A stretch of 33,269 bases of DNA, taken from positions 1 through 33,269 of the IMG/VR virus record IMGVR_UViG_3300022752_000234; one strand, 5' to 3'. Positions 1 through 33,269 of the stretch are shown one piece after another; within the stretch, counting starts at the first letter, position 1, and each line of letters opens with the position of its first letter. This stretch comes from a virus. A program made the position numbers and the translations under genes. The notes under the pieces are model-generated. The model made no database searches, was not told where the DNA came from, and saw nothing but the letters and a program-made list of their open reading frames with translations.

Positions 1-299
1 CCATCAGGAATTTCTGATGGATTGTCTACTTGAACCGTTACACTCCATAGCCCACCAATTCTACCATCTTGATCGTCTTCTTCTTTATAAACACCAGTAA
101 CTGTAGATGGTCCTATATCTATTGATGGTACATTTGTAGTGGTGTTAGATAATTGTGATTGAATATAAGATCTTACGTCTGAAAATTTGTAACATGTAAT
201 TGCACCTAATTTATCTCCTTTTTTAAGTTTCTCGACAAGTAATGGTCTTACATTACCCATTGTTGATTCTAGTAATTGATTAAATCTTAATTTGTCCAT
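1..299 (-). CDS. Hypothetical phage protein, C-terminus cut by window edge
   Basis: An open frame starts with ATG at 299 and runs off the left edge, so about 99 residues of the N-terminus are visible and the length is unknown. It opens MDKLRFNQLLESTMGNVRPL. Short leaders of this kind (an LLES...GNV.PL stretch) recur, as I recall, at the N-terminus of proteins in marine T4-like phages. The rest is hydrophilic with no motif I recognise. An AT-rich box reading ATATTTAT on the minus strand lies just upstream (315-322), as for many genes here. It lies downstream of the 325-1116 gene in the same direction. Probably a virion protein by position; function unknown. Confidence 0.75.
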   Translation of the reverse strand, partial: MDKLRFNQLLESTMGNVRPLLVEKLKKGDKLGAITCYKFSDVRSYIQSQLSNTTTNVPSIDIGPSTVTGVYKEEDDQDGRIGGLWSVTVQVDNPSEIPD

Positions 300-324
300 T
301 TTTTTTATTTAATTATAAATATAA

Positions 325-1116
325 TTATTTTATAAAATTATAGTGTTTTTTTTGAATTTTTTTTATTAAGTTAATTAAAACAGATTTTGTCAAGTTAAAA
401 TTTTCATTTATATTTTTTTTTGGTTTATAACTTGTCATTATAGGTTTTTGACCTTTTCCTGTTTGAGTATCTTTTTTTTCTGCTCTTCTTTTTTGTTGAC
501 AAGCAGCTCTTTTTTGTGAATCAGTCATTTTTCCTGCGACTCCAGCAGCTCTACATTTAGGATAAGATCCTTTAGAAGTGTCTTGTCGTCCACATGGAGG
601 ATGTTTTCCGTCGACTTTTCTACAAATATCAACCCAAGGACCTTTTGGTTGAGAAGATCCCTTAGGCTTCTTCTTTTTTCCAAACCAAACTGCTAAATCT
701 TCATTAAAAACATTTTTATCAGAAATTTCGAACCATTCCTTAAATGGAACTTTTTCAGTGTATGGGTACATTTTTTTTTCCATATTAGTATTGAGCCCAT
801 CATTCATGTATGGATTGATTTCATTTCCATCATCATCTGAAAAAGTGGAATATGGATGATTTCTTATAAAATTGGTAATTTTTTTTGCTTTAGATTCAAT
901 TTTCTTAATGTTTTTTTTGTTTTCATCCATTGAACCATCATAACTATCATAATTTAATAATGCGCTGTCAAAATCAGAAACTTTATTATTAAAAGGATCT
1001 AAAGAAGATTTTTTCCATGGTCTTAAACCCATTTGTAAAGGTAATATATAATTTCCTTTAGAGTTTGAGCTATCTCCGGTTGCTTCAGATATGTAAAAAT
1101 TTTTTTTGTTGTACAT
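325..1116 (-). CDS. Putative internal head protein with cysteine-rich DUF5872-like domain
   Basis: 263 residues. The N-terminus reads MYNKKNFYISEATGD. The FYISE/A stretch resembles the capsid-targeting and cleavage site of T4 internal head proteins (FIAE/A), so about 11 residues could be removed by the prohead protease. Residues ~155-215 form a basic segment with PWVDICR, CGRQDTSKGSYPKC and KMTDSQKRAACQQKRRAEKK, like the small phage and algal-virus domain called DUF5872. Its cysteines (CR...CG...KC...AC) might bind metal. The C-terminal ~30 residues are lysine-rich. Adjacent to the major capsid gene, separated by a short divergent + gene. An ATATTTAT box at 1149-1156 precedes the start. Packaging into the head is inference; the cleavage motif is what is seen. 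Confidence 0.7.
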   Translation of the reverse strand: MYNKKNFYISEATGDSSNSKGNYILPLQMGLRPWKKSSLDPFNNKVSDFDSALLNYDSYDGSMDENKKNIKKIESKAKKITNFIRNHPYSTFSDDDGNEINPYMNDGLNTNMEKKMYPYTEKVPFKEWFEISDKNVFNEDLAVWFGKKKKPKGSSQPKGPWVDICRKVDGKHPPCGRQDTSKGSYPKCRAAGVAGKMTDSQKRAACQQKRRAEKKDTQTGKGQKPIMTSYKPKKNINENFNLTKSVLINLIKKIQKKHYNFIK

Positions 1117-1170
1117 GATTTTACTTTTTAATTAAAAAAATTATATTAATAAATATCACAAAAAAAAAAT

Positions 1171-1392
1171 ATGGAAAATCAAGATAATAATTATGGGGTT
1201 TTATTTAACTCTATTTCTTTAAATAGTGAAGAACATTTAGAATTAATTTTATCTACAATTAATAAAGAATATGCTTTATTTTATTTAGTTGAATCAATAA
1301 AATTTGCATATAGTAAAGGTTGTTTTTCTATTGGCGAATCTGAAATTATATCTAAATCTTTAAGAGTTATTTTAAAAGAAACTAAGGAATAA
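1171..1392 (+). CDS. Small acidic hypothetical protein
   Basis: 73 residues starting MENQDNNYGVLFNSISLN, mostly helical in character, with no recognisable motif, signal peptide or membrane segment. It is one of the few + strand genes in the virion block and is convergent with the capsid gene; both end at a shared hairpin terminator (1394-1420). The leader before ATG is a run of A residues without Shine-Dalgarno, normal for this genome. Codon use is AT-rich like its neighbours and there is no competing frame on the other strand, so I consider it real, but I cannot assign a function. Confidence 0.7.
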   Translation: MENQDNNYGVLFNSISLNSEEHLELILSTINKEYALFYLVESIKFAYSKGCFSIGESEIISKSLRVILKETKE

Positions 1393-1393
1393 A

Positions 1394-1420
1394 AAAAGGT
1401 CGAATGTTATTCGACCTTTT
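1394..1420. terminator. Bidirectional intrinsic terminator between capsid gene and small + gene
   Basis: A perfect 12-bp stem (AAAAGGTCGAAT / ATTCGACCTTTT) with a three-base loop GTT, ending in T runs on both strands. It lies between two convergent genes, so it can end transcription from both sides. Highly expressed capsid genes are commonly followed by such a site. Confidence 0.9.
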
Positions 1421-1440
1421 CTTTTCAAATAGATTAAAGA

Positions 1441-3300
1441 TTATCTTAATTCTCTCAAATCAAATGATCTAACTCCATCAACTGTAATACGTGCGTAAAA
1501 ACGGTTATTAACCATTTTCTTAGCGTAACGTGTCATAATACCTTTAATAGGTGTAAAGTTGAATGGGTTATACATTGTAGGTGTTAATTGTAAAGGTACA
1601 TACGGTGCGTAAATATAACCAGTATCTAACAATGACGTTCCTTTGTGTCCAATCAAAACTTGGTTTGATGGGAAATAAGGATCACGATAAATTTGGTAAC
1701 GACCTGATAATGTTCCAACTCTTTCAATACCCATGTTATATTGGTCTTGCTCAGGAGATGCATTAGATACGTGGAAATATTCTAAATCATCAAAAATTGC
1801 TGAAACTTCAGAAGAAACAACAATCCAATTAGCTCCACCCCTCAAAGTAGATTTGTGAATTTGCGCAGACAATTGATTAATTGCTGTGATCAATGTTTGA
1901 TTCCAATCTTTTTGAGTGTAAGAAGTTTGGCCTTGAATTCTTCTCCAACCGTTATAGTCCCAACGTAAATTCCAAGCGGCTCCTTTACGTAAATCACGTA
2001 AAATTTCACGGTCAATTTCTGCTGCAATTTGTTCTGATAACAATGCTGTTAATTCAGCCTCAGCATCAATGTTATGGAACGCAGCAACGTCTTGTGCCAA
2101 TTCAGGAGACCATTGCGCTCTTAGTTTTCTTTCTGTTACAGAAACTGTTACTGATTCTAAATCAAAAGAAACTTCACCAATTTTGTCTTCAAACTCTAAT
2201 TCTTCATAACGTCTCCACATAGCAACAAATGAATCTCCAGAATTTGCTGAAGCAATAGTTGTACCTGTGTAACCATCCAAAGACGATGCGTCACAATCCG
2301 CACAAACTGGACAAGATAAATCAACTTCTAAATAAATACATCCATTTCCATCACAAACATCATAAAAAGAACCACCATTACCTGTACCTGGCCAATTTGT
2401 TTGTGTTGTGTTACCATATTTAACAATACCTTTACCATATTGTTGTGTAACAACTCTAAATAACAGTGGTAGAGGATTATTTGCACCATCTACTAATGGA
2501 CTACATGCACTATTTGGTGCAATTGTAATATTTCCAGTATCAGCATAAATTCTCAAGTCTGATAAGAATGTTTCAGTATCAACTTCATTACCATCAGGAC
2601 CTATTAATTTACCATATCCAGGAATATTACTCCATCCGCAAAGTTTAAGAATAATTTTTCTATATACACCAATACCTGTAATTTCATTAGGTACTAATTC
2701 ACTTCCATCCCATTTTTGGATTGTGGCATAACTTGTAACTGCTGACCATCTTCCTTTTGAATAATCAAAAAGTCCTGGAGGGTCTAATCCTGCTTCACCA
2801 CCTTCATAAAATAAATCATAAAGATTTTTTTGATACATATCATTGTTACCAGCAGCACCTGCAGGTACAGTGTTATAACCAGCTTGTGGATCTCCAGGAT
2901 AGTTACCTGGCGAACCTACAGGTGCATAATGATCACCTGAACTTGTTGCAGTTCCTCCTGAATATCCTTGGATTTTAGGTACAAAGTAAAATAATTTACC
3001 AATTGGTAAGTTCATAGCTTGTACTGATACGATATCGTTAGCTAACAATTTTGAAAACACACGTCTTACAATCGGAAATACAACAGTTTCGAAGGCTCCA
3101 TTAGATCCTTCGCTTGTTGCTTCATTAATTAAATGTGATGCTTGGTTTTCATAAAGTTGTGCAACATTTTCTTTTAGGTGGCCTCTAAGACCTTCAAGGA
3201 ACCCTAATCTGTTCCATTTGTTAATTGTGTCTTCTTTAATAACTTTTAGGTGTTTTAACCCAATATTACCAACAAGACCTGATTCTAATAATGCTCCCAT
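1441..3300 (-). CDS. gp23: Major capsid protein, T4 gp23 family
   Basis: 619 residues. The segment ANDIVSVQAMNLPIGKLFYF near residue 90 is the hallmark of T4-like gp23, and the C-terminal third (GGANWIVVSSEVS, YIYAPYVPLQL, KGIMTRYAKKMVNNRFYARI) matches the conserved capsid fold end. It forms the hexamers of the head shell. Residues ASHLINE60/A61 match the (L/I)xE cleavage site used by the prohead protease; T4 gp23 is cut at about residue 65, so removal of a ~60-residue propeptide is expected. It is somewhat longer than T4 gp23 (521), mainly because of a low-complexity G/N/P-rich and cysteine-containing insertion at about 110-350, probably surface-exposed. It lies just downstream of the scaffold gene, only 20 bases away and without its own AT box, so the two are probably co-transcribed. 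It ends at the strong hairpin at 1394-1420. Confidence 0.97.
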   Translation of the reverse strand: MGALLESGLVGNIGLKHLKVIKEDTINKWNRLGFLEGLRGHLKENVAQLYENQASHLINEATSEGSNGAFETVVFPIVRRVFSKLLANDIVSVQAMNLPIGKLFYFVPKIQGYSGGTATSSGDHYAPVGSPGNYPGDPQAGYNTVPAGAAGNNDMYQKNLYDLFYEGGEAGLDPPGLFDYSKGRWSAVTSYATIQKWDGSELVPNEITGIGVYRKIILKLCGWSNIPGYGKLIGPDGNEVDTETFLSDLRIYADTGNITIAPNSACSPLVDGANNPLPLLFRVVTQQYGKGIVKYGNTTQTNWPGTGNGGSFYDVCDGNGCIYLEVDLSCPVCADCDASSLDGYTGTTIASANSGDSFVAMWRRYEELEFEDKIGEVSFDLESVTVSVTERKLRAQWSPELAQDVAAFHNIDAEAELTALLSEQIAAEIDREILRDLRKGAAWNLRWDYNGWRRIQGQTSYTQKDWNQTLITAINQLSAQIHKSTLRGGANWIVVSSEVSAIFDDLEYFHVSNASPEQDQYNMGIERVGTLSGRYQIYRDPYFPSNQVLIGHKGTSLLDTGYIYAPYVPLQLTPTMYNPFNFTPIKGIMTRYAKKMVNNRFYARITVDGVRSFDLRELR

Positions 3301-3320
3301 TTTTTTATTTTTTTATTTTT

Positions 3321-5087
3321 TTAGTTTATTTTTTTCATGAGATCTTTCATTCTCATAAATTGAGGGTTTTCGTAAGTTGTTGACTCAATCAAATTAGTGG
3401 ATGAACCTGTGTTAATTGTAGTTGAAACTTTTCTTTCAACAGATTCATTCAAGTTTTTTGATTCAGTTAAAGTATAATTACCTAATTCCTCTTTAATTTG
3501 TTTATAAAGATTTTTTGACTCTCTAATATTTTCTACATTGTCAAATCTTCTTAAAATGTTTATTTTTTCTTGTTTAGTAGTTGAATGTTCGGTGAATAGC
3601 CTTGTAGCATAAGCCAAATTAGAATTGAATACCGCAACTTCAGTAAGTTTATTTCTAAAAACATCCAATGCGTTTTTGTATTCATCATTTTTTTGTCTCA
3701 ACAAAGAAATTTCTTCATTAATTTTGTTTGGCCTTCTCCTATTTTCAATTCTATTAATATTCATATTTGAACCTTTTCTATTACCAATTTTACCAGATTT
3801 AACATAATTGTTAGTTCTAGAAGCTTCTTTTGCTTCAACTTTTTTCTTAATTGGTTTAAATTTACCATCCATAAAATCTTCATCATATTCAAATTTAGGT
3901 TTACCCATACCAACCCCTCTGGTTCCTTGTTTCATTTTTGTTTTGAAACCAAGATTTGGATTTTTTGAATATTTGAATTTGGATGGACTACCAGTTCCTT
4001 TAGTTTTATAAATTTTATCTTTTGATTCACCAATTTTCATTTTTGGCAAAGTATCAAAATTTTTCATTTCTGAATTTTTTTCATACTCAGTTAAATAATC
4101 GTCTTCTCTTATATCTTTATAAGAATGATGTTTATTGAACATACGATCTATTTTAGGAAATCCGTATTTTTCATCTTCTCCGTATTCTTCATCGTCATCA
4201 CCAAAATCTTCATCATCGCCAAAATCTTCATCATCATATCTATATTTAGTTTTGTATGATGGCATGTCATGAGGTATTTTTAGGTCAGAATATTTTTCTT
4301 CATCGTCATCACCAAAATCTTCATCGTCATCACCAAAATCTTCATCATCGCCAAAATCTTCATCATCGCCAAAATCTTCATCATCCATGTTATCAATTTC
4401 TAATTCATACAATTTTTCTTCATCGTTAAAATCTTTGTATTCATAGACTTCAGTTGATCCAGGAAAATCCATTTCATACATATTTTCTTTCATATCTGTA
4501 CTTTCATTTAATTTTATGATGTATTCGGTTTCCCCATCTTTTAAAGATATTTCTTTGTCATCTTTTACTACTTCAATTTCGTCATTCGGACCCATTTTTT
4601 TAAAAACATCAATTAAAGTTTTAGTACTTACTTTTCTCATATCGGCGACTTTAGGTTGAGTTACATCTACTTCTTCCTCGTCTTCTAAATCATCATCATC
4701 TTCTAAATCATCATCATCGTCTTCTAAATCATCATCATCTTCTAAATCATCATCGTCTTCTAAATCATCATCGTCTTCTAAATCATCATCGTCTTCTAAA
4801 TCATCATCATCTTCTGAATCATCATCTAATTCTGAATCATCATCTAATTCTGAATCATCATCTAATTCTGAATCATCGTTTGGTTCTAAACCCTTTTGTT
4901 TTGTTTTAGGCATTACTACCTCTTCTTCATCGTCTTCTTCAATCTCATTTTCTTTTTTAAGAGATTCTTTTACTAAAGATTTGATTTCTTCCTTCATAGT
5001 TGAAGCAAGTATTCCTTTTGCATTTTTTTTTATAGACTCCTCCAATTGAGATATTTGGAAAAGAGCGTCATTAATTTCTTTACTCAT
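3321..5087 (-). CDS. Prohead scaffold/core protein (gp22 position), highly acidic repeats
   Basis: 588 residues from ATG at 5087 (MSKEINDALFQ). An upstream in-frame ATG at 5132 would add a hydrophobic 15-residue leader and would sit in the AT box, so I reject it. Order: helical N-terminus (1-60); acidic tandem repeats of the type DDDLE (about 65-135); a folded-looking segment (about 140-200); a second acidic repeat array of DEDFGD units (about 230-320); a basic G/K-rich linker; and a C-terminal coiled-coil region with LLRQKNDEYKNALDVFRNKL and NSNLAYATRLFTEHSTTK, which I recognise as the conserved end of scaffold proteins in marine T4-like phages. Between protease and capsid genes this is the gp22 position: internal core that is digested during head maturation. 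Extreme acidity could mimic or exclude DNA during assembly (inference). Confidence 0.85.
   Translation of the reverse strand: MSKEINDALFQISQLEESIKKNAKGILASTMKEEIKSLVKESLKKENEIEEDDEEEVVMPKTKQKGLEPNDDSELDDDSELDDDSELDDDSEDDDDLEDDDDLEDDDDLEDDDDLEDDDDLEDDDDDLEDDDDLEDEEEVDVTQPKVADMRKVSTKTLIDVFKKMGPNDEIEVVKDDKEISLKDGETEYIIKLNESTDMKENMYEMDFPGSTEVYEYKDFNDEEKLYELEIDNMDDEDFGDDEDFGDDEDFGDDDEDFGDDDEEKYSDLKIPHDMPSYKTKYRYDDEDFGDDEDFGDDDEEYGEDEKYGFPKIDRMFNKHHSYKDIREDDYLTEYEKNSEMKNFDTLPKMKIGESKDKIYKTKGTGSPSKFKYSKNPNLGFKTKMKQGTRGVGMGKPKFEYDEDFMDGKFKPIKKKVEAKEASRTNNYVKSGKIGNRKGSNMNINRIENRRRPNKINEEISLLRQKNDEYKNALDVFRNKLTEVAVFNSNLAYATRLFTEHSTTKQEKINILRRFDNVENIRESKNLYKQIKEELGNYTLTESKNLNESVERKVSTTINTGSSTNLIESTTYENPQFMRMKDLMKKIN
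4196..4384 (-). repeat. Coding tandem repeats (DEDFGD units) in scaffold gene
   Basis: Short in-frame repeats encoding DEDFGD/DEDFGDD, interrupted in the middle by a non-repeat stretch. On the plus strand the unit reads like ccaaaatcttcatcatcg. Unit number is likely to vary by slippage. Confidence 0.85.
4675..4872 (-). repeat. Coding tandem repeats (DDDLED / DDDSEL units) in scaffold gene
   Basis: About ten in-frame units of roughly 15-18 bases encoding DDDLED or DDDSEL. Near-identical codons, with mainly third-base changes, suggest recent expansion by replication slippage. Confidence 0.85.
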
Positions 5088-5134
5088 GTAAATTTTTTTT
5101 ATATAAATACATGGATATTTGAAAAAAAACAAAA

Positions 5135-5170
5135 AAAATAAAAAAAGGAACCATTTTATATGATTCCTTT
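5135..5170 (-). terminator. Intrinsic terminator upstream of scaffold gene
   Basis: On the minus strand AAGGAATCAT pairs with ATGGTTCCTT (10 bp, one U-G) around loop ATAAA, followed by a T-rich tract. It separates the protease-side genes from the scaffold/capsid pair, which then needs its own promoter (AT box at about 5097-5104). Confidence 0.75.
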
Positions 5171-5195
5171 GATAAAAATTGTTTTAAATTTTAAT

Positions 5196-5405
5196 TTAAT
5201 TTAAAACTTCATCAATTTTTGATTCGGATATAGATGTTATTCTCCATTCCATAGAATAATTTTCATAAACTTTGGTAACTTTAGATTCAACATCAGTAGG
5301 GGAAAATGCTTTAACTAATTTTTCTTCTTTAATTTTTTTTAACTTACCTGAAATTTCATCAAGAACATCGGTTGTTATTTTTGCAATAAAATATTTTTCG
5401 TTCAT
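5196..5405 (-). CDS. Small conserved phage protein, DUF4494-like
   Basis: 69 residues: MNEKYFIAKITTDVLDEISG, then KKIKEEKLVKAFSPTDVESKV and a C-terminal strand ENYSMEWRITSISESKIDEV. The pattern (a strand, a KAFSPTDVE segment, then a strand with alternating hydrophobics) resembles the small DUF4494 family in Bacteroidota and their phages; this is by eye and uncertain. It lies 33 bases downstream of the protease gene and is followed by the terminator at 5135-5170, so it is the last gene of that transcript. A role in head assembly is suggested only by position. Confidence 0.7.
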   Translation of the reverse strand: MNEKYFIAKITTDVLDEISGKLKKIKEEKLVKAFSPTDVESKVTKVYENYSMEWRITSISESKIDEVLN

Positions 5406-5438
5406 GTTATTTGTTTTAATAAAAATAAATAAAAAAAA

Positions 5439-6176
5439 TTATTTTTCAAGAAAAGAATTTAATTTATTCATTAAATTTTTTGTTTTTTCTAACTCAACAT
5501 TAGAATTGTTTATTATTCTAGAATTTTTTATATTTCGTTCTTCATCTAAATTTTCATCATATTTGTTTTTATCTTCTTTATTTAAAAATAAATAAGCTCC
5601 AGGAGTTGATGGGGAAGAAACTAAATCGAAACATATTAATTCAAAGTCATCTTGTACTTCATTTTGATCTCCAACTTTTTTTAATGAACCAACTCCGCGA
5701 GATGATATACCCAAAGTAACTCCTTGACGAAGATAATTTGCCGCTAAATCTCCTTTTGTTGATACAATACCTCTTTCGTGAAATCCAGGACTTGTTAAAA
5801 GCTTTAATTTTCCAATTAAAACAGGACCTTCCCACCAAATATCAGTAATAACATGAGACACTCTGTCTAAATCAATAAGTGAAGACTCAGGGTGATTTAA
5901 TTCTGAAAGAGAAATTCCTTTATCAATCATTTTTTTATAATTTTCAGATTCTCTTTTTAAAATTTTTTCAGGATAAATTCTACCATTTCTGTTTGGAACA
6001 TTGTATTTTTGAAGAACGGCGTAAAATTCAAAAGGTTTAGAATGGTCTAAAAAATTTTTAGATTCGTTTACCATATTTATATTTCTTTTATCCAAAGGAT
6101 TAACAAATCCAGCATCATGTTCAATTAAAATACCTTTTCCAATTTCATTAGAAGACAAAATTTTATAATTTACCAT
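5439..6176 (-). CDS. gp21: Prohead core protease, T4 gp21 family
   Basis: 245 residues. The family motifs are present: KYNVPNRNGRIYPEKIL (57-73), SELNHPESS with the catalytic histidine H95, the GLSSRG-type motif GISSRGVGSL with the catalytic serine S158, and the ICFDLVSSPSTPGAYL segment with D184. These are the serine-peptidase residues of T4 gp21/U9 proteases, which cleave scaffold and capsid after (L/I)xE during maturation and then digest themselves. The C-terminal tail after residue ~205 is charged and probably removed. The gene lies between the portal-side genes and the scaffold, as in T4. An AT box with TAATATTTATTG precedes the start. Likely substrates in this window are gp23 (E60/A61) and several virion proteins with similar leaders. 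Confidence 0.95.
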   Translation of the reverse strand: MVNYKILSSNEIGKGILIEHDAGFVNPLDKRNINMVNESKNFLDHSKPFEFYAVLQKYNVPNRNGRIYPEKILKRESENYKKMIDKGISLSELNHPESSLIDLDRVSHVITDIWWEGPVLIGKLKLLTSPGFHERGIVSTKGDLAANYLRQGVTLGISSRGVGSLKKVGDQNEVQDDFELICFDLVSSPSTPGAYLFLNKEDKNKYDENLDEERNIKNSRIINNSNVELEKTKNLMNKLNSFLEK

Positions 6177-6194
6177 ACTTTTTTACAATAAATA

Positions 6195-6662
6195 TTATGT
6201 AATTTCTATTTTTTGTTTTTTTATTACTGAGTTTCCTTGTTTAGTCAAAAAACATTTAAAATATAAATTTTTACTCAAAACATCTTTATAAATATTTTTT
6301 GATAAATTTTTTATAGAATTTTTTAATTTTGTTGATTTAAAATCTATTATCTCATTAAGATATAAATTGATTTCTAAATTTAAAAAAGATTTTTTTTTGA
6401 TTAATAATCCACTAACTCTAAGATCCAAATCAACAATAAAATTTGATTGAAATATTTTTTTATCTATAAATTCTAAAATTGAATGCCTAAAACTTCTTTT
6501 TAAATTAGAAATTATTCGATTCCAATTTTCGTAATCGTCTTTTGGTTCAACCCATGTTTGCATGTTTAAATAGATTGATTTTAAATTTTTACAATCAACA
6601 GTTCCATAATTTACTTTAACAGTTTTGAACCCGTTGATTTTTATTGATTTCCCTTTCTTCAT
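6195..6662 (-). CDS. Conserved hypothetical protein of head gene cluster
   Basis: 155 residues, lysine- and isoleucine-rich, starting MKKGKSIKINGFKTVKVNYG with a following LNMQTWVEPKDDYENWNRII segment. FIVDLDLRVSG and FLNLEINLYLN in the middle look like consecutive beta strands. I recall similar proteins between portal and protease in other marine T4-like phages, but no function is known to me. It is 18 bases upstream of the protease in the same direction, so co-transcription is likely. A 168-base AT-rich gap separates it from the next gene upstream. Confidence 0.75.
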   Translation of the reverse strand: MKKGKSIKINGFKTVKVNYGTVDCKNLKSIYLNMQTWVEPKDDYENWNRIISNLKRSFRHSILEFIDKKIFQSNFIVDLDLRVSGLLIKKKSFLNLEINLYLNEIIDFKSTKLKNSIKNLSKNIYKDVLSKNLYFKCFLTKQGNSVIKKQKIEIT

Positions 6663-6830
6663 ATATTTTTTTCATATGTGCGTTTATTTTATTACAATAA
6701 TAAATTAATTTTATATTTATATCAACAGATGAAAAAAAGTCAGATTTTAAAAAAAAATAAAATCAAATAAATTTAAAATTTTAAAAAACTAACGAACACA
6801 GAATTATAAAACATAATAAAAAAATAAATT

Positions 6831-7547
6831 TTATATTGACTCATTTAATGATTTCAATTTAATAAAATTATATTTTGAAAAACTATCGTTTTTGATTTTT
6901 TCTATGGTTTCATTAATCGTTTTTTTTGTTTCGTTTTCTTTTTCGTTATTTTGTAATTTTGAAAGTTTGACTAATGATATTTCTTTTAATATATCATATT
7001 GATTTTTTAAAACCGACTCATTTGACGACCATAGTTTTTTTATTTTAATTTTTTCGGATTCATCTACATTAGAAAAAATTTTAGAAGTTTTTTTATTAGC
7101 TTCATTGATTAGAGATTCGATTGATTTAATTTTTGTTTTTTTTATTTCAAATGGAGGAGTTTTTAATTTTTCTACAATAGTTTTTTTTGATAAAACTTGT
7201 TCTACAATGTTTAAAACATTGTTGGAAAATATAGTATCCAAATCTTCGTAATTATTTTTAACTTTTACATGATCTACCCACATATTTATTTCTTTAATTT
7301 TTTTGGGAGATATTTTGTTAACAGAATTTTCATAAATTATTATTGATTTTTCAATCAATTGATTTGATAAATTTTCGTCTAACCCTAGATTTGAAGAAAG
7401 TTCATCATATAAATAAAATAATTTTGATAAATTTTTGTCTTTCAAAACAAGCTCTTCAAAAATAAATAAATCATTTTTTAATGAATCTTCAACGTAAGAC
7501 TCAATTAAAACATGTTCAATTTTTGATTTTAATAATCCAAATTTCAT
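6831..7547 (-). CDS. Helical hypothetical protein between portal and protease
   Basis: 238 residues, strongly helical and lysine/glutamate/asparagine-rich (ending FIKLKSLNESI), with no catalytic motif or membrane segment. By position between portal gp20 and protease gp21 it corresponds to the small core proteins gp67/gp68 of T4, but the sequence shows no clear similarity. A prohead core role is therefore only an inference from position and from its charged, helical composition. TATAAATAAATTTATAATT lies just upstream of the start (about 7548-7575). Confidence 0.65.
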   Translation of the reverse strand: MKFGLLKSKIEHVLIESYVEDSLKNDLFIFEELVLKDKNLSKLFYLYDELSSNLGLDENLSNQLIEKSIIIYENSVNKISPKKIKEINMWVDHVKVKNNYEDLDTIFSNNVLNIVEQVLSKKTIVEKLKTPPFEIKKTKIKSIESLINEANKKTSKIFSNVDESEKIKIKKLWSSNESVLKNQYDILKEISLVKLSKLQNNEKENETKKTINETIEKIKNDSFSKYNFIKLKSLNESI

Positions 7548-7572
7548 AATTATAAATTTATTTATAAATATA

Positions 7573-9408
7573 TCAATCCTTCAATATTTTTAAAAGTTCT
7601 TGTTCAATATCTCCTAATGAATTTGAACCCTTAGAAAAATTTAAATATTGTTGATTAAAAAAATCACCATTTTCTAAAAGTATGTTAAGATTATTTTTAT
7701 TTTCTACCTCAGGAAGTGTGGATGGAGGACTACCAGCACTTGGTGGTTTAGGCGGTCCTCCAGGTGGTTTAGGTGGTCCACCCAAAGGTCCTCCTGATGG
7801 TGGTTCTTCTGCGGGAGATTCACCTGAATTTTCAGATGGCGTAGTTTGTGTATCACCAGATTTAACTTTATATAAATCATCTACTTTATCAAATAATCCT
7901 GTATGTGTTATAATTGTTGCGGTATTTGCTAATTCGGCAGATACGGCTCTTTCTAACCTTTGTTGTTGTATATCCAGTTTAATTTCTTCATCAGAAAATT
8001 GAAATATGTGTTTTTTTGCCCATGTTGCCGATGTTGGAGCCAATGAATTTGGAATTTCTGTAACTAAATCTTTATACAATGTTACCCTTTCTTTCCAAAC
8101 TTCTATCATTAATAAATCGGCTTGTTTAGATGGATTTGTAAGACCCAAAACAAAATTATTAAGTTCATCATCAAATCCTAAAAGATATAAATGTATTATT
8201 GCAATTTTGTTAAGTTCAGAAATAATAGATTTTTGAATTTTGTTAATTGTTCTAGCAAATCTAATATCTAATAAAGATAAATTTTTACCGTCACCTACAG
8301 GCTCTTCAAACCCTAAATAAGCTTTTGGTATTCTAAGAGAAGTTAATAATTTTTTTTGAATGTACTCGATGTCCGCAATTTCAGATAAATTAGCAGCACC
8401 TGCTAATGTATCAATTGGATTTGCCGCTGTGGCATCTCTTACAGGTATAAAATAATCTTGATCAACAGCCATTTGATTAAATCTTAAATCAACATTTCCT
8501 GTTTTACTATCAACTACTTGGTCTCTTTTAAATTTATTTGCGACTCTTTGTACATAAGCCTCTACATCTTTATCGTCCATGTTACCAACATAAACTTTAA
8601 AAACTCGTCTTTCTGGTGCTCTCGATGTTCTATATATTAACATTGCATCTTCTGCTAATACTAATTGTTTCCAAATTCGTCTTGCTTTTTCTAACATAGA
8701 AGTTCCATATGGTAGTTTTCTGTCATCTCCTAACAATCTAAAGTGTGCAATTTCCCAAGTTTGAAACTCCAAGTCTTTATTTTTCCAAGTAAATCGTAAA
8801 CTTTTTTCTTTTGGATCTGCAGTTGAGTTTACGGTTCTTTTTTCCATACCCCTTTCTAATCTTTCAATCTCAATATTAGGTAATTGCAAACAACCAGTAA
8901 TTCCTTTTTCAGGATCTAATTTTAGATATACAAAGTTATCACCATATTTACACATATTTCTTACCCACATTTGTAAATTAGTGTTCAAATCTAAATTGTT
9001 GTTAAAAAGATCTGCTAATATATTTTTAATTCGTTTAGACTCAGAATAAATTTGTAAAACATAACCATCTTGATTTGGTGTTGTTGATTCTTCGGCATAG
9101 ATATCTAAAGCTGTTGATATTTCTGGAGTATATTCCATAGATTCGTAATCATAAAATGCAGATATCCTATTTGGTTCATAGTATACTGCCTGAGTGTAAA
9201 GATTATTTTCAATTTTTTTCCAAGTATCTGTAAGATATAAAGTTTGTTGTGCTTGAAGTTTTTGTAATTCATATTCTTTTGGATCTCTTGTTTTTAAAAG
9301 CTCTTTTTTATCAAAACTATAAACCGGTGCATCCAAACCTAAAGTGGAATCTGGACCAAAAGTTTTAGATAATCTTTGCCAAACAGTAAGTTTTTTATTA
9401 TTTTCCAT
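7573..9408 (-). CDS. gp20: Portal vertex protein, T4 gp20 family
   Basis: 611 residues. The conserved gp20 block is clear: RISAFYDYESMEYTPEIS followed by ALDIYAEESTTPNQDG (about residues 80-115), then WVRNMCKYGDNFVYL, ERRVFKVYVGNMD, DYFIPVRDATAANPIDTLAG and KALKIPKAYLG-type motif LRIPKAYLGFEE. It forms the dodecameric ring through which DNA is packaged and to which the neck attaches. The C-terminus has a proline/glycine-rich stretch (about 535-575) that T4 gp20 lacks, followed by a helix ending EQELLKILKD; this tail may contact the scaffold or neck. It lies 44 bases downstream of terminase. Confidence 0.96.
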   Translation of the reverse strand: MENNKKLTVWQRLSKTFGPDSTLGLDAPVYSFDKKELLKTRDPKEYELQKLQAQQTLYLTDTWKKIENNLYTQAVYYEPNRISAFYDYESMEYTPEISTALDIYAEESTTPNQDGYVLQIYSESKRIKNILADLFNNNLDLNTNLQMWVRNMCKYGDNFVYLKLDPEKGITGCLQLPNIEIERLERGMEKRTVNSTADPKEKSLRFTWKNKDLEFQTWEIAHFRLLGDDRKLPYGTSMLEKARRIWKQLVLAEDAMLIYRTSRAPERRVFKVYVGNMDDKDVEAYVQRVANKFKRDQVVDSKTGNVDLRFNQMAVDQDYFIPVRDATAANPIDTLAGAANLSEIADIEYIQKKLLTSLRIPKAYLGFEEPVGDGKNLSLLDIRFARTINKIQKSIISELNKIAIIHLYLLGFDDELNNFVLGLTNPSKQADLLMIEVWKERVTLYKDLVTEIPNSLAPTSATWAKKHIFQFSDEEIKLDIQQQRLERAVSAELANTATIITHTGLFDKVDDLYKVKSGDTQTTPSENSGESPAEEPPSGGPLGGPPKPPGGPPKPPSAGSPPSTLPEVENKNNLNILLENGDFFNQQYLNFSKGSNSLGDIEQELLKILKD

Positions 9409-9452
9409 AGTGCAATTTTAATTATAATAATAAAATTATAAATATTAATTAC

Positions 9453-11225
9453 TTATTTATTATTGCCAAACAACCAATTATATTTTAAATAGTCTTCTTT
9501 ATTTGGTCCAATATTTTTGTTAAATCTATAATTATCTGTATTTGTGTTTGGTAACATAGGATCAAAATAAATTTGTTTACCAACAGATTCGTTTGATACT
9601 ATTGCCCAAGAATCAATCATAGATTTTGCTTGTTCTGTGGCTTTTTCTAATTTAGAAAAAGATGACTCGGCAATATATATCGCCATTGAAATTCCCATGA
9701 TTAAATCATCGTGTTGTCCTTTTTGATGATCAGGTCTTCCATTAATATAAACAAAAGTATTCATTTCATTATATAAACGAACACTTCTAATTTTAAACTT
9801 ATGTCTAACCCATTCTTCAAAAGCAGCAATAATCTGAACTCTTTTATTATTAAAATTTATACCAGGAATTTTTTCAGAAGAATTTTTATTTACTGACCAA
9901 ATATTAAAAGGATCAACTCCATCCATATATAAATTTTTAAATCCGAGCTCTTGCATTTTTCTAACTGTTGTTATTCCCATACCTCCAGTAATATCAACAA
10001 CAACATATGAGTTATACATCATTCCCCATTTATAAGCAACTTCTGCTAAGTTATCAGGAGGAATTTTACCAACATATTCTAAAACTTGTTCTCTTTCGTC
10101 AAAATCTATAATTTGAATTGAAGAAAAATCTTCACTGTCTCCTCTTGAAACGTCAACACCCATAATATATTTATGACCTTGTATTGGTTCTTTCCAAATC
10201 CATAAAGCATTTCCCATTAATTTAGATGGAGGATCCATTAAAGAATTATTTTTAATTTCCTCTAATTGTTTGTTATCAAACACATTATCTCCAGATCCTA
10301 AAAATTCGCAATTTAACTCTTGGTTAATTTTTCTTTTGTCATATTTAAGTTTTTTAACCATTTTTTCATACCAAGATGAACATGGTTTGTATCCTTGATT
10401 AAAAAAATGTTGTAATTCTTGATAATCTCTTTGATATGGATCAACATGAGAAAAGGATATATTTTTTGACGTGTCGTATTCTTCCTTATTTAAAAGATAG
10501 TGAATAAGATCATCAGTAGGAACCAAATATAAATCTTTGGTATATCTTGGATCTCTATACCAAAACATTTCAGATATTTTAAATTGGTTCATTCCTTTTA
10601 GTGCTTGATCATATATGTCATAATAAATTGCATCATATCCATTTGGTGTAGATATTACAATTACTTTACCTCCTGTAGATAAGGATGCCATACAAGCGGC
10701 CCAAAAATCATTATCGGCTTCTATAAATGCCGCTTCATCAAAAACAAGAATTGTAGGAGTAAATCCACGAAGTGCATCTTTTGAGGTGGCAACTGCTTTA
10801 ACTTCAGACCCATTTAACAGTTTATAATGTCTTTGTGAATTTTTTTCAGAAGCAAATCCAGCACCAACCCAAGATGGCCATTGGTCAATAAAGGTTCTAA
10901 TTTTGTTTGCCATTTCTTGAGAAGTATCAAGTTTGTTAGCAATTATTAGAATTTTTTCAGGTTGATTTTTTTTGGCAAAAACCAATCTTTTTGAAATCCA
11001 AGCTGCCGTTACAGTTGATACACCAGCTTGACGATATTTCAACGCAATATTTTCTTCGTGTTCTTCGTAATCTTGTAATAAAGAAACTTGATCTGGAAAT
11101 AATTCCAAAGGAACGTATTTTGAAACTGTATTATCATATGTTTGTAAATAAGTTTTAAGAGCATATGGAGTGTCTTTTATACACTTTACATATTCAATCA
11201 TAACTTCTTCTTTGGACAGAGCCAT
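9453..11225 (-). CDS. gp17: Terminase large subunit, T4 gp17 family
   Basis: 590 residues. ATPase: Q motif region near 45, deviant Walker A YRQAGVST (64-71), Walker B ILVFDE (159-164) with the catalytic glutamate, and coupling motif STPNG (192-196). Nuclease: D358 in MGVDVSRGD, D411 in VVVDITGG and HDD at 505-507, matching the RNase H-like triad of gp17. It pumps and cuts DNA at the portal. Length is close to T4 gp17 (610). It is the upstream partner of the portal; T4 has tail genes 18 and 19 between them, which are absent here. No small-terminase gene is recognisable in the window. The short leader carries TTATATTTATTTTATATG. Confidence 0.97.
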   Translation of the reverse strand: MALSKEEVMIEYVKCIKDTPYALKTYLQTYDNTVSKYVPLELFPDQVSLLQDYEEHEENIALKYRQAGVSTVTAAWISKRLVFAKKNQPEKILIIANKLDTSQEMANKIRTFIDQWPSWVGAGFASEKNSQRHYKLLNGSEVKAVATSKDALRGFTPTILVFDEAAFIEADNDFWAACMASLSTGGKVIVISTPNGYDAIYYDIYDQALKGMNQFKISEMFWYRDPRYTKDLYLVPTDDLIHYLLNKEEYDTSKNISFSHVDPYQRDYQELQHFFNQGYKPCSSWYEKMVKKLKYDKRKINQELNCEFLGSGDNVFDNKQLEEIKNNSLMDPPSKLMGNALWIWKEPIQGHKYIMGVDVSRGDSEDFSSIQIIDFDEREQVLEYVGKIPPDNLAEVAYKWGMMYNSYVVVDITGGMGITTVRKMQELGFKNLYMDGVDPFNIWSVNKNSSEKIPGINFNNKRVQIIAAFEEWVRHKFKIRSVRLYNEMNTFVYINGRPDHQKGQHDDLIMGISMAIYIAESSFSKLEKATEQAKSMIDSWAIVSNESVGKQIYFDPMLPNTNTDNYRFNKNIGPNKEDYLKYNWLFGNNK

Positions 11226-11277
11226 ATAAAATAAATATAAGTTTTTATATTACGATTGAATATCAAAAAAACTTTTT

Positions 11278-11895
11278 CTATTTAGAATTATTGTTATATT
11301 TTTTTTCCAAAATTTTTTTTATTATGTTTTTTTTGGTCATTTTGGGATTTATATAGTTTTCTAAGATTTTTAAAAGTTCATTTTCAAGTTCAGGTTGATA
11401 ATTTTCATTTGTTTTTTTTACTTTTTTGGGAAGATTTTCAAATTCTTTTTTTGTTGTTGAATCAGAAAATTCTTTTGCCATTTTACACCATTTGCAGTTT
11501 TTATTGTTACATTGACCACATTTTGACCAAAATAATCCTTGTTGTGATTTTGATTTAAATTTTTCTTTTACTTCACCTTTAGTCATTATTTTTGAGTTAA
11601 CATTATTTTCTGTCATTTCAGATTCTAATTGTGTTGCAATTGTTTTACCTTTATCATCTGTTTTTATTGAATACCCTTTTGGTGATCCAGGTAAAATATC
11701 AGGTCCGTTTTTTTCATTTGGATCAATTTTATAACTAACTGATGTTGGTAATTGTGTAACCGATTCTTTGCGTTCTTTTTTTTCTAAATTAATTTTTTCT
11801 ATCAACACAGAAATCTGTTTATTATCTAATTCAATAATTGTATTTGGTTGATAACCATATTTCAAAAGTTTTTGAATATTCGATTTAGTTTTCAT
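11278..11895 (-). CDS. Hypothetical protein with small zinc-ribbon-like motif
   Basis: 205 residues. After a charged N-terminal half comes KSKSQQGLFWSKCGQC with cysteine spacing C-x2-C-x4-C-x2-C (CGQC...CKWC), likely a zinc knuckle, then MAKEFSDSTTKKEFENLPKK and a lysine-rich helical tail. The KSK.QQ..F motif followed by an EF..(S/T)..K.F..LP pattern is common in small phage and Bacteroidota proteins. It overlaps the upstream gene by 11 bases, indicating translational coupling, and precedes terminase. Function unknown; the zinc site might bind DNA, but there is no direct evidence. Confidence 0.75.
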   Translation of the reverse strand: MKTKSNIQKLLKYGYQPNTIIELDNKQISVLIEKINLEKKERKESVTQLPTSVSYKIDPNEKNGPDILPGSPKGYSIKTDDKGKTIATQLESEMTENNVNSKIMTKGEVKEKFKSKSQQGLFWSKCGQCNNKNCKWCKMAKEFSDSTTKKEFENLPKKVKKTNENYQPELENELLKILENYINPKMTKKNIIKKILEKKYNNNSK

Positions 11896-12292
11896 ACACT
11901 AACTTTTTTTCAAATTCGAGAACTAAGTCTCTTTCATATATTTTATTTTTAACATCAGTTTCTGTCATTCCAAATTGAAACACTAATCTTAATTTGTCGT
12001 CAAAACTCACATCTTCATCTGTTTCCCAACCTAAACAAATAACTCCTTGTATAGAATCTATCATAGAAAATAAATCAGAATTTTGTATTAAAATTAATTT
12101 TACATTGTCTGTGGTCAAAACACCAACTTTTTTAATTACATTAATATCTGGAGGTGACGGATATGAATTAGCCGGTTTAGCATCCCAATTTTCACCCCAT
12201 ACATCAAGTTTATCAGAAAAAATAAATTCATAGATATTATCACCTTTGTAATTGGACCCTAATTCATTTATGTAGATCAAATAACTCATCAC
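11885..12292 (-). CDS. Conserved hypothetical phage protein
   Basis: 135 residues beginning MMSYLIYINELGSNYKGDNI, with WGENWDAKPANSYPSPPDIN and GVICLGWETDED. I recall close relatives of this compact alpha/beta protein next to terminase in other marine T4-like phages, where it is also unnamed. Start could be M1 or M2. It shares a 4-base ATGA overlap with the upstream gene and an 11-base overlap with the downstream one, so the three are an operon. No catalytic motif is visible. A structural or neck-assembly role is a guess from position only. Confidence 0.8.
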   Translation of the reverse strand: MMSYLIYINELGSNYKGDNIYEFIFSDKLDVWGENWDAKPANSYPSPPDINVIKKVGVLTTDNVKLILIQNSDLFSMIDSIQGVICLGWETDEDVSFDDKLRLVFQFGMTETDVKNKIYERDLVLEFEKKLVYEN

Positions 12293-13719
12293 AATAATCT
12301 ACCGTTTTTTGTGATTTTATATTGATCGTTTCCTAATTTTATAATCATATTTTTTTTATTTGTAGTACCTAAAACTTGAGAATTTGGGTTAGATTTTAAA
12401 AATTTTACTGCGGTATCTCTTTGAACTTGGCTTTCAGATAAACGCTCAATTTCAAATTTATTTAATTTGTAATTTTCTTTTAAAAATTTTTTTCTTTTTT
12501 CATTTTTTTCTTCTCTTATTAATTTTTCTGATTCCGGATCAAAATAACTTTGTATAATGTTATCAACAATTGATTCATTAAACATATTTGATTCATTATG
12601 TATGCCACCGCCAACTCTTGTTCTATATCTATTTCTGTATTCATATTCTTTTACTTCACCTGAGTTTTCGTCTGAATCTTCATCGGAATTTTCATCTTCA
12701 ACGGCACCATCGTCGGTAATATTTTTTTCTTGGTCTGGTAAATTTTCTTCATCATTTTCTTCCTCATCTTCAAATTTTGACATAATTGACTCAACATCAT
12801 CTTCATCTAATAAACTCAAATCTAATGATGAAAGTATGGAATTAATAATATATTTAATATTTTCTGAAGACATTTCATTATCGTCCGGATATTTTCTAAG
12901 TTTTTGAGTTAACTTACCAACTAATTTTTGTATTGTTTTAAATGAATTTTTATTTGAAGAATTTTCATCATTCATATTGTCTTCATCATCCATATTGTCT
13001 TCATCATCCATATTGTCTTCATCATCCATATTGTCTTCATCATCCATATTTTTTGAGCTTGTCATTTTATTTGACATATCTCCACCCATATCAGGATCTA
13101 CTCTCGGGGGCATATTTCCACCCGTAGAATCTGAAGGTGGTGTACTTGACATATCTCCACCCATATCAGGATCTACTCTCGGGGGCATATTTCCACCCGT
13201 AGAATCTGAAGGTGGTGTATTTTGAGAAGTTGAAGGTATTGGTGTTGTTGGTGTACTTGGTAAACTTGGAGCTGTTGTAGAATTAGAAGTATTTGTATTA
13301 TTATTTGTTGAGCTTGGCGTATTAAGATCTGATTTTGGTTTGTTTAGTTTTAGTTTAAAAGATTTTGCTTCTCCAAAAAGATCAATGCCATTTTCATTTC
13401 CATAAATGACATTTGATTCTTTTGCGATTAAATTTAATCTTTTTAATGCTTGAGAGTAAGAATTATAATATTTTCTATTTTTTATTGGTTCTATATATTC
13501 TGAAATTGATTCATTTATAGTTTTTTTAATAATATATCCTTGTTTTTCTTTTACAATGGCATAGTTATTACCATCCGATAACTTCAAATTATATTCAATA
13601 GATTCATTGTCATCAGATTTATATGAATTTGAAAATCTATAATTTGCAATTTCCATAATTCTTTTTAATTTAAGTTCACCTTGTAATTTTTCACTACCAA
13701 TTGGTTTTATTCCTGCCAT
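12289..13719 (-). CDS. Repeat-rich acidic virion-associated hypothetical protein
   Basis: 476 residues with three parts. An N-terminal folded region (1-130) starts MAGIKPIGSEKLQGELKLKR. A disordered middle follows: a T/S/P/N-rich stretch, a 25-residue unit (TPPSDSTGGNMPPRVDPDMG...) in two copies, and NMDDED in four perfect copies. A charged helical second half contains EDEEENDEEN stretches. The C-terminal ~60 residues (SQVQRDTAVKFLKSNPNSQV, then KNMIIKLGNDQYKITKNGRLL) look like a small folded domain. First gene of the terminase operon, with GATATATTTATATTATAAAA upstream. Acidic repeats like those of the scaffold suggest a core or tether protein; this is inference. Confidence 0.75.
   Translation of the reverse strand: MAGIKPIGSEKLQGELKLKRIMEIANYRFSNSYKSDDNESIEYNLKLSDGNNYAIVKEKQGYIIKKTINESISEYIEPIKNRKYYNSYSQALKRLNLIAKESNVIYGNENGIDLFGEAKSFKLKLNKPKSDLNTPSSTNNNTNTSNSTTAPSLPSTPTTPIPSTSQNTPPSDSTGGNMPPRVDPDMGGDMSSTPPSDSTGGNMPPRVDPDMGGDMSNKMTSSKNMDDEDNMDDEDNMDDEDNMDDEDNMNDENSSNKNSFKTIQKLVGKLTQKLRKYPDDNEMSSENIKYIINSILSSLDLSLLDEDDVESIMSKFEDEEENDEENLPDQEKNITDDGAVEDENSDEDSDENSGEVKEYEYRNRYRTRVGGGIHNESNMFNESIVDNIIQSYFDPESEKLIREEKNEKRKKFLKENYKLNKFEIERLSESQVQRDTAVKFLKSNPNSQVLGTTNKKNMIIKLGNDQYKITKNGRLL
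12973..13044 (-). repeat. Four perfect 18-base coding repeats (NMDDED)
   Basis: The plus-strand unit catattgtcttcatcatc occurs four times without any mismatch at 12973, 12991, 13009 and 13027. The identity at synonymous sites points to recent slippage. Confidence 0.95.
13071..13219 (-). repeat. 75-base direct tandem repeat, two copies
   Basis: Copies at 13071-13145 and 13146-13219 are identical as far as I can read them; they encode the 25-residue S/P/G/D-rich unit with PPRVDPDMGGDM. Perfect identity over 75 bases indicates a very recent duplication. Confidence 0.92.
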
Positions 13720-13795
13720 ATTTAATTTTTTTATAAAATTATTTTTTATAATATAAATATATCGTATAATAGTATTTTTATTTTATTTAATTTTT

Positions 13796-14560
13796 TTATT
13801 GGGACATTGATAATTTTTTATCAATTATTCCAATTGGAAGTTCATAAAGCTTTTCAATATACCCATTTCTTCGTAATAATTTGAAAACTAAATTTTCTAC
13901 GGACATTTCTCCGTTTTTTTGTAGACCACAATTTCTAAATTTTTTTAACTTTTCTTTGTATTTTTTTACAATCTTTTTTATGTTGTCAACATTTTCATTT
14001 TTAGAATTGTCAATAAGATTATCAATAATTCTCATCCATTGATTTGCTTTTTCATTGATTAATTTAAAATCAATTTGATCATTTTTTTCTTTTTTTGGAA
14101 AATTTAACCATTCATTATGTAGAATAGAATAAATTCCACTACTAAAAGTTGTTTCTTTTTCATCTTGTACAAAACACTCAACATCAAAACCAAATAATTT
14201 AATATTGTGTCGTATGTTAAAAATAATTTTTTTTAAATCGAAAAATTCTATAAATATTTTTTTAGTTTTTTTATCAAATTGTGAATAATCAACCACCAAA
14301 TGTAAATCAATGTCAGAATATTCAGACCAGTTATAGTTTGTCAACGAACCTATCATTATTATGTCAGTCACAACTACATCTATATTCAAAAATTCAAAAA
14401 AAATGTCAGCAATTTCTAATAATTTTTCTCTAACTTCAGGTTTCATTTCTATTTCATGACTTTCAGAATCACCTATATTTTTTTTTCTTGGCGTTTGCCA
14501 AATTTTTGAGTTTAACCCATCTTGAAATTTGAAACTATTTAATATTTTGTTATTATCCAT
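13796..14560 (-). CDS. Nucleotidyltransferase-fold protein (Pol beta superfamily)
   Basis: 254 residues. Residues 69-91 contain the signature MIGSLTNYNWSEYSDIDLHL: a GS motif (G71-S72), then two acidic residues D83 and D85 in DID flanked by a hydrophobic strand, the metal-binding core of polymerase-beta-like nucleotidyltransferases. The strand FGFDVECFV about 50 residues later could supply the third carboxylate. The C-terminal part is helical and basic. Similar short nucleotidyltransferases are frequent in large phages and act on RNA ends, small molecules or proteins; substrate cannot be read here. An AT box ATATTTATATATG lies directly upstream. No partner antitoxin-like gene (MNT/HEPN) is visible next to it, which argues against a toxin pair. 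Confidence 0.75.
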   Translation of the reverse strand: MDNNKILNSFKFQDGLNSKIWQTPRKKNIGDSESHEIEMKPEVREKLLEIADIFFEFLNIDVVVTDIIMIGSLTNYNWSEYSDIDLHLVVDYSQFDKKTKKIFIEFFDLKKIIFNIRHNIKLFGFDVECFVQDEKETTFSSGIYSILHNEWLNFPKKEKNDQIDFKLINEKANQWMRIIDNLIDNSKNENVDNIKKIVKKYKEKLKKFRNCGLQKNGEMSVENLVFKLLRRNGYIEKLYELPIGIIDKKLSMSQ

Positions 14561-14582
14561 ACATATATAAATATATTATATG

Positions 14583-14825
14583 TCAAACTTTCTTATATTT
14601 GTAATTTTTTGAAATGTAATTATTAAAAAAAGTTCCTTGAGATTGTGCCATTCTAAATTGAGTGTATTTTTCATGCGGGACATCTACGTACTCATATTTA
14701 GATCCGTTTTTAAATTCTGCAATCATTTTTTTCGTAGTTGTATCATATTGTGTCCTAACAATATTTGAGGACTCCACTTCATTTAAGATTGTGGTTCCGC
14801 TAATTATTTCGCTCGTTATTGACAT
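14583..14825 (-). CDS. KTSC domain protein
   Basis: 80 residues. The pattern SSNIVRTQYDTTTKKMIAEF followed by NGSKYEYVDVPHEKYTQF and GTFFNNYI is the small KTSC domain (named for a link to lysyl-tRNA synthetase C-termini), found alone in many phages and bacteria. The usual ending K.Y.. is present (ISKNYKYKKV). Length fits a single-domain member. Exact function is not established. It lies between the nucleotidyltransferase gene and the next upstream gene, same strand. Confidence 0.85.
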   Translation of the reverse strand: MSITSEIISGTTILNEVESSNIVRTQYDTTTKKMIAEFKNGSKYEYVDVPHEKYTQFRMAQSQGTFFNNYISKNYKYKKV

Positions 14826-14873
14826 TTAGTTTTCTATTTTTTTATTATTTATCAAAGATCGTTGAATAACAAT

Positions 14874-15980
14874 TTACCCAAAGTTATATCCCCTCGATGG
14901 GTCAAAAATAGTTGCGGCATTCATAAGTTCATAGATGTCTTTAGGAATACTAGCCTTTCCTGGTGGGTTTATTGGAATAGATTGAACAACATCGTTACTT
15001 TTAAGTGGCTCAATAACATTTATTTTATTTATTTTTCCAGTTTTATCATATTCAAAAGTCCATCTTTTAACAGGAACAACGTATGTATTTTGACCCGCTC
15101 CTTTACCAGGTAAATACTTTAATTCAAACGCTCCCAAATATGCGGCATCATTGGCTTTACCCACACAATTTGATGCGTGTGCTTCACTACAATTATAACT
15201 ACCCCAAAGAACTGACTTATCTTTCAAACCCTTAACCAAATCAGCAACTTCAGTGGGAACTGTTTTGACTTCACCTTTTCCTGAAACAATTAAACTGATT
15301 ATAGCAACTTGACCTGGATTAGGAAAGTTGTAACTTTGTTTTTTTATATTTACAGAATCTAAAACACCTCCAGTATTTACAACACCAGGAAATATATTTT
15401 GAGTGTACAACTGATTTTTACTAACATCAGGAATTAAAATACCATTTGCCAAAAAAGTTTTTTTAAGATTTGTCGCAATATTTTCCCCTCGAGATTTTGC
15501 TAAATTTAGGTTTGAGTTATAATCTGTTTCCGCACTTGGGTTGGTGTTTAGGGCATTATTGGGGTTTGTTTTACCGCCGTCTTTTCCCCATTGAGTTTTA
15601 ATTGTATCTATAGGTTGGGATACAATATAATTATTGGTATCATACCATGTTGGTTTACCACCATATGAGTTACTTGCTCCAGCGTAAATTTGTAAACTTT
15701 GAAGAGCCATATTTTTTGAATCAAATATTGTTTTAGCATCAGAATTTGCATCAATTGCCTTTTTTACTTCTTCCCAAATCGAAGGTATGAACTTAGATGA
15801 GTCGGAACTCCCAGGTGTAAAATCAACTTTTAGAACAGGGACGTTAACAGTTATGAAATTTTGTGAGGGTGTAGTTGCAGTAACTTGTTCTGAAAACAAA
15901 TATTTTTGTTTTAGATATCTTTCTTCTATTATTAGATTTGTATTTTTGATTGCACGAATTTTACTATAACTTTTTCTCAT
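14874..15980 (-). CDS. Putative virion/cell-surface protein, possible OmpA-like segment
   Basis: 368 residues. The N-terminus MRKSYSKIRAIKNTNLIIEE is basic and helical and is followed by YLFSE/Q, resembling the gp21-type (L/F)xE cleavage site. The remainder has the composition of an extracellular or virion protein (N/G/T/S-rich). NLNLAKSRGENIATNLKKTF (about 155-175) resembles the OmpA-type peptidoglycan-binding motif in which an N..L...R...V...L helix follows the binding loop. A similar layout is seen in the 27540-29288 gene, so the two may be related virion proteins. One CSEAHASNC segment could form a disulfide. GTAATATTTATATTC precedes the start. Function unknown; peptidoglycan contact is a hypothesis. 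Confidence 0.65.
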   Translation of the reverse strand: MRKSYSKIRAIKNTNLIIEERYLKQKYLFSEQVTATTPSQNFITVNVPVLKVDFTPGSSDSSKFIPSIWEEVKKAIDANSDAKTIFDSKNMALQSLQIYAGASNSYGGKPTWYDTNNYIVSQPIDTIKTQWGKDGGKTNPNNALNTNPSAETDYNSNLNLAKSRGENIATNLKKTFLANGILIPDVSKNQLYTQNIFPGVVNTGGVLDSVNIKKQSYNFPNPGQVAIISLIVSGKGEVKTVPTEVADLVKGLKDKSVLWGSYNCSEAHASNCVGKANDAAYLGAFELKYLPGKGAGQNTYVVPVKRWTFEYDKTGKINKINVIEPLKSNDVVQSIPINPPGKASIPKDIYELMNAATIFDPSRGYNFG

Positions 15981-16032
15981 ATGAATATAAATATTACAAA
16001 TAATTAAATAATTACTTACTATATGTAAATAT

Positions 16033-16065
16033 AAAAAAAAACCACCAATAAGGTGGTTTTTTTTT
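16033..16065. terminator. Intrinsic terminator after dnaK (bidirectional form)
   Basis: AACCACC pairs with GGTGGTT around a five-base loop, flanked by A9 on one side and T9 on the other, so it can work in both directions. On the minus strand it follows the dnaK stop by about 20 bases. Confidence 0.9.
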
Positions 16066-16082
16066 ACTTCAATCTTAATAAA

Positions 16083-17951
16083 TTATTTCACTTCTTCAAA
16101 CTCAACATTTTGAATATTTTCTTCACTATTGTCTTCGTTTGGTTTTGTTTGATTTGCTTGTTCATACAATTTTTGACTAATCTCTTGAAATTTTCTATTA
16201 ACTTCTTCGGTTAAAGATTTAACTTCTGAAATGTCTTTTTTATTACAAGCCTCTCGCAATTTATCAACTTTCGAGTTTATTTCTGATTTTTCTTCATTTG
16301 AGATTTTATCACCAAGGTCCTCAAGAGATTTTCCAACTTGGAACATTAATGAATCTGCCGAATTTAGTGTGTTAACATCTTCTTTAAGTTTTTTGTCAGT
16401 TTCGGCATTCATCTCAGCATCTTTTTTCATTCTTTCAATTTCTTCTTTTGAAAGTCCTGAGGATGACTCAATTCGAATTGATTGAACTTTATTTGTTGTT
16501 TTATCAACCGCCGATACATTTATGATTCCATTCGCATCAATATCAAACGTCACGTCAATTTGTGGAGTACCCCGTCTTGCTGGAGGTATTCCGTCCAAAT
16601 TAAATCTACCAATAGATCGGTTGTCTTTTGCCATTGATCTTTCTCCCTGTAAAACATGAATTTCCACTGTTGGCTGATTGTCTACCGCTGTTGAGAATGT
16701 TTCTGATTTTTTTGTTGGAATTGTAGTATTTGCATCAATTAATTTTGTAAAAACTCCACCCATAGTCTCAATACCCAAAGAAAGTGGTGTTACATCTAAT
16801 AATAGAACATCAGTAACGTCACCAGCTAAAACTCCTCCTTGGATTGCAGCCCCTAGTGCAACTACCTCATCTGGATTTACACCCTTAGACGGTTCTTTAC
16901 CAAAAAACTTCTTAACCGCCTCTTGAATTGCAGGAATACGAGTTGACCCACCAACCAAAATAATTTCATCAATATCACTTGGTTTTAGTTTTGCATTTTC
17001 GAGCGCCGATTCACAAGGTTTAATTGTTCTATCAACTAAAGATTGTGTTAATTGATCAAATTTAGATTTAGTAATTGTTAAAACAAGATGTTTAGGACCT
17101 GTAGAATCTGCAGTAATATAAGGTAAATTAATTTCTGTTTGGGGTGATGAAGACAATTCAATTTTAGCTTTTTCCGCCGCCTCACGAAGTCTTTGAAGTG
17201 CTATCGGATCTTTTGAAATGTCTATACCGTTATCTTTTTTGAATTCGGAAACTAGATGGTCAATTAAAGTTTGGTCGAAATCATCTCCTCCCAAATGTGT
17301 GTCCCCGTCGGTAGATAGTACCTCAAATACGCCATCGCCAAGTTCTAACACAGAAACGTCGTGAGTTCCACCACCACAGTCAAAAACCACAATTTTCATG
17401 TCTTTTGCCATCTTATCAAGTCCGTAGGCCAAAGCCGCAGCGGTTGGTTCATTGATAATTCGTTTTACACTCAATCCAGCGATTTCACCAGCTTCTTTAG
17501 TTGCCTGTCGTTGTGCATCATTAAAATATGCGGGAACCGTAATTACGGCTTCAGTAACAGTCTGACCCAAATAGTCCTCAGCAGTTTGTTTCATTTTTTG
17601 TAAAATAGCGGCTGATATTTCCTGAGGTGAATATTTTTTTTCATCAATTTGTACTTTAGGTGTGTTATTTTCCTTAATAATTTTATATGGAACTTTTGTG
17701 GATTCATTTTTAACCTCATCAAAAGAAGATCCCATAAATCTTTTGATTGAATAAATTGTTTTTTCAGGGTTTGTAACCGCCTGTCTTTTGGCTGGGTCCC
17801 CAATTTTTCTTTCACCATCTTTTATGAACCCAACAATTGATGGTGTTGTTCGTTTTCCTTCGCTGTTAGCAATAACAACGGGTTCTTTACCCTCCATTAC
17901 TGCAACACATGAGTTAGTTGTACCTAAGTCAATTCCGATAATTTTTCCCAT
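16083..17951 (-). CDS. dnaK: Chaperone DnaK (Hsp70)
   Basis: 622 residues, full length. ATPase domain: [16 protein letters not shown] (5-20), the Hsp70 motif [15 protein letters not shown] (about 165-180), [20 protein letters not shown] (a T-to-C change in the usual DLGGGT) and [10 protein letters not shown] (about 330). Substrate domain: [20 protein letters not shown] and SAVDKTTNK, then the helical lid and an EEVK C-terminus as in host DnaK. It refolds or holds unfolded proteins with DnaJ and GrpE, neither of which is in this window, so it probably uses host co-chaperones. Transcribed divergently from the Clp unfoldase across a 161-base gap with paired TGACA palindromes. Phage dnaK is uncommon and was probably acquired from a host. 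Codon use is less AT-extreme than in neighbours. Confidence 0.98.
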
Positions 17952-18009
17952 AGTTTTACTTCATTTTGTTTTTATTTTTTATTTTATTTTTTTTTACCAA
18001 AATTTATAC

Positions 18010-18017
18010 CAAATTTA
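18010..18017 (-). promoter_or_regulatory. Candidate Bacteroidota -7 element for dnaK
   Basis: Minus strand TAAATTTG matches TAnnTTTG. No -33 TTTG sits at the normal spacing; instead a palindrome (18024-18036) lies in the spacer position, compatible with a regulated promoter. Confidence 0.45.
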
Positions 18018-18023
18018 AAAAAC

Positions 18024-18067
18024 TGTCAAAATGACATGTTTGAATAAAATTTTATGACATTTTGTCA
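18024..18067. promoter_or_regulatory. Paired TGACA palindromes in dnaK/clp divergent promoter
   Basis: Two 13-base perfect palindromes, TGTCAAAATGACA (18024-18036) and TGACATTTTGTCA (18055-18067), separated by 18 AT-rich bases. Each lies 4-6 bases from a likely -7 region of one of the two divergent promoters (18010-18017 for dnaK; about 18072-18080 for clp). The arrangement suggests an operator for a common regulator. It is not the CIRCE element of HrcA. Confidence 0.5.
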
Positions 18068-18112
18068 AATATATACTTTTTTTTTAAATTTTATAAAATT
18101 ATAAGAAAAAAA

Positions 18113-20149
18113 ATGATAGAATCACTAGATGAAAATGAAAAAAATAAAAAAAAATTAAATAGCAATACGCCAGTGTTAGATAATTTTAGTAAGGACCTTA
18201 ATAAACTTGCAGAACAAGGTAAATTAGACCCTGTAATTGGAAGAAAAGAAGAAATTTATAGAATAGCACAAATTTTATCGAGAAGAAAAAAAAATAACCC
18301 AATTATAATTGGTGAACCAGGAGCCGGTAAAACAGCAATTGTTGAGGGTTTATCTATCATGATTGAGAATGGAGACTGTCCAAAAAATTTACTTGATAAA
18401 AGAATTGTTTCATTAGATATAAATTCATTAGTTGCTGGAACTAAATATAGAGGTCAATTTGAAGAAAGAATGAAAGTAATTATTGAAGAAATAACTTCTA
18501 ATCCAAATCTTATAATTTTTATAGATGAAATTCATAATATGGTTGGAGCAGGTAACAGTTCAGGTTCTTTGGACGCATCAAATATATTTAAACCCGCTTT
18601 ATCAAGAGGGGAAATACAATGTATTGGGGCAACGACTTTAGATGAATATAGAAAAAGTATTGAAAAAGACGGAGCTTTAGAAAGAAGATTTCAAAAAATA
18701 ATTGTCGATCCATCAACAAAAGAAGAAACATTTGAAATATTAAAACAGAGTAAAGAAAAATATGAAAATCACCACAAAGTTTATTATGATGATAAAACAC
18801 TAAAACTTTTTGTTGAATTAGCCGATAGATACATAACAGACAGGGAATTTCCTGACAAAGCTTTTGATATTTTAGATGAGGTTGGGTCAAGAATGCAAAT
18901 TGATATAAAATTACCAAAAGAAATAGAAATTTTAAAATTAGAAGCACAGGAAATAAAAAAAATTAAATTTGATGTTATTAAAAAACAAAATTATGAACAA
19001 GCCGCAGAGCTTAGAGATAGAGAAAGAAATGTTTTAATAAAATTGAACGATTTGAAAAAAAAATTCGATGAGGAATTAAAAAATAGTAAAAAAAATATTC
19101 CTGAGGATTTAGTTTATGAAGTAGTTTCCAATATGACAAAAATTCCAATTTCAAATATAAATGTTGATGAAAAAAATAATTTAATTAATTTAAGTTTCAA
19201 TTTAAATTCAAAAGTGATCGGTCAAGAAAATGCGGTTAACAAAATTACAAAAGCAATCAGAAGAAATAGGATGGGAATAAAAGATCCAAATAAACCCATA
19301 GGCTCGTTTATATTTTTAGGATCAACGGGTGTCGGTAAAACTTATTTAGCAAAACAATTAGCAAAAGAAATTTTTGGAAGTGTTGACAATATGATCAGAG
19401 TTGACATGAGTGAATATCAAGAGAAACATACAATATCACGATTAATTGGATCTCCTCCAGGATATGTTGGTCATGAAGAAGGAGGTCAATTAACTGAACG
19501 AGTAAAAAATAAACCATATTCAGTCATTTTGTTCGACGAAATTGAAAAAGCACACAAAGACATTTTTTCAACATTACTTCAATTATTGGACGATGGTCAT
19601 GTTACAGATGCTACAGGTCGAAAAATTAATTTTAAAAATTGTTTAATTATTATGACTTCAAATATTGGAGTAAAAAAATTACAAGATTTTGGAACAGGTA
19701 TGGGATTTAAAACAAATAAAAGTGATGTTGTTTTAGAAGAAGAAAAACAAGATGTTTTGAAAAAGGAATTGAAAAAGTTTTTTGCACCTGAATTTTTAAA
19801 TAGAATTGATGATATTGTTATTTTTAATAGTTTAGAAAAAAGTCATATTAATCAAATTACAAAACTTGAAATTGATAAATTGTTGAGTAGGGTTTTAGAA
19901 AAAAATTATATTTTTTCTTATACACAAGATTTAATTGAATATATTTCTAAAGTAGGTTTTGATGAAACATTTGGAGCAAGACCTATAAAAAGAGCAATTC
20001 AAGAAAAAATTGAGGATTTGATTTCAGAAAAAATATTAATGTCAGAAATTGAAGAAAATACGGAGTATGTTTTTAAAGTAGAAAATGATGAAATCATTAT
20101 AGTAGAAAAAGAAGAAAAACCAAAAAAAGGAAGAAAAAAGAAAGAATAA
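18113..20149 (+). CDS. ClpC/ClpA-type AAA+ unfoldase without N-domain
   Basis: 678 residues from ATG at 18113 (MIESLDENEK); an in-frame ATG at 18062 would add a 17-residue F/I/Y-rich leader with no support. D1: Walker A GEPGAGKT (67-74), pore loop TKYRGQFEER, Walker B IIFIDEIHNM. Middle: KKQNYEQAAELRDRERN, a UVR-like motif typical of ClpC. D2: Walker A GSTGVGKT, pore loop PPGYVGHEEGG, Walker B ILFDEIEKAH, sensor MTSNIG. In the loop before PEFLNRID, TGMGFKTN has an MGF tripeptide like the IGF/VGF/LGF loop that docks ClpP. The ~145-residue N-domain that binds adaptors is missing, explaining the short length (ClpC is about 810). It could therefore feed host ClpP without host adaptors (inference). 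No clpP gene is present in the window. The tail is lysine-rich (KKGRKKKE). Confidence 0.93.
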   Translation: MIESLDENEKNKKKLNSNTPVLDNFSKDLNKLAEQGKLDPVIGRKEEIYRIAQILSRRKKNNPIIIGEPGAGKTAIVEGLSIMIENGDCPKNLLDKRIVSLDINSLVAGTKYRGQFEERMKVIIEEITSNPNLIIFIDEIHNMVGAGNSSGSLDASNIFKPALSRGEIQCIGATTLDEYRKSIEKDGALERRFQKIIVDPSTKEETFEILKQSKEKYENHHKVYYDDKTLKLFVELADRYITDREFPDKAFDILDEVGSRMQIDIKLPKEIEILKLEAQEIKKIKFDVIKKQNYEQAAELRDRERNVLIKLNDLKKKFDEELKNSKKNIPEDLVYEVVSNMTKIPISNINVDEKNNLINLSFNLNSKVIGQENAVNKITKAIRRNRMGIKDPNKPIGSFIFLGSTGVGKTYLAKQLAKEIFGSVDNMIRVDMSEYQEKHTISRLIGSPPGYVGHEEGGQLTERVKNKPYSVILFDEIEKAHKDIFSTLLQLLDDGHVTDATGRKINFKNCLIIMTSNIGVKKLQDFGTGMGFKTNKSDVVLEEEKQDVLKKELKKFFAPEFLNRIDDIVIFNSLEKSHINQITKLEIDKLLSRVLEKNYIFSYTQDLIEYISKVGFDETFGARPIKRAIQEKIEDLISEKILMSEIEENTEYVFKVENDEIIIVEKEEKPKKGRKKKE

Positions 20150-20173
20150 TTTTTTTATTAACAAAATATCATC

Positions 20174-20181
20174 TATATTTG
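20174..20181 (+). promoter_or_regulatory. Bacteroidota -7 element (TATATTTG) before peptidase gene
   Basis: TATATTTG fits TAnnTTTG and lies 16 bases before the ATG at 20197, implying a short leader. I see no good -33 TTTG at 19-20 bases upstream. Confidence 0.55.
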
Positions 20182-20196
20182 TAAAAATAATATAAA

Positions 20197-21228
20197 ATGA
20201 ATATAGAAAAATTTAAAGAACTTTTATCTGTCCCAACCAAGACTTATAAAGAAAGTAAAATGGTTGAATACATATTGTCAGTTCTTGAGGGTATGGAAGG
20301 TGTGATTTATAATTACGATGATCATAATAATATTTACGCAACAAAAGGATCATTAGAAGATGACGAGTTTTATCCCATGTTTATTTCTCATACAGACACG
20401 GTTCATGAACTTGTTGAAAAAATAGTTGTTAAAGAAGAACAACTTGTTCGTCCATTTACATTTGGAAAAGATTTTGGAAAAGATCAAGTTTTATGTTTAA
20501 AAGCATATGATAAAGATGATAAACCAACAGGAATTGGTGGTGATGACAAATGTGGAATTTATATTTGTTTGGAACTTCTATCTCAATTAGACAAAGTTAA
20601 AGTGGCATTTTTTGTTTCAGAAGAAACGGGTTGTCACGGATCAAAATTTGTTGATAAAGAGTTTTTAAAAGACGTTGGTTACTGCGTTCAGTATGACGCA
20701 CCTGGAGATCATTTAATTTCTCAATCTTGTTTTGGAACCACTTTATTTGATAAAGAAGGAGAGTTTTTTAACACCGCAATTAAATCAATCACAAAAGGGT
20801 TTAATAACGAGATGTTAGTTCAGTCTCATCCATATACCGATATTATGATGATTAAACAACAATCTGATCTATCTTGTATTAATATGTCATGTGGTTATTA
20901 TAACATGCACACAGCAAACGAATTTGTGTGTATCGATGACGTTCAAAGAGCAATTGAAGCAGGAAAAAACATGGTAAAAGATCTTGGTTTAAAAAAATAT
21001 GAATTTAAATATAATGAACCAAAACCAACAAAATCTTTACTACCGTTTGATGATTTCGATAAAAATCCATTTTATGACGATGTTCATCAATTAACATCTA
21101 TTGACGTAATTGAAGAAAAAGATGGATTTATAATTGCAGATATTTATGACGAAAACCAATTTTTTATTGATGATGAAGATGGTTACAAATTATATGAGAT
21201 TTTAAAAGAACGTTATCGTCTTAATTGA
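20197..21228 (+). CDS. M20-type metallopeptidase, peptidase T-like
   Basis: 343 residues. The zinc ligands of co-catalytic aminopeptidases are in order: H65 and D67 in SHTDTVH, D116/D117 in GIGGDDKCGI (bridging aspartate), E142-E143 in FVSEETGCHGS (catalytic glutamate plus ligand), D167 in VQYDAPGD and H238 in YNMHTANE. FTEETGCHGS-like spacing and the ISHTDTV start resemble tripeptidase (PepT) and related M20/M28 enzymes that remove residues from short peptides. It is shorter than PepT (about 408), so the lid domain may be reduced. It lies 47 bases behind the Clp gene on the same strand with its own -7 element. A role in finishing Clp-derived peptides is inference. The 3' end overlaps the convergent gene by 16 bases. 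Confidence 0.85.
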   Translation: MNIEKFKELLSVPTKTYKESKMVEYILSVLEGMEGVIYNYDDHNNIYATKGSLEDDEFYPMFISHTDTVHELVEKIVVKEEQLVRPFTFGKDFGKDQVLCLKAYDKDDKPTGIGGDDKCGIYICLELLSQLDKVKVAFFVSEETGCHGSKFVDKEFLKDVGYCVQYDAPGDHLISQSCFGTTLFDKEGEFFNTAIKSITKGFNNEMLVQSHPYTDIMMIKQQSDLSCINMSCGYYNMHTANEFVCIDDVQRAIEAGKNMVKDLGLKKYEFKYNEPKPTKSLLPFDDFDKNPFYDDVHQLTSIDVIEEKDGFIIADIYDENQFFIDDEDGYKLYEILKERYRLN

Positions 21229-22346
21229 CCTGGATCAATTCTAAACTCAGTTGGGTTAAATAAACCTGGCTGAGTTACCATTTGAATTACCTCATTAGCA
21301 GACGCCAAACCATATTTACGATCACCAAAATAACTACCTGAACCGATTAAATATTTTACCTTTAATGTTTCAGGATCAACTGACTCCACTTTTATAAATA
21401 AATTTTTTTGACCTGGAATTTCTTTTCTATAAAATAAATTCAAAGATGAAAGCTTATCTATAATTTTTGTAAATTCAGGAGATAATTCTTCTTGAGCTCT
21501 TTCTATATATTCATCAATCAAATCAACTAATTTTTCACAAGACTCAGATTGAAACATTTCATGGTCCATTACATGATATTCCATTTCGTAATGTTCAGGA
21601 AGACCGTGTCTAAATTTCTTCTCAATTTTTTGAATTAATATGTCAAGAACTTTTCCATCAAATTCACCATCTTCAACAAATAACTGAACCAGATTACCCC
21701 AACTTATAAAGTATAATCCAAAACACCACTTACCCCATTTTTCAACTCCGAATTCTTCAAGTGTTTCACAATATTCTTTTTCGATTGCTTCTTTAACTCC
21801 TGCTTCAGTTGCATTCGCTTTAGCAGAACATATAATCTCATCTATTTCATCTGCAATATGTTGAAAGTATTTGTCTAATACACTTGTAATCGCACCTTCG
21901 CCATCAATTCTACCGTTTTCATAAATATTATCAACAAGGGTAGGTGAGATTATTTTAAGTAATTCTTTTAATCTGATTTTTGCTTCACTACAAAGATATC
22001 CTAAAGTATATCCTTCACTCCAATCGTCGTATGCTCGTTCTTTACAATCATTATAAAAATCATAAGAACCATAATACATACGATCATAGTTAACAGCATC
22101 CCACTCACCGTCAGTTCCTTCTTCAAATGTAGAATAATGAAAAAACTTTAAAAACTGTTCTAAATCATCAAAATCAAATAATAGACCATGAGGTTTAACT
22201 TGAACATGATCTAGTTTCAAGTCTTTGTAATTATCACTTTTAAATTCAACATCGTTCGGATCTAACTTTTGTTTATTCAAAAGAAGGATTTTTTGAAAGT
22301 CTGACATGTTTGAGACATCATTTTCTACTAAAAGTCTTTTTTTCAT
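21213..22346 (-). CDS. Hypothetical acidic protein of proteostasis block
   Basis: 377 residues, acidic and rich in aromatic residues (AYDDWSEGYTLGYLCSEAKI, YGSYDFYNDC, WGKWCFGLYFISWGNLV). No motif known to me. The first 20 residues (MKKRLLVENDVSNMSDFQKI) include LLVE/N, which could also be a protease leader. It is convergent with the peptidase gene (16-base tail overlap) and its start is close to the divergent tmRNA promoter: ATATTTATAAATAT (22347-22360) is its probable promoter box, and 22362 begins the tmRNA -33 element. Codon use and lack of internal stops support it; function not assigned. Confidence 0.75.
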   Translation of the reverse strand: MKKRLLVENDVSNMSDFQKILLLNKQKLDPNDVEFKSDNYKDLKLDHVQVKPHGLLFDFDDLEQFLKFFHYSTFEEGTDGEWDAVNYDRMYYGSYDFYNDCKERAYDDWSEGYTLGYLCSEAKIRLKELLKIISPTLVDNIYENGRIDGEGAITSVLDKYFQHIADEIDEIICSAKANATEAGVKEAIEKEYCETLEEFGVEKWGKWCFGLYFISWGNLVQLFVEDGEFDGKVLDILIQKIEKKFRHGLPEHYEMEYHVMDHEMFQSESCEKLVDLIDEYIERAQEELSPEFTKIIDKLSSLNLFYRKEIPGQKNLFIKVESVDPETLKVKYLIGSGSYFGDRKYGLASANEVIQMVTQPGLFNPTEFRIDPGQLRR

Positions 22347-22361
22347 ATATTTATAAATATA

Positions 22362-22392
22362 TTGGATAATACAAATCTTTGTATTATATTTG
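22362..22392 (+). promoter_or_regulatory. Bacteroidota promoter of the tmRNA gene
   Basis: A TTGG at 22362 as the -33 element and TATATTTG at 22385-22392 as the -7 element, 19 bases apart, fit the Bacteroidota sigma consensus. Initiation near 22400 would leave a short 5' extension that RNase P removes at 22414. Confidence 0.75.
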
Positions 22393-22413
22393 TATAGAAG
22401 TTATTTGACATAT

Positions 22414-22818
22414 GGGCCCGACTTGGATTTGACAGGCGTTGGTTGAATAAAAGAAGCATGCCGAGACTGAGATAATCTCGTTAAAAACTGACTCACAAAA
22501 ACAACTGGCAATGTGCTAAACAAAATGGAAACTCTTGGTTTACTAAGAGGTTCTGAAGTTACTGTAGCTTAAGAAGTTTACGGAAACGGGAGCCGGTTCA
22601 CATACGCTTAGCAACAGAAGTGATGAAGGTGAAATACAACTGAACCATAAATCGAGTTGTCTATTGGTTTTTAATTTACGATAGTGAACAACAAATTAAA
22701 ATTGTTTTTGATCAAGACAAAATCAAATATTTTGGGGTATTAGAAAATACCAACCTAAGCATGTAGTTGTCTTTTAAACAAGACGAGCTGGACGAGATTT
22801 CGAATATCTCCGGGTCCA
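22414..22818 (+). ncRNA. ssrA: tmRNA (transfer-messenger RNA)
   Basis: 405 bases. Ends: 5' GGGCCCG pairs with 3' CGGGTCC (one G-U), then discriminator A at 22818; CCA is not encoded. The T-arm GAGAT-TTCGAAT-ATCTC and the D-like segment TTGGATTTGACAGG are intact. After a pseudoknot-capable region (GAGACTGAGATAATCTC with a later CTCA), a GGC at 22507 is at position 94 of the RNA, close to the E. coli resume codon. From there an open frame of 21 codons begins GNVLNKMETL, ends GSEVTVA and stops at TAA 22570-22572. This tag is longer than the usual Bacteroidota 8-9 residues (G...YALAA) and ends TVA rather than LAA. It rescues stalled ribosomes and marks products for proteolysis. Strong own promoter and terminator. 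Tag reading is moderate, gene is near certain. Confidence 0.95.
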
Positions 22819-22826
22819 CAGTAGAC

Positions 22827-22859
22827 AATCCCATCATTTGATTATGGTGGGATTTTTTT
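22827..22859 (+). terminator. Intrinsic terminator of tmRNA
   Basis: AATCCCATCA pairs with TGGTGGGATT (10 bp, one U-G) around TTTGATTA and runs into seven T. It lies 8 bases after the mature tmRNA end and faces the terminator of the minus-strand RNA. Confidence 0.93.
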
Positions 22860-22880
22860 ATGTTTTAAAATTTAAAGCAC

Positions 22881-22906
22881 AAAAAAAGGGATCACGATTG
22901 ATCCCT
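22881..22906 (-). terminator. Intrinsic terminator of the large minus-strand RNA
   Basis: On the minus strand AGGGATCA-ATCG-TGATCCCT followed by T7: perfect 8-bp stem, tetraloop and U-tract. It marks the 3' end of a minus-strand transcript that has no protein gene upstream within 1.1 kb. Confidence 0.95.
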
Positions 22907-23878
22907 GAATTTTTTTACCGGTTTTAGCTCCATCTATATTAGAAAAAAACGCTGAGATTACACGTCGTGTTTGAGAACCTTTAGAGTCATTATTGTTTCT
23001 ACTCTTATCCACTTTCTTTTGAAAAGTATTTCTCAGTGCTGGTTATTTAGGTGAACCACTCCTTGAGATCTTATCTACTCTCTTACTACTCGATACTCCT
23101 CGAGGATGCCTCCCCAATTGATCCTTGCGGGACTAGAGATCTTTTGTAAAACTACACTCGGTCTTGGGAACCTTATGTGCCACGGACAGCCCGTGACTAA
23201 GTAAGCACCTTTCAACAAGATCTGACGGACACTTTTCCTTATTTATAATTAATTGTTTAATAATAATTAAGTTTTGTGTCGTGGATTGTCGAAGTAGTGG
23301 TCCGCCACCAGAGCCAACCCATCTTTTGAACGAGTCGATACTCAACTACTTCGTGAAATGTCCCCATTTCCATACTTCAAGAACTCTTCGAATTATTACC
23401 TTGGTGGGTAATTAATAAGGACGATGTCAGCACCACCTGTTACTCATCTTGTCTTTCGACGTTAAGATTCCTTTGATATTGGAACTCGCAATTAAAGTGT
23501 TGGAGCACTTAGTTTTGCAAAAATCCCTACGAGTTATTCCTATTGGTGTCCCCACCTCAATTAGACGACCCACATCGCCCAATCATCTAACCACTTTCCC
23601 TACAGCGTCGCCCTCGGTACTAAAGGTTAAACGGTATCCCGCTTGTGTACTCGACCTCAATTATCCAAAGACAATCAAGACGCAAACCATATAACACAGA
23701 TGGTTCACTTTATCCCACTTTCGTGGTTTATTTTAATGGACCATACACGGCCCAATATCTTTATCAATCAAAGAAGAGAATTTCATCTCAATTACTTGCC
23801 AAATAATCTGACAAAACTTATCATGAACGGATAGTCATTTTTTCAAAGAACGTTATCGGACGTTTCCGATTTGTTTTA

Positions 23879-23910
23879 CAAAGTTAAGAAGAATTTTTCT
23901 ATTTGTCAAA
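23879..23910 (-). promoter_or_regulatory. Inner Bacteroidota promoter P1 of the large RNA
   Basis: Minus strand TTTG (23907-23910), 20-base spacer, TAACTTTG (23879-23886). This is a textbook -33/-7 pair. The first strong hairpin of the RNA (ATCGGA/TCCGAT) starts at 23870, about where transcription should begin. Confidence 0.85.
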
Positions 23911-23931
23911 TTTTTCTTTCACTTTTTTTTC

Positions 23932-24020
23932 GGGTGGTTTCGGATTTTTACCGAAGTTAAGGAAGTTTACGTTTCCTTTCACAACCTCACGTTAGGCTTG
24001 TGTTTCATACACTCCCACCC
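23932..24020 (-). ncRNA. Compact multi-hairpin 5' domain of the large RNA, or separate small RNA
   Basis: Between P2 and P1, GGGTGG (24015-24020) can close with CCACCC (23932-23937) around hairpins CACAAGCC/GGTTGTG, GGAA/TTCC and TTCGG/CCGAA (23939-23955). It has a cloverleaf-like layout of about 90 bases. No terminator follows it, so it is probably the 5' part of a longer transcript made from P2, possibly processed. Confidence 0.5.
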
Positions 24021-24033
24021 CCAAACTGTTCTA

Positions 24034-24065
24034 CAAATATAAATACTTTATTTTAATTTGTCAAA
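24034..24065 (-). promoter_or_regulatory. Outer Bacteroidota promoter P2 of the large RNA
   Basis: Minus strand TTTG (24062-24065), 20-base spacer and TATATTTG (24034-24041). Overlaps the stop codon of the 52-residue gene upstream. Confidence 0.8.
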
Positions 24066-24219
24066 TAGTTTGTAAAATTTTTTCTACATAATAACTATTT
24101 GTACCATAAAATTCTGCTCTAATAGATGCATAAGTTTCGTTTGGTGTAAAATATTTATTACCATTTTTATCTAAATAATAATAAATTTCATAAACTTCAT
24201 TTGTTATATTTTTGTCCAT
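24061..24219 (-). CDS. Small hypothetical protein (52 residues)
   Basis: ATG at 24219, stop TGA at 24061-24063. The protein begins MDKNITNEVYEIYYYLDKNG and continues YFTPNETYASIRAEFYGTN. Composition is protein-like, with a KNG(N)KYFTPNE strand-turn pattern, and codon use matches neighbours. It is too short for homology by eye. It is the last gene before the large RNA, and its stop overlaps promoter P2. Function unknown. Confidence 0.6.
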   Translation of the reverse strand: MDKNITNEVYEIYYYLDKNGNKYFTPNETYASIRAEFYGTNSYYVEKILQTI

Positions 24220-24279
24220 ACTTTTTTTATTAAAAATAATATTAAATAAATTTTAAATCAATTATTTTACAAAAAAAAA

Positions 24280-25824
24280 TTAAATCCATTTTTGTGTTCG
24301 TGCGTATTCAATTCTTTTATTTTTTGCGCCATATTTGTCTGCCGGTCTTTCTATGTTATCAACAATCCAATTTATCCAAGATACCACATCTTTTTCTCCT
24401 CTAATTTGTTCTTGTTTAATTTTTTCAGAAATATAATCTAGTTGTTTATTATAGTTGAAAACAGTGTTTAATTTTACATCATCTGATGCTGTATCAACAT
24501 CAACACCATTTTTTCTTAGAAGTAATAACCCACCTCCACCACATATGTTAAAACCCCATAGACCAAAAGAACAGTATTTTTTACCGTTAATAACGGCAGC
24601 TCTTTTTGAATTTTCAGGTCTTTCAGCATAACTACCACCATCTCCATAACCTTTTACATTAAATCCACTTTCTCCATAAGCATTTGCTGTCAATGCTTTA
24701 GCGGCAGCATCTGTAACACCTTTAGATTTTAAATCTAAAATTAACTTTTGAGCAGAAATTTTTTCTACATTTGAATTTATTACGTCAAATTTATTTAATT
24801 TAACAATATTATTTCCTTTATTTATTACAGAACCAGGACAAAAATTATTTATTGTTTCAACCAAACTTTTAATAAAATAATCATCCCCATAATCCATCTC
24901 TGAATTAATATAATCATAAATATCTCTATAATTTACACCATCTATTGGGCTTTTACTAACCATTTGATTTAACTGTTCTAAATCAGAACAATTTTTTAAT
25001 TTTTTTATTGCATCATGAATTCCTGCTTCATCTGTTCCAATACCTTCAGAAGACAAAATAATTTTATTTAAAACTCCAGATACTGAGTCCATGTTAACAT
25101 CCGAATCAACAATACCCAATCTATTTGCAATTGCTTGTAAATCTGTTTTGTATCTTGATAATCCTAATGAAGAAATTCCAGCAGAAGTAAGACCAATTAA
25201 AGGCACATCTTTTTTTAATTTATCGCCGACATCTTCCAATTTATCAATAAGAGTATCTGATTTATTATCGGTTGTTGGTTTAGATACGATATCAGGTAGA
25301 GATTTTATTTTTCCATCTAGCTCAACATATTTTTTAATATCATAACCATAATCAACACCAACATGAATGTGACTTGGAATACCTTGTTCTCCTTTTGCAA
25401 CAAAACCTATTAAATCTCCTTTTTTTATGTCATAATTTTTATTAACCACAATATCGGCCATATGGGTATAGAAAGTTTGTGGATCACCATTTACCCCTTT
25501 TATTGTGACACTATCCCCATATACCCTTTTACCTTTAGTTCCAGTTAAACCGGGAGGTCTTTTTTTTACATTTGTAACAATACCATTAACAATTGAATAA
25601 ACTGGAGTTCCTTCACGAGCCATAATATCATAAGCATTACAACTTTCCCAATCATCTCCATTTGGATCAGGATGTCTGTTTGAATGTGAATTTGGACCCC
25701 CTCCCCATGACGGAGTTACGGATCCAAAAATGTAATTTGATCTTTTTTCAACTCTAGTAAGGTCAACTTCATTTAATGACATCATACTTTTTATTCTATA
25801 GATTTCTTTAATTAAATTATTCAT
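24280..25824 (-). CDS. Two-domain peptidoglycan hydrolase: M23 peptidase + phage lysozyme
   Basis: 514 residues from ATG at 25824 (MNNLIKEIYRIKSMMSLNE), which removes the overlap with the next gene; an ATG at 25866 is less likely. M23 domain (55-160): CNAYDIMAREGTPVYSIVNG, YGDSVTIKG, YTHM with H121, SHIHVGVDYG with H152 and H154. The usual first zinc ligand (H in HxGxD) is C62 here, with D66 as second ligand. Middle (210-320): annexin-like helices including GIGTDEAGIHDAIKK. C-terminal domain: AKALTANAYGESGFN with the catalytic glutamate, CSFGLWGFN and a closing YARTQKW, as in the phage tail-lysozyme family. It can cut both peptide and glycan bonds; as endolysin or tail-associated enzyme. The leader ends SLNE/V, like a gp21 site, favouring a virion location. 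No signal peptide. Confidence 0.85.
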   Translation of the reverse strand: MNNLIKEIYRIKSMMSLNEVDLTRVEKRSNYIFGSVTPSWGGGPNSHSNRHPDPNGDDWESCNAYDIMAREGTPVYSIVNGIVTNVKKRPPGLTGTKGKRVYGDSVTIKGVNGDPQTFYTHMADIVVNKNYDIKKGDLIGFVAKGEQGIPSHIHVGVDYGYDIKKYVELDGKIKSLPDIVSKPTTDNKSDTLIDKLEDVGDKLKKDVPLIGLTSAGISSLGLSRYKTDLQAIANRLGIVDSDVNMDSVSGVLNKIILSSEGIGTDEAGIHDAIKKLKNCSDLEQLNQMVSKSPIDGVNYRDIYDYINSEMDYGDDYFIKSLVETINNFCPGSVINKGNNIVKLNKFDVINSNVEKISAQKLILDLKSKGVTDAAAKALTANAYGESGFNVKGYGDGGSYAERPENSKRAAVINGKKYCSFGLWGFNICGGGGLLLLRKNGVDVDTASDDVKLNTVFNYNKQLDYISEKIKQEQIRGEKDVVSWINWIVDNIERPADKYGAKNKRIEYARTQKWI

Positions 25825-25850
25825 ATGTAATTTTTTAATATAAATATTCA

Positions 25851-26315
25851 TTAAATTAAAAACCATTCAGGAATTTCTCTATATTTCCATTTAGCAAAAT
25901 GTTTTTTTGCTCCACGATAATAATTTCTATAGGATTCTACCACATCACCAACTTTATATTCGTCAGGCATTGCTTTAGGTGGTGTGGTGAAGTTTTTATC
26001 TGCGATATTTGGTTTATTAGACAAGCACCATTCTATAACATCTTGTGACTTGTGTCTTTTACCATAACGATATGTATATTCTTTACACAACTCTAAACCA
26101 AGATCACATAAATAAAGATAGTTTGATAATGACTCACGAACCCATATGGCACAAGGATGATTTTTATGTGATAACTTATAGGGGGCTTCACCACCTTGTA
26201 CCCAATGAACACCACATAATAATTGACTGTACTCAACGCACATTTTGATACTATGTTTGTCCACATGATACTTAGCACATTTGTTCGTATCAAAATCTAA
26301 AAAGAAAATGTTCAT
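25851..26315 (-). CDS. Conserved phage protein, possible pyrimidine-dimer glycosylase relative
   Basis: 154 residues, rich in H, W, Y and C. MNIFFLDFDTNKCAKYHVDK, CGVHWVQGG, SHKNHPCAIWVRESLSNYLY, YTYRYGKRHKSQDV and TTPPKAMPDEYKV with YRNYYRGAKKHFAKW are strongly conserved signatures of a protein seen in many large marine phages and algal viruses. I recall it sometimes annotated near the pyrimidine-dimer DNA glycosylase family (DenV-like), but this is not certain. The many histidine/arginine/aromatic residues suggest a nucleic-acid or metal-binding enzyme. It lies upstream of the lysin and 23 bases downstream of the GAF-like gene. Confidence 0.75.
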   Translation of the reverse strand: MNIFFLDFDTNKCAKYHVDKHSIKMCVEYSQLLCGVHWVQGGEAPYKLSHKNHPCAIWVRESLSNYLYLCDLGLELCKEYTYRYGKRHKSQDVIEWCLSNKPNIADKNFTTPPKAMPDEYKVGDVVESYRNYYRGAKKHFAKWKYREIPEWFLI

Positions 26316-26338
26316 ATCACAAAGATATGAAATGTTAT

Positions 26339-26941
26339 TTACTTATTCAAATAACTCATCAAAACACCTCCAATAGAAGAGGAATGAACTTGTAGATGAT
26401 TAACTGACTCAAGATCTAAATTAGTTTTCTTTTTTGTATAATCTATTGATAACACACCAATGAATTTGTCTTCAATAGTTTTAATTGCAAATAAATAAGA
26501 AGATTTTGACCCACATTCTTCTGCTATGTATTTAAGACCAAAAGTTGCAACTTTTTCGTCTTTGAAATCTGCAATTTGAATAATATCGTTTTGGTAAAGT
26601 TCGTTAATTGCTTTTGAAAAAAGTTGGACTGGTATATTTTGAAAACTTGTCTGAATAGATTGTGCGTTTGCTCCGACTGATTCATAAACAATAGAAAATT
26701 TAGCCATTGATTTTCCTGTTGGATAAAAATTACCTCCATTGTGAAATTGTGAGATCCAAACACGATCTGCTTTAAATTCTTCTTTGATATGGTCAATTTT
26801 TAAATTTACTAATTCACTTACTCTAAGGGTATCGGTAACCATATCAGGTTTTTTCTTATTTTTGTCTAATAAATTTTTTATAAATAGAATACTAATTGGT
26901 CCCAAAACTCCGGTAATAAATGCAATTATAATCTCTGCCAT
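26339..26941 (-). CDS. Membrane-anchored GAF-like protein
   Basis: 200 residues from ATG at 26941 (MAEIIIAFITGVLGPISILF); an upstream ATG at 26974 would add 11 residues inside the promoter box. Residues 2-22 form one N-terminal membrane helix, followed by a KNKKK stop-transfer. The rest looks like a GAF-type sensor domain: RVWISQFHNGGNFYPTGKSM, FSIVYESVG, then SSYLFAIKTIEDKFIGVLSI with a final helix. Cytoplasmic side by the positive-inside rule. Ligand unknown. Adjacent to the holin-like gene, so it may sense or time lysis, but that is only suggested by position. Upstream box GATATTTATTTATATAAAA. Confidence 0.7.
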   Translation of the reverse strand: MAEIIIAFITGVLGPISILFIKNLLDKNKKKPDMVTDTLRVSELVNLKIDHIKEEFKADRVWISQFHNGGNFYPTGKSMAKFSIVYESVGANAQSIQTSFQNIPVQLFSKAINELYQNDIIQIADFKDEKVATFGLKYIAEECGSKSSYLFAIKTIEDKFIGVLSIDYTKKKTNLDLESVNHLQVHSSSIGGVLMSYLNK

Positions 26942-26967
26942 ACAAATTATTTTATATAAATAAATAT

Positions 26968-26999
26968 CCCCCACTTTTGTAAAATGGGGGGATACTTTT
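26968..26999 (-). terminator. Hairpin after holin-like gene
   Basis: CCCCCA/TGGGGG extended by TTTT/AAAA, about 10 bp, just downstream of the holin-like gene on the minus strand. The T-tract after it is interrupted (ATTTATTTATAT), so it may be a weak terminator or an RNA-stabilising end; the next gene's AT box lies in this tail. On the plus strand it is followed by a clean T7. Confidence 0.55.
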
Positions 27000-27004
27000 T
27001 TTAT

Positions 27005-27178
27005 TTAGGCTTTGTTTTTAGAAATAATTGACCAAATTGTTCCTGTTAGTGTTACAACACCACCCACGATTTCAGTCACAGTAGTCTCATCAATAAGACC
27101 TTTCATTACTAAAATACCACCAATAAAGGTAAGAGCATGTCTTGTAATTCCTAAAATTTGTTCTTTTGTAAGTTTCAT
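27005..27178 (-). CDS. Holin-like small membrane protein
   Basis: 57 residues, ATG at 27178, stop TAA at 27005-27007. MKLTKEQILGITRHALTFIG, GILVMKGLID, then EIVGGVVTLTGTIWSIISKN: two hydrophobic helices joined by a short acidic turn, with a charged N-terminus and a SKN(K) tail. This matches the small putative phage holin family typified by Pam3 gp28. Holins perforate the inner membrane so lysins can act; the lysin gene is about 1.2 kb downstream on the same strand. Upstream box GATATTTATTAAAAAA. Confidence 0.8.
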   Translation of the reverse strand: MKLTKEQILGITRHALTFIGGILVMKGLIDETTVTEIVGGVVTLTGTIWSIISKNKA

Positions 27179-27255
27179 AATTAAATTTTTGAAGTTTATT
27201 TTTTAATAAATATCATTAAATTTGTTAGGATATTTTTTTTAAGAAATAAATTGTG

Positions 27256-27263
27256 TATATTTG
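27256..27263 (+). promoter_or_regulatory. Bacteroidota -7 element (TATATTTG) for exported small protein
   Basis: TATATTTG 22 bases before the ATG at 27286. No clear -33 element at the usual distance (a TTTG at 27221-27224 is too far). Confidence 0.5.
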
Positions 27264-27285
27264 TAGAAACAAAAAAACATATAAC

Positions 27286-27543
27286 ATGAAAAAAATAACT
27301 TTTATTTCTCTTCTTTTTTTATTCCATTTTTCATTTGGTCAAACTGTTAACAATAAAACTATTAAGGATACAACACTTAAAAAAGACAGTATTACACTAA
27401 CAGATGGCACTATAATTTCTCATGAAATGTTTTTAGAATTAATGAACCAAGTGATAGAAGAGGTAATAAATGAATTATCTAATGAAGAGTTAGAATTAAT
27501 TTTAGGAGAAAAAATTGAAGTGGTTTTACCTAAAGAAAATTAA
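27286..27543 (+). CDS. Small exported protein with signal peptide
   Basis: 85 residues from ATG at 27286; an upstream ATG at 27253 lies inside the promoter and is rejected. MKKITFISLLFLFHFSFGQ is a typical Sec signal peptide, cleaved after FSFG; Q at the mature N-terminus is common in flavobacteria. The mature part is 65 residues, hydrophilic, with a T/K-rich stretch and an acidic helix (MNQVIEEVINELSNEELELI). No cysteine follows the signal, so it is not a lipoprotein. Its own host-type promoter suggests early expression. Possibly a periplasmic modifier of the host envelope or superinfection exclusion factor; no direct evidence. Its tail overlaps the convergent gene by 4 bases. Confidence 0.75.
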   Translation: MKKITFISLLFLFHFSFGQTVNNKTIKDTTLKKDSITLTDGTIISHEMFLELMNQVIEEVINELSNEELELILGEKIEVVLPKEN

Positions 27544-29288
27544 ATGAACCTAATAATATTACCATAATCAAACGTTTGACCTGCATAAGCAATACTATAA
27601 CCTGTTTTTGGGTTTTTATTGGCGATTACTTTGTAATCCCCGTTCATTTCTTTAAAAACAAGTTTATTAGTAACATAAAAATCCTCAAAACTGGATAAAG
27701 TATCTCCTTCGTCAAGTTTAATTTTGAAAATTCCTTTCTTTTTGTCTTCTAAATCTATTGCTTTGAGTATTCTTTCTTCAGAACGACACCCTTTTTCTAA
27801 AAGTGCCCCTTCCAACGTTGGTTCGCCAGGGTTTCGATTTTTACGCGCATTCGCTTCATATTTTTTAGTGTTTGTACATTCATAACTTACTAATCCTTCT
27901 TGTTTGAATCCAGGTAAAGGGTTTGTGTTGTATTGTGAAAGCTCAACTGTTTTTTCTTTCACAGTTGCCGATGTATAAAGATTAGTAATTATCATACTTA
28001 ATTTTGTTCCTGGATCAACGTCCACTACCTTACTTTTACCAGTATCGTATTGTACGTTTTCAACCTTTGTTGTATATGGTAGTCCATAACTACCAACAGT
28101 AAAAGTGGACGTGTAAAGTAAAACTTTACCTTCATCATTTTTCAAAACGAAAGATTGCCAATTTGATTTTTCAGGAATTAAACATTTATTATTCACCCAA
28201 TCTTTTACTTGGCTAACCCAAGCATCCAGATCTGAAGGTAAAACTAAAGTATATGAGGATGGTGTCTCTGCGGTTGTTGCCGATCCTCCTTGAGAATTTT
28301 GAGGAGATTCAGTATTAGATCCTGTACCCGAACCTTTTATCAATACGTTACCACACGGATCAATTTTTAATACTGGTATATCTCTTAAATCTCCTTTTTC
28401 TGATAATGCAGGAGAACATGCATTGTACAAAATTTCCTTTCCTTTTTTTATCAAAACTTCTGGAGCTCCTGAGTGGCAAAGTGATGATGAGCCAAGCGTA
28501 CATCTTGTTGCAATGGTTATAGTTCTGTTTGTTGATGAATAATTTTTAAGAATTTCTTTGGCCTTTTCTAATGGTATTGTTATCAAAGGACTAACTCGAT
28601 CACCACCGTCTTTTCCGTTATTTAGATTTGCATTTCCAACTTGAACATCATTCATCATAATATCAAAATTTGCTGCGTCACATGTGTGACCACCTCTACA
28701 TGGAAAACTCTCATTTGGAGTCTTATAATAGGCAACTTGAATTGAAACTTCAGACAAACATCCAGCAGGAGACATTACTTTCATGATTACATTAACATAT
28801 TGATATTTGTTATAGTTATTTGGGTCGTCGCCTTTCCATTTGGGGCCATTGACTTCCAATTTTGGTTCCTCAAAGACAGGTATGTCTGAAATAAGTTTTT
28901 TTTCTAGTAAACCGTCAAAATACTTTTTCAGAATTCTTTTCATTGTTTTAGCTCTTTGTCGACTCAAATATCCAGGCTCTACTTTTATTTTTGTTGATTG
29001 TTCTGTATCGTAATTTGGTACTTGAGATTCACTTGCAACAATCTGTACAACAACAAACTGACCAGTTCCTTTTTTAGTTTCCAACCAAGTACCCAATTCG
29101 GCCATTTTAGATTTTAAAGATTCAGTAGATCCTGTAGATAAAGAATTCCACTTACCAGGATCAAATTGATTACCTAACTCAATAGTTTTAACATTATCTG
29201 TATCCTCTTCAGTAATTAAATTATAAAGACTAAGGATATGTTTACGTTCTTCTTCTGTTACTAAAAATTTATTTCTACAACAACCCAT
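27540..29288 (-). CDS. Large putative virion protein with OmpA-like N-terminal domain
   Basis: 582 residues. The start MGCCRNKFLVTEEERKHILS leads to LYNLITE/E, a leader ending in an (L/I)xE site as in other virion proteins here. Residues ~60-140 resemble an OmpA-type domain (FVVVQIVASESQVPNYDTEQ, then LSRQRAKTMKRIL). Beyond that are cysteine-containing segments (PCRGGHTCDAANFDIMMNDV, RCTLGSSSLCHSG, YNACSPALSE, IDPCGNVLIKG), a T/S/G/N-rich linker near 325-345, and a beta-rich C-terminal part ending in YAGQTFDYGN. Cysteines suggest disulfides and an exposed location. Could be a tail or baseplate component that contacts peptidoglycan. Same N-terminal logic as the 14874-15980 gene. Confidence 0.65.
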   Translation of the reverse strand: MGCCRNKFLVTEEERKHILSLYNLITEEDTDNVKTIELGNQFDPGKWNSLSTGSTESLKSKMAELGTWLETKKGTGQFVVVQIVASESQVPNYDTEQSTKIKVEPGYLSRQRAKTMKRILKKYFDGLLEKKLISDIPVFEEPKLEVNGPKWKGDDPNNYNKYQYVNVIMKVMSPAGCLSEVSIQVAYYKTPNESFPCRGGHTCDAANFDIMMNDVQVGNANLNNGKDGGDRVSPLITIPLEKAKEILKNYSSTNRTITIATRCTLGSSSLCHSGAPEVLIKKGKEILYNACSPALSEKGDLRDIPVLKIDPCGNVLIKGSGTGSNTESPQNSQGGSATTAETPSSYTLVLPSDLDAWVSQVKDWVNNKCLIPEKSNWQSFVLKNDEGKVLLYTSTFTVGSYGLPYTTKVENVQYDTGKSKVVDVDPGTKLSMIITNLYTSATVKEKTVELSQYNTNPLPGFKQEGLVSYECTNTKKYEANARKNRNPGEPTLEGALLEKGCRSEERILKAIDLEDKKKGIFKIKLDEGDTLSSFEDFYVTNKLVFKEMNGDYKVIANKNPKTGYSIAYAGQTFDYGNIIRFI

Positions 29289-29334
29289 ATTTTAATATAT
29301 AAAATTATATTATATATATATCAAAATAAATAAA

Positions 29335-29436
29335 TTATTTAAATTTTTTTCTATTGTCATTTATTGTTGCTAAAATTAAAACGCCAACAAATACAACGAT
29401 TGGAATTGATACTGCGATAATTGTTTCTATATTCAT
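29335..29436 (-). CDS. Very small single-span membrane protein
   Basis: 33 residues, ATG 29436, stop TAA 29335-29337: MNIETIIAVSIPIVVFVGVL followed by ILATINDNRKKFK. One membrane helix with a positively charged C-terminus. Small single-span proteins of this kind are common beside lysis genes. Too short to assign; supported by its clean hydrophobic/charged layout. Confidence 0.5.
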   Translation of the reverse strand: MNIETIIAVSIPIVVFVGVLILATINDNRKKFK

Positions 29437-29516
29437 AACTTAATTTTTTATTTGACGAATAAAAAATAAAAAAAAGTTTTATAAATTATTATTTTTTAGT
29501 AAAAAACGAGCAAACC

Positions 29517-29720
29517 TTACTTTTTATTTTTTTTAAATAAACTAAGAATTCTAATTTCCCACCTTTCAATAGCCGGATATACAATAAAAAATCCTATAAC
29601 ACCTAAAAGAATGGTCACCACAGAAATTTCTTTTTGTGCGTATAAACTCATAAGATAACCACCCAACATTACTATAACAGTTGCTAAAGTTCCAACAAAG
29701 AAATCTACTATCTTATTCAT
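29517..29720 (-). CDS. Two-helix small membrane protein, possible second holin or antiholin
   Basis: 67 residues. Two hydrophobic segments (VDFFVGTLATVIVMLGGYLM and VVTILLGVIGFFIVYPAIE) joined by a short loop with YAQKEIS, followed by a basic tail LFKKNKK. Topology resembles class II holins. It lies 3 bases downstream of the 29724-29954 gene, so they are probably co-translated. A role in lysis is inference from topology and neighbourhood. Confidence 0.65.
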   Translation of the reverse strand: MNKIVDFFVGTLATVIVMLGGYLMSLYAQKEISVVTILLGVIGFFIVYPAIERWEIRILSLFKKNKK

Positions 29721-29723
29721 AAT

Positions 29724-29954
29724 TTATGCTTTTACTTTGTGTTTTGACATTAATTCGGTTGCTTTTTCTGTTGCACTCAATTTATTTGAAAATCCGTGTT
29801 GAATTAATTTTTTTGAATGATAAATTAAATATTCGGTTTTAGCAACCTGTGGTTTTGATCCACGATCTGATTTTGGTTTCATTGTGTCTTTTGCGTAGAT
29901 ATCATAAAAACCCACTTTACAAATATAACGTCCTTTAGTTTGTCCTTTACTCAT
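29724..29954 (-). CDS. Small basic hypothetical protein
   Basis: 76 residues, basic: MSKGQTKGRYICKVGFYDIY, KSDRGSKPQVAKTEYLIYHS and ATEKATELMSKHKVKA. Alternating strands then a C-terminal helix, compatible with a small nucleic-acid-binding fold, but no family recognised. The leader is A-rich with no Shine-Dalgarno. It is downstream of the tRNA-Asp gene on the same strand. Confidence 0.65.
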   Translation of the reverse strand: MSKGQTKGRYICKVGFYDIYAKDTMKPKSDRGSKPQVAKTEYLIYHSKKLIQHGFSNKLSATEKATELMSKHKVKA

Positions 29955-29989
29955 TTTTTTTCTTTTTTTTTATTAAACAATATTTTTTG

Positions 29990-30062
29990 CGGTCTCGACG
30001 GGATTCGAACCCGTACCTCGCACCGTGACAGGGTGGAATTGTAACCATTCAACCACGAGACC
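29990..30062 (-). tRNA. tRNA-Asp (GTC)
   Basis: Acceptor GGTCTCG/CGAGACC, T-arm ACGGG-TTCGAAT-CCCGT, anticodon loop CTGTCAC with GTC. The first anticodon-stem pair is a C-C mismatch. CCA not encoded; discriminator G. Stands apart from the main array, about 1.8 kb to its left. Confidence 0.92.
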
Positions 30063-30067
30063 AATTA

Positions 30068-30346
30068 TTATATCAAAACATTCCACTCAGACACAATAAA
30101 TTCAAGTTTTAAAAATCCTTCAACTGAAATGTAGGTTACATGAAAACCTCCTGAAGAAACATCCATCTCACTTTCTATCGCTTGAGTTAAAAGTTGTCTT
30201 GCTTTTTCTCTAATTTCACCTTGACAAGGAATTTTTTCTTCACTATCTATCCACTCCCAACGAAGAGCTTTCATGGTTTTATGAACTTTTTCAAAGTCAA
30301 ACCAATCCATTATGTTGTCTATGGCTTTTCTTTGTTCTTCTGTCAT
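30068..30346 (-). CDS. Conserved hypothetical phage protein
   Basis: 92 residues: MTEEQRKAIDNIMDWFDFEK, VHKTMKALRWEW, EIREKARQLLTQAIE, then a beta segment GGFHVTYISVEGFLKLEFIV. The IM..FDF.KVH..M..L.W.W pattern and following R..AR.LL..A helix recur in many large phages. No enzyme motif; probably a small accessory protein. It precedes tRNA-Asp by five bases on the same strand. Confidence 0.8.
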   Translation of the reverse strand: MTEEQRKAIDNIMDWFDFEKVHKTMKALRWEWIDSEEKIPCQGEIREKARQLLTQAIESEMDVSSGGFHVTYISVEGFLKLEFIVSEWNVLI

Positions 30347-30369
30347 GTTTTAGACATAATAATATTTTT

Positions 30370-30639
30370 TTATAATGATTGCACTTGTTCCATAATTTCT
30401 GATACTTCATGAGGTTCTAAATAACCAATCACATCGTTTGTCACAGAAGTTTCATAAGTTAGTTTTCCATCTTTATCTAAAACGGCAACTTCAAACAAAC
30501 CATCTTTACCACCGTAAGAAAATGTGTGAGACACAACGCTGACACCAAATCCATTATCAAACTGTAGTTTTGCTTGTTTTCCAAACATGTGTGGAGCGTC
30601 ATCAAGTATTTTAAATTCTAAATCTTCAAATTTTTTCAT
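30370..30639 (-). CDS. Conserved hypothetical phage protein
   Basis: 89 residues: FEDLEFKILDDAPHMFGKQA, AKLQFDNGFGVSVVSHTFSY, GGKDGLFEVAVLDKDGKL, ending in a helix VSEIMEQVQSL. Reads as a compact beta-sheet protein with a terminal helix. Similar small proteins occur in large phages, unnamed. It overlaps the upstream gene by 14 bases, indicating coupling. Confidence 0.8.
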   Translation of the reverse strand: MKKFEDLEFKILDDAPHMFGKQAKLQFDNGFGVSVVSHTFSYGGKDGLFEVAVLDKDGKLTYETSVTNDVIGYLEPHEVSEIMEQVQSL

Positions 30640-30841
30640 AACTTTTATTTTTTTTTGTTTCTTTTAATACTGTTTTTGCACAAGCTTTGCCAAATGAAAA
30701 TCCACCTTGACTTTCATGATTTGTAGGAAAACTATTTGAGTCATAATAATTTCCGTCAGTTAAAGATAATTCTAACCAAACGGCAGTTTTTGGATTTATT
30801 TTGTCTCCACATTTTTCACAATAAATTATTTTGTCATTCAT
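30626..30841 (-). CDS. Small protein with zinc-binding CxxC
   Basis: 71 residues. MNDKIIYCEKCGDKINPKTA carries C-x2-C, and a later single cysteine in FGKACAKTV plus H in TNHESQ could complete a metal site. The middle WLELSLTDGNYYDSNSFPTN is strand-like. Possibly a zinc-ribbon accessory protein; family not recognised with certainty. First gene of a three-gene minus-strand set (30841 to 30068). Confidence 0.75.
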   Translation of the reverse strand: MNDKIIYCEKCGDKINPKTAVWLELSLTDGNYYDSNSFPTNHESQGGFSFGKACAKTVLKETKKNKSYEKI

Positions 30842-30951
30842 TAAACAAAGATAAGTAGAACATTTTATACTATCAAATTTTTTACAAAAAAAATTTACAA
30901 TTTAAGGTTAGTTTGTATGACTTTTTTGTGGGTTCGTGATATTTATATATA

Positions 30952-30960
30952 AAGGAGGTA
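30952..30960 (+). promoter_or_regulatory. Strong Shine-Dalgarno (AAAGGAGGT) of endonuclease gene
   Basis: A perfect anti-16S match two bases before ATG 30963. No other gene in the window has one, so it both fixes this start and marks the gene as different in origin. Confidence 0.85.
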
Positions 30961-30962
30961 TT

Positions 30963-31868
30963 ATGTTTGAATGTAAAATTTGTGGTCGCAAATTAGATAA
31001 AGTAGGTAATCTAAAACAACACATTAAAAAATGCGAAAAAGTGTCTGTAATAAAAGATGAACTTGTTAGATTATATGTTGATGAATCTTATAGTGTTAAA
31101 GATTTAAGAAAAAAATTTAAAATCCAATCCGAAGATATAAAAGACATATTGGGAAATAAAGTTAGGTCTTCTTCTGAATCTATTAAATTAGCACATAAAA
31201 AATATCCCGAAAACTACAAACACACCGAAGAAAGTAAAAAAATAATGCGAGAAAAAAGGTTGGAGTTTATGAAAAATAATCCAGAAAAAACCGCTTGGAG
31301 ATTATCCAATGTTTCTTATCCTGAAAAATTGTGTATTGAATATATTGAAAAAAATAGTTTAGATAAAAAATATTCAATAGTTAGAGAATTTTCCGTTTTT
31401 CCATATTTTATTGATTTTGCTTTTGTAAATGAAATGGTTGCAATTGAAATTGATGGGTCGCAACACTTACTACCTGAAAGAAAAAAAAGAGATGACAAAA
31501 AAGATAAACTATTAAATGACTTAGGTTGGTTAGTTATCAGAGTCTCGGAAAAAGAGATAAAAACCAACATTGACGAGGTATTCAAACAAATATTATTAAT
31601 ATTGAAGGACAAACCAAAGATTAATAATCACAGAATTGGTTTAGTCGTTAAACCAAAAAAATACCAAAAAAAAGAAAGAAATGAATTTGGTTTTACTGAG
31701 TTAGAAATTCAATCCAAATTTAAACAAAGAAAAGTAGCAAGACCCCCATTATCAGTTTTATTAGAACAAACTAAACAAATGGGATTTCCTAAAACTGGAA
31801 AACTTTATAATGTATCTGAAAATACAATTAGAAAGTGGATAAAAGCCTATCACAAAGGATTAGGTTAG
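30963..31868 (+). CDS. Free-standing homing endonuclease, VSR-like (EDxHD) type
   Basis: 301 residues; the start at 30963 is set by the Shine-Dalgarno at 30952-30960 and by the zinc finger, rather than the upstream ATG at 30936. N-terminal zinc finger C4-x2-C7...H20-x3-C24; a helix-turn-helix-like and basic linker (30-115, with a NUMOD-like HTEESKKIMREKRLE); then a VSR/DUF559-like nuclease core with E121 (YPEKLCIEYI), D151 (PYFIDFAF), D164 and H168 (AIEIDGSQHL), D177/D178 and GWLVIRV. This order is the EDxHD homing endonuclease pattern. The C-terminal end (SVLLEQTKQMGFPKTG, LYNVSENTIRKWIKAYH) is a sequence-specific helix-turn-helix. Its stop codon abuts the 3' end of tRNA-Glu on the opposite strand. 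An ATATTTATATATAAA box precedes it. Confidence 0.88.
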   Translation: MFECKICGRKLDKVGNLKQHIKKCEKVSVIKDELVRLYVDESYSVKDLRKKFKIQSEDIKDILGNKVRSSSESIKLAHKKYPENYKHTEESKKIMREKRLEFMKNNPEKTAWRLSNVSYPEKLCIEYIEKNSLDKKYSIVREFSVFPYFIDFAFVNEMVAIEIDGSQHLLPERKKRDDKKDKLLNDLGWLVIRVSEKEIKTNIDEVFKQILLILKDKPKINNHRIGLVVKPKKYQKKERNEFGFTELEIQSKFKQRKVARPPLSVLLEQTKQMGFPKTGKLYNVSENTIRKWIKAYHKGLG

Positions 31869-31940
31869 TAGCCCGACGGAGAATCGAACTCCGATTGCCC
31901 GGATGAAAACCGGATTTCCTAGCCATTAGAAGACCGGGCC
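31869..31940 (-). tRNA. tRNA-Glu (TTC)
   Basis: Acceptor GGCCCGG/TCGGGCT (two G-U pairs), U8, T-arm CGGAG-TTCGATT-CTCCG, anticodon loop TTTTCAT. Discriminator A; CCA not encoded. Its 3' end is adjacent, with zero spacing, to the homing endonuclease stop codon. Confidence 0.9.
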
Positions 31941-31946
31941 GTAAAT

Positions 31947-32009
31947 TAGGGTAGACACGGGCTTAGCTAGCCGTCTTTCAGGAAAAGCCCTTTTTCATAT
32001 TCTACCCTA
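31947..32009. other. Long-stem hairpin between tRNA-Glu and tRNA-fMet
   Basis: A perfect 9-bp stem TAGGGTAGA/TCTACCCTA encloses a second 6-bp stem GGGCTT/AAGCCC (31959-31964/31985-31990). It is 63 bases, too short for a tRNA and lacks a T-arm. May be a remnant tRNA, a processing signal or a small RNA. Confidence 0.5.
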
Positions 32010-32013
32010 CTTG

Positions 32014-32085
32014 TTGCAGGAGAAGGGTTCGAACCTCCGACCTCAAGGTTATGAGCCTTGCGAGCTACCACTGCTCTATCCTGCG
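32014..32085 (-). tRNA. Initiator tRNA-fMet (CAT)
   Basis: Anticodon loop CTCATAA in stem CAAGG/CCTTG. The initiator hallmark is present: C1 faces A72 unpaired (CGCAGGA versus TCCTGCA), and the D-stem is GAGC...GCTC (A11-U24), unlike elongator tRNA-Met. The lower anticodon stem has two of the three typical G-C pairs. T-arm GGAGG-TTCGAAC-CCTTC. CCA not encoded. Confidence 0.9.
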
Positions 32086-32090
32086 ATATG

Positions 32091-32164
32091 TAGTTAATAT
32101 TGGACTCGAACCAATGACCTATTCCGTATCAGGGAATCGCTCTAACCAACTGAGCTAATTAACT
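32091..32164 (-). tRNA. tRNA-Ile (GAT)
   Basis: Acceptor AGTTAAT/ATTAACT perfect, D-arm TAGCTCAGTTGGTTAGAGC canonical, anticodon loop CTGATAC, T-loop TTCGAGT, discriminator A. CCA not encoded. Confidence 0.95.
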
Positions 32165-32177
32165 ATTAATATTTTCG

Positions 32178-32258
32178 TACTGACGGTTGGATTCGAACCA
32201 ACGTTTTCAAATTTCCACTACAGGTATAGATGATATAAGCATCCACTGTTACGCCAGC
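32178..32258 (-). tRNA. Aberrant tRNA, possibly Ile (TAT), lacking a normal D-arm
   Basis: 81 bases. Acceptor GCTGGCG/CGTCAGT (7 pairs with two G-U) and T-arm GTTGG-TTCGAAT-CCAAC are good. Between them, the best anticodon hairpin is TGGATG-CTTATAT-CATCTA, extended by ACAG/CTGT, giving U33 and anticodon TAT. No D-stem can be formed and the variable region is about 17 bases. It could be a D-armless tRNA, a pseudogene, or a tRNA-like RNA. Confidence 0.5.
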
Positions 32259-32265
32259 TTATTTG

Positions 32266-32337
32266 TGGTATGGGAGTGGATTTGAACCACCGGCACAAGT
32301 TTTTCACACTTTGCTCTACCTACTGAGCTACCACACC
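32266..32337 (-). tRNA. tRNA-Phe (GAA)
   Basis: Acceptor GGTGTGG/CCATACC, D-arm GCTCAGTAGGTAGAGC, anticodon GAA in loop GTGAAAA, T-loop TTCAAAT. One base is irregular around position 26-27 (bulged A in the anticodon stem CAAGT/ACTTG). CCA not encoded. Confidence 0.85.
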
Positions 32338-32355
32338 ATTTTTTTGTAATTAATA

Positions 32356-32392
32356 GTTGATACACACTCTCGTTTCACCATCTTGTATCAAC
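32356..32392. other. 9-bp hairpin between tRNA genes
   Basis: GTTGATACA/TGTATCAAC perfect stem around a 19-base loop, in the 243-base gap between tRNA-Phe and tRNA-Leu. No U-tract on either side, so not an obvious terminator. Confidence 0.5.
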
Positions 32393-32470
32393 AGGTTAAT
32401 GAACTTAACGAGTTTCCCTTTTCTTACAATCACAATATTTTTAAATCAAAGAACTTTTTTCTCTTGTTGT

Positions 32471-32504
32471 GGGGGTGAGACCACCATCATATTTTCTCAC
32501 CCCC
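32471..32504. other. GC-rich 10-bp hairpin between tRNA genes
   Basis: GGGGGTGAGA/TCTCACCCCC perfect stem with a 14-base loop in the same gap. It is the most GC-rich helix of the region. On the plus strand GTTGTTTGTT follows, on the minus strand an A-rich tract; terminator activity is doubtful. Confidence 0.55.
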
Positions 32505-32580
32505 GTTGTTTGTTATACAAATATATGTATCATTTTTTAATCTGCCAAATCTTTTTTAAACTTTTTTTTATTTTTTTTTG

Positions 32581-32654
32581 TACCTCCAGTAGGACTCGAA
32601 CCTACAAAATCACGGGTCTAAGCCGTGCGCGTATATTAATTCCGCCATGGAGGC
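32581..32654 (-). tRNA. tRNA-Leu (TAG) with short variable loop
   Basis: Acceptor GCCTCCA/TGGAGGT, anticodon arm CACGG-CTTAGAC-CCGTG, T-arm GTAGG-TTCGAGT-CCTAC, discriminator A as for Leu. The D-arm GGCGGAATTAATATACGC follows the Leu pattern but lacks the GG dinucleotide. The variable region is about 5 bases (ATTTT) instead of the long arm of normal class II leucine tRNAs. Confidence 0.8.
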
Positions 32655-32660
32655 TTGTTG

Positions 32661-32732
32661 AGGTCCCGATTGGATTCGAACCAACGTAAACGGTTTTGCA
32701 GACCGTCCCCTAAGCCACTCGGGCACAGGACC
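32661..32732 (-). tRNA. tRNA-Cys (GCA)
   Basis: Acceptor GGTCCTG/CGGGACC, anticodon arm ACGGT-CTGCAAA-ACCGT, T-loop TTCGAAT, discriminator U typical of Cys. CCA not encoded. Confidence 0.92.
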
Positions 32733-32739
32733 CTATAAA

Positions 32740-32916
32740 TTAGCGGCAGTGGTGGTCTGCCTCTTTTGTTGCAATTTGATTATCAGGTTTAATATTCGCT
32801 TTATAACCTAAAGACTCAACTAAACCAACGGCAGGAACAACTAATTTTGAACTGAAATGTTTTTCTTGAGAACTCAAATCCTGACCGATGGGTTTGGAAT
32901 CCATCATGCTAACCAT
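32740..32916 (-). CDS. Small ORF (58 residues) growing out of a tRNA-like sequence
   Basis: ATG at 32916 (in-frame ATGs also at 32907 and 32904), stop TAA at 32740-32742. It begins MVSMMDSKPIGQDLSSQEKH and continues KLVVPAVGLVESLGYKANIK, ending ADHHCR. The composition is protein-like and codon use is normal. The first ~15 codons coincide with the D-arm and anticodon arm of a broken tRNA-Trp-like gene. Function unknown; a recombined or captured gene fragment is possible. It lies between tRNA-Arg and tRNA-Cys, 8 bases from the latter. Confidence 0.5.
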   Translation of the reverse strand: MVSMMDSKPIGQDLSSQEKHFSSKLVVPAVGLVESLGYKANIKPDNQIATKEADHHCR

Positions 32917-32930
32917 TACACCAAAGACGC
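32859..32930 (-). pseudogene. Broken tRNA, probably Trp (CCA)
   Basis: The 5' half is convincing: acceptor strand GCGTCTT, D-arm TGGTGTAATGGTTAGCAT and an anticodon arm ATGGA-TTCCAAA-CCCAT with U33 and CCA (one A-C mismatch). The 3' half has a TTTGAGT T-loop without a proper stem, and no AAGACGC strand follows to close the acceptor. The sequence continues as an open frame instead. The alternative reading, Gly (TCC), needs a worse stem. Confidence 0.5.
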
Positions 32931-32940
32931 TTATGTTTTG

Positions 32941-33013
32941 TACCTTCGGCGAGACTCAAACTCACATCTTGTGGTCCGTAGCCACATGTTCTGTTCTATT
33001 GAACTACGAAGGT
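32941..33013 (-). tRNA. tRNA-Arg (ACG)
   Basis: Acceptor ACCTTCG/CGAAGGT perfect, anticodon arm TGTGG-CTACGGA-CCACA, T-arm GTGAG-TTTGAGT-CTCGC, discriminator A. A34 would need conversion to inosine by the host enzyme. CCA not encoded. Confidence 0.92.
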
Positions 33014-33015
33014 AT

Positions 33016-33090
33016 AAATAGTTCTGGTCAACCACACGCATCCCACCGTCCTGTTTCATACGCCTAAGCCTTGTCCGTTGTGAACTATTT
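33016..33090. other. Hairpin-closed spacer between tRNA-Arg and tRNA-Gln
   Basis: AAATAGTTC/GAACTATTT, a perfect 9-bp stem, encloses 57 bases with no tRNA T-arm. It has the same 9-bp closing-stem design as 31947-32009 and 32356-32392. Confidence 0.45.
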
Positions 33091-33092
33091 GT

Positions 33093-33163
33093 GTGTATGA
33101 TGGGGAGTCAAACCCCAATTCTACGAACCAAAACCGCATGTCCTGCCATTAGACGAGGGAACA
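33093..33163 (-). tRNA. tRNA-Gln (TTG) with defective acceptor stem
   Basis: D-arm GTCTAATGGCAGGAC, anticodon arm TGCGG-TTTTGGT-TCGTA and T-arm TGGGG-TTTGACT-CCCCA are good. The acceptor strands TGTTCCC and TCATACA pair only at positions 1-3; the inner four pairs are mismatched. May be non-functional or need repair. Confidence 0.7.
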
Positions 33164-33196
33164 ATAATGAAACCAATATGTCAAAGAACCTTTTTG

Positions 33197-33268
33197 AGCT
33201 CCGTACCAGATTCGAACTGATTTCTCCTGATTACAAGTCAGGCGCATCGCCAACAATGCTTACAGAGC
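33197..33268 (-). tRNA. tRNA-Thr (TGT)
   Basis: Acceptor GCTCTGT/ACGGAGC (one U-G), D-stem GCAT/ATGC, anticodon arm CCTGA-CTTGTAA-TCAGG, T-loop TTCGAAT. Complete one base before the window edge; the array probably continues beyond. Confidence 0.9.
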
Positions 33269-33269
33269 C

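Follow-up and report, generated by a model that had tools for sequence, protein, structure and literature searches.

The window, which is the entire 33,269-base IMG/VR record analysed here, carries a phage-encoded tmRNA gene whose tag of 21 codons belongs to a conserved peptide family, differs from the tags of the probable host phylum and lies downstream of a gene for a ClpC-type unfoldase. We consider it probable (roughly 0.6) that these genes form a phage trans-translation and proteolysis module with a tag of its own, which would be read by the phage Clp together with a phage or host ClpP.

A tmRNA gene in a T4-like phage

The source virus is a T4-like phage, as judged from a gp23 capsid protein and a prohead protease (both by Pfam) and a T4-like large terminase (TerL). 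The one-piece tmRNA gene (ssrA) lies on the plus strand at 22414–22821 and matched the Rfam model RF00023 with 94.2 bits (E 1e-35), exceeding the curated Rfam cut-off of 47. Relatives were gathered via a neighbour protein, TerL and the Clp ATPase, and their tmRNAs were then located. The tRNA-like domain has a 7-bp acceptor stem, formed in the window by GGGCCCG (22414–22420) and CGGGTCC (22811–22817) with 7/7 pairs, and the G3-U70 pair was found in 66/66 tmRNAs. The 3' end of the window tmRNA is ACAG and no CCA is encoded; an encoded CCA was absent in approximately one third of the aligned tmRNAs of the window and its relatives.

Pseudoknot 1 (22462–22495) consists of the stems S1 (22462–22466/22476–22480) and S2 (22468–22471/22492–22495); in an alignment of 23 sequences it was 98–100% paired and showed compensatory changes. 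It ends 11 nt before the resume codon GGC at 22507. The invariant A at position −4 of this codon (22503) is the counterpart of A86 of E. coli tmRNA, which sets the frame (PMC2481249), and the tag stop codon is situated inside helix H5 (22558–22587, strands 22558–22566/22579–22587), in which 92% of the alignment cells were paired. This canonical anatomy, i.e. G3-U70, pseudoknot 1, the −4 A and the stop in H5, fixes the tag frame.

ARAGORN made no call for the window tmRNA. Among the 66 tmRNAs it called 11, with the full tag in only 7, and the phage tmRNAs scored lower against RF00023 than Bacteroidota tmRNAs did.

The tag reading frame

The tag frame (22507–22572, plus strand) runs from GGC at 22507, RNA position 94, over 21 codons to TAA at 22570–22572 and encodes GNVLNKMETLGLLRGSEVTVA. 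As the C-terminal extension of a protein the 22-residue tail reads AGNVLNKMETLGLLRGSEVTVA. The preliminary description of this DNA had given a frame of 21 codons from GGC 22507 ending EVTVA-stop, and its coordinates and peptide proved exact. Alignment, which it had named as the means to fix the resume codon, placed GGN first in all of at least 83 distinct peptides and A at −4 in 65/65. Both rival resume codons, GGT 22549 (tag GSEVTVA) and GCA 22508, were thereby excluded; GSEVTVA alone is not the tag, because residue 15, its G, is E, T, A or S in relatives and residues 2–14 are conserved.

A strict filter was passed by 65 of the 66 tmRNAs, the window included, with tags of 21 or 22 codons. The remaining one (L186) has the tag GNVINKLSVAGLIRTEEVAVA and was lost to the filter alone. 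The other two frames contained stops in 35/36 distinct sequences. To quantify selection on the peptide, single-base codon changes between 101 distinct 21-codon tag DNAs were counted along a minimum spanning tree: 180/278 were synonymous, compared with 77 expected by random placement. The p value of about 1e-37 is indicative, as the tree is an approximation and its edges were taken as independent. Judged from these codon changes, the tag peptide is under strong purifying selection. Additionally, IMG/VR was scanned blindly with two DNA patterns that comprised the first 12 tag codons and the −4 A. At least 199 frames were obtained; among the matches listed, 196 have a stop directly following codon 21 or 22, and 3/199 end early, apparently at contig ends. 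The failure of ARAGORN to call the window tmRNA could be taken to mean that this is a chance frame with the true tag elsewhere, or that the RNA is a pseudogene, but such a reading is exceedingly improbable and is refuted by the invariant −4 A, the synonymous excess, the frame shared by at least 83 distinct peptides and the RNA structure with its compensatory changes.

A conserved tag family

The at least 83 distinct tag peptides have 21–22 residues and contain two conserved blocks, GNVLxKMxxLGL and VxVA, so that residues 2–14 are conserved together with the tail. Among the 83 peptides listed, G1, G11 and L12 are invariant, K6 is present in 81 and the C-terminal Ala in 79, and none ends in LAA. 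In a further tmRNA tag, read by eye (L162:6150-6600), GAC (Asp) replaces GGN: DATFAKMATLGLTREAVVVGA.

We asked where else such a peptide occurs. A profile search of 17,186 ORFs recovered tmRNA frames only, and an origin of the tag as a copy of a phage protein C-terminus was therefore rejected. Inspection by eye for a T4 prohead-protease site in the tag gave a pattern that is not common to the tags. Among the isolate phages in INPHARED, tblastn with two tags found no relative, a search whose sensitivity for 21 residues is uncalibrated, and a DNA similarity search with the tmRNA gave chance-level matches only.

The phage Clp and the neighbouring genes

On the same strand, upstream of the tmRNA, lies the gene for a two-ring AAA+ unfoldase of the ClpC type that has no N domain (18062–20149, plus strand), assigned from Pfam, comparison with cellular ClpC and linkage. 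The phage Clps keep two AAA modules, both ATPase sites (Walker motifs), both pore loops and the ClpP-docking [IVM]GF loop, which is MGF in the window Clp and IGF or VGF in its commonest relatives. The two AAA rings, the pore loops and the [IVM]GF loop are thus common to the phage Clp and ClpC/ClpA-ClpP, from which the phage protein differs in that it has no N domain, is phage-encoded and adjoins a tmRNA. Only 6–52 residues precede the first AAA module in the phage Clps, compared with 162 or more in cellular ClpC, and the N-terminal adaptor domain of ClpC/ClpA is missing.

ClpP is encoded in 11/30 relatives, with the Ser-His-Asp triad read as present in two. SmpB was found in 1/30 records, a 309-kb relative, and not in the window. 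Neither ClpP nor SmpB was detected in the window or in the large relatives nearest to it (as long as 272 kb), records which may be incomplete; host ClpP and host SmpB would therefore be needed in these phages.

The Clp gene is followed by an M20/M42-type metallopeptidase (20197–21228, plus strand; PF05343, E 1.8e-7), a candidate peptide trimmer. Convergent with both is the gene for a conserved 377-aa protein (21213–22346, minus strand), and divergent from Clp is DnaK (Hsp70; 16083–17951, minus strand; PF00012, E 1e-261), which adjoins Clp only in a few relatives. To follow the linkage, we considered tag-ascertained loci, for which the tag was the sole search criterion, provided that 6 kb or more of upstream sequence was available. 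In 69/70 such loci listed, Clp preceded the tmRNA in the same orientation, at a median distance of 2.75 kb, and the peptidase was present, in either orientation, in 70/70. Starting from Clp, a tmRNA was found in 49/50 loci that have 6 kb or more of downstream sequence, the exception being L184; this count includes the added L134, L151 and L162. Furthermore, all 5/5 TerL-ascertained records with a tmRNA carry Clp. Since this linkage lies within related phages, the 69/70 loci do not count as independent events.

The 377-aa protein is often encoded between the peptidase and the tmRNA, and many loci yielded no clear homologue. In distant relatives, segments resembling it make up the C-terminal portion of longer proteins, of as many as 716 aa, encoded in the same place. 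Its AlphaFold model (pLDDT 87) had no match in the PDB at E <= 0.001. As the model resembles no solved structure, SspB and ClpS included, the protein was rejected as a known adaptor, and it is an adaptor candidate by position only.

The preliminary description had not included the conserved tag family, the adjoining peptidase or a GOLLD RNA. The latter lies convergent to the tmRNA, 127 nt from its 3' end (22949–23353, minus strand, 306 bits), and adjoins the tmRNA in 9/20 relatives tested as well.

Host phylum and host tags

The phage Clp has its closest similarity (55%) to the ClpC proteins of Flavobacteriaceae and further Bacteroidota. Its nearest counterparts in INPHARED (57–58%) belong to two uncultured phages of 635–642 kb, whose records contained no tmRNA above the Rfam cut-off. 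This size class is assigned to Bacteroidetes hosts in a study of huge phages (PMC7162821). From these two relationships we infer that the host phylum of the tag carriers, a large group of freshwater phages, is Bacteroidota. A TerL search of GTDB genomes for a host gave no confirmed relative.

We compared the phage tag with a sample of 99 tmRNAs from Bacteroidota, drawn by family and phylum, of which one was uncalled and a few ARAGORN calls look wrong-frame. Nearly all tags had 8–10 residues, for example GENNYALAA, ANDYSYAMAA and DNNYSYRLAA. The phage tag is no such short tag with an LAA or MAA end, and the earlier claim of a long tag ending in TVA, unlike those of the host phylum, held in this sample. 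The RNA is in one piece in both cases and the resume codon is usually Gly in Flavobacteriaceae, as in the phage; the Bacteroidota tags are short and end in AA, whereas the phage tags have 21–22 residues and mostly end in V-A. From the sequences compared, the phage tag appears to share the often-Gly start with host tags, but not the remainder. No similar tag was found among the Bacteroidota tmRNAs sampled, and a tag borrowed from the host was thus rejected.

Proposed function of the tag

If the genes form a phage module as proposed, the phage tmRNA would be charged with alanine, as G3-U70 suggests, and would use host SmpB, or in one large relative the SmpB encoded by the phage. Its targets would be ribosomes stalled on broken or nuclease-cut mRNAs; the ribosome would restart at GGC 22507 and append Ala and 21 residues. 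The C-terminal V-x-V-A could be the handle that enters the AAA+ pore. The first half of the tag, conserved and amphipathic, might serve as a specificity element or spacer. The tag would be long enough for the axial channel of the phage two-ring Clp (18062–20149). In work on ClpA it is argued that a tag of 11 residues does not extend as far as the channel of ClpA unless more unstructured residues are present (PMC12493166), so that a longer tag would be favoured for a two-ring Clp. The phage Clp, which lacks the N domain to which adaptors dock in cells, would feed its substrates to ClpP, the host's in the window phage and the phage's own in relatives, and further breakdown of the products to amino acids may fall to the M20/M42-type peptidase. 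Amino-acid recycling has been proposed for a phage tmRNA (PMC9004378), and a peptidase beside the tmRNA would suit it.

The preliminary description had suggested that the tag might route products to the phage Clp. The position of Clp upstream in 69/70 tag loci listed and the ClpP encoded by relatives lend real weight to this suggestion; recognition of the tag by Clp is inferred. More tentatively, we propose phage-run quality control and recycling as a whole, with a tag that is poorly read by the host, an adaptor-blind Clp, phage or host ClpP, and the peptidase. If true, the degradation of stalled proteins and the supply of amino acids during infection would be under phage control.

Alternatively, host proteases (ClpXP, host ClpC-ClpP or Lon) might mainly read the tag, the phage Clp being otherwise used in the remodelling of capsid or host proteins, and the tag length having drifted without a private reader. 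The C-terminal Ala in 79/83 peptides listed is consistent with this, as are the lack of phage ClpP in the window clade and the tmRNAs known in many phages (PMC9004378). We nevertheless consider it unlikely, as the first 12 residues and the length of 21–22 are conserved far beyond a bare C-degron and the linkage to an N-less Clp is near-absolute. Escape of the tag from host ClpX and host adaptors, which had also been suggested, is possible, but host ClpX might still recognise the terminal Ala that nearly all the tags retain. The phage G tag likewise ends in QVA, E. coli tags altered to end in LVA undergo degradation, and -VA ends are not clearly unreadable for ClpX.

A non-degradative tag, which would protect, localise or aggregate stalled products, e.g. 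keeping them from host ClpXP and leaving the release of the ribosome as all that counts, would account for a sequence unlike host tags and for an LAA end in 0/83 listed. It is improbable, given that the tmRNA adjoins an unfoldase and a peptidase, that ClpP is encoded elsewhere in some of the genomes, and that the C-terminal small or hydrophobic residues are degron-like.

Finally, substrates could be handed to the phage Clp or the host Clp by a phage-encoded adaptor that binds the first half of the tag and might be the 377-aa neighbour. The blocks GNVLxKMxxLGL and VxVA and the frequent position of the neighbour between peptidase and tmRNA would fit such an adaptor, but this variant is very improbable in view of a neighbour that is unlike any solved structure, SspB and ClpS included, and of which many loci yielded no clear homologue.

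Comparison with known systems

Phage tmRNAs have been found by ARAGORN in 402/18,146 genomes (PMC9004378). Those of Bacillus phage G, the mycobacteriophages and Melnitz are likewise phage-encoded, and the phage G tag, as read here AKLNITNNELQVA, ends in QVA and so shares a -VA end with the window tag. The papers that we found on these tmRNAs describe no conserved family of 21-residue tags with linkage to a phage Clp, and a literature search, with most subscription journals outside its scope, gave no report of a conserved tag family that is specific to phages and tied to a Clp of their own. ARAGORN misses most of the tmRNAs described here; this may explain the lack of reports, and it suggests that phage tmRNAs are undercounted in surveys that rely on ARAGORN. 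Known tmRNA tags have 8–35 residues (PMC8012679), and the length by itself is thus not new.

The precedent for a private tag-protease pair is Mesoplasma florum, in which a divergent tag has a cognate protease, as is proposed here, and the pair works apart from E. coli proteases (PMC9097571). The Mesoplasma florum protease is Lon and cellular, whereas the candidate described here is a ClpC-type unfoldase encoded on a phage. In the study of huge phages, tmRNA and SmpB were noted in some of them, and the consulted portion of that report does not analyse the tags (PMC7162821). Ideas so far on why phages carry tmRNA are host machinery upkeep, lysis timing or recycling (PMC7162821, PMC9004378). A conserved non-host tag linked to a phage unfoldase makes the role of phage tmRNA testable as a candidate tag-protease pair, and the tag could serve as a private degradation tag in the laboratory.

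Three further observations concern the tmRNAs themselves. The tRNA-like ends in close relatives are of several types (GGGCCCG, GGGCCTA, GGGGGTG) that flank near-identical tags, which suggests recombination of the tRNA-like domain. In one relative (L151:12790-13395) a group I intron (RF00028) apparently splits the T loop of the tmRNA, whose tag is GNTFEKLQAVGLLTTEAVTVA. A 484-kb uncultured phage (L451, LR756508.1:92434-92880) contains a tmRNA with a possible tag of approximately 34 residues that ends in SERKPAAV and is unrelated to the family described here.
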